Assembly: GCF_031180885.1 (NCBI RefSeq)
Contig: NZ_JAPSLK010000002.1
Coordinates: forward strand, 248,001-312,000
Length of the DNA stretch: 64,000 nt
Reading direction: 5' to 3'
Source of the DNA: Saccharothrix sp.
Lineage (GTDB): Bacteria > Actinomycetota > Actinomycetes > Mycobacteriales > Pseudonocardiaceae
Shown here: piece after piece, positions 1-64,000 of the stretch
How the letters are laid out: every line of letters begins with the position of its first letter
How positions within the stretch are numbered: the first letter of the stretch is position 1
Program-made: the position numbers and the translations under genes
The notes under the pieces: generated by a model
What the model was told of the DNA's origin: nothing
Databases searched by the model: none
What the model saw: the letters and a program-made list of their open reading frames with translations, nothing else

Positions 1-141
1 ACGGGTCTGGGGGTCCCCGGCTGGGAGGCGCTGGCCCTGGTTTCGCGCGCCGCCGAACCTACGGGACAGGGTCCTAAAAAGCAACCAACGGATATGCTAC
101 CCGTACCTTGCCTGGTCAGCCCTTCGCCATGCGCTACCCGG

Positions 142-1809
142 TCAGCTCTTCAACGCCGGGAAGTCCTCCTCTCGGTACTCCCCCGCCACGCGTTCCCCGG
201 TCTCCCGCCCGCGCAGCTCCACCCGGCGGATCTTGCCCGAGATCGTCTTCGGCAGGTCGGCGAACTGCACCCGCCGCACCCGCTTGTACGGGGCCAGGTT
301 CTCCCGCGCGTGCCGCAGGATCGCGTACGCCGTCTCCTCGTCCGCCGCGTACCCGGCCGCGAGCACCACGTACGCCTTGGGCACCGCCAGCCGCACCGGG
401 TCCGGCGCGGGCACCACCGCCGCCTCCGCCACGGCCTCGTGCTCCAGCAGGACGCTCTCCAGCTCGAACGGCGAGATCCGGTAGTCCGAAGCCTTGAACA
501 CGTCGTCCGTCCGGCCCACGTAGGTGATGTACCCGTCCTCGTCGACCGATCCGACGTCGCCGGTGTGGTAGTAGCCGTCCCGCATGACCTCGGCGGTGCG
601 ATCGGGGTCGCCGTGGTAGCCGACCATCAGGCCCAGCGGTCGCCGGGCGAGGTCCAGGCAGATCTCGCCCTCGGTGCCCGGCTGCCCGGTCACCGGGTCG
701 ACCAGGACCACCGGGTACCCCGGCACCGGACGGCCCATCGAGCCCGGCTTCACCGGCTGGCCCGGCGTGTTGGCGATCTGCACGGTGGTCTCGGTCTGCC
801 CGAAGCCGTCCCGGATCGTCACGCCCCACGCCGCCCGCACCTGCTCGATCACCTCGGGGTTCAGCGGCTCGCCCGCGCCGACCACCTTGCGCGGCGGGGT
901 CTTCAACGCGGTCAGGTCGGCCTGGATCAGCATCCGCCACACCGTCGGCGGCGCGCAGAAGCTGGTCACCCCGCAACGGTCCATTTCGGACATCAGCCTG
1001 GCCGCGTCGAAGCGGGAGTAGTTGTAGACGAACACCGTCGCCTCGGCGTTCCACGGCGCGAACACGTTGCTCCACGCGTGCTTCGCCCATCCCGGCGAGG
1101 AGATGTTCAGGTGCACGTCCCCGGGTTCGAGGCCGATCCAGTACATCGTCGACAGGTGACCGACCGGGTAGGACACGTGGGTGTGCTCCACGAGTTTCGG
1201 CCGCGCGGTCGTGCCGGAGGTGAAGTAGAGCAGCAGCGTGTCGTCGGCACGCGTGACCCCGGCGGGCGTGAAGACCTCCGACGCCGCAACACTCTCCGCG
1301 TAGTCCAGCCAGCCCGACACCGGCTCGCCCACGGCGATCCGCGTGTAGTCCCCGGGAACTTCGTCGAACTTCGCCGCGTCCGCGGCGCCGACCACCACGT
1401 GCCGCGCCCCGCCGCGCTCGACCCGGTCCCGCAGGTCCGCCGGCGCGAGCAGGGTCGTGGCCGGGATGACGACCGCGCCGAGCTTCATCGCGGCCAGCAG
1501 CGCCTCCCACAGCTCGACCTGGTTGCCCAGCATGAGCACCACGCGGTCGCCGCGCCGGACGCCCCGGGCGCGCAACCAGTTCGCCACCCGGTTCGACCGG
1601 CGGGACAGGTCGGCGAAGGACCAGCGGCCCTCGCGGCCGTCCTCCTCGACGATCCACAGCGCGGTCCGGTCGTTGCCGCGGGCGATGTCGTCGAACCAGT
1701 CCAGCGCCCAGTTGAACTCGTCGAGTTCGGGCCACGCGAAGCCGGCGCGGGCGGCGGCGTGGTCGGTCGCGTGGCCGAGCAGGAAGTCACGGGCGTCGCG
1801 GAAGCTCAT
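142..1809 (-). CDS. AMP-dependent acyl-CoA synthetase
   Basis: This 555-aa cytosolic enzyme should activate a carboxylic acid as the acyl-adenylate and transfer it to CoA. Visible motifs are the P-loop-like LLYFTSGTTARPK, the DGFGQTETT segment, GYYHTGDVG and the C-terminal KTISGKIRR with the adenylation lysine. The N-terminus, with its LDEFNWALDWFDDIA segment, is like the medium-chain/benzoate-type CoA ligases (ACSM-like), which is family knowledge; the true acyl substrate cannot be read. The frame stays open to 2823, but it then runs antisense through the kinase gene, so I chose the ATG at 1809 (MSFRDARDF), where family similarity begins. An ATG at 1851 is possible. Neither start has a convincing ribosome binding site. 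It diverges from the kinase at 1897. It is not an NRPS A domain: it has no PCP and carries the ACS-type C-terminus. Confidence 0.85.
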   Translation of the reverse strand: MSFRDARDFLLGHATDHAAARAGFAWPELDEFNWALDWFDDIARGNDRTALWIVEEDGREGRWSFADLSRRSNRVANWLRARGVRRGDRVVLMLGNQVELWEALLAAMKLGAVVIPATTLLAPADLRDRVERGGARHVVVGAADAAKFDEVPGDYTRIAVGEPVSGWLDYAESVAASEVFTPAGVTRADDTLLLYFTSGTTARPKLVEHTHVSYPVGHLSTMYWIGLEPGDVHLNISSPGWAKHAWSNVFAPWNAEATVFVYNYSRFDAARLMSEMDRCGVTSFCAPPTVWRMLIQADLTALKTPPRKVVGAGEPLNPEVIEQVRAAWGVTIRDGFGQTETTVQIANTPGQPVKPGSMGRPVPGYPVVLVDPVTGQPGTEGEICLDLARRPLGLMVGYHGDPDRTAEVMRDGYYHTGDVGSVDEDGYITYVGRTDDVFKASDYRISPFELESVLLEHEAVAEAAVVPAPDPVRLAVPKAYVVLAAGYAADEETAYAILRHARENLAPYKRVRRVQFADLPKTISGKIRRVELRGRETGERVAGEYREEDFPALKS

Positions 1810-1896
1810 CACCCGAGCGTGCGGCCCCGGAAAGCGCCCGACCACCCCCATTTGGAGGTGTCGGTTGGTCTTCCGGACGCCGGATAGGATTCGCTG

Positions 1897-3492
1897 GTGG
1901 ATCCGTCCGACGACCTGAACGCCTGGGCGCCCGAGCCCACCGCCACCGCCACCCCGGCGATCAGCCTGCCCGGCTACAGCGACTTCCGGCTCGTCGCGCA
2001 CGGCGGCGAGGGCACGGTCTACCGGGCGCGGCAGGACGGCCTGGGCCGGGACGTGGCGGTGAAGGTCCTGGACGTCACCGACCCGGCGACCGTGGCGCGG
2101 TTCCAGCGGGAGCTGGAGATCACCGTCCGGCTCGGGCGCCAGCACCCGCACATCGTGACCGTGCTGGACACCGGGGCCATCGCCGGGCGGCCGTGCATCG
2201 TCATGGAGTACTACGACCTGGGGTCGCTGCACGACCGGTTGGCCGAGCACGGCCCGCTGCCGGTGTCCGAGGTGGTGTCGGCCGGGATCGCGGTCGCCGA
2301 CGCGCTGGCGTTCGCGCACGGGCAGGGCATCCTGCACCGGGACGTGAAGCCGCAGAACATCCTCGTGCTGCCCACGTCCTACGTGCTGGCGGACTTCGGG
2401 ATCGCGCGCGGGGCGGACGCCGGGCACTCGGCGTCGCTGCAGATGGTGAGCTACCGGCACGCCGCGCCGCAGATGGTCGAGGGCCACCCGCCGGCCGCGG
2501 CGGACGACCTGTGGTCGCTGGGCTCGACCCTGTTCACCCTGCTGGACGGGCAGCCGCCGTTCGCGTCGGCCACGGCCGAGCAGGACACCATGCTCGCCTA
2601 CCTGGGCCGCGTGCAGTCGTCCGCGCCGCGCTCCCTGCTGCGGCGCGACGTGCCGGCGGAGCTGATCGCGATCATCCTGCGGTGCCTGAACAAGTCCCGC
2701 GAGGACCGGTTCCCGGACGCCGCCTCGCTGCGCGCGGCCCTGGCGGCGGTGCCGACCTGGGCCCCGCAGTCCACTGTGGACCCCGACCACACGGCGGCGG
2801 TGCGCCGGGACGTGCCCCGGCACTACCCCGACGGCCCCACGATGGTCCCGGACTTCGGCCCGAGCCCCACCGCGCCCGAACCCGACCCTGTGTCAGACCC
2901 CGCACCCGCCGAGCCGCCGGCGCCGCGCACGTGGACCGAGGACCTGGCCGACCTGACCGTCCGCCACTCCTCCCACCGCCCACCGGTCCCGCCACCCGCG
3001 CCCCCGCTGGTGACCCTCCCGCCGGACCGCCCGATCCCGCCGAGGAGACCCCGGCGCGCGCCGAAGGTCCTGGCCGGTGCGGCGGCACTGGTCGTGGGCG
3101 TCGGCGGCGGCGTCTACCTGAGCACCCGGGACAACACCCCCGCGAAGACCGCCCAAACCCAGTCACCCACGACCACCACGTCCAGCGCGACCGCCGCAAG
3201 CCAGGACCCGCGTTTCGTGCCGGTCCTGAAGCGCTTGGAGGACAAGGGTTCCAGCATCACCGTGCACTGGGCCGACCCGAGCGACGGCAAGGCCCAGTTC
3301 GTGATCTTCGACGTGACCGGCCAGACCCCGCGCGGCGTGGGCAACATCGCCGCCGGAAACACCCAGCACACCGTGGAAGGGCTGGACCCGAAGGCCGAGC
3401 AGTACTGCTTCAAGGTCGTCGCCATCGGCCTGGAGGACTCGACCACCCAACGCGGCTCCTCCGACCAGACCTGCGCCGTCCGCAACGGCTAA
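1897..3492 (+). CDS. Membrane Ser/Thr protein kinase with extracellular Fn3-like domain
   Basis: The 531-aa protein is a PknB-type receptor kinase. The Gly-rich loop AHGGEGTVYRA is at about 34-44, the ATP lysine K56 lies in VAVKVLD, the catalytic loop HRDVKPQN starts at 147 and DFG is at 166-168. The usual APE is written APQ. A Pro-rich cytosolic juxtamembrane linker (about 295-385) precedes one membrane helix (about 391-409), a Thr/Ser-rich stalk and a C-terminal extracellular domain of about 90 residues (VHWADPSDGKAQFVIFDV, ending with two cysteines) that resembles a fibronectin type III fold. The start is GTG. Its 3' end overlaps the convergent transglutaminase-like gene by 4 nt. The ligand is unknown. 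The gene sits near a second Fn3 protein (7673-9799), but a functional link is only a guess. Confidence 0.9.
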   Translation: MDPSDDLNAWAPEPTATATPAISLPGYSDFRLVAHGGEGTVYRARQDGLGRDVAVKVLDVTDPATVARFQRELEITVRLGRQHPHIVTVLDTGAIAGRPCIVMEYYDLGSLHDRLAEHGPLPVSEVVSAGIAVADALAFAHGQGILHRDVKPQNILVLPTSYVLADFGIARGADAGHSASLQMVSYRHAAPQMVEGHPPAAADDLWSLGSTLFTLLDGQPPFASATAEQDTMLAYLGRVQSSAPRSLLRRDVPAELIAIILRCLNKSREDRFPDAASLRAALAAVPTWAPQSTVDPDHTAAVRRDVPRHYPDGPTMVPDFGPSPTAPEPDPVSDPAPAEPPAPRTWTEDLADLTVRHSSHRPPVPPPAPPLVTLPPDRPIPPRRPRRAPKVLAGAAALVVGVGGGVYLSTRDNTPAKTAQTQSPTTTTSSATAASQDPRFVPVLKRLEDKGSSITVHWADPSDGKAQFVIFDVTGQTPRGVGNIAAGNTQHTVEGLDPKAEQYCFKVVAIGLEDSTTQRGSSDQTCAVRNG

Positions 3493-5552
3493 CGGCGACG
3501 CCAGAGGGGACGCGGGTCCAGCGGCCACAGCAACCGCCGTGGCCACCGCGTCCGCCGCTTCAAACCGCTGGTCACCACCCGGGCCAACCGCCACGGCTCC
3601 GACCCACCCACCACGCGCCCGCCCGGCCCGAACGCGGAGTAGTCGGCCAGTTCGGCCAAGCGCAGCGCGGGCGGCGACCCCATGTCCCGCGCGATGTCGG
3701 GAGCCGTCCGGTCGGGCGGCGGACTATGACCGGCCAGCAGCAACCCGTCCAGCACGTGGTCCCAGGCGCCCGGCGCGCCCGCCCGCTTCAACCGGACCCG
3801 GCGACTCGTCCGCAAGCCGACCAGCATGACCGAGATCAACACCGGAATCCCGGCCGGCACCAGCAAACCCACCCACTGGCGGGACTCCCGGGTGGTCGCC
3901 TGGGCCTGCGGTGGAGCCGTGGGAGGCACGAAAGGCGGTGGCGCGGACAACGCGGTCGTGGTCGGGGTCGCGGTGATGGACGCCAAGCGGTCCAACACCT
4001 CCCGCTTGGCCGCCGCGCTCGAACCGCCCGAGGACGTGCCCGCCAGCGGGTCGAACGGCACCCAGCCCCAGCCCTCGAAGTACACCTCCGGCCACGCCGT
4101 CGCGTCACTGCCCCGCACCACGCGCTCTTCGTCGCCGCCCGCCGGCTGGAACCCCACCACGACCCGCGTCGGCAACCCGACCGCCCGCCCCAGCACGGCG
4201 AACGCCGACGCGAACTGCTCGGCGGTCCCCGCACCCGCGCCCGGCTCCCCTTGCGCACCAAAGAGGAACCGCTCCAGCCGCGCGTAGGACGACCCCACGG
4301 GCGCGCCCGCGTCCGGGACCCGACCGGTCTTCACCACCTGCTCGATCGCCACCGCCCGCTCGAACGGCGTCCGCGCGTTCTGCACGATCTGCCGCGCGTA
4401 CTCGGCCAACGAGAACGGCAGCCCCGGCAGCGCCAGGTACCGCCGCGCCCGGTCCCCCGACGGCACGCCGGCCCGCATCAGGTCCCCGTCCTCGGGCACG
4501 TCCACGACCCCGCGCACCCGGTAGGACAACCCCGGCGACAGCTCGTCCAGCAGCACCAACGACCCCGAGTCCGGGTCGACCATCGCCCCGTCCAGCGTCA
4601 CCGACGTCGGACGCCCCACCGTGGGCACCCAACTGCCGGTCAGCTCGCCGATGGTCACCTCCACGTCGGCCTCCGCGGTGCGCCCGCCGGGCGGCAGGTC
4701 CGGGGCGGCGACGGCGCCGATCGGCCCGTACAGCGACGCCGCCCGCCACGCCGCGCCGGAGTAGTCCGACAGCGCCGCGAGCCGGATCGCCCGCTCCGGA
4801 CCGCGCACCCGGAACAGCTCGACCGGCCCGAGGTTCGCCCAGGAGGCCAACTGCGGCAACGGGTTCGACACGCCCAGGTCGGTCACCGGCGGCTCGACGA
4901 GTTCGCGCGGCTCGAACGCGCCGGAGGTCGGCACGGCCGACGCCAGCAGCGCCACCACCGCGATCGGCACGAACGGCAGCGCCGTCAGCACCCGGCCCCC
5001 GGTCTCCAGCCGGTCGAGCAGCAACCAGCCCAGCACCAGCAAAGCGACCAGCAGCAGCGCCACCAGCCCGTACCGGTCGGCGCGCCCGGCGGTCAGCAAA
5101 GCGGTGCACGTGTAGAGGACGACCACGCCGACCGCGGGTCCCAGCAGGGAACGGCCGGTCACCGACACCGCGACCGCCAGCGCGATCCCGAACACCAGCA
5201 GCACGCCCGGCACCAGCAGCTCCGGCGTCGCGGGCGCGGGACGGGCGGCGGTCAGCAGGCGCGGGACCAGGTCGAGCAGGACGGTGCTCGGGTCGGTCGT
5301 CTCGGCGGTGTCGCGGGCCACCCAGTACCCGCCGGCCAGCGCGAACGCCACCAGGCACAGCAGGGTCAACCCGGCCGGCACCCGCCGCCACCGCACCAGC
5401 GGCCCGCACGCGAACGCCACCACCACGGTGCCGGAGAACACCAGCGCGGGCAGCCACCCCTGCCACCCCGACCCGAGGTGGATCGCCGCCACCACGAGCA
5501 CCAGCGCCGCCCAGGCCGACCTCGCGATCACCGGGACACCGCCGCGTTCCAC
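3489..5552 (-). CDS. TgpA-like membrane transglutaminase-fold protein, catalytic residues lost
   Basis: The 687-aa protein has an N-terminal cluster of about six to seven membrane helices (TgpA_N/DUF3488 type), a long extracytoplasmic region with a transglutaminase-like fold, a further helix (about 555-575) and a cytosolic tail of DUF4129 type. In active members the core reads G-x-C-x-x-F-A-S-A and later A-H-A-W-x-E-V-Y. Here it reads GTAEQFASAF with Thr443 at the Cys position and DATAWPEVYF with Thr485 at the His position, while the Asp (D501 in VPFDP) remains. Transglutaminase or protease activity is therefore unlikely and a scaffold or binding role is inferred. It is the last gene of the MoxR-DUF58-TgpA operon and overlaps the DUF58 gene by up to 25 nt; a GTG at 5537 is an alternative start. 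Confidence 0.85.
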   Translation of the reverse strand: MERGGVPVIARSAWAALVLVVAAIHLGSGWQGWLPALVFSGTVVVAFACGPLVRWRRVPAGLTLLCLVAFALAGGYWVARDTAETTDPSTVLLDLVPRLLTAARPAPATPELLVPGVLLVFGIALAVAVSVTGRSLLGPAVGVVVLYTCTALLTAGRADRYGLVALLLVALLVLGWLLLDRLETGGRVLTALPFVPIAVVALLASAVPTSGAFEPRELVEPPVTDLGVSNPLPQLASWANLGPVELFRVRGPERAIRLAALSDYSGAAWRAASLYGPIGAVAAPDLPPGGRTAEADVEVTIGELTGSWVPTVGRPTSVTLDGAMVDPDSGSLVLLDELSPGLSYRVRGVVDVPEDGDLMRAGVPSGDRARRYLALPGLPFSLAEYARQIVQNARTPFERAVAIEQVVKTGRVPDAGAPVGSSYARLERFLFGAQGEPGAGAGTAEQFASAFAVLGRAVGLPTRVVVGFQPAGGDEERVVRGSDATAWPEVYFEGWGWVPFDPLAGTSSGGSSAAAKREVLDRLASITATPTTTALSAPPPFVPPTAPPQAQATTRESRQWVGLLVPAGIPVLISVMLVGLRTSRRVRLKRAGAPGAWDHVLDGLLLAGHSPPPDRTAPDIARDMGSPPALRLAELADYSAFGPGGRVVGGSEPWRLARVVTSGLKRRTRWPRRLLWPLDPRPLWRRR

Positions 5553-6658
5553 GCCGACAGCAACGACTCCGCGTCCGGGGCCCGCAGCACCAGCACCCCG
5601 CCGGACGCCGAGATCCCCGCCACCGCGTCAACGGCCAGCACCACGCCCACCGACGCCCGCGAAGCCTCCAGCGTCAACGCCGACAGGTCCGACGAGGACC
5701 CGCACACCACCGCCACCACGTCGAGGTCCCGGATCGGCACCGTCGACGCGCCCGAGGACCCCGCCGTCATCTCGGCCAGCACCGCCAGCACGGCGGACGC
5801 GTCGACCGAGCCCGCAGCGACCTCCACGTCCACCCCGCCCGACGACGTCAGCAGCCGCACCGGGTGGCCCTCCGCCACCGCGACCGTCACCAGGGAGGCA
5901 GCCACTTCGACCGCGTCCTCGAAGTGCGCGGGGTCCGGGTAGCCGGCGGCGGAGTCGTCCAGCAGCACGGCCAGGTGCGGTCGGGCCGGGTCGGCGTCCT
6001 CGCGGACCATCAGCGTGCCGGTGCGGGCGGACGTGGCCCAGTGCAGCCGGCGCAGGTCGTCGCCGGGCACGTACTCGCGCAACCCCACCAGGTCCGTGCC
6101 GCCGCGCTCGACCCGCTCGTCCGCGCCGACGTGCCCGCGCCGCACCCCGCCGGGCAGGCCGCGCACCGGCAGCACGCGCGGCACGACCCGCACCTCCACC
6201 ACGTCACCGAGCACGGTCCGGGCCAGCGCCAGACCCGCCACGCCCCGGCGGCTCAACGTCAACGGCCCCACCGGGAGCAGCCCGCGCGCGTGCGTCGGGA
6301 TCGGGTACTCGACCCTGACCGTCTGCCCCGGCCGCAGCAACGGGATGTCCACCGGCACGGCGTTCCCGGCGACCTGGTCGACCGCGTCGAACATCACCGG
6401 AAAACGCTTGCTGGTTCCGGTCAGCTCAACGACTCCGGTGCACGTGCCCAACCGCTGCACGGTCCGCGGCCGCACGGTCCGGCGCGGCTCGACCGGAGCC
6501 CGCGACAACACCGACAGCACCCCGAACCCGGCCAACGCCGGCAGCGCCACACCCATCCCGACCACGCCCGGGTACCGCCACCACAGCCCGACCGCCACCA
6601 GCAGCACGCCGAGGACCACCGCGCCCAACCCGCGCCGGGTCAGCCGCACGCCCCTCAT
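5528..6658 (-). CDS. DUF58 domain protein (MoxR-associated)
   Basis: The 376-aa protein has two N-terminal membrane helices (GLGAVVLGVLLVAVGLWW and MGVALPALAGFGVLSVLS), a beta-rich middle part and a DUF58 core. The hallmark stretch GLREYVPGDDLRRLHWATSARTG is followed by a vWA-like segment beginning HLAVLLDDSA. DUF58 proteins are partners of MoxR ATPases in envelope-related assembly systems; the biochemical role is not established. The ATG overlaps the MoxR stop (ATGA, 4 nt), so the two are translationally coupled. Its 3' end overlaps the TgpA-like gene. Confidence 0.88.
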   Translation of the reverse strand: MRGVRLTRRGLGAVVLGVLLVAVGLWWRYPGVVGMGVALPALAGFGVLSVLSRAPVEPRRTVRPRTVQRLGTCTGVVELTGTSKRFPVMFDAVDQVAGNAVPVDIPLLRPGQTVRVEYPIPTHARGLLPVGPLTLSRRGVAGLALARTVLGDVVEVRVVPRVLPVRGLPGGVRRGHVGADERVERGGTDLVGLREYVPGDDLRRLHWATSARTGTLMVREDADPARPHLAVLLDDSAAGYPDPAHFEDAVEVAASLVTVAVAEGHPVRLLTSSGGVDVEVAAGSVDASAVLAVLAEMTAGSSGASTVPIRDLDVVAVVCGSSSDLSALTLEASRASVGVVLAVDAVAGISASGGVLVLRAPDAESLLSAWNAAVSR

Positions 6659-7641
6659 CGCGAGGACGGTCTGGGCACCGCCACGCCCGCCACGACGTCC
6701 TGGAGCACCTGCTCCGTGGTGACCCCGGCCAGTTGGGCTTCCCGGGTCAACACCAGCCGGTGCGCCAGCACGGGCACGATCAGCGCCTGCACGTCACCGG
6801 GCACCGCGAAGTGCCGCCCGCGCGAGGCCGCGAAGACCTGCACGCACCGCACCAAAGCCTTGAGCCCGCGGGTGCTCGCGCCCAGCCGCAACCGGTCGTC
6901 GGCCCGCGTGGCCGCGCCCAGTTCGCCGACGTAGCGCAGGATCGGGTCCGCCACGTGCAGGGTCTGCAACCGGCGGCCGTACTCCGCCACCACGTGCGGG
7001 TTGGACACCGTCGGCACCGCGCCGACGAACCCCGCGCCGCTGCCCGGCCGCAGCACGTCCAGCTCATGCTCTCGCGACGGGTAGCCGATGGAGGTGCGCA
7101 GCATGAACCGGTCCAACTGCGCCTCGGGCAACCGGTAGGTGCCGTCGAGGTCGATCGGGTTCTGGGTGGCGACCACCAGGAAGGGCGCGGGCACCGCGTG
7201 CGCCACGCCGTCCACGGTGACCGTGCGCTCCTCCATGACCTCCAGCAGCGCGGACTGGGTCTTGGCGGCGGCGCGGTTGATCTCGTCGGCCAGCACGATG
7301 TTGGCGAACACCGGGCCGGGCCGGAACTTCACCTGCCCGGTCTGCGGGTCGTAGACCGAGGTGCCGGTCACGTCCGAGGGCAGCAGGTCCGGGGTGAACT
7401 GCACGCGCCGCGACACCCCGCCCAGCGCGCCCGCGACCGCGCGGGCCAGCGTGGTCTTGCCGGTGCCGGGCACGTCCTCCAGCAGCACGTGGCCGCCCGC
7501 GAACAGCGACACCAGGACGAGGTCCACCACGTCCCGCTTGCCCCGGACCGCGGTCTCCACCGCGTCCCCGAGCCTTGCGTGCAGCACGCGGAACGCCGCG
7601 ATCTCGTCCTCGCCGACCGCCGGAACCGCCGTTGTCGTCAC
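6655..7641 (-). CDS. MoxR-family AAA+ ATPase
   Basis: The 328-aa AAA+ chaperone-like ATPase shows Walker A EDVPGTGKTTLAR, Walker B IVLADEINRA with the following KTQSALLEVMEE, the sensor VATQNPIDLDG and a C-terminal helical lid ending in VAVPRPSSR. MoxR ATPases are thought to insert cofactors into or remodel partner proteins, typically a DUF58 protein and a TgpA-like protein, which are exactly the next two genes. I chose the GTG at 7641 (VTTTAVPAVGEDE) because it has a GAGGGG ribosome binding site and leaves a 31-nt gap after the upstream gene; the longer open frame would run into that gene. Confidence 0.92.
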   Translation of the reverse strand: MTTTAVPAVGEDEIAAFRVLHARLGDAVETAVRGKRDVVDLVLVSLFAGGHVLLEDVPGTGKTTLARAVAGALGGVSRRVQFTPDLLPSDVTGTSVYDPQTGQVKFRPGPVFANIVLADEINRAAAKTQSALLEVMEERTVTVDGVAHAVPAPFLVVATQNPIDLDGTYRLPEAQLDRFMLRTSIGYPSREHELDVLRPGSGAGFVGAVPTVSNPHVVAEYGRRLQTLHVADPILRYVGELGAATRADDRLRLGASTRGLKALVRCVQVFAASRGRHFAVPGDVQALIVPVLAHRLVLTREAQLAGVTTEQVLQDVVAGVAVPRPSSR

Positions 7642-7672
7642 TTCTGCGCCGTACCCCTCGTCGAGCCTTCGA

Positions 7673-9799
7673 TCACCGTTCGTCCTCGGGGCGCTTGCGG
7701 TTGCGCAGACCCAGCAGCCACGCCGCCGCCAGCAGCGCCAGACCGCCGGTCGCCATCGGGGCCGTCTCGGCGCGCGGGGCGCTGCGCGGCTGGCAGATCC
7801 GGCCGCCGCCACAGGGTTCGGTCTCCAGGTCGCGCACGGTCACGCTGCGGTGGTAGGAGTCGACCGACTGCCCGCCCGCGTGCGCCCGCACGACGATCCG
7901 GTTCGTGCCGTAGTCCACGTAGATCTCGACGGACCCACCGCTGCACGCGATCGGCACCGACGTGCCCCACGTGGTGTTGACGACCTCGCACGTGCCGCTG
8001 TGGTTGGCCCAGTCGGCCGGCGGCGCGGTGTTGACGATCCGGCTGAACATGTCGCCGGTCGCGCCCACGGACGAGATCACGACCGCGCCCGCGCTGGGCA
8101 GGCTGGGCGGCGGCGGTGTGGTGGTCGTGGTCGGCTGGGGCTGCGGCGGGGGCGTGGTCGTCGTGGTGGTCGGCCGCGGCTGGGTGGTCGTGGGCGCCAC
8201 GGCCGGCGGGCGCACCGAGAACGACGCCGTCCCGGCCTCGCCGGAGCCCGACGCGTTGTAGGCCACCACGGACACGTCGAGCCGCCCGCTGGCGCAGAAC
8301 GTGCCGCCCGCGCAGGACAGCGACAGGTCCGCGGACGTCCCGGCCACCTGCGTGGTCTTGCTGCCGCCGCTGAACCCGCCGCTCGCGGTCACCGAGTAGC
8401 CGGACACCGGTTCGCCGCTGTCCGGCGCGACGCCCCACGTCACGCGGACCACGACGGTGGAGCCGTCGTTGGACACCTGGTTCACCGCCACCCCCGGCGG
8501 CCGGCCGGGCGCGACGCCCTTCACCCCGGCGCTCGGGGTGGTCGTGACGGGCACGTCGGTGGTCGTCGTCGGGTCGCCACCGCCGCGCCGGTCGTCGTTC
8601 TTGGGCGGGTCGGGCCTGGGCGGCGGCGGGCTGGGGACGCTCGGGATGGGCGAGCGGTCCGGGTCGGTCACCGGGAGTTCGGGGCTGCGGATCACCACGT
8701 CCTTGGTGCGGCCGTCGGTGTCGACGATGACGCCGTTGGCCGCGCCGGGGGTGTTGATGAACAGCTTGCCGTCGTCGAACACCAGCTCTGGGTCGTTGCC
8801 GGGCGCGGGCACGTCCTGGCTGCCGCGCTTGCCCGACCGGTCCAGCACGACGACCTTGCCCGCGCCGCGGCACGGCACGTAGACGCGGTCGCGGAACACG
8901 GCGGGCCGACCGGGCCGGGCGCAGCCGTACTGGTTCATGTCGACGCGGACCACGTCGTCGTCCGACACCAGGACCACCGCGCCGGCGTCGGGCACCGAGG
9001 CGGGCACCAGGCCGGGCGGGCTGGTCTGGGCGGCCAGCACCTCGCCGGACAGCGAGTCGGTGCCCAGGGTGAGGTCGCGGGTGGTGCCGTCGCGGACGAC
9101 CACGCCGCCCTCCAGGCCGAGCAGGGTCACGCCGCGCTCGTGGGGCACCAGCGCGGTGCGCGGGCCGGCGCCGGGCACCGGCCGGTTGGACAGCTCGCGG
9201 AACTGCTCGACGTCCTCGGCCCACTCCAGCGCGTGCAGGTTGCCGCCGTGGTCGACCGCCCACACCACGCCCCGGTCGTCGGTGACGACGTCGGCCAGCG
9301 GCCGGCCCACCCGCCACGGCGCGCCGACGTCGGCGAGGGTGACCGGGTCGACGTTGTGGACGGTGCCCGCGTCGCGGTCGACCACGTAGATCCGGTCGTC
9401 GACGATCAGCACCTTCGGCGACTGCCCGGCCGGCGCCTGCCGACGGCCGCCGGCCAGCAGCGTGGCGAGGTCGATCACGGTGATCTGGCCGGTGCGGCGG
9501 TCCAGGACGATCAGCTTGTCGTCGGACTGCGCGATCTCCAGCCGGGCGTCGCCGCCGCTGACCTGCAGGCGGGTCTGCGGTTTGCCCGAACTCGGGTTGA
9601 CCTGCACAACCTCGCCGCGCTCGTCGTCACCCAGCCACGTCAGCCCGTCGGAGACGTCGACCGCGGTGCGCGCGATCCCGTTCCCCAGCGCCGCGCCGAC
9701 CAGCAGCAACACACCCAGCGACGCGGCCGTGGCACTCGCCGACCGGCGGCGGCCCAGGTCCGCGACGCGGCGCGCGATCGATCCCAGCTTTAACCCCAC
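7673..9799 (-). CDS. Membrane-anchored beta-propeller and Fn3 protein
   Basis: The 708-aa protein starts with a basic N-terminus and one membrane helix (SLGVLLLVGAALGNGIA). A region of propeller-like repeats follows (LIVLDRRTGQITVIDL, IYVVDRDAGTVHNVDP, VWAVDHGGNLHALEW, VVVLDRSGKRG and others), then Pro/Thr-rich linkers, one Fn3 domain (GRPPGVAVNQVS to SFSVRPP), a second Thr-rich linker, a small beta domain and a C-terminal helix GGLALLAAAWLLGL before an RKR tail. Topology suggests that the bulk is outside the cell. It is first in the operon with MoxR, DUF58 and the TgpA-like protein, so it is a candidate client or surface partner of that system. The start is GTG. No enzymatic motif was seen. 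Confidence 0.75.
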   Translation of the reverse strand: MGLKLGSIARRVADLGRRRSASATAASLGVLLLVGAALGNGIARTAVDVSDGLTWLGDDERGEVVQVNPSSGKPQTRLQVSGGDARLEIAQSDDKLIVLDRRTGQITVIDLATLLAGGRRQAPAGQSPKVLIVDDRIYVVDRDAGTVHNVDPVTLADVGAPWRVGRPLADVVTDDRGVVWAVDHGGNLHALEWAEDVEQFRELSNRPVPGAGPRTALVPHERGVTLLGLEGGVVVRDGTTRDLTLGTDSLSGEVLAAQTSPPGLVPASVPDAGAVVLVSDDDVVRVDMNQYGCARPGRPAVFRDRVYVPCRGAGKVVVLDRSGKRGSQDVPAPGNDPELVFDDGKLFINTPGAANGVIVDTDGRTKDVVIRSPELPVTDPDRSPIPSVPSPPPPRPDPPKNDDRRGGGDPTTTTDVPVTTTPSAGVKGVAPGRPPGVAVNQVSNDGSTVVVRVTWGVAPDSGEPVSGYSVTASGGFSGGSKTTQVAGTSADLSLSCAGGTFCASGRLDVSVVAYNASGSGEAGTASFSVRPPAVAPTTTQPRPTTTTTTPPPQPQPTTTTTPPPPSLPSAGAVVISSVGATGDMFSRIVNTAPPADWANHSGTCEVVNTTWGTSVPIACSGGSVEIYVDYGTNRIVVRAHAGGQSVDSYHRSVTVRDLETEPCGGGRICQPRSAPRAETAPMATGGLALLAAAWLLGLRNRKRPEDER

Positions 9800-9906
9800 G
9801 CGCGGATGCTAACGCCCTCCTATGACACTTCGGAGAAGACTCTTCGGCCCTGCTCCGACCGGCCCACAAGGCCTTCGGCCGGATGCGTCCACTTCGGACC
9901 GTTCCC

Positions 9907-9920
9907 CCCTCCCGGGAGGG
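9907..9920. promoter_or_regulatory. 14-bp perfect palindrome in divergent intergenic region
   Basis: CCCTCCCGGGAGGG lies between the divergent beta-propeller gene (start 9799) and the lipoprotein gene (start 9968). It is a perfect palindrome and could be an operator or the stem of a short hairpin in the lipoprotein leader. Nothing else identifies it. Confidence 0.3.
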
Positions 9921-9967
9921 AAGCCGGATTACCCTCCGACAGGGGCAGCACTTCCGGGGGGATCCGC

Positions 9968-10630
9968 ATGAAACGCCTACTCGCCATCGCGCTCTTGCTG
10001 ACGACCGCCTGCACAGGCACGCCGCCGCCGGCCCCGTCCTCGACACCACCCCCGTCGACCACCACGACGGTCCCCACGACGACCACCACCACCGGCATCA
10101 ACGCCGAGTCCGCACCCCTGAAGATCAAGTCCTACGCGATCCCGGTGGACGGCATGGCCGGGATCGGCCTCCCGACCGGCGCGGACGACCGGACCGCGGG
10201 CAAGTGGTTGCCGCCTTCGCCGTGCGTCCGGAGCGACGTCGAGGTCGACCACGGCTACTACATCAACTTCGTCCGCCGCTGGGAGGGCGAGAAGTTCCGC
10301 GCGGACCAGCTCGTCACGTGGTTCGAGGACAAGACCGGTGCCGAGGTGATCGCCAAGATCAAGCAGGACGCGGAGTCGTGCGAGGAGTACCAGTGGAACG
10401 ACCGGACCATGGTGGTCACCGCCCCGGTGACCCTGCCGCAGATGTCCGACCTGGACGCGAGTTACGCGGTGTGCGAGGGGGACGACTACTGGGCGATCTG
10501 CTACGCCCTGCTCGCCCGGGGAAACGTCGTGTCGGTCATCTCGGTCGACGGCGGCCTGACCGACCTGGAACTGCTGGACAAGCTGCGCATCGTCGTGCCG
10601 CCCACCGCGGCGGCCATCATGGCGGGCTAG
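9968..10630 (+). CDS. Putative secreted lipoprotein
   Basis: The 220-aa protein opens with a lipoprotein signal (MKRLLAIALLLTTAC; the Cys at position 17 would be lipidated, although the lipobox is weak at -3). A Pro/Thr-rich linker follows, then a compact domain with four cysteines (SPCVRS, AESCEEY, AVCEGDDYWAICYA) that could form two disulfides. This resembles, loosely, the PknH-type extracellular sensor fold; I do not recognise the family. The ATG at 9968 has a GGGGGGA ribosome binding site and precedes the signal peptide; the open frame upstream of it is not signal-like. Its stop overlaps the convergent MarR gene by 4 nt. Confidence 0.75.
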   Translation: MKRLLAIALLLTTACTGTPPPAPSSTPPPSTTTTVPTTTTTTGINAESAPLKIKSYAIPVDGMAGIGLPTGADDRTAGKWLPPSPCVRSDVEVDHGYYINFVRRWEGEKFRADQLVTWFEDKTGAEVIAKIKQDAESCEEYQWNDRTMVVTAPVTLPQMSDLDASYAVCEGDDYWAICYALLARGNVVSVISVDGGLTDLELLDKLRIVVPPTAAAIMAG

Positions 10631-11118
10631 AACTCGCCGATCTCCGCGCGGACCTGGGCGCACTCGGTCTGCAGGCCCTTCTCGATGGCCCGGCTGATGT
10701 CCTCCAGCGACCGCAACTGGTCCGGGGTGAGCACGTCGAACAGGTGCTCGCGCACCGCCGTGACGTGCCCCGGGGTAGCCGCTTCCAGCACGGCGAACCC
10801 GCGGTCGGTGAGCACGGCGATGGAGCCGCGCCGGTCCGACGGGCACGCCTGCCGCTGCACCCAGCCCTCCTTCTCCAGCTTGGCCACCGCGTGCGAGAGG
10901 CGGCTGCGGGAGGAGTGGCAGACCAGGGCCAGTTCGCTCATCCGCAGCGATCTGCCGGGCGCCTCGGACAGTGCGACCAGGATCTCGTAGTACGCGACCG
11001 GCATCCGGGAGTCGCGCTGCAACTGCCGGTCGAGGTGTTCGGTGAACTTGGTCACGGCGGTCATGAAGCCGCGCCAAATCCGCTGTTCATCGGCGTTCAG
11101 CCACCGCACGTCGCTCAT
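10627..11118 (-). CDS. MarR-family transcriptional regulator
   Basis: The 163-aa protein has a winged-helix core: helix ILVALSEAPGRSLRMSELA, recognition helix SSRSRLSHAVAKLEKEGWV and wing QACPSDRRGSIAVLT, followed by the dimerisation helices. The ATG at 11118 (MSDVRWLNADEQ) was chosen because the longer frame runs through the divergent yceI gene. A TATGAT element on the minus strand (11130-11125) is only about 7 nt upstream of the ATG, so a nearly leaderless transcript is possible. It is divergent from the YceI gene, with two palindromes between them that it probably binds (autoregulation plus control of yceI). Confidence 0.9.
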   Translation of the reverse strand: MSDVRWLNADEQRIWRGFMTAVTKFTEHLDRQLQRDSRMPVAYYEILVALSEAPGRSLRMSELALVCHSSRSRLSHAVAKLEKEGWVQRQACPSDRRGSIAVLTDRGFAVLEAATPGHVTAVREHLFDVLTPDQLRSLEDISRAIEKGLQTECAQVRAEIGEF

Positions 11119-11137
11119 GCTCCCATCATACGGGCCT

Positions 11138-11153
11138 TGTTGAACTCTCAACC
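11138..11153. promoter_or_regulatory. MarR operator, proximal to marR gene
   Basis: TGTTGA-ACTC-TCAACC forms a near-perfect 16-bp palindrome. It covers the -35 box of the yceI promoter. It is the partner of the site at 11170-11185, with centres 32 bp apart (about three helical turns), so dimers would sit on one DNA face. Binding by the adjacent MarR protein is inferred from position. Confidence 0.65.
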
Positions 11154-11168
11154 AGGATGCGCTATGTT
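11140..11168 (+). promoter_or_regulatory. Sigma-70-type promoter of yceI
   Basis: The -35 box TTGAAC (11140-11145) and the -10 box TATGTT (11163-11168) are separated by exactly 17 bp. Both overlap or abut the two MarR palindromes. Transcription would start near 11175, about 34 nt before the yceI ATG. Confidence 0.6.
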
Positions 11169-11169
11169 C

Positions 11170-11185
11170 GGTTGAGAGTTCAACC
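11170..11185. promoter_or_regulatory. MarR operator, proximal to yceI gene
   Basis: GGTTGA-GAGT-TCAACC is a 16-bp palindrome with 6-bp perfect arms. It begins 2 bp after the yceI -10 box, where a bound repressor would block initiation. It also forms a larger 14-bp-arm inverted repeat with the site at 11140-11153. Confidence 0.65.
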
Positions 11186-11208
11186 AGACCGAGCGAGAAG
11201 GACTTCAC

Positions 11209-11754
11209 ATGACCACGCAGACCGTGCAGATCCCCGGCTACATCGCGGGCACGTGGGCGATCGACCCGGTGCACTCCGACGTCTCCTTCGTGGTCCGCCA
11301 CCTCGGCATCTCCAAGGTCCGCGGCCACTTCGACACGTTCGAGGGCCAGATCGTGACCGCGGAGAACCCGCTGGAGTCGTCCGTCACCGCCAAGATCGAG
11401 ACGGCGTCGATCAACACCAAGAACGAGGCGCGCGACGCGCACGTCCGCAACGAGGACTTCCTGGACGTCGAGAAGTACCCGGAGCTGACCTTCACCTCCA
11501 CCGGCGTGCGCGCCAACGGCGAGGGCTTCGTCGTCGACGGCGAGCTGACCCTGCGCGGCGTGACCAAGGCCGTCGAGCTGGAGCTGGAGCTGAACGGCTT
11601 CGGCGACGGCTTCGAGGGCGCCAAGGTCGCGGGCTTCTCCGCCAGCACCGAGATCAGCCGCAAGGACTTCGGCGTGACCGGCGGCGCGGCGGGCGCGGCC
11701 GTCGGCGACAAGATCACCATCCTGCTCGAGATCGAGGCCGTGCTGCAGGCCTGA
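11209..11754 (+). CDS. YceI-family lipocalin-like isoprenoid-binding protein
   Basis: The 181-aa protein is a full-length YceI domain: GTWAIDPVHSDVSFVVRHLGISKVRGHF at the N-terminus, DVEKYPELTFTSTGV in the middle and SRKDFGVT near the end. The family forms a beta-barrel that binds polyprenyl-type lipids. No signal peptide is present, so it should be cytosolic. The start ATG has the upstream purine run GCGAGAAGGA. It is divergent from and probably repressed by the MarR protein; MarR-YceI pairs are common in actinobacteria. Confidence 0.92.
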   Translation: MTTQTVQIPGYIAGTWAIDPVHSDVSFVVRHLGISKVRGHFDTFEGQIVTAENPLESSVTAKIETASINTKNEARDAHVRNEDFLDVEKYPELTFTSTGVRANGEGFVVDGELTLRGVTKAVELELELNGFGDGFEGAKVAGFSASTEISRKDFGVTGGAAGAAVGDKITILLEIEAVLQA

Positions 11755-11766
11755 GCACACCCTTCG

Positions 11767-11801
11767 AAGGGGCCTGACCGGTGATCCGGACGGGCCCCTT
11801 T
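11767..11801 (+). terminator. Terminator after yceI
   Basis: An 8-bp GC-rich stem (AAGGGGCC at 11767-11774 with GGCCCCTT at 11793-11800) with an 18-nt loop lies 12 nt past the yceI stop. Only a short T run follows (TTT), typical of high-GC actinobacterial terminators. Confidence 0.65.
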
Positions 11802-12040
11802 CGCATGCACATACAGTAGTTCCGGTCGCTGGATCGAGTGACCCCCCGATATTCCACCCCGAACGTCATTTCGATACCGTCTGAGACCTTCCAGGCACGA
11901 ACCGTGAACCACCGGCCCGCTCCGCCCGTACTAATGGACACGTTCCGCTCACGGTGTCTAGACCACGTGGGTGACACGGGCCGTATTCATGGCACCATCT
12001 GGCGCAACATGCGGCTGGACGCCCGGCGAGGAGGATCGGT

Positions 12041-12544
12041 GTGAACGCCCGGACCGAACAGGTCGACGACATTCGACTCGTCGCGCTGCCCACCGCGGTC
12101 AACGTCGCGGACATGTTCGTGCGCTTCTCGCTCGGCGAGTGGCGCCTGCGCTCCATGCAGGACGAGGCCTCCCAAACGGCCCGCCGCCTGGTGGCCGCCG
12201 CGGTCGACGTGGCCGACCCGCGCGTCCCCGGCTTCCTGCTGGTGCGCCTCCGCCTGAGCGGCAGCTCCCTGGTGGTCGAGGTGGAAGGCAACCGCGTCGC
12301 CCTCCCCCCAGAGCTGGCCGGCGCCCGCGCGGGCCTGGTGGACCTCACCGCCGGCGGCCGCCTGGCCTGGTGCGAACTCACGCTGCCGTCCGGCATGAAC
12401 GCCTCCTCCGTCCCCCTCCCCCGCCGCGAACCCCGCCGCTCCCCCGCCGCGGAGGCCCTGGGCGACGAACCCGAGGTCGACCCCGAGGTCATCCAACGCA
12501 TCCTCTACGGCCTGGGCGGCGCCATGGACCGCCACCAGGACTGA
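12041..12544 (+). CDS. Degenerate RsbW-like/HATPase-fold regulator
   Basis: The 167-aa protein starts with GTG after a strong GAGGAGGA site (12028-12035). Its N-terminal 100 residues follow the layout of actinobacterial anti-sigma ATP-binding proteins (DIRLVALPTAVNVADMFVRFSLGEW, then helix DEASQTARRLVAAAVDV, then LLVRLRLSGSSLVVEVEG). I cannot find the N-box or G-boxes needed for ATP binding, so a kinase function is doubtful and it may be a partner-binding relic. A Pro/Arg-rich linker leads to a short C-terminal helix (PEVIQRILYGLGGAMDRH). Family assignment is tentative. Confidence 0.55.
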   Translation: MNARTEQVDDIRLVALPTAVNVADMFVRFSLGEWRLRSMQDEASQTARRLVAAAVDVADPRVPGFLLVRLRLSGSSLVVEVEGNRVALPPELAGARAGLVDLTAGGRLAWCELTLPSGMNASSVPLPRREPRRSPAAEALGDEPEVDPEVIQRILYGLGGAMDRHQD

Positions 12545-12557
12545 CCAGCACCACTTT

Positions 12558-12585
12558 TAGTCGGTCCCCCGCGTAGTCGGTCCCC
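12558..12585. repeat. Two direct copies of TAGTCGGTCCCC
   Basis: The 12-bp sequence occurs at 12558-12569 and 12574-12585, a period of 16 bp, in the gap between the RsbW-like gene and the convergent EamA gene. The function is unknown. Confidence 0.5.
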
Positions 12586-12682
12586 GTGAGATGATCGAGA
12601 CGGGGGCCGGAGGCCACCCGGCCGCGCGCCACCCGCACGGCCGGGCACCCCATTTCCGCAGCTCAGCGCCCCAACGTGACCC

Positions 12683-13519
12683 TCATCGAGCCAACGCCGC
12701 CAGCGCCACCGCCAACACGGCCATGCCGCACCACGACACCACCGGCAACCGCTCCCCCAACACCACCACACCCAACACCGCCGCCACCGCCGGCTCTGCC
12801 AGGGTCAACGTGGTAGCCGCAGCCGCCGAAGTGTGCCGAAGCCCACGCCCGAACAGCAGGTAAGCCAGGAACGTGGTGAACACCGACAGGTGCGCCACCA
12901 CCGCCACCCCGGCCCCCTCACCCAGCCACGAAACCCCCAACACCAACAACACGGGCAACGTCAACACCGACGCCCCGCCGAAAACCGTCCCCACCACCGC
13001 ACGCGACGGGTGCCCGCGCCCGATGAGGTGCGCGCACACCACCGAGTACACGGCGTAGGACAGCCCGGCGACCACGGCCAACCCGACCCCGACCAGGTCG
13101 ACGTGCGCCTCCCCGCCACCGAGCACGAGCGCCGCACACCCCCCGACCGCGGTCAACGTCACCACTGGCCGGGACCTGATCCCCAGCACGATCGGCGCGG
13201 TGGCCAGCGCCACGGTTGTGGCCACCGCCACCCCGGTACGCGCGACCGCCGGGTAGAACGCCAACGCATACCCGGCCACAGTGACCGAACCGACCAACAA
13301 CAACCTCCAGTCGGCCCGAGCGATCACCTCCCGGGTCCCGCCGGCGGTCAGGAAAAGCAACAGCCCACCGACCACCAGCCCTGCCGCGCCGACCGCCGAA
13401 GCGGGTGCGGACGCGGGGGCCAGTGAGCTGACGGTGCCGGTAGTGCCCCACAGGAAGCACGCGCCCAGGATGGGCAGCGGTCCGTGGGTGAAGCGTGCTC
13501 GAAGCACAGTCGATGACAC
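12683..13519 (-). CDS. EamA/DMT-superfamily transporter
   Basis: The 278-aa protein has ten predicted membrane helices in two EamA halves (ILGACFLWGTTGTVSS begins the first, GVGLAVVAGLSYAVYSVV the second; LTLAEPAVAAVLGVVVLGE is the typical C-terminal signature). It is probably a drug or metabolite exporter, or an amino-acid exporter; the substrate is unknown. The start is GTG. It is convergent with the RsbW-like gene and divergent from the alarmone synthetase. Confidence 0.85.
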   Translation of the reverse strand: MSSTVLRARFTHGPLPILGACFLWGTTGTVSSLAPASAPASAVGAAGLVVGGLLLFLTAGGTREVIARADWRLLLVGSVTVAGYALAFYPAVARTGVAVATTVALATAPIVLGIRSRPVVTLTAVGGCAALVLGGGEAHVDLVGVGLAVVAGLSYAVYSVVCAHLIGRGHPSRAVVGTVFGGASVLTLPVLLVLGVSWLGEGAGVAVVAHLSVFTTFLAYLLFGRGLRHTSAAAATTLTLAEPAVAAVLGVVVLGERLPVVSWCGMAVLAVALAALAR

Positions 13520-13690
13520 GTGTTCTCCGTTCGCGGAAGTCCGAAAAAGGGCGCGAACGGGCGCACGGCGACAAGCCGAGCGTCAAAGGAAGATTGCCGC
13601 GGGTGCGCCCGTCAGGCGGCCGGCGGCGGCAGAACGACGTGCCAGTGGGTGTTCACGTCCGGCATCGTAGCTGATCGGTACGCTGGGATC

Positions 13691-14305
13691 ATGGAGACGG
13701 GCGTCGCCGACGACCTGCTGCGGCGGTCCCTGGTGGTGTACAAGTTCGCGGTCGAGGAGCTGATGACGAAGCTCCGCATCCTCAGCGAGGAGTTCGACCT
13801 CGTCCACCAGCACGACCCGATCGAGCACATCACCCAGCGCGTGAAGCGCCCGGACGCGATCCTGGACAAGCTCCGCCGCAAGGGCCTGCCCCCGGACCTG
13901 GCCCTGGCCGCCGAGCACCTCGACGACGTGGCGGGCGTGCGCGTGGTGTGCCCCTTCGTCTCCGACGTCTACCGCGTCCGCGACATGCTGGCCCGCCAGA
14001 ACGACGTCGAGATCCTGAAGACCAAGGACTACATCGCCGCGCCCAAGCCGAACGGCTACCGCAGCCTGCACCTGATCGTCCGCATCCCGGTCTTCCTGTC
14101 CGACCGCGTGGAGCACGTGAAGGTGGAGGTCCAGCTGCGCACCATCGCCATGGACTTCTGGGCGACCCTGGAGCACAAGCTGTTCTACAAGTACGACGAC
14201 CAGGTCCCGAGCGGCTTCGTGGAGGAACTCACCAACACGGCCGCCATAGCGGCCGAACTCGACTCCCGCATGGAGTCCCTGCACCAACGCGTCCACCACG
14301 ACTGA
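13691..14305 (+). CDS. Small alarmone synthetase, (p)ppGpp synthetase
   Basis: The 204-aa single-domain synthetase is of the RelQ/RelP type. It should transfer pyrophosphate from ATP to GDP or GTP. Visible motifs are RVKRPDAILDKLRRKG, DVAGVRVVCPF, KDYIAAPKPNGYRSLHLIV and EVQLRTIAMDFWATLEHKL, which hold the substrate-binding Arg/Lys, the catalytic acidic and the EVQ(L)RT residues. No HD hydrolase, TGS or ACT domain is present, and the length matches stand-alone SAS proteins. The ATG at 13691 was chosen because similarity begins there. Confidence 0.92.
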   Translation: METGVADDLLRRSLVVYKFAVEELMTKLRILSEEFDLVHQHDPIEHITQRVKRPDAILDKLRRKGLPPDLALAAEHLDDVAGVRVVCPFVSDVYRVRDMLARQNDVEILKTKDYIAAPKPNGYRSLHLIVRIPVFLSDRVEHVKVEVQLRTIAMDFWATLEHKLFYKYDDQVPSGFVEELTNTAAIAAELDSRMESLHQRVHHD

Positions 14306-14356
14306 CCCGCAGGCCGCCGACGCACACCACCACCCCGACCGCCCGCGCGCTCTCCC

Positions 14357-14791
14357 TCAGCTCAACGGGATCTCGAAGTCCGACAACGGGTCGATCCGCC
14401 GGTCGTCCACCCCGATCCGCACGTCGTTGATGCTCGCCTCACGCCGCCGCATCAGCCCGTCCGCCGCGAACTCCCAGTTCTCGTTGCCGTAGCTGCGCCA
14501 CCACTGCCCCTCGTCGTCGTGCCACTCGTACTGGAAGCGCACGGCGATCCGGTTGCCCCCGAACGCCCACAGCGACTTCCGCAGCACGTACTCGTGCTCC
14601 CGCTCCCACTTCCGCGTCAGGAACGCGACGATCTCGTCCCGCCCCGTCACGAACTCGGACCTGTTGCGCCACACCGAATCCGGCGTGTACGCGGCCGCCA
14701 CCCGCTGCGGGTCGCGGGTGTTCCAGGCGTCCTGCGCGGCCCGGACCTTGCGGCGGGCGGTCTCCTCGTCGAACGGCGGCACCAGGCTCAC
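14357..14791 (-). CDS. NTF2-like protein, DUF1348 family
   Basis: The 144-aa cone-fold protein (SnoaL/NTF2-like) matches the DUF1348 pattern: [63 protein letters not shown], and [22 protein letters not shown]. The enzymatic function is unknown. The frame opens at a GTG (14800), but the GTG at 14791 sits 8 nt from an AGGGG site and is preferred. It is divergent from the CGNR regulator, with a strong palindrome between them. Confidence 0.85.
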
Positions 14792-14803
14792 GAACAACAC
14801 CCC

Positions 14804-14837
14804 TTCTAACGTTTAGATCAACAGGCAAACGTTAGAA
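14804..14837. promoter_or_regulatory. Palindromic operator between NTF2-like and CGNR genes
   Basis: TTCTAACGTTT (14804-14814) and AAACGTTAGAA (14827-14837) are perfect 11-bp inverted arms with a 12-bp centre. A further CTAACG half-site follows at about 14845. The position between divergent genes, one of them a DNA-binding protein, suggests that the CGNR protein binds here. Confidence 0.65.
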
Positions 14838-14877
14838 CACAGCCCTAACGCATGCAACCCCGTGTTACCGTGAGGCC

Positions 14878-15486
14878 GTGCTGCCCAACGAACCCCGCCC
14901 AGTCCGCCTGATGAACACCATCTGGGCCGATCGCTCCGGGCTGCACGACGACCTCACCACCACTGACGGCCTCACCACTTGGCTGGGCGGCACCCCGGTC
15001 ACCGCAGACGACCTCGATGCGTTCCGCACCCTCCGCCAAGCCCTCCGCGACCTGGCCGCCACCCTCACCAACGACACCCGCCCCATCGCCACCACCCACA
15101 ACGAAACCGCCACCCACGACCGGACCGCCGCCCACAACGGAACCGCCACCCACAACCGGATCGCCGCCCACGACCGCGCCGTCGCCACCATCAACGCCGC
15201 CGTCCGCCGCGCCACCACCTGGCCACAACTCGAACTCCAGGACGGCGAACTCCACCGCCGCACCACCACCGACGCCCCACCGGCAACCGCGACCCTCGCC
15301 GCCACCGCCGCCGAGGCCGTCGAGATGTTCACCGGCCCCGACCGCACCCTCCTGCGCGCCTGCTACGCCCCGGGCTGCGTCCTGTACTTCGTCAAGGACC
15401 ACCCGCGCCGCGAATGGTGCTCGCCGGCCTGCGGCAACCGCGTCCGCGCCGCCCGCCACTACCGCCGCACCCGAACCGGCGAGTAA
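14878..15486 (+). CDS. CGNR zinc-finger (ABATE) transcriptional regulator
   Basis: The 202-aa protein has an N-terminal ABATE domain (LMNTIWADRSGLHDDLTTTDGLTTWL) and a C-terminal CGNR zinc finger with the pattern CYAPGC, WCSPAC, GNRVRAARHYRR, which supplies four cysteines. ABATE-CGNR proteins are regarded as stress-linked transcription factors. Between the halves, residues about 71-100 consist of five imperfect six-residue repeats of the form T-A-T/A-H-N/D-R/G, encoded by an 18-bp tandem repeat (15088-15177). The start is GTG. The 3' end of the gene, including its stop codon, is duplicated downstream in a minisatellite. Confidence 0.85.
   Translation: MLPNEPRPVRLMNTIWADRSGLHDDLTTTDGLTTWLGGTPVTADDLDAFRTLRQALRDLAATLTNDTRPIATTHNETATHDRTAAHNGTATHNRIAAHDRAVATINAAVRRATTWPQLELQDGELHRRTTTDAPPATATLAATAAEAVEMFTGPDRTLLRACYAPGCVLYFVKDHPRREWCSPACGNRVRAARHYRRTRTGE
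15088..15177 (+). repeat. In-frame 18-bp tandem repeat in CGNR gene
   Basis: Five imperfect 18-bp copies built around ACCGCCACCCACAACCGG encode TTHNE, TATHDR, TAAHNG, TATHNR and IAAHDR. The insertion lies inside the ABATE region and looks like replication slippage. Confidence 0.75.
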
Positions 15487-15628
15487 CCGCGAACACCCCC
15501 ACACCAGACCGACGCGAACAACCCCACGTCGGACCGGCGCGAACAACCCCACGTCGGACCGGCGCGAACAACCCACGCCAGACCGGCGGGCAACCGCGAA
15601 CAACCCACCACCGAACCGGCGAGTAACC
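15473..15628. repeat. 25-bp minisatellite that copies the CGNR gene end
   Basis: Tandem units beginning GACCGGCGCGAACAAC occur at 15507-15531, 15532-15556, 15557-15580 (24 bp) and 15581-15612 (longer variant). The array is bracketed by an exact 16-bp duplicate, GAACCGGCGAGTAACC, at 15473-15488 (containing the CGNR stop codon) and 15613-15628. This is not a CRISPR array: units abut without unique spacers. Confidence 0.8.
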
Positions 15629-16010
15629 ACAAACGACGACCGTCGCCCCTTGGTTACGCCCGCCACCGCATTTCTTCGGGACCACGCCACAACTCTGTTA
15701 AATACACTTCGTGAGTCCATCCAGTGGACACCTCCGCCACCGGCCCACCCCGACGCAGGAAACTTTACACTCGACCGCGAATAGACCGCGCATATCCCCG
15801 CCGAAGCCCTCCGATTTACGGAACCGGCCAGTCCAAACCAGGCCATTCGAGTGAAACCGGCCAAAGCCGCCGGAAACGACCGGTTACTTCCACAGAAACC
15901 GGGGAATCTTAATTCGGCAGATGCTCCGTTCGGCGGTCGCGTGACGCCCGGAACGGACGTCAACGTAGGTCCGCGACCAAATGGTCCATTCGCACAAAGG
16001 ATCCCCTTCG
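15629..16010. other. Gene-free leader region upstream of NRPS cluster
   Basis: No credible ORF. The sequence is AT-richer than its surroundings (for example TTAAATACACTT near 15700 and AATCTTAATT near 15905) and has several ACCGGCCA or ACCGG elements between 15829 and 15901. It should hold the cluster promoter, but I could not find a convincing -35/-10 pair, nor an iron-type (IdeR) box. Confidence 0.5.
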
Positions 16011-17276
16011 ATGAACACCGAACAGATCGCCCGTCGATTAGCCGGCCTGGTCGACGAGCACCTCGTGCCCGGCGCCCAGTTCGCCGTGCACCGCCCCGGT
16101 GAAGGGCTCTGGACCACCACGATCGGTCTCCCCGCCGACGCGGCCGTGCCCATCGGGTCGATCACCAAGACCTTCACCGCGACCGTCGCGATGGCCCTGG
16201 TCTCCGACGGCGACCTCGACCTCGACGCGCCGCTGCCCGACGTCGGGCTCCCCCTCACCCTGCGCCAACTGCTCAGCCACACCGGCGGCCTGCCGTCCGA
16301 CCCCGACGACGTCCACGGCACCTCCCTGCGCCGCCACGCCCTCGAAGCGTGCCGCACGCTGGTGCCGCTGCACCGCCCCGGCGCCGGCTTCTCCTACTCC
16401 AACATCGGCTACGTCCTGGTCGGTCACCTCATCGAGCAGGCGACCGGGATGTCCTGGTGGGAGGCGGTGGACGCGGTGCTGCTGCGCCCGCTGGGCCTGC
16501 GCCCGCGGTTCACCGTCGGCCCCGACACCGACCGCGCCACCGTGCCCGGCCACGCCGTCAACTCCACGACGAAACGCGTCACCCCGGTGCGCCAGTCCCT
16601 GGCCCTGGTGGACGCGCCGGCGGGCGCGCTGGCCGCCGGCGCCACCGACCTGGTCACCTTCGGGCGCATGCTCGCGGGCGCGCCGCCCAGCCTCGTCGAC
16701 GCCGACGACCTCGACCTGATGCGCGCGCCGGTGCGGCACGCCGAGCCGTTCGGCATGGCCGACGGCTGGGGGCTGGGCCTGGCCCTCTACGAGCGCGACG
16801 GCACGGTCTGGGTCGGCCACGACGGCACCGCCGACGGCACCTCGTGCCACCTCCGGATCAACCCCGACGACGGCACCGTGGTGGCGCTGACCACCAACGG
16901 CAGCAGCGGCTTCGCGCTGTGGCGGGACCTCGTCCCCGAATTGGCGGAGGCCGGTCTGCCGGTCGGCGATTACGACGGATTCCGCGCGCTGCGCCGCCGC
17001 ATCCCGCCCCCGCCGGACTGCGCGGGCCGGTTCCGCAACGGCGACACCGAATACAAGGTGCGGCCGGCCGACCGCGAGGTGCTGAAGCTCACGGTGGACG
17101 GCGAGCCGTTCGCGGACCTGTCGTTGTTCGACGGCCTGCTGTTCGCGATGCGTGATTCCGACACCGGCGACACGAGCCAAACGGGACGTTTCCTGCGGGA
17201 CCCGCAGGGCGGCGCGATCGAGTGGATCCAGATCGGTGGCCGATTGGCCCGCAGGCAGGTCCCGGAAATGGTCTGA
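16011..17276 (+). CDS. PBP-type serine hydrolase, probable NRPS release/macrocyclase
   Basis: The 421-aa protein has the penicillin-binding-protein/class C beta-lactamase fold: S50-I-T-K53 (SxxK), Y129-S-N131 (YxN) and H270-D-G272 at the KTG position. There is no signal peptide or membrane helix, so it acts in the cytosol, unlike true beta-lactamases or PBPs. A C-terminal beta-rich segment (about 330-421) matches the lipocalin-like domain of stand-alone PBP-type thioesterases (SurE/Ulm16 family). It opens the NRPS operon, and the assembly line lacks any thioesterase and ends in an E domain, exactly the situation where such enzymes perform head-to-tail macrolactamisation between a C-terminal D and an N-terminal L residue. 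The ATG at 16011 has an AAAGGA site; codon 10 is a rare TTA. A DD-peptidase or esterase role is the alternative. Confidence 0.8.
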   Translation: MNTEQIARRLAGLVDEHLVPGAQFAVHRPGEGLWTTTIGLPADAAVPIGSITKTFTATVAMALVSDGDLDLDAPLPDVGLPLTLRQLLSHTGGLPSDPDDVHGTSLRRHALEACRTLVPLHRPGAGFSYSNIGYVLVGHLIEQATGMSWWEAVDAVLLRPLGLRPRFTVGPDTDRATVPGHAVNSTTKRVTPVRQSLALVDAPAGALAAGATDLVTFGRMLAGAPPSLVDADDLDLMRAPVRHAEPFGMADGWGLGLALYERDGTVWVGHDGTADGTSCHLRINPDDGTVVALTTNGSSGFALWRDLVPELAEAGLPVGDYDGFRALRRRIPPPPDCAGRFRNGDTEYKVRPADREVLKLTVDGEPFADLSLFDGLLFAMRDSDTGDTSQTGRFLRDPQGGAIEWIQIGGRLARRQVPEMV

Positions 17277-17299
17277 AAAGCGCGTTTGAACCCCGAAAA

Positions 17300-17321
17300 A
17301 GCGGGTAAGGCCGCACCCGCT
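17300..17321 (+). other. Intergenic hairpin between cyclase and first NRPS gene
   Basis: AGCGGGT (17300-17306) pairs perfectly with ACCCGCT (17315-17321) around an 8-nt loop. No T run follows, so it could be a processing or mRNA-stability element rather than a terminator. Confidence 0.4.
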
Positions 17322-17355
17322 CTCCCCCTGATCCCGCAGAAAGGTTCCGCTCGCG

Positions 17356-20300
17356 ATGACGTCTGCCCAAAATCTGCCGGGACTCGTGGCCGCGCAGGTC
17401 GACCGGACCCCGGACGCCCCCGCGGTGGTGTCCGCGGCGGGCGCGGTGAGCTACCGCGAACTCGACGCCCGCGCCAACCGGTTGGCGCACCTGCTTCGCG
17501 GGAAGGGCGCGCGGCCGGAGCGGGTGGTGGCGATCGCCCTGCCGCGGTCGGTGGACAACGTCGTCGCCCGGCTCGCAGTCCTCAAAACCGGTGCCGCCTA
17601 CCTGCCGGTGGACCCGGCGTACCCGGCCGAGCGCATCGAGTTCATGCTCGCCGACGCCGACCCGCTCCTGGTCCTCGACGGCCCGCTGGACACCGATGGC
17701 CAGCCCGACACCGATCCCGGCGTGGCGATCCACCCCGACTCGCCCGCCTACGTCATCTACACCTCCGGCTCGACCGGCCGGCCCAAGGGCGTGGTGGTCA
17801 CCCACCGCGGGCTGCCGGCGTTCGCGCACGCCGAGATCGCGCACTTCGACGTGCGGCCCGGCGACCGGGTCCTCCAGTTCAGCTCCCCCAGCTTCGACGC
17901 GTCCGTGCTGGAACTCTGCATGGCGCTGCCCGCCGGCGCGGCCTTGGTCGTCCCCCCTCCCGGCCCATTGCTCGGCGAGCAACTAGCGGACGTGGTCGAC
18001 GAGTTCGGCGTGACCCACGCGCTCATCCCTCCCGTGGCGCTCGCGACCGTCCCCGACCGACCATTGCCCACCTTCCGCTGCCTCATCGTCGGCGGTGACG
18101 CCTGCGCACCCGACCTCGTCGCCCGGTGGTCGGGAGGCCGGCGGATGATCAACGCCTACGGCCCCACCGAGTCCACCGTGGTCACCAGCTGGAGCGACCC
18201 CCTGGTACCGGGCGGCACCCCGCCCATCGGCCGACCGATCCCGGGCACCGAAGTCCGCGTGCTGGACGACGAACTCCACCCGACCGCCGAGGGCGAGCTG
18301 TACGTGACGGGCGTGGGCCTGGCGCGCGGCTACCTGCGCCGACCCGGCCTCACCGCGTCCCGCTTCGTGGCCGACCCGTTCGGCCCACCCGGGTCCCGCA
18401 TGTACCGGACCGGGGACGTGGTGCGGGTCAAGCCGGACGGCGAGCTGGAGTTCGTCGGCCGCGCCGACCACCAGGTCAAGATCCGGGGCTTCCGGGTCGA
18501 GCCCGGCGAGATCGAGGCGCTGCTGCGCGAACACCCGGCGGTGCGCCAAGCCGCGGTGATCGCCCGCGACGAGCCCAAGCGCCTGGTGGCCTACGTGGTC
18601 GGCGACACCGCAGGGCTGCGCGACTACCTCGCGGCGACCCTCCCGGACTACATGGTGCCGGCGGCGTTCGTCGCCCTCGACGCCTTCCCGCTGTCGCCCA
18701 ACGGAAAGCTCGACCGGTCAGCGCTGCCCGCCCCAGTCGTGGGCATCACCGCAGAGGACTTCATCGCCCCCCGCACGGACGCCGAACGCGAGGTGGCCGA
18801 GGTGTGGCAGGACGTCCTCGGCATCCCCCGAATCGGCGTGCACGACGACTTCTTCGCCCTGGGCGGCGACTCGATCCGCGCCGTCCGGGCGCTCGCACGG
18901 CTGGGCGGCCTGCCGGTCCGGGCGATGTTCGAGCACCGCACCGTCGAGGCACTGGCCACAGCACTGCCCGCACACACCCCGATCCCCAAGGTTCCACGCA
19001 ACCGCCCGTTACCGCTCTCCCCCGCCCAGCGCCGCCTGTTCTCCCTCGACGGCACCGCCGAGCAGAACACCGGCGTGGGCCTGCGGCTGACCGGACCACT
19101 GGACGTCGGCCGCCTGGAGTCCGCGCTGGACGCGCTGGCCCGCCGCCACGACGCCCTGCGCACCACCTTCGACGTCATCGACGGCGAGCCGATGCAGATG
19201 GTCGCCGAACACGGCACGATCCCGCTGATCATCGGCGACGAGCGCGAACTGTGCGCGCCGTTCGACCTGCGGCGCGGCCCGCTGACCCGCGCGGTCCTCA
19301 AGCCGCTGGGCCCCGATGACCACGTCCTCATCCTGGTGCAGCACCACATCGTGACCGACGGCTGGTCCGTGGCCGTGCTAATCGACGAACTGGCCGACCT
19401 CTACGCGGGCGTCGAACCCGCCGCGCCGACCGCCCAGTACCCCGACTTCGCGGTCTGGGACGCCGACCGCCCGCACCAGGACGCGGCCCACTGGCTGGAA
19501 CGGCTGGCCGGCATCGAGGCGCTGGACCTCCCGACCGACCGGCCCCGCCCGGCCCTGCGCACCACCTCGGGTGCCGTCCTGCGCAGAGCCCTGCCGCGCG
19601 ACCTGGTGGACAGGCTGACCTCCGTAGGCCGCGCGCACGACGCCACCCTGTTCACCACCCTCACCGCCGCCGTCCAAGTGCTGCTGTCCGCCAGGGCGCG
19701 GCAACGGGACATCGCGGTCGGCACCGTCACCTCCGGCCGCGACCACGCCGACCTCGACCGGGCGGTCGGGTTCTTCGTGCGCACGCTGGTCCTGCGCTCG
19801 TGGGTCGACCCGGACCTGCCGTTCACCGCGTTCCTCGACCAGGTCCGCGGCACCGTCCTGGAGGCGTTCGAGCACGAGGACGTGCCGTTCGACCGGCTGG
19901 TGGCCGAACTGGGCCTCGCCCCCGACCCCAGCCGCACGCCCCTGGTCCAAGCGGTCGTGGCGTTGCAGCAACCCCTGGTCAAGCGCGAGGACTTCGGCGG
20001 TCTGACCGTCACCGAACACGACCTGCCCCGCCCGAACGCCCGGTTCGACCTGGTGGTCGAGTTCTGGCCGCGCGACGACTCCCTCACCCTCACCGTCGAG
20101 TACAACACCGACCTGTTCGACGCCGGAACGATCGAACGCCTCGCCCAAGACCTCGACACCCTCCTCCACGACGTCGTCGAGCACCCCGACAAGCCGCTGA
20201 AGTCGTTGGTGGAGCTGGACTTCCCGCCCGACGACACGGTTCGCGTGCGCGGCCTGCGGGTCGATCTCGCCGAGGTGGAGGCGACCCTGAAACGGCACCA

Positions 20301-23300
20301 CGAGGTCGCCGACGCCGTCGTGGTCCCGGTCGACGGCCGGTTGGTCGCCTACGTGACGCCGCCGGTGAACCCGGCCGCCCTCAAGGGTTTCGCGGGCCAG
20401 ACCCTGCCCGCGCACGCCATCCCGGCGACGTTCGTCGGCCTGCACCGGCTGAACCGCGCCGACCTGCCCGCCCCGCCCCGGGGAACCGACGCCCACGTCG
20501 CGCCGCGCACGCCCACCGAGGCCGTGCTGGCGGACGTGTTCGCCGAGGTGCTGGGCGCGGCGAAGGTCGGCGTGCGGGACAACTTCTTCGCGCTGGGCGG
20601 CGACTCCATCCTGGGCATCCAGGTGGTCACCAAGGCCCGCGCGGCCGGGCTCGTGCTGACCTCGCGGGACATCTTCGCCCACCAGACGATCGCCGCGCTC
20701 GCCCCGCACGTCACCCGCGACCTGCCGCCGGACGCCGACCAGGACCCCGTCACCGGCGAGGCGCCCCTGACGCCGATCCAGAAGTGGTTCCTGGACACCG
20801 GTTCCACGCTGTTCGAGCAGTCTTTGATCGTCGACCTGGACGAAGACGTCACCGAATCCGCGCTGAACGACGCCGTCGCCGCCCTGGTCGAGCACCACGA
20901 CGCCCTGCGCATGAGGTTCGAGCCCGACCGGCAGGTCAACCGGCCAGTCGGGTGCCCGGACCCGTTCCTGCGCGCGGAGATCGTCGGCTCCCGGTCCGTC
21001 CGGCTGACCGCGCACCACCTGGTGGTCGACGGAGTGTCGTGGCGCGTCCTGGCCGAGGACCTGGTCACCGTCCTGCACGGGAAACCGTTGGGGCGCAAGA
21101 CGACGTCGTTCCGCGACTGGGCGCGCCGACTGGCCGAGCACACCCGGGCCGGCGGGTTCGACGACGAACTCCCGTACTGGTCGGCCGTCTCCGGCGGCGA
21201 GATCCCCACCGACCGGCACGGCCCCAACACCTTCGCGACCGAGCGCGAGGTGACCGTTCGACTGTCCGAAGAGGACACCACCGCCCTGCTGCGGGACGTG
21301 CCGGACGTCTACCGGACGCAGGTGAACGACGTGCTGCTGACCGTCCTGAGCCGGGTGCTGGCCGACTGGACCGGCCGTGACCGGGTCGTGGTGGACCTGG
21401 AGGGCCACGGCCGCGAGGAATTGTTCGACGACGTGGACCTGTCCCGCACGGTCGGCTGGTTCACCACCGTCTACCCGGTCGCTTTGAACGTGCGGAACGA
21501 CTGGGGCGCGGCCCTCAAGTCTGTGAAGGAGCAGCTGCGGGCCGTGCCGCGCCGAGGCATCGGCTGCGGTGCGCTGCGCCGGCTCGCGGGCGGCCCGGCG
21601 TGCGACCCGGCCGTGGGCTTCAACTACCTGGGCCGGTTCGACGGGGGCGGGCGAGACCTGGACCTGACCGCCGACCCGGACATGCCGCGCCCGCACCTGC
21701 TCGACGTCGTCGGCCGCGTGCAGGACGGCCGGCTGGAGGTCACCTGGCACTACAGCGACGCCAACCACGACGGGTCCACCGTCGCGCGCCTGGCCGAGGC
21801 CTACGCGGCGGCGCTGCGGGCGGTCATCGCGCACTGCGCGGAACCGGGCGCGGGCGGTCGGACGCCGTCGGACTTCCCGCTGGCGCGCCTGACCCAGCAG
21901 CAGGTGGACCGGATCACCGGCGAGGACGCCTACCCGCTCACCCCGATGCAGGCGGGCATGGTGTTCCACGGCCTGGACGCGACGCCGGAAACAGCGCGAT
22001 CAGACACCCGCGTGTACTTCCAGCAGATCACGTTCGTCGTGGACGGGGTGCCTGACTCGGCGGCGTTCGCCCGTGCCTGGCAGCGGGTCGTGGACCGGAC
22101 GCCCGTGCTGCGGTCGAGCGTGCTGTGGGACGACGTGCCCGAGCCGTTGCAGGTGGTGCACGAGCACGCCGACGTGCCGTTCACCTTCCTGGACTGGAGC
22201 GGGCTGGACGACGCCGAGCGGGCCGAGCGGCTGCGGGTGTTCCTGGCGCAGGACCGGGCGCTGGGCATCGACCTGTCCGTGCCGCCGCTCACGCGGGTGG
22301 CGGTGGTCCGGCTGGCGCCGGAGACCGTGCGGGTGGTGTGGACGTTCCACCACGTGCTGCTCGACGGGTGGAGCGTGTTCCAGGTGCTGTCGGACGTGCT
22401 GGGCGAGCCCGCCGAGCGCCGGCCGTTCCGGGACTACGTGGCGTGGCTCGCGGCGCAGGACGACGAGGCCGCCGAACGCCACTGGCGGGACGTGCTGGGC
22501 ACGTTCGACTCGCCGACCCCGCTGCCCGCCGACCGGCCGTCGACCGGCCCGGCCGCGACCTCCGCCCGGCACGCCGTGGAGTTGACCCCCGAGGACTCGA
22601 CACGGCTCTACGAGTTCGCCCGCACCCACGGACTCACGGTGAACACGCTGGTCCAAGCCGCGTGGGCGCTGCTGCTGGCGCGGTCGTCGGGGCAGCGGGA
22701 CGTGTGCTTCGGCGCGACCGTGTCCGGCCGGCCCGCGGACCTGCCGGGCGCGGACGCGATCACCGGCATCTTCATCAACACGCTGCCGGTGCGGGTCCGG
22801 GTCGACGGCGCCCGGCCGGTGGTGGCGTGGCTGCGGGAGTTGCAGGAGCAGCAGGCGGAGTCGCGGCGGTTCGAGCACGTGCCGCTGACCCGGCTGCGGT
22901 CGTGGAGCGCGGTGCCGGAGGGCGCGAACCTGTTCGACAGCGCGGTGGTGTTCGAGAACTACCCCGTGGAGCTGGGCGACGGGATGGGGCTGCGGGAGAT
23001 CGAGGCCGTGGAGACCACGAGCTTCCCGTTGAGCGCCACGGTGTACCCGCGGGAGCGCCTGTCCGTGCTGCTGGGCTACGAGCCCGCGATGTTCGACGCG
23101 GACACGGTCGTCCGGTTGGGTGCGCGGCTGATGTCGTTGCTGGTGGGCCTGGTCGCGGACGCCGAGCGGCCGGTGGCGCGGGTGCCGTGGCTGTCGGACG
23201 AGGAACGTCATCAGGTCCTGGTGGGGTGGAACGGCAGCGTGACCAGCACCGCCACCACGACGATCCCCGAGGCGTTCGCCGCCCAGGCGTTGAAGACCCC

Positions 23301-24921
23301 GGACGCGGTCGCGGTGACGTTCGACGGGTCGGCCCTGACCTACCGGGAGTTGGACGAGCGGGCGAACCGGTTGGCGCACCACCTGATCGCGGCCGGCGCG
23401 GGTCCGGAACGCCTGGTGGCGTTGACGTTCGACCGTTCGGCGGACCTGGTCGTGGCCGTGCTGGGGGTGCTCAAGTCCGGAGCGGCCTACCTGCCGGTCG
23501 ACCCGGCCTACCCGCCGGAGCGCATCGCGGGCACGATCGCGGATGCCAAGCCGGTCGTGGTTCTCGACCGCCTGCCCGATCTGTCCGGTTATCCATCGAC
23601 TGCACCAAAGACGTTGCTGCGGCCGGAGAACCCGGCGTACGTCATCTACACGTCCGGGTCCACGGGCAAGCCCAAGGGCGTGATCATCCCGCACACCAAC
23701 GTGATCCGGCTGTTCACGGCGACGGACCACTGGTTCGGGTTCGGCCCGCAAGACGTTTGGACCCTGTTCCACAGCTACGCCTTCGACTTCTCGGTCTGGG
23801 AACTCTGGGGACCGCTCCTGCACGGCGGACGACTCGTCGTGGTGCCCTACGACGTCTCCCGGTCACCGAAGGACTTCGCGCGGCTGCTCAAGGACGAGGG
23901 CGTGACGGTGCTCAACCAGACGCCGTCGGCGTTCTACCAGCTCATCCCCGAACAGCCCGACACCCCTCGGGTGATCTTCGGCGGCGAGGCCCTGGACCTG
24001 GACAAGACCAAGGACTGGCAGGGCACCGGAACCTTGATCAACATGTACGGCATCACCGAGACCACCGTCCACGTCACCTACACCGAGGCGGACGGCACGG
24101 TCGGCGTGCCCATCCCCGACCTGCGGGTCTACGTGCTGGACGAAGACCTTCAGCCGGTGCCGCCCGGCGTCGTCGGCGAGATGTACGTGGCCGGACCGGG
24201 ACTCGCGCGCGGGTACCTCGACCGGCCGGGGCTGACCGCCTCGCGGTTCGTCGCGAACCCGTTCGGCGCTGCGGGTTCCCGCATGTACCGCAGCGGCGAC
24301 CTGGCCGTGTGGCGGGACGGCCGGCTGCGCTACCTGGGCCGGGCGGACCACCAGGTCAAGATCCGGGGCTTCCGGGTCGAGCCCGGTGAGATCGAGGTGG
24401 TGCTGAACGCGCATCCCCGGGTCGCCCAGGTCGTTGTGCTGGAACAGGACCAGCGTTTGGTCGCGTACTACGTGCCGAGCGGGGACGTGCGGGTTTCGGA
24501 GCTGCGCGACCACGCCTCGGCCGTGCTGCCGGCGCACATGGTCCCGTCGGCGTTCGTGGCGCTGGACCGGCTGCCGCTCAACGCCAACGGCAAGTTGGAC
24601 CGCGTCGCGCTCCCCGCGCCCGAGCGCGACGCGGTCACCTCCACCGAGTACGTGGCCCCGCGCACGGAGACCGAGGAGGCCATCGCCGCCATCTGGGCGG
24701 AGGTGCTCGACGTCGACCGGGTCGGGGTGGAGGACAGCTTCTTCGCGCTGGGCGGCGACTCGATCCGCAGCCTGCGCATCACGTCCCGGACCAAGGCGGC
24801 GTTCGACGTCGACCTGTCGCCACGCGACGTGCTGACCGCCCGCACCGTGGCCGGCCTCGCCTGCCTGGTCGAGGAACTGGTGCTGGCCGACCTCGAAGCC
24901 CTCGTCGACCGGGAAGCGTGA
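17356..24921 (+). CDS. NRPS 1: modules 1-3 (A-PCP / C-[A core lost]-PCP-E / C-A(Thr)-PCP)
   Basis: The 2,521-aa synthetase begins directly with an A domain, so there is no lipoinitiation. Module 1: A with [11 protein letters not shown] near 132-145 and pocket residues starting at D181; code read by eye D-A-L-L-I-G-A-V-V-K (specificity uncertain, perhaps aromatic); PCP Ser506. Module 2: LCL-type C (HHIVTDG at 663-669), then only an A-domain tail (962-1045), PCP Ser1084 and E (HHLVVDG at 1220-1226). Module 3: DCL-type C (HHVLLDG from 1665), A with pocket from D2144 reading D-F-W-N-I-G-M-V-H-K, the classical Thr code, and PCP Ser2469. It ends with a short acidic helix, a possible docking tail. 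It should supply L-X1, D-X2 and L-Thr. The start ATG is 79 nt after the cyclase gene, and NRPS 2 starts 3 nt after the stop. Confidence 0.93.
20206..20490 (+). other. Remnant A domain of module 2 (catalytic core deleted)
   Basis: After the module 2 C domain the protein passes straight into a degenerate A8-like segment [14 protein letters not shown] and a lid-like piece ending [11 protein letters not shown]. Motifs A1-A7 are absent and the A10 lysine (NGK in all sister domains) is gone. The distance from the C-domain HH to the PCP Ser is 421 residues here against 804 in module 3, so about 380 residues are missing without any frameshift. Adenylation by this module is impossible. Confidence 0.9.
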
Positions 24922-24924
24922 GCC

Positions 24925-27900
24925 ATGACGACCTCAAGGGAAGACCGCATCTCCGCGCTGCCCGCACACCTCCGGGAGCGCCTGCGCAAGCGCCTCGCGG
25001 GCCGCACCGAGCCCGCCGACGTGATCCCGCGCGCGCCGCACGACGGGCCGTTCCCGCTGTCGGCGGGCCAGCGGCGGCTGTGGTTCCTGCACCAGGTGCA
25101 GCCCACCGAGTACAACACCGCGCTGGCGCTGCGGCTGCGCGGGGCGCTCAACGTGGACCGGCTGACCGCGTCGCTGGCCGAGCTGGTGCGCCGGCACGAG
25201 TCGCTGCGCACGACGTTCGGCGAGGTCGACGGCGAGCCGGTGCAGGTCGTGGGGGACGTCGACCTCGACGTGCCAGTGGTGGACGTCGACGACCTGGACG
25301 GTGTGCTGCGGGCCGAGGTGGAACGGCCGTTCGACCTCGCCACCGGGCCGTTGTTCCGGGCGGTGCTCTACCGGCACGAGGGTGACCACGTCCTGCTGCT
25401 GACCTCGCACCACATCGTGGTGGACGGCTGGTCGCTCGGCGTGCTGACCGAGGAGTTGGGCGCGCTGTACCGGGGCGAGGCGCTGCCGCCGGTCGCCCTC
25501 CGGTACGCGGACTACGCGGTGTGGCAACGCGATCGTTCCGTCGACTTGACCTACTGGCGGGACCGGCTGGCCGGGGTCGCACCGTTGGAACTGCCCACCG
25601 ACCGGCCCCGGCCGGCGGAGCGCACGTCGGCGGGCGCGACGCACGAGTTCACCGTGCCGCCGCTGCTGTCGTCGCGGCTGGCGGAGCTGGCCCGGGTGCA
25701 CGAGACGACCCTGTTCACCGTGCTGCTCGCCGCCTGCCAGGCGCTGCTGGCGCGCCACACCGGCCAGGACGACATCGCGGTGGGCACCGTGACCACCGGG
25801 CGCAACCGGCCCGAACTCCAGCGGCTGGTGGGGTTCTTCGTCGGCACCGTCGTACTGCGGTCCACTGTGGACACTTCACGGTCGTTCGCCGAGCTGCTGG
25901 CCGAGGCGCGGACGACCGCGTTGGACGCGTTCGCGCACGACGACGCCCCGTTCGACAAGGTCGTGGAGGCGCTGGGCGTGCCGCGCGACCCGAGCCGCAC
26001 GCCGTTGTTCGACGTGATGGTCGTGATGCAGAACACGGGGAACGCGCTGCCCACCCTGCCCGGTCTGGAGGTCACCGAGCACCCGCTGACCCGGCGGCAC
26101 GCGAACTTCGACCTGAGCATCGACTTCACCGAGACCGGCGACGGCGTCCACGGCCTGGTCGAGTACAGCACGGACCTGTTCGACGGCGAGACGGTCGCGC
26201 GGCTGTGCCGGCACCTGCTGATCCTGCTGGCCCGGGTGGTCGCCGAGCCGGACCGGCCGTTGGCCGAGGTGCCGCTGCTGCTGGGCGACGAGCCGTCGCC
26301 GCACGGGCCGGCGGTGGAGGTGCCGGACACCACGTTCCCGGCGCTGTTCTCGGCGCGGGTCTCGCGCAAGCCGGACGCGACCGCGCTGGTGTGCGGGGCG
26401 GACCGGTTGACCTACGCGGAGGTCGAGGCGCGGGCGAACCGGCTGGCGCACCGACTGGTCGCGGACGGCGTGCGGCCCGAGCAGGTGGTGGCCCTGTCGC
26501 TGCCGCGCGGGGTGGACGCGGTGGTGGCGGTGCTGGGTGTGCTGAAGGCCGGCGCGGTGTACCTGCCGGTGGACCCGTCACTGCCGGAGCGGCGCAAAGC
26601 GCACCTGGTCACGGACTCGGGCGCGGTGCGGGTGCTCGACGCCCTCCCCGACACCGCGGGGCTGCCCGAAACCCCGCCGGACGTGCCGATCCGGCCGGAC
26701 CAGGCCGCGTACGTGATCTACACGTCCGGGTCCACCGGCACGCCCAAGGGTGTCGTGGTGGAGCACCGGAACCTGGTGAACCTCCTGCACAACCACCGCA
26801 ACGACTTCGCCGCCGAACCCCTGCGCGCCGCGCTCACCGCCGTGTTCTCGTTCGACACGTCGTGGGAGGGCCTGGTGCTCATGGCCGACGGCCACGAGCT
26901 GCACGTGTTGACCGACGAGGTCCGGCTGGAGCCGACCGCCCTGGTGTCCTACGTGCGCGAGCACCGCATCGACTTCCTCGACCTCACCCCGTCCTACGTG
27001 CAGCAACTGCTGCCCGCCGGGCTGCTCGACGGCCCGCACCGCCCGAAGGTGCTGATGCTGGGCGGCGAGGCGCTGGGTGCGGCGCTGTGGCGGGAGCTGG
27101 CCGGTTCGGGCGTCGACGCCTACAACTTCTACGGGCCAACGGAGACCACGGTCGACGCGGTGTCCACGCTGGTGCAGGGCGACCGGCCGGTCATCGGCCG
27201 TCCCCTGCACAACCTGACCGCCTACGTGCTCGACGCCAACCTCCGGCCGCAACCGGTCGGCGTGCCCGGTGAACTGTACATCGCCGGTCCGCAGGTGGCG
27301 CGCGGCTACCTCGACCGGCCCGGCCTGACCGCTTCGCGGTTCCTGGCCGACCCGTTCGGCGCGCCGGGTTCCCGCATGTACCGCACGGGTGACCGGGTGC
27401 GGTGGGTCGGCGACCAGTTGGAGTACCTGGGGCGCACCGACGACCAGGTCAAGATCCGGGGCCACCGCGTCGAACCCGGCGAGGTCGAGGCCGCTCTGCT
27501 GGCCCACCCGGACGTGCGGGAGGCCGCCGTGGTGGCGCGTGCCGACGACGGGCACACCCGCCTGGTCGCCTACGTCGTGGCCGAGGCGCCGACGGACCTG
27601 CGGGACCACCTCAAGCGGCTGCTGCCGGACTACCAGGTCCCGTCGGCGTTCGTGGAGCTGGAGCGCATCCCGTTGACGCCCAACGGGAAGCTCGACAAGG
27701 CCGCGTTGCCGGCGCCGCGGGTGCGGGCGGAGGGCGAGGTGGTCGAGCCGCGCACGCCGGCGGAGGCCGTGCTGGCCTGGATCTGGGCGGACGTGCTGGG
27801 CGCTTCGCGAGTCGGTGTGCACGACAACTTCTTCACCCTGGGCGGCGACTCGATCCTGTCCATCCGCGTGGTGTCGCTGGCCCGGCAGGCGGGGCTGCGG

Positions 27901-30900
27901 CTCACCTCGCGGGACGTGTTCCGGCACCAGACCATCGCCGAACTGGCCCTGGCCGCCGCCGACGTGGAAGAGCCGGTGGCGGAACGGGTTTTCACCGGTC
28001 CCGCACCGCTGACGCCGATCCAGCGGTGGTTCTTCGCCGAGCACGGGCCGTTGGGGCACTTCACCATGTCCTTGCTGGTGGAGCTGGACCCGGCGGTGGA
28101 CGCTGGTGCGTTGCGCTCGGCGGTGCGGGCGGTGGTGGCGCACCACGACGCGTTGCGGATGCGGTTCCGGCGGGACGAGGGCTGGGTGCAGGAGGTCGCT
28201 CCTGTTGAGGCCGAGGTGTTCGCGGTCGGGTCGGATGTCGAGGCGTCGGCGTTCGAGGCGCGGCGGTCGTTGGACGTTTCGGGTGGTCCGCTGTTGCGGG
28301 CGGTGTTCTTCCCCGGTGACGCGCCGTCGTTGCTGCTGGTCGTGCACCACCTCGTGGTGGACGGGGTGTCGTGGCGGATCTTGCTGGACGACTTGGAACG
28401 CGCTTACCGGGGTGAGGCGCTTGAGCCGGTGGGGACGTCGTTCACCGACTGGGCGCACCGGCTGGACGAGCACGTTCGGCAAGGCGGGTTGGCCGACGCC
28501 TTGGAGTACTGGCGGGCGCTGCCGGAGCCGGAGGCGCTGCCGGTGGACCGGTCGGGGGTGAACACCGTCGAGTCGACGCGGTCGGTGTCGGTGCGGCTGG
28601 ATCGTGCGACCACGGACGCGTTGCTGCACGACGTGCCGCCGGCGTTCCGGACGCAAATCAACGACGTGCTGTTGAGCGCGCTCGGGCGGGTGCTGGCGGA
28701 GTGGACCGGGCGGTCCTCGGTGAGCGTCGCTTTGGAGGGGCACGGGCGGGAGGAGCTGTTCGACGCGGACCTGTCGCGGACGGTCGGCTGGTTCACCACG
28801 CAGTTCCCGGTGGTGCTGGAGACCTCTGATGACTGGGGGCGGACGCTCAAGACGGTCAAGGAAGCTTTGCGGGCCGTGCCGCACAAGGGGTTGAGCTACG
28901 AGGCGCTGGGGCTGACCGGGTTGCCGGGGGTGTCGTTCAACTACCACGGTCGGTTCGACGTGGCCGGCGATGGGCTGTTCCGGGCGCGGCGGGACCTGGC
29001 GTCCGACGACGTGGAGCCCGGTCTTGCCCGGCCGCACCTGCTGGACGTGACCGGGCTGGTGGAGAACAGCGAGTTGGAGTTGCGCTGGGACTACTCGGCG
29101 AACGTCCACGACGAGGACACCGTGCGGCGGCTGGCTTCGCGGATGGTCGAGGCGCTGCGGGAGATCGTGACCTACTGCGCGGGTGCGTGGGGGCGGACGC
29201 CGTCGGACTTCCCGTTGGCGCGGCTGACGCAGGCGCAGGTGGACCGGATCGTGACGCCGGACGTCGAGGACGTCTACCGGCTGACGCCGTTGCAGGCGGG
29301 CATGGTGTTCCACAGCCTGGTCGAGCCCGGCGCGTACGTGGACCGGGTGCGGTTGGTGCTCGACGGCGTCAGCGACCCGAAGGCGTTGCGGCGGGCGTGG
29401 CAGCTCGTGGTGGACCGCACGCCGGTCCTGCGCACGTCGATCGTGTGGGACGGGGTGGCCGAGCCGGTGCAGGTGGTGCATCGGGAGGTCGTGCTGCCGT
29501 CCGGCGGGGAGATCTCGCTGGACACCGCGCCGCTGCTGCGGGTGGCCGTGACGTCGCTGGGTGGAGACCGGGTCGAGGTCGTGTGGACGTCCCACCACGT
29601 GGTGCTGGACGGCTGGAGCACCGGGCAGGTGTTCGCGGAGGTGCTGGAGCACTACCGCGCCATCACCACCGGCACGCCCGCGCGCGTGCCGAACCGCCGG
29701 CCGTTCCGCGACTACCTGGCCTGGTTGGCCGAGCAGGGCGACGCGGAGCCGTACTGGCGGCGCGTGCTGTCCGATGTGGACGGTCCGACGCCGCTGCCGT
29801 TCGACCGGCCGCCCGCCGAGGCGCACCGGTCGGAGGCGACGGCGTCCGTGCGGGTCGCGGTGGACCTGGGCGACGCGCCGCAGCGGCTCGGGCTGACCGT
29901 GAACACGGTCGTGCAGGGCGCGTGGGCGTTGCTGCTGTCCCGGGTCTCCGGGGAGCGGGACGTGGTGTTCGGCAGCACGGTGTCCGGGCGGCCGGCGGAA
30001 CTGCCCGGCGTCGAGGACGTGGTCGGCATGTTGATCAACACCGTCCCGACGCGGGTGGCGGTGGACACGACGGCGCGGGTCGGGGCGTGGCTGCGCGACC
30101 TCCAGGCGGCTCAGGGCGAGGCCCGCCGGTACGACCACACGTCGTTGGCGGACATCCAGTCGTGGCTGGGGACGCGGCTGTTCGACAGCGTGGTGGTGTT
30201 CGAGAACTACCCGTTCGACCGGTCCGGCGACGGCCCGCGCGTGGTCGAGGTGGACGCGGTCGACAACACCACCCTCCCCCTGACCCTCACGGCGTCCGGT
30301 TCCCAGCACCTCGACCTCGACCTGGCCTACGACCCCGACCTGTTCGACCCGGCCACCGCGCAACGCCTCGCCCGCTGGCTGCGCGACCTGGTCCGCGACC
30401 TGGTCGGGCAGCCGGACGCGCGGATCGCCGACCTGCCGTGGCTCACCCCCGAGGACGAGCACCGCGTGCTGGTCGAGTGGAACCGCACCGAACTGCCCAC
30501 GCCCGGCACCCCCTACCACGAGGCGTTCGCCGACCAGGCCCGCCGCACGCCGGACGCGACCGCGCTCGTCTTCCGGGACGAGTCGCTGACCTTCGCCGAG
30601 TTGGACGCCCGCGCCGACGCCCTCGCGCGGCACTTGCGGGCCGGCGGCGTCGGTGCCGAGGACGTGGTGGCGGTGCGAGTGCCGCGGTCGGCGGGTGTTG
30701 TCGTGGCGCTGCTGGGGATCCTCAAGGCCGGCGCCGTCTACCTGCCGATCGACCCGATGCTGCCCGCGGACCGGGTCGAGCTGCTGCTGGCGGACGCCCG
30801 GCCGAAGCTCGTGCTCGACGCCCTGCCGGACGCCAGGCCCGACGTGCGGCCGGACATCACGTCCGACACCCAGCCGGACCCCGCGCCCGGCGCCGTGCCC

Positions 30901-33900
30901 CCCGCGTTCCTCTCCTACGGGACGCGCGAGTCGGCGGAAAGTCGCGGATCCCGCATGTCACCTGATCAGGTGAAACCGGTCCGGCCCGACCAAGCGGCCT
31001 ACATCATCTACACCTCCGGGTCGACCGGCAAGCCGAAAGGCGTGGTCGTGGAGCACCGGCAGCTCTCCAACCTCTTCCACGCCAACCGGCACGAGCTGAT
31101 GGGCGAGCGCACCCGGTTCGCGCTCACCGCCACCTTCTCCTTCGACACCTCCTGGGAAGGCCTCCTCTTCCTCGCCGCCGGCCACGAGCTGCACGTCATC
31201 GACGACGAGCTGCGCCTCGACCCGGACGGCCTGGTCGCCTACGTCCGCGACCACCGCATCGGCACCATGGACCTCACCCCGTCCTACGCGCACCGCCTGG
31301 TCGCCGCCGGCCTCCTCGAATCCGGCCTGGACCAGCTCATGCTCGGCGGTGAGGCCGTGGACGCCGCGCTGTGGCGGCGGATCGCCCGCTCGGACGTCCG
31401 CGGCTTCAACTACTACGGCCCCACCGAGACCGCGGTCGACGCGGCGGCGACGCCGGTCACCGGCGATCACCCCGTCATCGGCCGTCCACTGCACAACGCC
31501 CAGGCCTACGTGCTCGACGCCGACCTCCGCCCGGTGCCGCCCGGCGTCCCCGGCGAGCTGTACGTGGGCGGCGCGCAGGTCGGTCGCGGCTACCTGAACC
31601 GCCCCGGCCTGACCGCCCAGCGGTTCCTGCCCGACCCCTTCGGCCCGCCCGGCTCGCGCATGTACCGCACCGGCGACCGGGTCCGCTGGCTCGACGGCGT
31701 CCTGGACTACCTCGGGCGCACCGACGACCAGGTCAAGCTGCGCGGTTTCCGCATCGAGCCCGGCGAGGTCGCGGCGGCGCTGCGGGACGTGCCCGGCGTG
31801 CGTGACGCGGTGGTGGTCGTGCGGTCAAGCAGGCTCGTCGGGTATGTCACCGGCACACCGGAGACCGACCCGCGCAAGCACCTCGCCGCCGGCCTCCCCG
31901 ACTACATGGTCCCCTCGGCGGTGGTGGCGGTCGACGCGTTCCCCCTGTCGCCCAGCGGGAAGCTCGACAAGAAGGCACTGCCCGAGCCGGAGTTCGCCGC
32001 CGGCTTCCAGGAGCCCCGCACGCCCGCCGAACGCACGATCGCGGCGGTCTGGGCCGACGTGCTCGGCGTCGAAAAGGTCGGCGCGGACGACAACTTCTTC
32101 GCGCTCGGCGGCGACTCCATCCTCAGCATCGGCGTGACGTCCCGGTTGCGCGAGGCGTTCGGCGTGCAGCTGTCCCCCCGTGCCCTGTTCCAGCACCCCA
32201 CGGTGTCCGGCCTCGCGACAGCGATCGCCGGTCTGAGTGCGGTGGACGCCATCCCGGTGATCCCGCGCGGTGGCGTCCACCCGCAGTCCCCCGCCCAGCG
32301 GCGGTTGTGGTTCCTGGACCGCTTCGAACCCGGCGGCACGGAGTACGTCACCCCCACCGCCCTGCGGCTGCGCGGCCCGCTCGACCACCCGACCCTGCGC
32401 CGCGCGCTCAACGGCCTCGTCGCGCGGCACGAGTCGCTGCGCACGACGTTCGACGACGGCGTTCAAGTGATCCACGAGCCGTTCGAGCTGCCGCTGGAGG
32501 TGGAGCACGGCTCGTGGGAGGACGTGCTGCGCCGGGAGGTCGGCACGCCGTTCGACCTGCGCGAAGGTCCGCTGGTGCGGGCACGGCTGGTGCGCGTGGC
32601 CGACGGCGACCACGTTCTCGTGCTGACCCTGCACCACATCATCACCGACGGCTGGTCGACCGGCGTCCTGGCCCGCGACCTCGGCGCGCTCTACGCGGGC
32701 GAGGACCTGCCGCCGCTGCCCGTCCAGTACGTCGACTACACGGCCTGGCGCGACGACCCGCCCGCCGACCACTGGGCCCGGAAGCTCAAGGACGTGCCGG
32801 CGCTGGAACTGCCGACCGACCGGCCCCGCCCGGCGGTGCGCACGGGCGCGGGCGCGGCGCACCGGTTCACCGTGCCGGCGGAGGTGTCGGCGGGGCTGCG
32901 CGAACTGGCCCGGCGGCGCGGCGACACCCTGTTCACCACGCTGGTCGCGGCCTGCCAGGCGCTGCTGGCCCGCTACACCGGCCAGGACGACATCGCGGTC
33001 GGCACCGCCGTGTCCGGGCGCGGTCGGGCCGAGCTGGACGACGTGGTGGGCCTGTTCGTCAACACCCTCGTCCTGCGGTCCTCTGTGGACGGTAACCGGA
33101 CGTTCGGCGAGTTCCTGTCCGGGGTGCGGCAGACCGTGCTGGACGCCTTCGCCCACCAGGACGTGCCGTTCGAGCGGGTGGTGGAGGCGGTGCGCCCCGA
33201 GCGCGACCCGAGCCGCAACGCCCTGTTCGACGTGATGGTCCTGGTGCAGAACACCGCGAGCGAGGTGCCCGAGCTGCCCGGCCTGCGGGTCGAGGAGCTG
33301 GCCGTGCCCACGGTGTCGGCGCTGTGCGACCTGACGTTCGAGTTCGGCGAGTCCGGCGGCGACCTGCTGGGCGCGGTCGAGTACAGCACCGACCTGTTCG
33401 ACGCGGCCACCGTCGAGCGCATGTGCCGGCACCTGGTGGCGCTGCTGGCCGCCGTCACCACCGACCCGGACCGGCCGCTGCGCGAAGTCCCCCTCCTGCT
33501 CGGCGACGAACCCTCGCCGCACGGGCCTTCGCTGGACGTGCCGGACACGACGTTCCCCGCACTGTTCGAGGCGCAGGTCGCGAAGACACCCGATGCGACC
33601 GCGCTGGTCCGCGGGGACGTCCGGCTGACCTTCGCCGAACTGGACGCCCGCGCGAACCGGTTGGCGCACCACCTCCTGTCCCGGGGCGCCGGGCCGGAGC
33701 GGACCGTGGCGGTGCGGCTGCCCCGATCGGCGGACGTGGTGACCGCCATCCTCGCCGTGCACAAGGCGGGCGCGGTGTACCTGCCGATCGACCCCGGCCT
33801 GCCCGCCGAACGCTTGGACGTGCTGCTGGCCGATGCCGAGCCGGTGGTGGTGCTGGACGCAATCCCCGACTTGGCCGCGTTCCCGGACACCCGTCCGCAG

Positions 33901-36900
33901 GTCGGCCTACGGCCGGACCACGCGGCCTACGTCATCTACACCTCCGGGTCCACCGGCACGCCCAAGGGTGTCGTCGTCGAGCACCGCAACCTGGTGAACC
34001 TCCTGCACAACCACCGCAACGACTTCGCCTCCGAACACCTCAAAGTCGCGCTGTCCGCGGTGTTCTCGTTCGACACCTCGTGGGAAGGCCTGGTGCTGCT
34101 CGCCGACGGCCACGAAGTCCACGTGCTCACTGACGACGTCCGGCTCGAACCTGCCGAGTTCGTCCAGTACGTGCGGGTGCACGGCATCGAGCTGGTCGAC
34201 GCCGGCCCACCGTTCGCGCGCCAACTCCTCGACGCGGGCCTGCTCACCGGCACCTGCGCCCCGAAGATCCTCACTCTCGGCGGCGAAGCCCTGAACCCAG
34301 CGCTGTGGCGGGAACTGGCCCGATCCGGCGTCCGTGCCTACAACTTCTACGGCCCCACCGAAACCACGGTCGACGCCGTGTCCACGCAGGTCACGGGCGA
34401 TCGCCCGCTCATCGGCCGACCGCTGCACAACCTGACCGCCCACGTCCTGGACGCCGAGCTCCAGCCCCAACCCGAAGGCGTCCCCGGAGAGCTGTACATC
34501 GCCGGACCCCAGGTCGCGCGCGGCTACCTCAACCGGCCCGACCTGACCGCCCAGCGGTTCCTGCCCGATCCGTTCGGCCCGCCCGGCGGGCGCATGTACC
34601 GCACCGGCGATCGTGTCCGCTGGGTCGGTGACCAGCTCGAATACCTGGGCCGCACGGACGACCAGGTCAAGGTCCGGGGCTTCCGCGTCGAACCCGGCGA
34701 GGTCGAGGCGGCGCTGCTGGCCCATCCGGAGGTGCGGCAGGCGGCCGTGGTGGCGCGCGAGCACAACGGTCACGCCAGACTCGTCGGGTACGTCGTGGGC
34801 ACGGCCACAGACCTCGGCGCCTGGCTCAAGGACCGGCTGCCCGACCACATGGTGCCGTCGGCGTTCGTCGCCCTGGAACAGATCCCGCTGACCCCGAGCG
34901 GCAAGGTGGACCGCCGCGCGCTGCCGGCGCCGACGTTCTCCGACGCCGGGTACGTCCCGCCGCGCACACCCGTCGAGACCGAACTGGCCCGGATCTGGGC
35001 CGAGGTGCTGGGCGTGGACCGGGTCGGCGCGCGGGACAACTTCTTCGGCCTGGGCGGCGACTCGATCCTGAGCATGCAGGTGGTGTCCCGGGCGCGGCGG
35101 GCCGGGCTGCGGCTGACGTCCAAGGACGTCTTCCTGCGGCAGACCGTCGAAGACCTGGCGCTCGCCGTCACCACCGCCGACGACACCCCCGCCGCGCCGA
35201 CGTTCACCGGTCCCGCGCCACTCACTCCCATCCAGCACTGGTTCTTCGCCGAGCACGGGCCGCTCGCGCACTACACGATGTCGGTGCTCACCGAGTGGGG
35301 CGACGTCGTCGTGCCCCGCCTGCGCGATGCCCTGAACGCCGTGGTGGCGCACCACGCCGCCCTGCGGACCCGGTTCGTCGAGGTCGACGGCGAATGGCGG
35401 CAGGAAGTCGGCGAGGCGTCGGACGTCCTGCACCTCGCGTCCACCGTGGACTACGAAGCCGAGGCCACACAGGCGCGCCAGAGTCTGGACCTGCGGCGCG
35501 GCCCGCTGTTCCGGGCGGTGTTGTTCCCGGACGGCAGGTTGTTCCTCACCGCGCACCACCTCGTGGTGGACGCCGTGTCGTGGCGGGTGGTCCTGGAAGA
35601 CCTGCGCACCGCCTACGACGGCGGCGAACTCGGCCCGCGGAGCCTGCCGTTCACCGACTGGGCCCACCGCCTCGACACCCACATCCGCTCCGGCGCACTG
35701 GACGACGCATTGCCGTACTGGCAGGCCGTGCCGACCGGGGAACCCGTCCACACCACCGCCGGCAGCGCCCGGACCGTGACCGTTCGACTCGGCCGGGACG
35801 AGACCGAAGCGCTCCTGAGCCGGGTGCCCGAGGCCTACCGGACCCAGGTCAACGACGTGCTGTTGACCGCGTTGGCGGCGGCTTTCGCGGGCCGGGTGTT
35901 GGTGACGCTGGAGGGCCACGGCCGCGAGGAGTTGTTCCCCGACGCGGACGTCTCCCGCACGGTCGGCTGGTTCACCGCCCAGTTCCCGGTGGCGTTGGAC
36001 CTGCCCGCCGACTGGGGCGACGCGCTCAAGGCCGTCAAGGAACAGCTCAGGGCCGTGCCGCACAAGGGGTTGAGCTACGACGCGCTGAAGTCCGCCGGCC
36101 GGCTGCACGGGCCGCTGCCCCGCGTGTGCTTCAACTACCTGGGCCGCTTCGACGAGGACACGGTCGAGGCCGGGCACGGCCGCGAAGTCCCCGACGACGT
36201 GGTCCGGCCGAACGCGCTGGACATCACGGCGGCCGTGACCGGCGGCGAACTGGTGCTGGACTGGGAGTACTCGACCGAGGTGGACACCGAGGCGGGCGTC
36301 CGCGCGCTGGCCGACCGGATGCTGGACGCACTGCGCGAGATCGTGGCGCATTGCGCTTCGGCTTGGGGCCGCACGCCCTCGGACTTCCCGCTGGCCCGGC
36401 TCACCCAGGAGCAGGTGGACCGGATCGTCACGCCGGACGTCGAGGACGTCTACCCGCTGACGCCGTTGCAGACCGGGATGTTGTTCCACAGCCTGGTGGA
36501 CGACGGATCGGCCTACTTCAACCAGCTCCGCGTTCGCCTGTCCGATGTGGACTCGCCGGAGCGGTTGGCGCAGGCGTGGCAACGGGTGGCGGACCGCACG
36601 CCCGTGCTGCGGACGAGCGTGGTCTGGGAGGGCGTGGACGAGCCGGTGCAGGTGGTGCACCGCGCGGTCGACGTGCCGGTGGAGTTCGCGCCGGTGACCG
36701 ACGACCTGGTCGCCCGGGACGCCGAGGCCGGCCTCGACCTCACCCGCGCCCCGCTGATGCGGCTCACCATCGGCCGGGTGTCCGACACCGAGGTGGACGT
36801 GCTGTGGACGTCCCACCACCTGCTGCTGGACGGGTGGAGCACGTCCCAGGTGTTCGGCGAGGTGCTTGCCGAGTACGCCGGGGACGCGCCGGTCGCGCGC

Positions 36901-39900
36901 CGGCCGTTCCGCGACTACCTGGCGTGGCTGGCCGAGCAGGACCACGCGGCGGCCGAGGCGCACTGGCGGGCCGTGGTGGCGGGCCGCACCGCGCCCACTC
37001 CCCTGCCCTACGACCGCCCGCCCGCCGACGCGCACGGCGCCGAGTCCTCCGCCCAGGTGGTGCTGGACCTGCCGGTCGACCGGCTCGACGCGGTAGCCCG
37101 CGCGCACGGCCTCACGGTGAACACCCTGGTCCAGGGCGCGTGGGCGTTGCTGCTGGCTCGCACCTCGGGTGAGCGGGACGTCGTGTTCGGCACCACCGTG
37201 TCCGGGCGGCCCGCCGAACTGCCCGGCGTGGAGGACATCGTCGGCATGTTCATCAACACCGTGCCGACGCGTGTGTCCGTGGACCCGCTGGAGGACGCCG
37301 TGGCGTGGCTGCGGCGGCTCCAGGACGCCCAGATCGAGTCGCGCCGGCACGACTTCGTGGCGTTGGCGCAGGTCCAGGCGTGGGCGGGCGGCCGGCTGTT
37401 CGACAGCCTGCTGGCGTTCGAGAACTACCCCGTGCAGGCGCCGTCCGGCGACGCGCCGACCGTGGGCGAGGTCGACGGGCTGGACACCACGACGTTCCCG
37501 CTGACCGTGCGGGCGCACGCCGACTCGGCCCTGCACGTGGAGCTGACCTACGACCCGCGCCTGTTCGACGCGGCCACCGTCGAGACCCTGGGCGCCCGGC
37601 TCACCCGCCTCCTCGACGCGCTCGGCACCGACCCGATGCGCCGGATCGGCGAGTTGCCGTGGCTGTCGGAGGAGGAGCGCCACCAGGTTCTGGTGGAGTG
37701 GAACGGCAGCGCGACCAGCACCGTCACCACGACCATCCCGGAAGTGTTCGCCGCCCAGGCGTTGAAGACCCCCGACGCGGTCGCGGTGACGTTCGACGGG
37801 TCGGCGTTGACCTACCGGGAGTTGGACGAGCGGGCGAACCGGTTGGCGCACCACCTGGTCGCCGAGGGCGCGGGGCCGGAGCAGTTCGTGGCGCTGCTGC
37901 TGCCCCGGTCGCTGGACCTGGTGGTCGCGGTGCTGGGCGTGCTCAAGGCGGGTGCGGCTCATGTGCCGATCGACCCGGCGTACCCGGCGGAGCGCATCGC
38001 GGGCATGGTCGAGGACGCCCGGCCGGTGGCGGTGCTCGACCGCCTGCCAGACGACCTGTCCGGTTATCCATCGACCGCGCCGAAGACGTTGCCGCGGCCG
38101 GAGAACCCGGCTTACGTCATCTACACGTCCGGGTCGACCGGCAAGCCCAAGGGCGTGATCATCCCGCACAGCAACGTGATCCGGCTGTTCACCGCGACAC
38201 AGCACTGGTTCGGGTTCGACCAGAACGACGTCTGGACCCTGTTCCACAGCTACGCCTTCGACTTCTCCGTCTGGGAACTCTGGGGACCACTCCTGCACGG
38301 CGGGCGACTCGTCGTAGTGCCCTATGAGTTCTCCCGCTCGCCACGCGACTTCGCGCGGCTCCTCGAAGACGAGGGCGTGACGGTGCTCAACCAGACACCA
38401 TCGGCGTTCTACCAGCTCATCCCCGAGCGGCCGGACGCCCGGTACGTGATCTTCGGTGGTGAGGCGCTGGACCTGCGCAAGGTGGCGGACTGGCAGGGCA
38501 CCGGCACGTTGATCAACATGTACGGCATCACCGAGACCACCGTCCACGTCACCTACACCGAGGCGGACGGCACGGTCGGCGTGCCCATCCCCGACCTGCG
38601 GGTCTACGTGCTGGACGAAGATTTCCAGCCCGTGCCGCCCGGGGTCGTCGGCGAGATGTACGTGGCCGGACCGGGACTCGCGCGCGGGTACCTCGACCGG
38701 CCGGGGCTGACCGCCTCGCGGTTCGTCGCGAACCCGTTCGGCGAGCCCGGGTCGCGGATGTACCGGTCCGGTGACCTGGCCCGGTGGGTGAACGGCAAGC
38801 TGGACTACCTGGGCCGCGCCGACCAGCAGGTCAAGGTGCGCGGGTTCCGGGTCGAGCCCGGCGAGGTCGAGGCGGTGCTGGCGGGTCACCCGGCGGTGCG
38901 GCAGGTCGCCGTGGTGGCCCGGGAGGACCGGCTGGTCGCCTACGTCGTGGCCGACGAGCCGATGCCGGCCGCCGCGCTGCGCGAACACGCGGCACGCACT
39001 CTGCCCGACCACATGGTGCCCGCCGCGTACGTGGCGCTGGACCGGTTGCCGCTCAACAACAACGGCAAACTGGACCGGGCCGCGCTGCCCGCGCCGGACC
39101 GGGACGCGACCGTCGCGGACGGGTACGTCGAGCCGCGCACGGACACCGAACGGCTGGTCGCGGGCATCTGGGCGGACGTGCTGGGCCTGGCCCGGGTCGG
39201 CGCGGAGGACGACTTCTTCGCGCTGGGCGGGGACTCGATCAGCAGCATCCGGGTGGCGTCGCGGCTGCGCGAACGCTTCGACGTCTCGCCACGCGCCCTG
39301 TTCGACCACCCGACGGTGGCGAGGTTGGCGGCGGCGTTGAGCGGCGAGGCCCTGACCCCGATCCCCCGAGCGACCGGACCCGAGTTCCCGTTGTCGTTCG
39401 CGCAGCAGCGACTCTGGTTCCTCGACCAGTTCTCGCCCGGCGGCACGGAGTACGTGACCCCGCTGGCGGTGCGGCTGCGCGGTGAGCTGGACGTGGAACG
39501 GCTGCGACGCGCGCTGACCGGCCTGGTCGCCCGGCACGAGTCGCTGCGCACGACGTTCCCGGCGGTGGACGGCCTGCCGGTGCAAGTCGTCCACCCGCCT
39601 TACGACGTCGAACTGCCCTTGCTGGACGAACTGCCCGACGTCGAGCCGTTCGACCTGGGCACCGGGCCGTTGTTCCGGCCCGCGCTGGTGCGGGTCGCGC
39701 CGGACGAGCACGTGCTGGCGCTGACCATGCACCACATCGTCACCGATGGCTGGTCCGGCGGGGTCCTGGTGTCCGACCTGGCCGCGCTGTACGAGGGCGA
39801 GGACCTGCCGGACCTGCCCGTCCGGTACGTGGACTTCGCCGCTTGGCAACGCGAACAGCCGCTGGACGCCCAACTCGACCACTGGCGCGAGGAACTGCGT

Positions 39901-42900
39901 GGCGTCCCGGCGCTGGACCTGCCCACCGACCGGCCCCGGCCGCCCGTGCAGACCTCGGCGGGCGCGCAGGTCGAGTTCGCGGTGCCGCGCGACATCGCCG
40001 ACCGGGTCCGGGAGATCGCCCGCCGGCACGATTGCACCCTGTTCATGGCGCTGGTCGCCGCCTGCCAGGCGCTGTTGCACCGCTGGTCGGGCCAGGAGGA
40101 CTTCGCGCTGGGCACGGTCGCCGCCGGGCGCGAGCGGCCGGAACTGGAGCGGGTGGCCGGGTTCTTCGTCAACACGCTGGCGCTGCGCGCCCGGGTCGAG
40201 CCGCGCGCCACGTTCCCCGAGCTGCTGGGCCGGGTGCGGGAGACCGTGCTGGCCGCGTTCGCGCACCAGGACGTGCCGTTCGAACGGGTCGTGGACGCCG
40301 TGCAGCCCGACCGCGACACCAGTCGCACGCCGATCTTCCAGGCCGTGGTGGCGCTGCAGAACGCGCCGCGCCCCACCGGGTTCGCCGGGCTGGAGGCGGA
40401 GGACGTGGCGCGGCCGGTGACCTCGACCGGGTTCGACGTGACGGTGGAGTTCACCGAGGAGGACGACGGCGCGCTGACCGGGTCCGTCGAGTACAACACC
40501 GACCTGTTCGACGCCTCGACCGTCGAGCGGCTGGCCGAGCACCTGGTGACCCTGCTCGACGACATCACCGAGAACCGTCCACTGTGGACGCTTCCGTTGC
40601 CGCGCGCGGAAGTCCGGGAGTTGGCGCGGTCCGGTGACGGCGGTCCCGCGAGCCCGTTCGTGTCGTTCAGGGGGCTGGTCGAGGCCCAGGTGGCGCGGAC
40701 GCCTGACGCCCTGGCGCTGGTCGGCGAGGCGGAGTTGACCTACGCCGAGCTGAACGCGGCGGCCAACCGGTTGGCGCACCGCCTGATCGCGGCGGGCGCC
40801 GGACCGGAGCGGGTGGTGGCCGTGCGGATGCCGCGGTCGGCGGAGCTGGTCGTGGCCGAACTGGCGGTGCTCAAGGCCGGTGCGGCGTTCCTGCCCGTCG
40901 ACCCGGCGTACCCGGCGGAGCGGATCGCGTTCATGCTGGACGACGCCCGGCCGTTGCTGGTGCTGGACGGACCGGTGGACGTGTCCGGGTACCCCGACCA
41001 CGACCCCGGGGTCCCCGTGCGGCCGGAACACCCGGCGTACGTGATCTACACGTCCGGGTCGACCGGGCGGCCCAAGGGCGTCGTGGTCACCCACGCGGGC
41101 ATCTCGACGTTCTCCGCGGCCGAGATCGCACACCTCGACGTGCGGCCGGGTGACCGGGTCCTGGAGTTCTCGTCGCCGAGCTTCGACGCCTCCGTGCTGG
41201 AGCTGTGCATGGCGCTGCCCGCCGGGGCCGCGCTGGTGGTCCCGCCGCCCGGTCCGCTGCTGGGCGAGCAGTTGGCGGACGTCATCGACGCGTTCGGGGT
41301 GACCCACGCGTTGATCCCGCCGGTCGCGCTGGCGACCGTGCCGGACCGGGCGTTGCCGTCCTTCCGGACGCTGGTGGTCGGTGGTGACGCGTGTTCGGCG
41401 GACCTGGTGCGGCGCTGGGCGCCGGGACGGCGGATGGTCAACGCCTACGGGCCGACCGAGTCGACCGTGGTCACCAGTTGGAGCGGGGCGTTGGAACCGG
41501 GTGGGGTGCCGCCGATCGGTCGGCCGCTGCCGGGGACGCGCGTTTACGTGCTGGACGCCGAAGGGCAGCAGGTGCCGATCGGGGTGCCGGGTGAGCTGTT
41601 CGTGGCCGGTGTCGGGTTGGCGCGCGGTTATCTGGACCGGCCGGGGTTGACGGCGTCGCGGTTCGTGGCCGATCCGTTCGGGCCGCCCGGGTCGCGGATG
41701 TACCGGACCGGGGACGTGGTGCGGTGGAACCGGCGGGGCGAGCTGGAGTTCGTGGGGCGGGCCGACGAGCAGGTCAAGATCCGCGGGTTCCGGGTGGAGC
41801 TGGGCGAGGTCGAGACGGCGTTGCTGCGGCATCCGGGGGTGCGCGAGGCCGTGGTGGTCGCGCGGGCGGACGGGGCCGGGCACAAGCGCCTGGTGGCCTA
41901 TGTGGTGGGCTCTGTCCAGGACCTGAGGGACTTCTTGAGCGAGTCGCTGCCGGAGTACCTGGTGCCGTCGCTGTTCGTGGCGGTGGACGCGCTGCCGATG
42001 AGCCCCAACGGGAAGGTGGACCGGGCGCGGCTGCCCGAGCCGGACTTCTCGGCGGTGGCGACGGCGGAGTACGTGCCGCCGGCCGGTCCGGTCGAAGAGG
42101 CGTTGGCGGCGGTGTGGGCGGACGTGTTGGGCGTGCCAAGGGTCGGCACGGCGGACAACTTCTTCGGGCTGGGCGGCGATTCGATCCTGAGCATGCAGGT
42201 CGTGGCGCGGGCCCGGCAGGCGGGGCTGCGGTTCAGCACGCGGGACCTGTTCGCCAACCAGACCATCGCCGCGCTCGCGCCCGTGGTGACCGTCGAGGCA
42301 GTGGCCGGGGAGCAGGCGGCGGTGGTGGGTGATGTGCCGCTGACGCCGGTGCAGCACTGGTTCCTGCGCTCGGGGCGGCGCAACCCGCACCACTTCAACC
42401 AGTCCCACCTCGTGCGGCTGGACCCGGACGTGGATGTCGATCGGCTGCGGTCCGCGCTGGCCAAGTTGATGGCGCACCACGACGCGCTGCGGATGCGGTT
42501 CACGTGTGCGGATGGTGTGTGGCGGCAGGAGAACGGGCCTGTTTCGGACGTGGACGTGCTCACCGTGGTGTCCTATGCGGACGACCGCGAGGCGTTCGCG
42601 GACGCGGTGCACGCGAGCTTCGTGCTGGAGTCCGGGCCGTTGTTCAAGGCGGTGTTGTTCACCGGGGACGAGCCGGAGTTGCTGCTGGTGGCGCACCACC
42701 TGGTGGTCGACGGGGTGTCGTGGCGGATCTTGCTCGACGACCTGGAGACGGCCTACCGCGGCGGTGACCTGGGCGCGAAGACGACGTCGTTCCAGGAGTG
42801 GTCGCGGCGGCTGTGGGCGCACGTGGCCGAGGGCGGGTTCGACGCCGAGGTCGACCACTGGAGCACTCCCCTGCCGGCGGCGGAGGAGGCGCGCGGGCCG

Positions 42901-43545
42901 GTGGACGTGGTGACCGTCGAGCTGTCGGCGGAGGACACGGACGCCTTGCTGCGCGGCGCGCCGGTGGCCTACCGGACGCGGGTCAACGACGTGCTGCTGG
43001 CCGCGTTGGCCTGGGCGTTGGCGCGGTGGACCGGTGAGTCGAAGGTCGCCGTCGACCTGGAGGGGCACGGCCGGGAGGACCTGTTCGACGGGGTGGACCT
43101 GTCCCGCACGGTGGGGTGGTTCACGACCGTCTACCCGGTGGTGCTGGACGTGCCCGAGGGAGATTGGCGCAGCCGGGTCAAGGCGGTGCGGCGGCAGTTG
43201 CGGGCGGTGCCGGGCAACGGGATCGGGTGCGGTGCGCTGCGGCAGCACGGCCGGGTGCCGGCGAGCGGGACCCCCGCGGTGGCGTTCAACTACCTCGGGC
43301 AGTTCGACACCGGGTCGGCGGAGTCCGGCGGCCTGTACCGGGCGGTGCTGCCGTCGATCGGCCGCGACCACGACCCGTCCGACCCTTCGCACCACTTGGT
43401 CGACGTGGTCGGTGAGGCGGGTGACGGGCGGCTCGGGTTCTCCTGGTACTTCCACCCGGAGGTGCACCCCGCCGAGGAGGTCCGCGCGGTCGCGGCGGAC
43501 TTCGCGGACGCCCTGCGGGCCATCGCCGAGGACTGCCGGCGATGA
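24925..43545 (+). CDS. NRPS 2: modules 4-8, terminal E domain, no thioesterase
   Basis: The 6,206-aa synthetase contains five full modules. M4: C (HH162, LCL), A (pocket from D644), PCP S976, E (H1141). M5: C (H1557, DCL), A (D2074), PCP S2398. M6: C (H2570, LCL), A (D3050), PCP S3380, E (H3544; motif HHLVVDA, Gly to Ala). M7: C (H3964, DCL), A (D4446, Thr code D-F-W-N-I-G-M-V-H-K), PCP S4771. M8: C (H4936, LCL), A (D5421, D-A-L-L-V-G-A-V-V-K), PCP S5753, E (H5924). A4, A5 and A6 share an unusual code family, D-T-W-D-M/T-G-F/Y-V-D-K if one gap is allowed, which suggests a polar or basic side chain. The last residue is made D and there is no TE, so release must be in trans. The N-terminal helix ([19 protein letters not shown]) may dock with NRPS 1. 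The ATG lies 3 nt after the NRPS 1 stop. Confidence 0.93.
30835..30975 (+). other. Linker insertion in A5 with 16-bp palindrome
   Basis: Between the A2 and A3 motifs, A5 carries about 25-40 extra residues (around 1971-2017) that are absent from A4 and A6. The DNA includes the perfect 16-bp palindrome TCACCTGATCAGGTGA at 30958-30973. The frame is kept. Confidence 0.7.
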
Positions 43546-44753
43546 CGACCTCGTTGGCGCGCAACCGGAACTACACCCTGCTGTGGAGCGGGCAGGCGTT
43601 GGCCGAGGTCGGGTTCTCGGCGTCGCTCATCGCCTTCCCGCTGCTGGTGCTGGCGGTCACCGGGTCGCCCGCCGCGTCCGGGCTGGTGCTGGCGGTGGAC
43701 GCGGCGGCGCAGTTGCTGGCCGGGCTGCCCGCGGGTGTGCTGGTGGACCGGTGGGACCGGCGGCGGATCATGCTGGCCTGCGAGGCGGCCCAAGCCGTGG
43801 CGCTCGGGACGCTGGTGGTGGCGCTGGTCTACGGCGTGGCCTCGGTGTGGCACATGGCGTTGGTGGCCGCCGTGATGGGCGTGTGCCGGGCGCTGTTCGA
43901 GCCGGCGGAGGACTCGTGCCTGCCCCGGTTGGTGCCTGACGAGCAGTTGGCGACGGCGGTGGCGATGAACTCCGCCCGGACGTCGCTGGGGCAGATGGCG
44001 GGGACGGCGTTGGGCGGGGTGCTGTTCGCGGTGAGCCGGTGGTTGCCGTTCCTGGTGGACCTCCTGACCCACTGCGTGGCGTTCGTGACCCTGCTGTTCC
44101 TGCGGGTGCCGCCGCGCGCGCCCTTTGTCGGCGACCCGCGCTTCCTCCGGGAGATCCGGGACGGGCTGCGGTGGGTGTGGGCGCGGCGGGAGATCCGGGT
44201 CACGGCGGTGTGTGCGGTGGTGCTCAACCTGTTCTTCAGCGCCTTCTACCTGGTGGTGATCGTGCTGGCGCAGCACCGGGGGGTCTCGCCGGCGGTGATC
44301 GGGGTGATGGCGGCGATGCTGGGGGTCGGCGGTGTCGTCGGGTCGCTGCTCGCGCCGAAGCTCCACCGGGTGCTGGGGCCGTACGTGTCGATCGCCGGGG
44401 TGTTCTGGGCGGTGACCGCGTTGACGCCGGTTTCCCTGCTGGTTGCCGACGGGTACGCGCTCGGTGGGTTGTTCGCGTTGATGATGGTCCTGGCGCCGAC
44501 GGCGAACACGACGATCTCGACCCACCAGCTCCTGCTGACGCCCGACGAGCTGCGCGGCCGGCTCAGCGGGGTGCTGGCGGTGGCCGTGGGGCTCGCGGGC
44601 GTGCTCGGCCCGGTGCTCGGCGGTGTGTTGACGGAATTCCTGGCGCCCACCGACGCGGTCGTCGTGTGTGCCGTCGGGATCGCTTTGGTGACCGCGTTCG
44701 TGACGGTGAGTCCCACGTTGCGGCGCTACGCAGATCAGGAGGTTGTCCCGTGA
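43542..44753 (+). CDS. MFS exporter of the NRPS cluster
   Basis: The 403-aa protein has 12 predicted membrane helices and looks like the EntS/MFS_3 group ([34 protein letters not shown] at the N-terminus, [11 protein letters not shown] between helices 2 and 3). It probably exports the peptide product. Its ATG overlaps the NRPS 2 stop (ATGA), so translation is coupled. It ends in a GTGA overlap with the MbtH gene. Confidence 0.9.
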
Positions 44754-44944
44754 GGTCTGACATCGCCTACCAGGTGCTGGTCAACGACGAAGGCCAGTAC
44801 TCGCTGTGGCCCGCGCACCAGCCGGTGCCGGCGGGGTGGGTGGCTGACGGCAAGACCGGCAGTCTCGACGAGTGCTCGGCGCACGTGGATTCGGTGTGGA
44901 CCGACATGCGGCCGCGCTCCCTCCGGGAGGCCATGAACTCCTGA
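44750..44944 (+). CDS. MbtH-like protein
   Basis: This 64-aa cytosolic chaperone and activator of NRPS A domains carries the family signature YQVLVNDEGQYSLWPAHQPVPAGW, then GSLDECSAHVDSVWTDMRPRSL, with the conserved Trp residues. The GTG start overlaps the exporter stop and has an AGGAGG site at 44737-44742. Its presence last in the operon suggests that at least one A domain needs it for folding or activity. Confidence 0.95.
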   Translation: MRSDIAYQVLVNDEGQYSLWPAHQPVPAGWVADGKTGSLDECSAHVDSVWTDMRPRSLREAMNS

Positions 44945-44968
44945 TCGCGCACACGGACCCGGCGCGGG

Positions 44969-45946
44969 CTACAACGACACGTCCGCGCCGGTCCGCGCCG
45001 CTTCCACCAGCGCTTCACCCACCCGGGCGGTGCGCTCGGAGTCGGCCAGGGACACGAGCGGCGGCCGGCCCGTTCGAACGGCCTCCGCGAAGGCGGCGGC
45101 CTGGTGCTCGTAGGCGTCCGCAGGTGCCACGACCTCTTCGCGCCTGCCCTGGTCCGTCACGACCGTGATCAGGCATTCCTCGTCCGGCCCGGTCCAGGCG
45201 TTGCGCACCGAGATCGACCCGTGCGTGCCCTGCAATTCGTAGCGAGCACACGGGCCGTAATCGAAGCCGTAGTCGATCTGCGCCATGCGGCCGTCGCCGA
45301 AGTCCAAGGTCGCCACGCCGCTGGTGTCGACCTGAGCGCCGTCCTTCGAGTACAACCGGGCCGACACCCGCTCCGGCGCCTGTCCGAACGCCCACAGCGG
45401 CACGTCGAAGGCGTAGCAGCCCACGTCCCAGGTCGCCCCGCCGCCCAGTTCCGGCAGGTACCGGATGTTCCCCACCGGGTCCATCAACCCGGCGAACGAC
45501 GCCCGCACCACGCGCAACTCGCCGATCACCCCGGACGCCAGCAACTCCACCACCCGCCGCTGCTGCGGGTGGAACCGGTACATGTAGGCCTCCATCACGG
45601 TCAGCCCGCCCGCCGCATCGGCAACACGCGAGACGTCGGCCGAAGAAAGCGCCAAGGGCTTCTCGCAGAGCACGTGCTTGCCCGCCGCCAAAGCCCGGAG
45701 AGTCCACGGCACGTGCTCCGAGTTGGGCAGCGCCACGTAGACCGCGTCGACGCCGTCGTCGGCCAGCAACGCCTCGAACCCGTCGTGCGCCCGCGCCCCG
45801 AACTCCGCCGCGAACCGCTCCGACGCCGCCAACCGCCCGGGCCGGGCCGCGACCGCCACCACGGCGTTGTCCGGCGTGCGGTGGACCGCCGGCGCGACCC
45901 GGGTGCTGATGAAGGCTGTCGAGCCGAGCACGCCCCACCGCAGCAT
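44969..45946 (-). CDS. Gfo/Idh/MocA-family NAD(P)-dependent oxidoreductase
   Basis: The 325-aa protein has an N-terminal Rossmann segment (LRWGVLGSTAFISTRVAPAV), the conserved EKPLALSSADV (the E-K-P motif with the catalytic-site Lys) and a C-terminal beta-sheet domain with GGGATWDVGCYAFD. It is probably a sugar or inositol-type dehydrogenase; the substrate is unknown. The ATG at 45946 has a GGGAGGA site, and the longer frame lacks similarity. It is convergent with the MbtH gene (24 nt apart), so it is likely outside the NRPS transcription unit. Confidence 0.9.
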   Translation of the reverse strand: MLRWGVLGSTAFISTRVAPAVHRTPDNAVVAVAARPGRLAASERFAAEFGARAHDGFEALLADDGVDAVYVALPNSEHVPWTLRALAAGKHVLCEKPLALSSADVSRVADAAGGLTVMEAYMYRFHPQQRRVVELLASGVIGELRVVRASFAGLMDPVGNIRYLPELGGGATWDVGCYAFDVPLWAFGQAPERVSARLYSKDGAQVDTSGVATLDFGDGRMAQIDYGFDYGPCARYELQGTHGSISVRNAWTGPDEECLITVVTDQGRREEVVAPADAYEHQAAAFAEAVRTGRPPLVSLADSERTARVGEALVEAARTGADVSL

Positions 45947-45995
45947 GAAGTCCTCCCAGAGCCCGTGTTTGATTGCGCCGCCTCCGGCGTCGCGG

Positions 45996-46090
45996 CGAGG
46001 TCGCCTGGAAGTCGGCACGTCGGGCCTGGTTTCCGCCGATCGAAGAGCGTGATCGACGGAAACCAGGCCCGACCCACCGACGCGACCTCG
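45996..46090. repeat. Long two-part inverted repeat (hairpin) between divergent genes
   Basis: The arms at 46020-46041 and 46051-46072 (starting TCGGGCCTGGTTTCCG and ending CGGAAACCAGGCCCGA) pair over 22 bp with one mismatch around a 9-nt loop. A second outer pair, CGAGGTCGC (45996-46004) with GCGACCTCG (46082-46090), extends the structure. The flanking genes diverge, so a terminator is not expected here. Confidence 0.8.
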
Positions 46091-46190
46091 TACCGCGCAG
46101 TACCTTAACCGATTCACCCGCCGCGGCCCGCCACCCCCGAACGGCACCCCTCGCCGAGCGGTTCGCGGGCGATCAGCGAAACTTGACCCC

Positions 46191-47873
46191 ATGACCGCCG
46201 ACGCGCCCGACGACGACAGGACCAGCTTCGCCGACCTCGGGCTGCGCCCCGAGCTGCTGCGGGCGCTCTCCGGACTCGGCTACGAGGAACCCACCCCCAT
46301 CCAGCGGGAGGCCATCGCGCCCCTGGTGGAGGGTCGTGACCTGCTGGGGCAGGCCGCGACCGGCACCGGCAAGACCGCCGCGTTCGCGTTGCCCGTGCTG
46401 GAGCGCATGGGTGACGGCGGGCGCACCGACACCGAACCGTTCGCGCTGGTGCTGGTGCCGACCCGCGAGCTGGCGGTGCAGGTGTCCGAGGCGGTGCACC
46501 GGTACGGGCGGGAGCTGGGCGCCCGGGTGCTGCCGATCTACGGCGGTCAGCCGATCGGGCGGCAGTTGCGGGTGCTCGAACAGGGCGTGGACGTCGTGGT
46601 GGCCACGCCGGGGCGGGCGGTGGACCACCTCAACCGGGGCACGCTCAAGCTCGACAAGCTCCAGATCGTCGTGCTGGACGAGGCCGACGAGATGCTGGAC
46701 ATGGGTTTCGCCGAGGACCTGGACGCGATCCTCGCCGAAGCGCCCGAGGACCGGCAGACCGTGCTGTTCTCGGCGACCATGCCGCCGCGCATCGACCGGC
46801 TGGCCCGCCGGCACCTGACGGACCCGGTGCGGATCACCATCGGCAGGGAGCAGACCGAGCCGGGTGAGGCGCCGCGCGTGCGGCAGAGCGCCTACGTCGT
46901 GCCGCGCGCCCACAAGCCGGCCGCGCTCGGCCGGGTGCTCGACGTCGAGGCCCCCACGGCGGCGATCGTCTTCTGCCGGACCAGGGACGAGGTCGACCAG
47001 CTCACCGAGACGCTCAACGGCCGCGGCTACCGGGCCGAGTCGCTGCACGGCGGCATCAGCCAGGAGCAGCGGGACCGGGTGATGGCGCGGCTGCGCAACG
47101 GGACCGCGGACCTGCTGGTCGCCACGGACGTGGCGGCCCGCGGCCTGGACGTGGAGCAGCTCACGCACGTCGTGAACTACAACGTGCCGTCCGCGCCGGA
47201 GTCCTACGTGCACCGCATCGGCCGGGTCGGGCGCGCGGGCCGGGAGGGTGTGGCGATCACCCTGGCCGAGCCGCGTGAGCACGGCATGCTCAAGACCATC
47301 GAGCGGGTCACCAAGCAGCGCATCCAGATGGAGAAGGTGCCCACCGTCGCCGACCTGCGGGCGCGCCGGCTGGAGCTGACCCGGGCAGCGCTGCACGAGA
47401 GCCTGCTGGAGGACGACCTGGAGGGGTTCCGGGTCGTGGTGGAGACGCTGGCCGACGAGTTCGACGTGGTGGAGATCGCGTTGGCGGCGGTCAAGCTGGC
47501 CCACGAGGCCACCGGCGCGGCGGCCGACGAGGAGGAGATCCCCGAGTTCGTGCCGCGCGACCGGGACCGGCGGGGCGCGCCGCTGGGCGGTGAGCGGCGG
47601 GAACGCCGGCCGCGCCGGCCCACGGCGGGCATGACCCGCCTGTTCGTGGGCGCGGGGCGCAGCGCGGGCATCCGGCCGCAGGACATCGTGGGCGCGATCG
47701 CGGGCGAGGCGCGGCTGAACGGCCGGGAGATCGGCGCGATCGAGATCGCCGACCGGTTCTCCCTGGTCGAGGTCCCGGACAACGCGGCGCAGCAGGTGAT
47801 CACGGCCCTGCGCGGGGCGACCATCAAGGGCCGCAAGGTGACCGTCCGCCGCGAACGCGACGACAACCGCTGA
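46191..47873 (+). CDS. DEAD-box RNA helicase with DbpA-type RNA-binding domain
   Basis: The 560-aa protein shows a Q motif (FADLGLRPELLRALSGLGYEEPTPIQ), Walker A AATGTGKT (55-62), DEAD (163-166), the SAT motif FSATMPPR, helicase C-terminal motifs ATDVAARGLD and HRIGRVGRAGREG, and a C-terminal DbpA-like RNA-binding domain (TRLFVGAGRSAGIRPQDIVGAIAGEA to KGRKVTVRRERDD). This layout matches the CsdA/DeaD cold-shock and ribosome-assembly helicases. The ribosome binding site is weak. It is divergent from the oxidoreductase, with the long hairpin between them. Confidence 0.93.
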   Translation: MTADAPDDDRTSFADLGLRPELLRALSGLGYEEPTPIQREAIAPLVEGRDLLGQAATGTGKTAAFALPVLERMGDGGRTDTEPFALVLVPTRELAVQVSEAVHRYGRELGARVLPIYGGQPIGRQLRVLEQGVDVVVATPGRAVDHLNRGTLKLDKLQIVVLDEADEMLDMGFAEDLDAILAEAPEDRQTVLFSATMPPRIDRLARRHLTDPVRITIGREQTEPGEAPRVRQSAYVVPRAHKPAALGRVLDVEAPTAAIVFCRTRDEVDQLTETLNGRGYRAESLHGGISQEQRDRVMARLRNGTADLLVATDVAARGLDVEQLTHVVNYNVPSAPESYVHRIGRVGRAGREGVAITLAEPREHGMLKTIERVTKQRIQMEKVPTVADLRARRLELTRAALHESLLEDDLEGFRVVVETLADEFDVVEIALAAVKLAHEATGAAADEEEIPEFVPRDRDRRGAPLGGERRERRPRRPTAGMTRLFVGAGRSAGIRPQDIVGAIAGEARLNGREIGAIEIADRFSLVEVPDNAAQQVITALRGATIKGRKVTVRRERDDNR

Positions 47874-48008
47874 GGGTCTTGCCAGGACGCGTTGCGCGAC
47901 CCGCGCCACCCCGACCTCGCCGCCTTCGAAGGGGGTGCCAGCGTTCGACTTCGCCCCTGACTGGATGGTCGACGCCCACGCCGAGCCGACCGCCCAGAAA
48001 CGAACTCC

Positions 48009-49337
48009 TCACGGTGCCGGTCGAGGCGGGCGAACGCCGGTTCCGGTGACCGGGAAGTCCACCGCCCCCTCCAGGTCGACCCCCTGCCACAAAGCCCGGC
48101 GGGCCGACAGGTCCACCTCGGGACCCCAGTGGTGCACGCCGGTCCAGCCCGGGTCGCCGGTGCGGCAGAAGTCGACCCACGACGCCAGCATCCGGGCGGA
48201 CAGGTCGTGCTCGGCGGGTCCGGGCGGGCCGCCGATGAGGAAGTCCGCGCCGGTCAGGTTGCCGAAGGAGAACGGGACGTCGGCGGTGTGCCAGCCGGGC
48301 GGGCGGCTGAAGCGGGCCAGGTGGGCGCGGCCGTGGGCCTCGGCGAGGCGGGTGGTGGGTTCGGCGAACACGCTGTCCCCCAGCAGTTCCACGAACGCGT
48401 CGGCGACGGTCGGGAACAGGGCGCGGTAGCCGTCGAGGACGTGCGCGGGCAGGTCGAGGTCGCGGCCGAAGCGCGCGTACTCCTCGTCGGTGCGCACCGG
48501 GGCGAGCGTGCCGACGCGTTCGAACAGCCGGTATTCGGACGTGGTGTGGCAGAACAGGGCGTCCACGTGCGGCGGCGGCACCGGGAGGCGGTCGGCGACC
48601 GGCCCGAACAGGACCGGGTCGTAGCCCGGCGGCCCGGACTTCTGCGCGGCGATCAGCGCGTCGGCGGAGGCCACCGCCGACTCGGGCGTGGTCGGGTCGA
48701 TCCACTCGGCGACGCGGCGGGCGAAACCCTCGGTGTAACACCGGCCCGGGACGCTGTGCGCGATCACCCGGCGGACACGCGCCACGCCGGCCAGGAACAG
48801 GGCCGAGCCGGCGCCCGCGGACTGGCCGCCGACGGTGATGTTGTCCGGGTCGCCGCCGAACGCCGCGATCTCGTCGCGGACCCAGTCGAACGCGGCCCGC
48901 TGGTCGAGCAGGCCGCGGTTGGCGGGCCGGCCCTCGACGTGGCCGAAGCCCTCGAAGCCCACGCGGTAGTTGCAGGTCACGACCACGAGCCCGGCGCGGG
49001 CGAGCGCGGTTCCGTCGTAGTCGGGCTGCGCGGAGGAGCCGAACGTGTAGGCGCCGCCGTGCAGGTAGAGCAGGACCGGGTGGCCGTCGCCGTGCGCGGG
49101 CGTCCACACGTTGAGGGTCAGCACGTCCTCGTCACCGGGCCGCCAGACCGGCGCGCCGGGCAGTTCAACGGACTGCGGCGGGATCGGGCCGAACTCCAGG
49201 CAGTCGCCCGAGTGGTCGGCGCGGACCGGCGCGGCGAACCGGCGCGGGCCGAAGGGCGGTTCGGCGTACCGGATGCCGAGGAACGCGTCGACGGCGGTAT
49301 CGACCGCCCTGCCTCGAAAACGTCCACGTGTCCTCAT
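48009..49337 (-). CDS. Type-B carboxylesterase (alpha/beta hydrolase)
   Basis: The 442-aa enzyme carries the oxyanion segment YLHGGAYTFGS, the nucleophile elbow GGQSAGAGSA (Ser173) and a likely His in WHTADVPFSFGNL. It is shorter than typical carboxylesterases (about 500 aa) but complete. No signal peptide is visible, so it is cytosolic. Substrate unknown. The start ATG lies only 16 nt from the divergent PLP decarboxylase start, so the promoters must lie inside one another's coding regions or the transcripts are leaderless. Confidence 0.88.
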   Translation of the reverse strand: MRTRGRFRGRAVDTAVDAFLGIRYAEPPFGPRRFAAPVRADHSGDCLEFGPIPPQSVELPGAPVWRPGDEDVLTLNVWTPAHGDGHPVLLYLHGGAYTFGSSAQPDYDGTALARAGLVVVTCNYRVGFEGFGHVEGRPANRGLLDQRAAFDWVRDEIAAFGGDPDNITVGGQSAGAGSALFLAGVARVRRVIAHSVPGRCYTEGFARRVAEWIDPTTPESAVASADALIAAQKSGPPGYDPVLFGPVADRLPVPPPHVDALFCHTTSEYRLFERVGTLAPVRTDEEYARFGRDLDLPAHVLDGYRALFPTVADAFVELLGDSVFAEPTTRLAEAHGRAHLARFSRPPGWHTADVPFSFGNLTGADFLIGGPPGPAEHDLSARMLASWVDFCRTGDPGWTGVHHWGPEVDLSARRALWQGVDLEGAVDFPVTGTGVRPPRPAP

Positions 49338-49353
49338 CGGCGTCTACTCTGCC

Positions 49354-50784
49354 ATGGTGAGCGATCCGCTGATCGGACGAGGGGATGCCGCCGAGGCGCT
49401 GGGGCTGGTGGTGGCGGCGGCCGGGCCGTACCTCGACGCGCTCCCGCACCTCCCGGTGCGCGACGCCGCGCAGGCGCACCTGCTCAAGGACCTGGACGGG
49501 CCGCTGCCCGAGGACGGCGAGGGCGCGCCGGCGGCGGTGGCGGAGCTGCTGCGGATCGGGACGCGGGCGGCCACCCACTCGTCCGGGCCGCGGTTCTTCC
49601 ACTTCGTGGTGGGCGGGTCGACGCCCGCCGCGCAGGCCGGCGACTGGGTGACCTCGCTGCTGGACCAGGCGTCCGGGCTGTGGCTGGCCTCGCCGCTGGC
49701 CGCGCGGGCCGAGACGGTGGTGCTGCGGTGGCTGCGCGAACTCGTGGGGCTGCCGGAGTCCTTCGGCGGGGTGCTGACGCCCAGCGCCACGTTCGCGAAC
49801 CTGACCGGGCTGGCGTGCGCGCGGCACTGGTGGGCGGCCCGGCACGGGTCGGACGTGACCGCGGACGGGCTGGCCGGGCTGCCCCGGATGCCGGTGTTCT
49901 CCAGCGGGTACGTGCACGCCAGCGACCGGAAGGCGTTGCAGCTGCTGGGGTTGGGCCGGGACAGCGTCCGGACGCTGGTGCGCGACGACGCCGGGCGGAT
50001 CGACCTCGACGCACTGGACCGTGAGCTGGCCGCGTCGGGTCCGGCGGTGGTGATCGCGAACGCAGGCGAGGTCAACGCCGGCGACTTCGACCCGGTCGAC
50101 GCGATGGCCGACCTCGCCGAGAAACACGGGGCGTGGCTGCACGTGGACGGGGCGTTCGGCCTGTTCGCGGCGCTGTCGCCGGAGACCGCGCACCTCGTGA
50201 AGGGTGTGGAGCGCGCGGACTCGGTGGCGGCGGACGGGCACAAGTGGCTCAACGTGCCGTACGAGAGCGGGTTCGTGTTCGTGAAGGACCCGTCGGTGCT
50301 GGGGCGGGCGTTCGGCGGGTGGAACGCGCCGTACCTGCCGGCCCCGGACGACGAGCTGGTCAACTACAACATGCTCGGCCCGGAGTCGTCCCGGCGGGCG
50401 CGGGCGCTGCCGATCTGGGCGGCGCTGCGGGCCTACGGGCGGTCGGGGCACCGGGCGATGGTGGAGCGGCACCGGGACCTGGCCGTGCGGCTGGGGCGGA
50501 TCGTCTCCGAGTCGGACGACCTGGAGCTGATGGCCCCGGTGAACCTGTTCGTCGTGTGCTTCCGGTTCCGGCCGCCCGGGGTCGCGGAGGACCGGCTGGA
50601 CGAGCTGAACCGGCGGCTGGGGGCCGAGTTGATCGAGGACGGCCGGGTGTACGCGGGGACCACGGTGTACCGGGGCGTGGTGGCGCTGCGCCCGGCCATC
50701 GTGAACTGGCGGACCACGCACGAGGACGTCGACCTGCTGGTGGCGGTGGTCCGGGAGATCGGCGCCCGGCTGCTCGATCAGTAG
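49354..50784 (+). CDS. PLP-dependent group II decarboxylase-like enzyme
   Basis: The 476-aa fold-type I PLP enzyme has the Schiff-base lysine K297 in SVAADGHKWLNVPYESGFVFV, the PLP-phosphate-side segment GGVLTPSATFANLTGL and HVDGAFGLF with the conserved Asp. It belongs with aromatic L-amino acid/glutamate decarboxylases and related aminotransferase-like proteins; the substrate is not predictable by eye. The ATG at 49354 is preferred; a GTG at 49357 follows immediately. The next gene begins 10 nt downstream, so they form an operon. Confidence 0.88.
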   Translation: MVSDPLIGRGDAAEALGLVVAAAGPYLDALPHLPVRDAAQAHLLKDLDGPLPEDGEGAPAAVAELLRIGTRAATHSSGPRFFHFVVGGSTPAAQAGDWVTSLLDQASGLWLASPLAARAETVVLRWLRELVGLPESFGGVLTPSATFANLTGLACARHWWAARHGSDVTADGLAGLPRMPVFSSGYVHASDRKALQLLGLGRDSVRTLVRDDAGRIDLDALDRELAASGPAVVIANAGEVNAGDFDPVDAMADLAEKHGAWLHVDGAFGLFAALSPETAHLVKGVERADSVAADGHKWLNVPYESGFVFVKDPSVLGRAFGGWNAPYLPAPDDELVNYNMLGPESSRRARALPIWAALRAYGRSGHRAMVERHRDLAVRLGRIVSESDDLELMAPVNLFVVCFRFRPPGVAEDRLDELNRRLGAELIEDGRVYAGTTVYRGVVALRPAIVNWRTTHEDVDLLVAVVREIGARLLDQ

Positions 50785-50794
50785 CATCGCGGTC

Positions 50795-51736
50795 GTGCGC
50801 AACGCGATCACCGATGTGCCCGGCGTCCTGGTCGGACACGCCACCCGCGTCGGCGGCGGCGCGCTGACCGGGACCACGGCGGTGCTGTTCCCGGCCGGGA
50901 CGGTGTCCACTGTGGACGTCCGGGGAGGCGCGCCGGCGACCCGGGACACCGCCGCCCTTGACCCCCGGTACGGCGGCCGGGCCGTGCGGTGCGTGCTGCT
51001 GACCGGCGGCAGCGCCTACGGCTTGGCGGCGGCGGACGGCGCGGCCCGCGAGGTCGGTGACTTCGTGCCGGCGGCGGCGCTGTACGACTTGGGGCGGGGT
51101 GGGGTTTTCGACACCTACCCGACGCCGGAGACGGGCGCGGAGGCCGTGCGCGCGGCCGGTGTCGAGGTGCCGCAGGGCAACGTGGGTGCCGGCACGGGTG
51201 CCATGAACGCCGCTTTGAAGGGCGGGCTGGGCACGGCGAGCGTGTCGCTGGGCGGCGGTGTCGTGGTCGGCGCGGTGGCTGCTCTGAACGCGGCCGGGTC
51301 GGGTGTGGACTTGGGAACGGGCTTGCCCTTGGGCCATGATCTGGGCTTGCCCGACGAGTTCCCGCCTGCGGGTGGGGACGACCTCTCCCGTCCGATGCCG
51401 AGTGTGGTGCAGCCGTTCAACACGGTGATCGGCGTGGTGGCGACCAACGCACGGCTGCCGGTGTACCCGCTGGCCGCCGCCGGGCAGGACGGCTTGGCCC
51501 TGGCCGTGGACCCCGCGCACGGCATGGTCGACGGCGACACCGTTTTCGCCGCGTCCACCGGCACCCACGAGGCACCGGTCGAGGAGGTCCTGGAGGCCGC
51601 TCGACACGTGTTCGCCAGGGCTCTGGTGCACGGCCTGCTGGCCGCCGAATCCGTGACCACGCCGTGGGGCCACATCACGGCTTACCGCGAGCAGTACCCG
51701 CGAACCGGCGCGGGCTACCGAAGGGGGACCGTCTGA
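50795..51736 (+). CDS. P1-family (S58) aminopeptidase, DmpA-like
   Basis: The 313-aa protein is an N-terminal-nucleophile hydrolase of the DmpA/BapA family. Features are NAITDVPGVLVGHAT at the start, LLTGGSAYGLAAADG, and QPFNTVIGVVATNARL, where self-cleavage between Asn209 and Thr210 would free the nucleophile Thr. Members hydrolyse N-terminal D- or L-residues or beta-peptides. The start is GTG. It overlaps the DUF4865 gene by one base (TGATG). Confidence 0.9.
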   Translation: MRNAITDVPGVLVGHATRVGGGALTGTTAVLFPAGTVSTVDVRGGAPATRDTAALDPRYGGRAVRCVLLTGGSAYGLAAADGAAREVGDFVPAAALYDLGRGGVFDTYPTPETGAEAVRAAGVEVPQGNVGAGTGAMNAALKGGLGTASVSLGGGVVVGAVAALNAAGSGVDLGTGLPLGHDLGLPDEFPPAGGDDLSRPMPSVVQPFNTVIGVVATNARLPVYPLAAAGQDGLALAVDPAHGMVDGDTVFAASTGTHEAPVEEVLEAARHVFARALVHGLLAAESVTTPWGHITAYREQYPRTGAGYRRGTV

Positions 51737-52311
51737 TGCACGCGATGCACTACGAGATCACACTGCCCGCCGACTACGACATGTCGATCATCCACCGCCG
51801 GGTCGCCACCAAGGGTTCGGCGCTGGACGCGTGGCCGGGTCTGGCGTGCAAGGCCTACCTGGTGCGGGAGCGGGGTGTCGACGACTCTCCGGTGAACCAG
51901 TACTCGCCGTTCTACCTGTGGCGGACCGTCGAGGGCATGAACGCGTTCCTGTGGGGACCGGGTTTCGCCGGCCTGAGCCGCGACTTCGGACGGCCCGTGG
52001 TCCAGCAGTGGACCGGGCTGGGGTTCGAGGTGGGCGACCTGGGCGTGACTCCGACGATGGCCACCAAGGAAACCTGGTCGGTCGGTCGAGACGCTGACGT
52101 GGCCGAAGTGGTCGAGCAGGCTCTGGGCGAGTTGAAGCCGGTGGAAGGGGTCCATTCCACGGCGTTGGTCGTGGACACGCGCGCATGGGAGTTCGTGCGG
52201 TTCACGTTGTGGGCCGAGGAGCCGACCCCGGACGTCGCGGGGATCCGGTACCGCGTGCACCACCTGTCCAGGCCGGAGCTGGCCGACCTGCCCACCGGCC
52301 GGCTCTGGTAG
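51736..52311 (+). CDS. DUF4865 family protein
   Basis: The 191-aa protein matches DUF4865 throughout: MHYEITLPADYDMSIIHRRVATKGSALDAWPGL, QYSPFYLWRTVEGMNAFLWGPGFAGLSRDFGRP. The fold is probably ferredoxin-like (dimeric alpha-beta barrel); the function is unknown. The ATG overlaps the stop of the P1 peptidase gene, so it is co-translated. It is convergent with the CHAT gene (3-nt gap). Confidence 0.85.
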   Translation: MHAMHYEITLPADYDMSIIHRRVATKGSALDAWPGLACKAYLVRERGVDDSPVNQYSPFYLWRTVEGMNAFLWGPGFAGLSRDFGRPVVQQWTGLGFEVGDLGVTPTMATKETWSVGRDADVAEVVEQALGELKPVEGVHSTALVVDTRAWEFVRFTLWAEEPTPDVAGIRYRVHHLSRPELADLPTGRLW

Positions 52312-52314
52312 GGC

Positions 52315-55300
52315 TCAGGGGTGTTGGGCGAGCCAGCCGTGGTCGCCCTGGCGGGAGCGCTGCGCGAACGGGACCGCGATGTAGTTCTCCAGGCCCAGCA
52401 CCCCGCCCGTCGTCCGGTCCAGTTCCCGGGCGAAGCCGACGATGCCGCGATCGGTCCGGTCCATCAGCCAGGCCAGCAGGACCACCACGACGTCGGCCAG
52501 CACCCCGACCTGGAAGGGCATGTCGTCCCGGTTGCCGGCGGTCACGGCGTGCGCGAAGTCGGTCATGCCGCGTTCGGTCAGGTCGCGGGGGCCGATTTCG
52601 ATCGCGCGCTTCATCGAGTCCACGACCAGCGGCACCACGGCCGCCCACGTGGGCTGTTCGGCGGTCTCGCAGATCAGGCCGCCGCACAGGGCGGTGGTCC
52701 ACAGCGCCTCGGGGTCGTTCGCGCGGACCGCGCCCACGGCCAGGTTCGGCAGCAGAGCCGCGCCCTCTGCCCACAGGCCCTTGGCGACCAGGAGTTCCAC
52801 CGCGTGGCGGTAGTGCTCCAGGGCCTTGGCGTGGTCGCCCATCCGGGTCAGCACGCGACCCAGTTCGTCGTGGCAGGTGGCGATGTCGGCCGGTCTCGCT
52901 CGGCGTTCGGCCAGGGCGAGGGCGACGGTGGCGTAGTGCTGGGCGGTGTCGAGTTCGCCGAGGTCCTGGTGGCAGGCGCCCAGTTCGCGCAGCGCGGTCA
53001 GTTCGGCGGCCTCGTCGTGCTCGGCCCGGAACAGCTCGACCGCGCGCACACCGGCCTCGATCGCCGCGTCCAGGTTGCCGATGCGGCGGTGGCGGACGCA
53101 CTCCTCCAGCTTGAACTCGGCCTGCTTGCGCCGGTCGTCCAGCTCCACGGCCACGTCGTGGCCCTCCACGGCGTAGCGCAGCGCCGTCTCGTGGTCCTCA
53201 CCGCTCAGCTCACCCAGCACGCCGATCGCCTCCACCAGCCGCGTCCGACTGCCCCGTGCCCGGAACACGTCGTGCGCCTCCAGCGCGGCCCGCCGCGCAT
53301 CCTCCGGTCTGTCCTCGCGCACCAGCAGGCGCGCCATGCGCAGCAGGACGTCCGCCCGGTCCCGGCAGGCGTCACCACGCTCCACACACTTCTCGAAGTC
53401 CGCGAGTGCCGCGTCGTATTCCCCGCGGGCCTCGTGGGCGCGGCCGGTCAGCTCGTGGCGGCGGGCGCGGCGGGGCGCGGACTCGGGTTCGGGCAGGTCC
53501 AACTCGTCCAGCGCGGCGTCGACCAGGTCGGCCAGGGCCGGGTCGCCGGTCAGGGCGAGTTCGTCCAGCAGGACGTCCACATAGGACGGCGTGTCGGTGG
53601 CCCCGCGCTGTTCGGCGGTGCGGCGCAGCGCGGTGATCTCGCGGTGCAGCACCGAGGTGAGCGGTTCGGGGCACGTGCGGGCGAAGCGGCCGAGCAGTTC
53701 GGCCTCGGCCAGCGCGGCCTCGCCGTCCGTGGTGGACCGGTCGCGCCACTCGTCCAAGCGGCCGTTGACGGTGCCCAGGTACAGGTAGCAGCGCTCGATG
53801 CCGCCGGGGGTGCCGGTGTTGACGATGGCGTTGGCGGCGGGTGCTTCCTCGGCGGTCAGGCGGTGCACGACGGTGGCGGCGAAGCTCGTGGCCAGGCCCG
53901 GCGGGACGGTCCACAGGGTGCCGATGTAGCCGCGCGCGCCGGCGCGCAGGAAGGCGCGGCCGACCTCGGGCCACGGGCGGCGCGAGTTGTTGACCACGAT
54001 CGGGCGGTGGGCCAGGTGTGGGACGTCGGTGAGCGGTTCGTCGCCGAGCACGATGCCGTCATCGTCGCCGTGGGTGTTGAAGAAGACGAGTTCGACGGGC
54101 AGTTCGCCGGCGAGCGCGGCCAGGGCGGCGGGGGAGGCGTCCTCGGCGGACAGGACGAGCGGGTGGGTGAAGTGGCCGATCTCGTCGGTGTGGCCGGGTG
54201 GCGCGGCGGTGTCGAACACCAGGCTGAACGCGCCGGGTTCGCGGGCGGTGCCCTCGCCGTACAGTTCGGTCAGGACCACCAGGGTGGGGTCGGCGGCGAC
54301 GTGCCCGACGGGCTTGCGGGTCCAGTTCACGTCGTCGGTGCGGACGAAGGAGTAAGGAAGACCGGTGGTGAACGCCGTCAGCCTTCGATCCCCGACCGCG
54401 TCGATCACCTCCGCCGGGACCTGCGCGGTGACGACGGCTTCGAGCGCGGCGAACGGGTCGTGCTCGCCGGTCGAGAGGTAGCGCCACAGGGCTTCGACGA
54501 ACCCGATGCCCTTGACCGCGTCCCCTATCGCACGGGCGGCGGCGGTGACCCGGTCCTGCTCCTCGGCGATCACGCGGTGGACCTCGGTCAGGTCCGGGAC
54601 GGGGGTGGTGATCAGGGTGGCTTCCCGGTGGTGCGCGTACTGGGCGGCGACCAGGGCGTGGGCGGTGCCGGTGTCCTCGACCAGGACGGCTTCGTCGGTG
54701 TCCGGTTCTTCCGGTTGTGGGAGGTTTTCGACCCCGTCGACAATCCGGAGCGGACGGCCGGCGCGCAGCGCCGCGTACAGCGCTTGGACTTCCGTGCCAG
54801 GTGGGGCTTCGAGCGGTTCCGCGTCACCTACCCCCAACACCCGCCACGCGTCCTCGGCAAGGTCGGGGCTCGGGACCAGCCGGACGACGTCAAGCCCGTC
54901 GACCAGATCGCCCCCTTCGCCACACAACACCACCGCACGACGAACCCCGGTCTTGTGGAGCAGTTCCCTCAGCCGTTCCTGCTCGTCGTCCTCAACCACC
55001 ACCAACGGCGCGAACCCCGACAAACAGGACAACACAACCGCCGCTTCACTCACCTGGTCCGGCCGGCACACCACGGCGGTATCGGCAACCCCGTAGACAG
55101 GCGCGCTGGTGACGGTGACGTTCAACTCCGACTCCCCCGCCGGCAAGGCGACGCACACCCCGTCGTCCAGGGTCGTGCACGGCGAAGAGCCGCTGACGTG
55201 CAGGGAGACGTGGTCGGACAACGCGAACCGGACCCCGTCCGTCGTCTCGGTCCCGGGGGCGTCGACCTTGAGCCGCCACTCGGCCGGAGCGGGCAGGTCG

Positions 55301-55491
55301 AAGCGCTGCTTGAGCACCGTGCGGACGTGGCCGTCCCGGTGCTCGTCGACCAGGAGGTCGCGGGCGCCTGCCTCGGCGGTGAGGTGCTCGCTGACCGGCA
55401 AGGGCGGTTTGCGGTGCACGTCGAGGAGGACGGCACGCAGCAGCCCCGCCTCGAAGCGGAACCGGATTCCGTGCGGGGCACCGAGGTCCAC
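52315..55491 (-). CDS. CHAT-TPR protein, nucleophile Cys replaced
   Basis: The 1,058-aa cytosolic protein has an unrecognised N-terminal region (1-360), a CHAT (caspase-like) region at about 370-560 and a C-terminal array of TPR-type helical pairs (about 650-930; for example ALADFEKCVERGDACRDRAD and ALEHYRHAVELLVAKGLW). The CHAT His is in FFNTHGDDDG (H474). The usual N-A-C-x-S-G nucleophile motif reads VVNNSRRPW (N501, N502, S503), followed by the typical AFLRAGARGYIGTLW. Protease activity is therefore uncertain: either a Ser nucleophile or a pseudoenzyme. The start is GTG with no clear ribosome binding site. No neighbouring defence genes were recognised. Confidence 0.82.
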   Translation of the reverse strand: MDLGAPHGIRFRFEAGLLRAVLLDVHRKPPLPVSEHLTAEAGARDLLVDEHRDGHVRTVLKQRFDLPAPAEWRLKVDAPGTETTDGVRFALSDHVSLHVSGSSPCTTLDDGVCVALPAGESELNVTVTSAPVYGVADTAVVCRPDQVSEAAVVLSCLSGFAPLVVVEDDEQERLRELLHKTGVRRAVVLCGEGGDLVDGLDVVRLVPSPDLAEDAWRVLGVGDAEPLEAPPGTEVQALYAALRAGRPLRIVDGVENLPQPEEPDTDEAVLVEDTGTAHALVAAQYAHHREATLITTPVPDLTEVHRVIAEEQDRVTAAARAIGDAVKGIGFVEALWRYLSTGEHDPFAALEAVVTAQVPAEVIDAVGDRRLTAFTTGLPYSFVRTDDVNWTRKPVGHVAADPTLVVLTELYGEGTAREPGAFSLVFDTAAPPGHTDEIGHFTHPLVLSAEDASPAALAALAGELPVELVFFNTHGDDDGIVLGDEPLTDVPHLAHRPIVVNNSRRPWPEVGRAFLRAGARGYIGTLWTVPPGLATSFAATVVHRLTAEEAPAANAIVNTGTPGGIERCYLYLGTVNGRLDEWRDRSTTDGEAALAEAELLGRFARTCPEPLTSVLHREITALRRTAEQRGATDTPSYVDVLLDELALTGDPALADLVDAALDELDLPEPESAPRRARRHELTGRAHEARGEYDAALADFEKCVERGDACRDRADVLLRMARLLVREDRPEDARRAALEAHDVFRARGSRTRLVEAIGVLGELSGEDHETALRYAVEGHDVAVELDDRRKQAEFKLEECVRHRRIGNLDAAIEAGVRAVELFRAEHDEAAELTALRELGACHQDLGELDTAQHYATVALALAERRARPADIATCHDELGRVLTRMGDHAKALEHYRHAVELLVAKGLWAEGAALLPNLAVGAVRANDPEALWTTALCGGLICETAEQPTWAAVVPLVVDSMKRAIEIGPRDLTERGMTDFAHAVTAGNRDDMPFQVGVLADVVVVLLAWLMDRTDRGIVGFARELDRTTGGVLGLENYIAVPFAQRSRQGDHGWLAQHP

Positions 55492-55684
55492 TGGCTCACA
55501 ACCCTTGCAGCGACGACTCCACCGGATAGTGGTGGCGCGCAGAAACTACGCCACCAGAGCGCTCCACCTGTACAACATCCCGCAGGTCAATGAGGTTGTT
55601 ACACACCATGCCACGTGGATCACAACGCCTCCCGCCGCAGACGCCGCTTTCACCGCCCCCAGCCGGCATGATGACCATCACCAC

Positions 55685-55722
55685 CCACCAGCCCGCGGTC
55701 ACACCACCAGCCCGCGGTCACA
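55685..55722. repeat. Two tandem 19-bp repeats
   Basis: CCACCAGCCCGCGGTCACA is present twice without a spacer (55685-55703 and 55704-55722), then CCACC again. It lies between the CHAT gene start and the end of the diguanylate cyclase gene. The remainder of 55492-55741 shows no gene. Confidence 0.75.
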
Positions 55723-55741
55723 CCACCGGCGGGAGCCGCGA

Positions 55742-57067
55742 TCAAGTGCCGGGGTGTTCGGAACGCGCGGCCGGCATCCAAGGGACTCGGCGGCGGCGGG
55801 CGGCTACCTGGAACTGGTCGCGGCCCTGGCGTTTGGCCTCGTACAGCGCCGCGTCGGCGGCGGCCAGCAGGCCCTCGATGGTGTCCTCGTCGACGAACGG
55901 CCACACCGCGATCCCGATGCTCACCGACAGCCCGCCCACGCGACCGCCCTCGGCATCGTCGGCCACCACGTGGTGCACCTGCCGCCGGATGCGTTCCGCG
56001 ATCGCCTCCGCCTCCGCCGGCTCGACACCGGGCAGCAGGACCGCGAACTCCTCACCACCGAACCGGCCCACCGCGTCACCCCGCCGGACGGCCCCGCTCA
56101 ACGCCACCGCGATCCGCCGCAGCACAGCGTCACCGATCTGGTGACCGTGCGTGTCGTTGATCTCCTTGAAGTGGTCCACGTCGATCATGAACAACCCGAC
56201 CGTCGCCCCCGGCGGCTGCCGGCGGGTCCGGTCGAGTTCCAGCGACGCCTGGAGGTGCCAAGCCTCGGCGTTGAGCAACCCGGTCTTGGCATCCGTCCGG
56301 GCGGCGAGTTCCAACTGGTGGATGAGGACCGTGCGGTGCAGGGCGACGGCGGCCACGACCATCGGCAGGGCGAAGCCCGGCCACCACGCCACCGCCAGCG
56401 CCACGAACACGCCCATCGCGAGCTGACCGGCCTCCAGCAGGTTGTCCGACGCACTGCCCACGGCGTCGCGCACCGAACGCGGCCGGACCGTCAGCAGGAT
56501 CACGATCGCCACCAGGGCCGTGTTCACCAGCCACTGCGCGGCACCCGCACCGACCAGGCCGACCAGGTCCAGCCACCCCGACGGACGCCCGGCGGCCAGG
56601 TGCTCGCGCAGGCCGGTCGCGCCCGCCACAGTGCCCGCGGCCAGCGTGGCGAGGACCATCATGGACGTGGTGAACACGTTCCGGTGCGGTGGCCGGGACG
56701 CGTCCCAGCGCCCCACCACCCACCAGCGGTGCGCGTACATGAGCACGACCAGCGCCACCGCGAGCAAGGGCGGCAGCACGAGGGCGCCGGCCAGCATCCA
56801 GATGCTGCACAGGTCGACGTGCGGCAGGTGGCTGTGGTCCCGCCGGATCCGCTCGATCCAGCGCGAGCTGTGCAGGTGCAGCGCGGCGCACCCCACCAGG
56901 ACGGCGAACACCGGCCACGCACCCGCCGGGACCGGCCACGCCGTGGTCGCCGCGATGGCGACCAGCGCGAGCAGATCCACCGACAGCACGTACACCAGGG
57001 CCTGCCGTGGCAGGGACCATAGTGACCAGCGTCGATCGCCCGACGACGCTGACCGCACTCTGCCCAT
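55742..57067 (-). CDS. Membrane diguanylate cyclase (GGDEF)
   Basis: The 441-aa protein has six or seven membrane helices (about 15-250) and a C-terminal GGDEF domain that makes cyclic di-GMP from GTP. The active-site motif is GGEEF (337-341) in GRFGGEEFAVLLPG, with the inhibitory site RRGD five residues upstream, so product inhibition is expected. HFKEINDTHGHQIGD and SVSIGIAV are typical. I chose the ATG at 57067 (MGRVRSASSG) with GAGGA just upstream; a GTG at 57121 would overlap the palindrome there. No PAS or other cytosolic sensor is seen, so the membrane part is the sensor. Confidence 0.9.
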   Translation of the reverse strand: MGRVRSASSGDRRWSLWSLPRQALVYVLSVDLLALVAIAATTAWPVPAGAWPVFAVLVGCAALHLHSSRWIERIRRDHSHLPHVDLCSIWMLAGALVLPPLLAVALVVLMYAHRWWVVGRWDASRPPHRNVFTTSMMVLATLAAGTVAGATGLREHLAAGRPSGWLDLVGLVGAGAAQWLVNTALVAIVILLTVRPRSVRDAVGSASDNLLEAGQLAMGVFVALAVAWWPGFALPMVVAAVALHRTVLIHQLELAARTDAKTGLLNAEAWHLQASLELDRTRRQPPGATVGLFMIDVDHFKEINDTHGHQIGDAVLRRIAVALSGAVRRGDAVGRFGGEEFAVLLPGVEPAEAEAIAERIRRQVHHVVADDAEGGRVGGLSVSIGIAVWPFVDEDTIEGLLAAADAALYEAKRQGRDQFQVAARRRRVPWMPAARSEHPGT

Positions 57068-57116
57068 GGTTCCTCGCGACCGTCTAACTCGGACCGTGAA
57101 CGCGTCCGAACGGACC

Positions 57117-57133
57117 GTCACAGTAATTGTGAC
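57117..57133. promoter_or_regulatory. Palindrome GTCACA-n5-TGTGAC
   Basis: Six-base perfect arms (57117-57122 and 57128-57133) lie between the divergent diguanylate cyclase gene and the MRDKIW mini-ORF array. It is the inside-out form of a CRP-type site (TGTGA-n6-TCACA), so I do not call it CRP. It may control one or both directions. Confidence 0.45.
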
Positions 57134-57187
57134 CTGGGCGGATGTCAGCCGCTAGCGGGGTGACGCGACCCACAGGAGGTGATTGCG

Positions 57188-57208
57188 GTGCGCGACAAGA
57201 TCTGGTGA
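57188..57208 (+). CDS. Mini-ORF 1 encoding hexapeptide MRDKIW
   Basis: Seven codons: GTG start, R-D-K-I-W, TGA. The Shine-Dalgarno AGGAGGTG (57174-57181) is fully complementary to the 16S rRNA 3' end and lies 6 nt upstream. Codons are identical to copies 2 and 3 except for the start codon (GTG instead of ATG), which supports selection for translation. It is too short for normal gene callers. Function unknown. Confidence 0.6.
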   Translation: MRDKIW

Positions 57209-57248
57209 GCACCCCTGGCCGCCGGGAGTTCGCGAGGGAGGTGAGGTC

Positions 57249-57269
57249 ATGCGCGACAAGATCTGGTGA
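57249..57269 (+). CDS. Mini-ORF 2 encoding hexapeptide MRDKIW
   Basis: ATG start, identical peptide, TGA stop. The Shine-Dalgarno GGGAGGTG (57236-57243) lies 5 nt upstream. It starts 61 nt after copy 1 and is in a different reading frame. The spacer after the stop begins ACCCCT as in copy 1. Confidence 0.6.
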   Translation: MRDKIW

Positions 57270-57312
57270 ACCCCTCGTGTCCGGGTCGAGTTCCGAGGGG
57301 AGGTGCGCCGCC

Positions 57313-57333
57313 ATGCGCGACAAGATCTGGTGA
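57313..57333 (+). CDS. Mini-ORF 3 encoding hexapeptide MRDKIW
   Basis: ATG start, identical peptide, TGA stop. The Shine-Dalgarno GGGGAGGTG (57297-57305) lies 7 nt upstream. It starts 64 nt after copy 2 and is in the third reading frame. CCCCTCG (57271-57277) can pair with CGAGGGG (57294-57300) beside this ribosome binding site, so access may depend on translation of copy 2. Confidence 0.6.
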   Translation: MRDKIW

Positions 57334-57379
57334 CGTCCGGGCGACGGTGCGGGCGCCGCGCGTTCGGCCGCGGCCCCGC

Positions 57380-58621
57380 TCACCGCCGGACCACCAACCA
57401 CAGGCAGGCCAGTCCGGCCCCCGCGCCGCTCACGACGAGCGCGGGAGCGAGTCCGGAAGCCTCGGCCAGGACGCCGCCGACGAGTGCGCCCAGCGGGGCC
57501 GTGCCCCAGACGGTGGTGCGGATCGCGGCGTTGACCCGGCCGTGCAGGGTGGGCGGGGTGAGCCGGTAGCGGATCGGCACCTGGAGCACGTGGTAGACCT
57601 GCACGCCCCACCACATCACGGCGATGCTCAACGGGTGCGCCACGACACCCGCGGCACCCAGCCCGGCCACGGCGATGGCGACCGGCATGGCACGTTCACC
57701 CAGTCGTGGAGCAACCAGCGCGCCCACGAGCCCGCCCGCCGCGCCGATGGCGAGCGTGAGACCGATCCGACCCGGTGACAGGCCTTCCCGCGCGAGGTGG
57801 AGCGGGAGTTGGGCCAGGAAAGCGCTTACCCAGAACATGTGGGTCGCGGTGCAGAGCGTGACCCGGCGCAACAGGCGCTGGCCGAACACAAGGCGCACCC
57901 CCGTCAGCACTCCCCCGCCGCGGTCGACGGTGTCGCGCACGCGGATGCCGGCGAGGGTGGCGGCGGAGACCAGGAAGCTGAGGGCGTCGGCGAGCAGTGC
58001 GACCGGGGCGCTGAACGTCGCGACCAGCCAGCCGGCGACGGCGGGTCCGGCGATCTGGGCGGTGGACTGGCTGGTCTCGAACGCGCCCTGGGCCCTCGTC
58101 AGGCGGTCGGGCGGGACGACGAGCGGGACGAGGGCGAGCGTCCCGATGTCCCCGAACACCGCGAACGCCCCCGCCGTGAACGCGACCGCGCACAGCAGTG
58201 GGACGGACAGGGTCCCGGTGACGTCGGCGAGCGGGACGACGGACAGGGCGGCGGCTTGGCCGAGGGCGCAGGTGACCAGGAGCGGGCGGCGGGGCAGGCG
58301 GTCGACCCAGGCGCCGGCGGGCAGGCCGAGGACCAGGTAGGGGGCGCGGGCGCAGGCGGCGAGGAGGCCCATGTCCCAGGCGGTGGCGCTCAGGGTGAGG
58401 GCGGCGACCAGGGGCAGGGCGAGCGCGGTGACCTGCGAGCCGGCGAGGGAGATCGACTGGCCGGACCAGAGCAGCAGGAACGCCCGATCACGCCGCAACG
58501 CCCGCTCGTCGTGCCCGGTGACAGGCCGCCGGTCGCTCTGCCGCGACTCACGCCGATCTCCGGCCCCCGGTGCCGACTCAGGCCGATCTCCGGCCCCCGG
58601 TTCCATTGTCCCACGAGGCAC
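57380..58621 (-). CDS. MFS transporter
   Basis: The 413-aa protein has 12 predicted helices (RRDRAFLLLWSGQSISLAGSQVTALALPL at helix 1, GAWVDRLPRRPLLVTC after helix 2), resembling MFS_3-type drug exporters. The N-terminal 33 residues are hydrophilic and contain a repeat (GAGDRPES, GAGDRRES) that comes from a 30-bp DNA duplication. The GTG at 58621, with GAGGG 9 nt upstream, is taken; an ATG at 58606 is possible. It lies 12 nt after the upstream MFS gene, so they form an operon. Confidence 0.85.
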   Translation of the reverse strand: MPRGTMEPGAGDRPESAPGAGDRRESRQSDRRPVTGHDERALRRDRAFLLLWSGQSISLAGSQVTALALPLVAALTLSATAWDMGLLAACARAPYLVLGLPAGAWVDRLPRRPLLVTCALGQAAALSVVPLADVTGTLSVPLLCAVAFTAGAFAVFGDIGTLALVPLVVPPDRLTRAQGAFETSQSTAQIAGPAVAGWLVATFSAPVALLADALSFLVSAATLAGIRVRDTVDRGGGVLTGVRLVFGQRLLRRVTLCTATHMFWVSAFLAQLPLHLAREGLSPGRIGLTLAIGAAGGLVGALVAPRLGERAMPVAIAVAGLGAAGVVAHPLSIAVMWWGVQVYHVLQVPIRYRLTPPTLHGRVNAAIRTTVWGTAPLGALVGGVLAEASGLAPALVVSGAGAGLACLWLVVRR

Positions 58622-58633
58622 CGACAGTTTCCC

Positions 58634-59869
58634 TCAGTCGTCGCTGGGAAGCGCAGTCGCGGAAACCCTGGCCCAAGCCGCAGCAACGGCCACGGACGCG
58701 ATCACACCGGCGACACCCGCATAGGCGATCGCAGTACCCGCAGAACCCAAAGCAGCAGCCAGCAACCCACCCCCAGCCACACCAATCCCCTGAGCCGCGA
58801 CCAACCCACTCCGCGCAAAACCAAGCGCCTGCCCACGATGGGCGTCCGGCACCAACCGAACAAAAGTCGCCCCCGCAGTCACCTGATAAGCGCTGGCCAC
58901 CCCACTCAGCGCCAACAACGCGACAGCCCCCACCAACCCAGGCGCCACCAAGTACCCCACCAGCGGCAACGCCGTCGCCACGGCCAACAAACCCAACAGC
59001 CGCACCCGCCGACCCGTCGGCAAGAACCGCAGCAGCACCGTCCCCAGCACCATCCCCGCCGGGTCCGCCGCCAGCAGCAGCCCCACCCCCTCGGCACCCA
59101 CCCCGACCTCCGCCGAGAAGGGCGCGGCCAACCCCTCCGGCACCACCGTGAACAGCGCCAGCCACCCCAACGCCACCAGCAGCCGCAACCGCCGGTCCCG
59201 CCACACCAGCACCGCCCCCGTCCGGATGCGGAACCCGACCCGGGTCACCGCCCCCGCCGCGGGTCGCGCCCGCAACCCGAAGCGCAGCAACAACGCCGAC
59301 ACCGCGAAAGTCAACGCATCCGCGACGAGCGCCCCGGACGTCCCCAACCACGCCACCACCAGCCCACCACCCGCGAACCCGAGCAGCAGCCCGGCCTGGT
59401 GGGTGATCAGGTGCACAGACTGCCCCGCCTCGTACCGGTCCCCCAACACCGTCGGCAGCAACGCCCCCTGAGCCGCGGCGAACGGCGGCTCGGCCAGTTG
59501 CGCCACCACCAACAACACCGCGACCAGCGGCAACGGCACACCAGGCACAGCCATCAGGGCCAGCAGCACCGCCCGCAGCAGGTCCGCAGCGACCATCACC
59601 GCCCGCCGCGGAAACCGATCAGCCAGACCGGACAGCAGCACACCGGACACCAGCGCCGGGAGCATGGTCAACGCGTACGTCAACGCGGTCCACGCGGCCG
59701 AGCCCGTCCGCTGGAACACCAGCACCGACAGCGCCACCCGCGCCAACTGGTCGCCCACGGTCGACAGGGCCGCCGCGCACCACAGCACCCGGAACTCGGG
59801 CACCGCGAACGCCGCCCGGAAACCCGTCCCCATGCTCCTCCGATGAGTTTCCGCGTGCGGTCCCGTCAT
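58634..59869 (-). CDS. MFS transporter
   Basis: The 411-aa protein has 12 predicted helices (FRVLWCAAALSTVGDQLARVALSVLVFQRTG, SGLADRFPRRAVMV loop). It is probably a drug or metabolite exporter and a distant paralogue of the next gene. The start ATG at 59869 has no good ribosome binding site; an ATG at 59833 (MGTGFRAAF) follows GGAGGA at short spacing and could be the true start. It is divergent from the ECF sigma gene. Confidence 0.83.
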   Translation of the reverse strand: MTGPHAETHRRSMGTGFRAAFAVPEFRVLWCAAALSTVGDQLARVALSVLVFQRTGSAAWTALTYALTMLPALVSGVLLSGLADRFPRRAVMVAADLLRAVLLALMAVPGVPLPLVAVLLVVAQLAEPPFAAAQGALLPTVLGDRYEAGQSVHLITHQAGLLLGFAGGGLVVAWLGTSGALVADALTFAVSALLLRFGLRARPAAGAVTRVGFRIRTGAVLVWRDRRLRLLVALGWLALFTVVPEGLAAPFSAEVGVGAEGVGLLLAADPAGMVLGTVLLRFLPTGRRVRLLGLLAVATALPLVGYLVAPGLVGAVALLALSGVASAYQVTAGATFVRLVPDAHRGQALGFARSGLVAAQGIGVAGGGLLAAALGSAGTAIAYAGVAGVIASVAVAAAWARVSATALPSDD

Positions 59870-59922
59870 ACGTCGTGCGGCGTGCGGCCCGGCACGTCAC
59901 CGTACAACCCAGGAGGACGGCG

Positions 59923-60867
59923 ATGAGCGAGGTCTCGACGATGACGGCTGACGTCGACTTCACCCACGAGGTCGAGAAGCACCGGCACGAGTTGAGGGTG
60001 CACTGCTACCGGCTGCTCGGCTCGTTCGACGAAGCCGAGGACCTGGTGCAGGAGACGTTCCTGAAGGCCTGGCGCGGCCGGGACACGTTCGAGGGGCACT
60101 CGTCGTTCCGGGCGTGGCTGTACCGGATCGCGACCAACGCGTGCCTGGACGCCATCGCGCGCCGGCCCGCGCCCGGGCCGGCCGCCGACGCGGTGGAGGT
60201 GCCGTGGATCCAGCCCTACCCGGACGCCCTGCTCGACCAGGCCGCGGGCCCGGACGCGGAGGTCGTCGCGCGGGAGACGATCGAGTTGGCGTTCCTGGTG
60301 GCGGTGCAGCACCTGCCCGCCAAGCAGCGGGCCGTGCTGGTGCTGCGGGACGTGCTGGGCTGGCCCGCGAGCGAGACGGCGGCGCTGCTGGAAGACACCG
60401 TGCCCGCGGTGAACAGCGCCCTGCAACGCGCCCGCGTGACGCTGCGCAAGCATTTGCCCGAGCGGCGCGCGGAGTGGAGCGCCGAGGCGTCGGCGCTGGA
60501 GAAGGCGGCGCTGCGGCGGTTCGTGGAGGCCACCGAGAACTGCGACATGGCGGAGTTGGCGGCAGTGCTGCGCGAGGACGCCGTGTGGTCGATGCCGCCG
60601 CAGCCCGAGCTGTACATCGGCCGGGACACGCTCATCGGGCAGTGGGCGCCGTTCATGGTCGGCCCGGAGGCGTTCGGCGAGTGGCGCGCCGTGCCGACGT
60701 GGGCGAACCGGCAGCCGGCGGTCGCCGGCTACGCCAAGCGCGCCGGTTCGGGCGTCTTCGAGCCGGTGGCGCTGGACGTGCTGCGGGTCGAGGACGGCGT
60801 GGTCGCCGAGGTGACCACCTTCCCGTCGTCGGTCTTCCCGTGGTTCGGCCTGCCCGCCACCCTCTGA
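59923..60867 (+). CDS. ECF RNA polymerase sigma factor with SnoaL-like C-terminal domain
   Basis: The 314-aa protein has sigma region 2 (YRLLGSFDEAEDLVQETFLKAW, then SSFRAWLYRIATNACLD), region 4 (LPAKQRAVLVLRDVLGWPASETAALLEDTVPAVNSALQRAR) and a C-terminal NTF2/SnoaL-like domain (about 200-314). This is the architecture of the SigG/ECF56-like and ECF41-like groups, where the C-terminal domain replaces an anti-sigma factor. None is encoded next door. The ATG at 59923 has AGGAGGA 5 nt upstream. Its stop overlaps the next start by one base. Confidence 0.9.
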   Translation: MSEVSTMTADVDFTHEVEKHRHELRVHCYRLLGSFDEAEDLVQETFLKAWRGRDTFEGHSSFRAWLYRIATNACLDAIARRPAPGPAADAVEVPWIQPYPDALLDQAAGPDAEVVARETIELAFLVAVQHLPAKQRAVLVLRDVLGWPASETAALLEDTVPAVNSALQRARVTLRKHLPERRAEWSAEASALEKAALRRFVEATENCDMAELAAVLREDAVWSMPPQPELYIGRDTLIGQWAPFMVGPEAFGEWRAVPTWANRQPAVAGYAKRAGSGVFEPVALDVLRVEDGVVAEVTTFPSSVFPWFGLPATL

Positions 60868-61115
60868 TGTTCCGCACGCGGGTGGTCACGGTCTCCGGGA
60901 CCCGCCCGTACGACCCGGACGAGTGGCGCGGGGCGCTGGTCGTCGTCAGCGCGGGGGTGGTGGAGCTGGAAGGGCTCGGCGGCACGCGGCGCGCGTTCGG
61001 GGCGGGCGCGGTGCTGGTGCTCGACGGGGTCGGCCTGCGGGCCCTGCACCAGCGGGGACCGGAGCCCGCGGTGCTGGTCGCGGTCGTGCGGGCGGATACC
61101 GTCACCCCGTGCTGA
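60867..61115 (+). CDS. Small cupin-like protein
   Basis: The 82-aa protein begins with an ATG that shares its first base with the sigma factor stop (TGATG). The strand pattern GALVVVSAGVVELEGLGGTRRAFGAGAVLVLDGVGLRALHQRG looks like a single cupin barrel; no metal-binding His cluster is visible. It probably belongs to the sigma factor operon. The class IV aminotransferase gene overlaps it by 7 nt. Family assignment is tentative. Confidence 0.65.
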   Translation: MFRTRVVTVSGTRPYDPDEWRGALVVVSAGVVELEGLGGTRRAFGAGAVLVLDGVGLRALHQRGPEPAVLVAVVRADTVTPC

Positions 61116-61864
61116 GGATCGAGATCGACGGCGGGACGCCGACCACCGACCAGTTGGCGGTCGGCCTGCTCGCCAACTACGGCCACTTCACCGCGATGCA
61201 GGTCCGGGACCAGCGGGTCCAGGGCCTGGACCTGCACCTGCGGCGACTCGACGCCCAGCACCGCGAGCTGTACGGGACGGGCTTGGCGGGCGACCGGGTC
61301 CGGGCGCTGATCGCGAAGGCGCTCGGCGACGTGCGCGACGCCGCCGTGCGGGTCATCGCGTTCGGCCCGGACTCCCCCAAGCTCATGGTCGTCGTCCGCC
61401 CGCCCGTCCCGCGCCCGGACCGCCCGCAACGCCTGGTGTCGGTGGACTACCAGCGCCCGCTGCCGCACGTGAAGCACATCGGCGGCTTCGGCCAACTCCT
61501 GCACGGCAACCGGGCCCGGGCCGCCGGCTACGACGACGCGCTGCTGACCACGCCGGACGGTGTCGTGATCGAGGGCGCGATCGCCAACATCGCCTTCTTC
61601 GACCACGAGGGCGGGATCGTGTGGCCGGAGGCGAACTGGCTGCACGGCGTGTCGATGCAACTGCTGGAGCAGCACCTGCCGTACCGACGAGCCGTGGTGC
61701 GCAAGGCGGACTTGACGTCGTACCGGGGCGCGTTCCTGAGCAACTCCATCGGCGTGACCCCGGTGTCCGGCATCGACGACGTCGACTACAAGATCGACGA
61801 ACCCGCCATGACCCGCGTCCGCGCCGCCCTGGAGGCAGTGCCCTGGGACGCCGTGGATGAGTAG
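61109..61864 (+). CDS. Class IV aminotransferase
   Basis: The 251-aa PLP enzyme is of the branched-chain aminotransferase/ADC lyase fold. Visible are the N-terminal LLANYGHFTAMQVRDQRVQGLDLHLRRL, the Schiff-base lysine region RPLPHVKHIGGF and EGAIANIAFF with the conserved Glu and Asn. The substrate is not predictable. The GTG at 61109 was chosen by family length; it overlaps the cupin gene. It is far from the NRPS and not obviously part of it. Confidence 0.85.
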   Translation: MLRIEIDGGTPTTDQLAVGLLANYGHFTAMQVRDQRVQGLDLHLRRLDAQHRELYGTGLAGDRVRALIAKALGDVRDAAVRVIAFGPDSPKLMVVVRPPVPRPDRPQRLVSVDYQRPLPHVKHIGGFGQLLHGNRARAAGYDDALLTTPDGVVIEGAIANIAFFDHEGGIVWPEANWLHGVSMQLLEQHLPYRRAVVRKADLTSYRGAFLSNSIGVTPVSGIDDVDYKIDEPAMTRVRAALEAVPWDAVDE

Positions 61865-61908
61865 AAGCCCGGATGCCCACCCGCTCGGCGACACGAGAGG
61901 GTGACGCC

Positions 61909-62835
61909 GTGATCGACTTACGCACCGAGCGCACCTGGCCACCCCTGACCGTCCAGATCGTCGGCGTGTGGCTGGCCGCCCTGGTCGGTTTCATCGGCAC
62001 CGGCTGGCTGGCCCTGCTCGGCTTCTTCCTCAAGAGCCCCGGCCTAGTCGGCGTGTCCCTGGTGGGTCCCCTGCTGATGTTCTTCCTGGTGGGCAGCCTC
62101 TCCCAACCGGCCGGCCTGCTGACCGGCCGCCTGCTGCCCCGAGTGGGCTGGGCCGTGCTGGTGACCCTGTTCGGCACCCTGGGCGCGGTGTTCTACATGT
62201 CGGTCCTGGAGGCCAGTGAACCCGCCGATCCCGGCCCGTGGCCGGCCGCGCTCGGTGTCGGCGTGCCGTTCGCGCTGGTCACGGCCATGCTGGTGCGGCC
62301 CCTGGTGATCCGGCTGGTGGCGATGGGCCTGACGGCGGCGCTGGTGGCCCTGGGCATCTGGCTCCCGACGACCCTCCCCCACGACGACGCGCCGTCCCGG
62401 CTAGCCCACGCGAACCTGCCCGGCGACGTCCTCTTGATGGCCACGCCGGACGCCTACGAGTTCCCCACGCTCAGCCGCCCCGATGGCGAAGTGGTCCTGG
62501 AGTACCGCCCCACCGGCAAGGCCCAACCGCTGTCGTACTGGCCGAAGCTGATCACCCGTAAGGTGTCGCCGGACCAGCCCGCGGACGTCCGGGAGGACGG
62601 CCTGGTCTACCGAAAGTGGGCGGACAACCACCTCTACCTGCGACGCGAACACGGCGTCGAGATCGTGGCCATGGTCCCGGACGACATCCCGAAGGACGCG
62701 GTCCGGGCGTTCGTCCTCTCCGCCCGACCCGCGACCGACGCCGAGATCATGCGCCTGCTCCCCCAGGCGCCCGACCGCCGCAACCGGGACGTCCTCGAAC
62801 GGTTCACCCGAACCATCGCCAGACTCGGCGGCTAG
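61909..62835 (+). CDS. Membrane protein of unknown function
   Basis: The 308-aa protein has five or six N-terminal membrane helices (WPPLTVQIVGVWLAALVGFIGTGWLALLGFF, VGPLLMFFLVGSL, VLVTLFGTLGAVFYM, FALVTAMLVRPLVI, AMGLTAALVALGIWL) and an extracytoplasmic C-terminal domain of about 130 residues. I do not recognise the family. The GTG at 61909 has a GAGAGGGTGA site; an ATG at 61873 is possible. Codon 4 is a rare TTA (61918-61920), which may tie translation to the late-growth leucyl tRNA (bldA-type). Confidence 0.7.
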   Translation: MIDLRTERTWPPLTVQIVGVWLAALVGFIGTGWLALLGFFLKSPGLVGVSLVGPLLMFFLVGSLSQPAGLLTGRLLPRVGWAVLVTLFGTLGAVFYMSVLEASEPADPGPWPAALGVGVPFALVTAMLVRPLVIRLVAMGLTAALVALGIWLPTTLPHDDAPSRLAHANLPGDVLLMATPDAYEFPTLSRPDGEVVLEYRPTGKAQPLSYWPKLITRKVSPDQPADVREDGLVYRKWADNHLYLRREHGVEIVAMVPDDIPKDAVRAFVLSARPATDAEIMRLLPQAPDRRNRDVLERFTRTIARLGG

Positions 62836-62840
62836 CCCGC

Positions 62841-63290
62841 CTACACAGCCGGCGGCCGGTCCTCGTAAGGCGTGGACAGCACCACGGTGGTCCTGGTCGA
62901 CACGTTGGCCACCTCGCGGATCTGCCGGAGCAGCTCCTCCAGCGCCGTCGGCGAGGCCACCCGGACGCGGAGGACGTACGAGGCGTCGCCCGCGACCGAG
63001 TAGCACGCCTCGATCTGCGGCAGGTGTTCCAGCCGCTTCGGGTAGTCGTCCGGAGCCGCCGGGTCGATGGGCGTGAGCGAGATGAACGCGGTGAGCGGCA
63101 GCCCGATCTCGTCGCCGTCGAGGCGGGCCGCGTAGCCGCGCACGACACCGCGCTGCTCCAGCCGGCGCACCCGCTGGTGCACCGCCGACACGCTCAAGCC
63201 CACGCGTTCGGCCAGGTCGGTGAAGCTGCACCGGCCGTCGGCCGCCAGTTCACGCAGGATCGCCCGGTCTATCGGCTCCAGGTTGGTCAC
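62841..63290 (-). CDS. Lrp/AsnC-family regulator
   Basis: The 149-aa protein has a helix-turn-helix (IDRAILRELAADGRCSFTDLAERVGLSVSAVHQRVRRLEQRGVV) and an AsnC/RAM ligand-binding domain (LTAFISLTPIDPAAPDDYPKRLEHLPQIEACYSVAGDASYVLRVRV). The effector is probably an amino acid. The GTG start overlaps the M24 peptidase stop (GTGA, 4 nt), so the two are translationally coupled and it probably regulates peptide or amino acid use. Confidence 0.92.
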   Translation of the reverse strand: MTNLEPIDRAILRELAADGRCSFTDLAERVGLSVSAVHQRVRRLEQRGVVRGYAARLDGDEIGLPLTAFISLTPIDPAAPDDYPKRLEHLPQIEACYSVAGDASYVLRVRVASPTALEELLRQIREVANVSTRTTVVLSTPYEDRPPAV

Positions 63291-64000
63291 GCCGGCAGCA
63301 CCACCAGTTCATGCGGTCGGTTGTTCACGCTCTCCACGCCGTCCTCGGTGACGACCACGATGTCCTCGATCCGCGCGCCCCACCGGCCCGGCAGGTAGAT
63401 GCCCGGCTCGACGCTGAACGCCATGCCCGGCTCCAGCGGCAGGTCGTTGCCGCCCACGATGTAGGGCTCCTCGTGCACGTCCATGCCGATGCCGTGGCCG
63501 GTCCGGTGCACGAAGAACTCGCCGAAGCCCGCGTCGGCGATGATCCGGCGCGCCGCCGCGTCCACCTGCTCGCACGTCACGCCCGGCCGCACCGCCTCCA
63601 CCGCCGCCTTCTGCGCCGCCTGGAGCACCGCGTAGGTCTCCCACACGTCGGCGTCGCGCGGCTCGCCCAGGACGTAGTTGCGGGTCGAGTCGGAGCAGTA
63701 GCCCTCGGCGATCGGGCCGCCGATGTCCACCACGACCACGTCACCGGCCTCGATCACCCGGTCGGACAGGCTGTGGTGCGGCGACGCGCCGTTCGGGCCC
63801 GACCCCACGATGACGAAGTCCGCCTGCACGTGCCCCTCGGCCACGATCGCCGCGGCGATGTCGGCGCCCACCTCGGCCTCAGTACGCCCGACCCGCAGCC
63901 ACTCGCCCATCCGGGCGTGCACGCGGTCGATCGCCGCACCCGCCGTGCGCAACGCCGCCACCTCACTCGCGTCCTTGCGCATCCGCAGCTCGCGCAGCAC
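63287..64000 (-). CDS. M24 Xaa-Pro aminopeptidase-like peptidase (5' end outside window)
   Basis: The visible 237 residues are the C-terminal pita-bread catalytic domain. Metal ligands are seen in VVVDIGGPI (first Asp), CSDSTRN (second Asp), FVHRTGHGIG (His), FSVEPGIY (Glu) and ARIEDIV (Glu). The N-terminal part runs off the right edge at 64000, so the true start is unknown. It is coupled to the Lrp regulator downstream. Confidence 0.9.
   Translation of the reverse strand: MLRELRMRKDASEVAALRTAGAAIDRVHARMGEWLRVGRTEAEVGADIAAAIVAEGHVQADFVIVGSGPNGASPHHSLSDRVIEAGDVVVVDIGGPIAEGYCSDSTRNYVLGEPRDADVWETYAVLQAAQKAAVEAVRPGVTCEQVDAAARRIIADAGFGEFFVHRTGHGIGMDVHEEPYIVGGNDLPLEPGMAFSVEPGIYLPGRWGARIEDIVVVTEDGVESVNNRPHELVVLPA

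Follow-up and report, generated by a model that had tools for sequence, protein, structure and literature searches.

An array of MRDKIW mini-genes in Saccharothrix sp. as a member of a large family of putative peptide-signal genes linked to a membrane diguanylate cyclase

The three-copy MRDKIW array described here appears to be one member of a large family of very small peptide genes in multiple copies, which lie beside a membrane enzyme predicted to make c-di-GMP and, usually, beside a transporter. Comparison of the homologous loci showed an ORF-encoded peptide that is under constraint at the amino-acid level and linked to the cyclase and to an MFS transporter. The reading that we prefer, with a probability of about 0.6, is that the array encodes, in several copies, a very short peptide that serves as a signal; the MFS would export this peptide and the cyclase would sense it, so that it sets the level of c-di-GMP.

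The window, i.e. the whole stretch of 64,000 nucleotides of Saccharothrix sp. that was analysed, contains three mini-ORFs with the common reading start-CGC-GAC-AAG-ATC-TGG-TGA, seven codons each (Table 1). The original prediction had described them as three SD-led MRDKIW mini-genes in three frames, and its coordinates, codons, frames and SD spacing were all confirmed: the starts of units 1, 2 and 3 fall at 2, 0 and 1 modulo 3, and lie 8, 7 and 9 nt from the end of GGAGG (6, 5 and 7 nt from GGAGGTG). The 18-base core has exactly three matches in the 9.46 Mb assembly, all within the array (the reversed pattern has none). When both strands of the window were scanned for GGAGG followed by 4-9 nt, a start, five codons and a stop, units 1-3 were retrieved and no others. 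An Rfam search of positions 56500-58000 gave a single match, sub-threshold, unrelated and outside the array, and a scan of viral contigs gave 0 matches. Compared with shuffles, RNA folding is not notable in the array (z +1.86) or in the stretch downstream (z -1.21). Both flanking genes are on the opposite strand to the units.

Table 1. Features of the array and its neighbourhood (positions within the window).
Feature	Position	Strand	Remarks
Unit 1, fMRDKIW	SD GGAGG 57175-57179, mini-ORF 57188-57208	+	GTG CGC GAC AAG ATC TGG TGA
Unit 2, MRDKIW	SD 57237-57241, mini-ORF 57249-57269	+	ATG...TGA
Unit 3, MRDKIW	SD 57299-57303, mini-ORF 57313-57333	+	ATG...TGA
Membrane diguanylate cyclase (multi-helix membrane sensor and GGDEF), probable receptor	55742..57067	-	Pfam PF00990, E 3.1e-42
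Inverted repeat GTCACAGTAATTGTGAC, in the gap that separates the array from the divergent GGDEF gene	57117..57133	.	Candidate operator
Second, different MFS, between the array and the array-type MFS	57380..58621	-	Pfam MFS_1/MFS_3
Array-type MFS transporter, probable exporter	58634..59869	-	Pfam MFS_1; cluster in 21/21 loci

The array had been thought to stand alone, which is wrong in the relevant sense because both of its neighbours are conserved partners. Clustering of the ORFs of 20 loci (18-19 kb) with those of the window placed a divergent GGDEF protein and a convergent MFS at all 21 loci, in six genus groups; at L081, and once at L078, the clustered GGDEF member is a shadow ORF downstream of the array, and the real cyclases were located separately. 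The window cyclase (its start, the ATG at 57067, is our choice) has the GG(D/E)EF active site and the RxxD I-site expected of an active diguanylate cyclase, with R328, D331 and GGEEF at 337-341 invariant or nearly so in 60 sequences. PF00990 is carried by 66 of the 67 homologues of the sensor, the remaining one lacking a Pfam entry; the closest of the 67, from S. variisporea (P0001), is 95% identical over the window sensor. In the structure models of the cyclase (pLDDT 91.0 and 92.9) the predicted sensor may resemble ligand-binding ECF S-components (RibU, BioY, ThiT, PanT) with their six-helix fold, at 8-14% identity only; those components are tied to an ECF module, whereas the array sensor is tied to GGDEF. 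The best 50 Foldseek matches of the full-length cyclase are GGDEF/diguanylate cyclase structures or response regulators with GGDEF.

The array-type MFS has distant similarity, below cut-off, to EntS and H+ antiporter models. The second MFS, which scores 67 bits against the array-MFS profile, is probably an insertion in a sub-lineage, because the array-type MFS directly follows the array at L085 and L086. At 17 of 20 loci a GTCAC-N5to9-GTGAC repeat is found in the 200 bp that precede the first exact unit. One of the 17 is the locus of the window, whose GTCAC-N7-GTGAC copy may be an operator for common control of the divergent genes. A TPR-CHAT protein (52315-55491, minus strand), encoded two genes away from the array, is not among the listed conserved clusters.

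Exact relatives of the unit were found, by a degenerate pattern that allows synonyms, in 21 of 149 genomes including its own, in one cluster of 1-4 units per genome, and also in 14 stretches of named Saccharothrix, Umezawaea, Lentzea, Kutzneria and Actinophytocola genomes. Codons 2-7 are identical at all the places listed, synonyms being permitted by the pattern. The mini-ORF had been proposed as the conserved object, and the relatives do keep SD, start, core and stop while flanks and spacers diverge; the claim that the start-codon change keeps initiation is likewise upheld by the exchange of ATG, GTG and TTG among them (TTG at one locus). The spacer blocks ACCCCT and GTTC-GAGG stand as a local feature only and are not kept in the relatives inspected. 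Copies that retain the repeat with a broken start, stop or SD, which had been named as the sign against a gene, were confined to apparently decayed copies that have intact ones next to them: the middle copy of L011 (RDRTW) has changed codons with start and stop intact, and one copy of L021 has no stop.

With two mismatches allowed, matches appeared in 55 of 390 genomes of the family. The clustered ones with other residues read MREKIW, MRNKSW, MRNKNW and MRGKNW, and the single matches MRDKGW and MRDNNW are each within an array of their own. Six stretches with single matches, among the matches listed, were examined (G042 and G436 had further matches). Two of these, L269 and L270, are fused precursors beside an array-type MFS. 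The other four (L271-L274), without sensor or MFS of the array kind, were taken as chance because three are the C-terminal ends of open frames 432-733 codons long and an SD is missing from the fourth.

A peptide product of the units is strongly supported by the pattern of variation in 497 units from 109 arrays of 1-22 units each, a set in which Trp at position 6 is imposed by the scan and a few units near split genes are counted twice. Within arrays, codons 2-6 are 94% identical, and identity outside the units is 43% in the 15 nt after the stop and 40% at -40 to -21. The pN/pS of the units is 0.28. Ser 5 is encoded by AGC (102), TCC (43) or AGT (3), and Arg 2 by CGC (308), CGT (122), CGG (14) or CGA (2); the offsets of consecutive units are 0, 1 and 2 modulo 3 in 152, 124 and 112 cases. 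The peptides have 6 (n=223), 7 (173), 8 (92), 9 (1) or 10 (8) residues, so that 274 of 497 extend 1-4 residues beyond the Trp, and follow the motif M-[R, less often S, T, Q..]-[D,N,G..]-x-x-W. The peptides differ from clade to clade (MRDKIW, MRNKSW, MRDNNWTR, MRDTTWS, MRGNSWD, MANRDN), and synonymous codons are exchanged, for example AGC for TCC at Ser. In some sub-families the last residue is N, H, F, Y or L in place of W. At L220, L221, L217, L225, L227 and L228 residue 6 is not Trp (MANRDN, MCSRDN, MRTREH, VTDRDF), and these arrays too lie upstream of a cyclase of this kind.

At several loci the position of the array is occupied by one SD-led ORF in which the core is repeated internally. 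The fused ORF of L215 reads MSITPGNEWNFCGNEWTARGNEWSFRGNEWTARGNEWSFRGNEWTRGTTGCPR; L213 has GNEWT four times, L211 STDWT six times, L214 GSEWH four times, and L209 DSNW and DAHW twice each. L118 has four complete MRDTNWVLRDTNWSW ORFs and one more interrupted by a run of N. Two fused ORFs come from genomes of the window's own genus: L269:8212-8295 (MRNRGWAARGKNWRGKNWREVVRNKSW), with an array-type MFS beside it, and L270:8012-8074 (MTNKDWTARGKNWAVRNKSW), where the adjoining array-type MFS is a frame of 256 residues only; the sensor was not found in 17 kb at either locus. Their cores GKNW, NKSW and NKDW, which bring several sub-families together in one ORF, are single units at other loci. Most cores in fused ORFs adjoin neither start nor stop, and a search of five fused precursors against Pfam and NCBIfam gave no family above cut-off. 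Since the cores are strung in one ORF, it is the peptide that is kept and not initiation or termination, and the fused ORFs are therefore strong evidence against readings that require the core between a start and a stop. The core that they suggest is roughly [DNG]-x-x-W, in most cases with Arg before it, and would be excised from the precursors.

The linkage was also examined from the side of the cyclase, with an alignment of array-linked sensors (A1) as the query. Sensor matches were present in 77 of 394 genomes of the class (E 1e-10 or better), in 328 of 390 genomes of the own family (E 1e-25) and in 18 of 22 genomes of the family f34, which we take to be Micromonosporaceae. Most f34 cyclases have heptapeptide arrays upstream (e.g., MRDTTWS, MRDNTWT, MRDSNWT, MRDNNWN), mostly with the MFS present too. 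The fetched loci contain 178 sensor ORFs of at least 80 bits, 109 of them with W-type mini-ORFs upstream. For the controls we have used 118 loci with a sensor of at least 150 bits and no second sensor within 600 bp. Of these, 95 have one or more units by the scanner, and 69 have at least two units with the same core. The corresponding counts are 1 and 0 for the other strand of these regions, 0 and 0 for stretches of equal length within the GGDEF gene, and 22 and 0 of 2360 for Markov shuffles.

This set consists of 21 loci originally picked by peptide (all positive) and 97 fetched through the sensor. Of the latter, 74 have W-type units, or 68 of 91 if L230, L253, L256, L263, L265 and L268, which had prior two-mismatch peptide matches, are set aside. 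An MFS of the array profile lies on the minus strand within 2.3 kb at 66 of the 97 loci (two of these matches are weak, L213 at 64 bits and L245 at 167 bits), and all 66 have peptide units in the gap, 57 W-type by the scanner and nine of other forms read by eye, unblinded and without control (52 and nine of 61 without the same six loci). The nine are L203 (MGNKDW), L212 (MSNRDN/VRNRDN), L217 (MRTREH, three copies), L223 (MRGRDY), L238 (MSKDWN/VSKDWN, five copies) and the fused precursors of L118, L209, L213 and L215. The 31 loci without such an MFS in 2.3 kb gave 17 W-type matches, that of L221 being probably chance and adjoining a real MCSRDN/MRSRDN array. Four more, read by eye in the same unblinded way, have fused forms (L211, L214), MRNKDL (L216) or a MANRDN-type array (L220), and L208 has a doubtful MRTNEIW. 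No unit was found at nine: L118 (its second sensor), L201, L206, L207, L219 (with only 328 bp open to inspection), L222, L224, L246 and L261. Among nine distant cyclases of f31, f32 and f41 (L138-L146, 82-86 bits) only L144 has units of the scanned type (MRSIIWT). Single SD-led W peptides were seen by eye at three of f31, L139 (MLRGVTWI), L142 (MLRGVTWT) and L140 (VSSGVQWV); no MFS of the array profile was seen at these three or at L144 (f32).

Peptide type follows receptor type, as common descent also predicts: when 87 mini-ORF systems are mapped on a 98-sensor tree, 41 changes of core are counted, compared with a mean of 72 and a minimum of 68 in 200 shuffles. Two or more W-type systems were found in 20 genomes among the fetched loci, with all cores different in 19; the only repeated core, in G382, belongs to two overlapping ORF fragments that share one array and look like one split cyclase gene. 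Cores are shared by 1 of 30 within-genome pairs and 296 of 5748 between-genome pairs. Difference within a genome is thus no commoner than chance; the peptides of paralogues differ, and selection for difference is not shown.

The genome of the window has a second system at L155:7803-8160 (G000:C51 near 855.4 kb), with a GGDEF gene, one SD-led MRNREW and an array-type MFS, and a third sensor paralogue of 92 bits at L156 (G000:C37 near 95.4 kb), upstream of which is one SD-led ORF of 13 codons, VSVPPLCGDREWT, whose end resembles the NREW core. In genus g5 (L068, L070, L073, L229, L231, L247) up to four GGDEF paralogues are found in tandem, and some of the intervening gaps each contain an array for a distinct peptide (e.g., MRNRDWT next to VRNKSW).

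If the array is a gene for an exported signal, each unit would be a complete cistron with its own SD that delivers a ready-made peptide, (f)Met-Arg-Asp-Lys-Ile-Trp, and the number of units would set the peptide dose, being interchangeable with fused multi-core precursors. The convergent MFS would export the peptide and the divergently encoded cyclase would sense it at the membrane, the part that may resemble an ECF S-component in the models letting the peptide level set c-di-GMP. The paralogous cyclases of one genome, with a peptide each, would be separate channels. We infer the expression of the peptide, its export and extracellular sensing, the sign of the effect on c-di-GMP and the downstream targets from sequence. 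Among the roles listed in the original prediction, the minimal peptide or pheromone precursor is the one that best fits. The wider proposal, which we would put at even odds, is that of a large, undescribed class of bacterial cell-cell signalling with peptides of 6-10 residues made from tandem cistrons or alpha-factor-like precursors, a dedicated MFS exporter, one-protein receptors in which an ECF S-component-like domain leads to c-di-GMP, and several channels per genome, in at least two actinobacterial families.

The peptide could act inside the cell instead, directly on the cyclase's membrane domain in the manner of a very small regulatory subunit, with the MFS removing it or having another substrate. 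Units without a signal sequence would agree with this, as would the GGDEF partners without an MFS in the fetched stretch at L235, L237, L242 and L248, but L269 and L270 have peptide and MFS without GGDEF, and the fused precursors with their spacers imply proteolytic maturation; we consider an intracellular ligand unlikely.

Quite improbable, in our opinion, is a RiPP precursor, i.e. a secreted peptide modified by an enzyme (e.g., by a Trp cross-link) whose production is regulated by the cyclase. Trp is retained in most sub-families and the MFS is usually adjacent. RiPP genes of this size do exist, in that the text cited for the biarylitides describes bytA genes of 18 bp, overlooked by annotation, for pentapeptides of the motif MxYxY/H (PMC13417212), and the likeness extends to an intact cistron of a few codons that encodes the peptide directly, also in actinobacteria. 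However, the array units, with up to 22 repeats, encode R-[DNG]-x-x-W in 6-10 residues, and their partner is a GGDEF protein, usually with an MFS, where biarylitides have a P450. Among the 83 array loci that span 9 kb or more, 3 have the P450 haem signature in ORFs longer than 300 aa, so the biarylitide comparison of the original prediction fails at its defining enzyme. No modifying-enzyme neighbour is common across genera in the 21 clustered loci (P450 was the enzyme class scanned for singly), and the five fused precursors matched no family.

A purely translational role, by Trp-tRNA sensing, stalling or peptidyl-tRNA drop-off, had also been suggested, and ribosome titration would be a further form of it. 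The lambda bar minigene, with its strong SD and very short ORF, acts by peptidyl-tRNA drop-off, and the window units have strong SDs, very short ORFs and a Trp codon before the stop. Unlike bar, the array peptides are conserved in sequence across genera, have fused forms and have defined partners. Cores repeated inside one ORF, the C-terminal extensions of more than half of the units, the non-Trp sub-families and an array RNA not more structured than its shuffles make this role very improbable, and a drop-off or attenuator leader, which would act through a short ORF that ends close to its start or precedes a gene that it leads, was rejected for the fused cores and for the flanking genes, which are both on the other strand. 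That the units are a DNA or RNA repeat (operator, structural RNA) readable as ORFs by chance is hardly credible, since the invariant codons 2-7 and the MREKIW units among the two-mismatch matches would suit it but the synonymous codons used by other members of the family, the occurrence of three different start codons, spacings between units that cover every residue modulo 3 and an SD retained at variable distance do not.

Among Gram-positive pheromones, Phr/RRNPP systems have a signal-bearing pre-pro peptide and a cytosolic TPR receptor, and agr has a histidine kinase and an AgrB-like enzyme. The array system resembles both in its short peptide, its probable export and probable sensing by a partner encoded next to it, and in its paralogous sets with different peptides. 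It differs from RRNPP in that the units, each of 6-10 residues, have no pre-pro peptide with a secretion signal, and its receptor candidate is a membrane diguanylate cyclase instead of a cytosolic TPR regulator or a histidine kinase. A cognate TPR receptor of the RRNPP kind is absent from the neighbours common to all 21 loci (GGDEF and MFS), and no kinase or AgrB-like protein was found in the seven neighbouring window proteins scanned. The yeast alpha-factor gene encodes several copies of one peptide in one precursor, as do the fused forms of L209, L211, L213, L214, L215 and L269, but the array system is bacterial and mostly consists of separate cistrons that each have an SD. The array would work like a peptide pheromone system, and it lacks the defining features that were tested for the RRNPP, agr, biarylitide and minigene families.

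The cyclase-linked peptide family looks like an actinobacterial system of peptide signalling that has not been described before. In the full-text literature, mostly without subscription journals and bioRxiv, we have found no description of the array system, and the only match of the peptide strings was MRNKSW, in what is by title a T-cell-receptor paper. If our reading is true, filamentous actinobacteria would have a peptide quorum-sensing language that ordinary annotation has overlooked because the genes are only 7-11 codons long. According to the text cited, c-di-GMP acts on the development of sporulating actinomycetes through BldD (PMC4151990). Peptide signals would then be coupled directly to c-di-GMP and so possibly to antibiotic production. 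Tandem single-peptide cistrons and fused precursors are a clear example of forms that replace each other in evolution, and the peptide-receptor pairs of the family would offer a testable set with natural variants.
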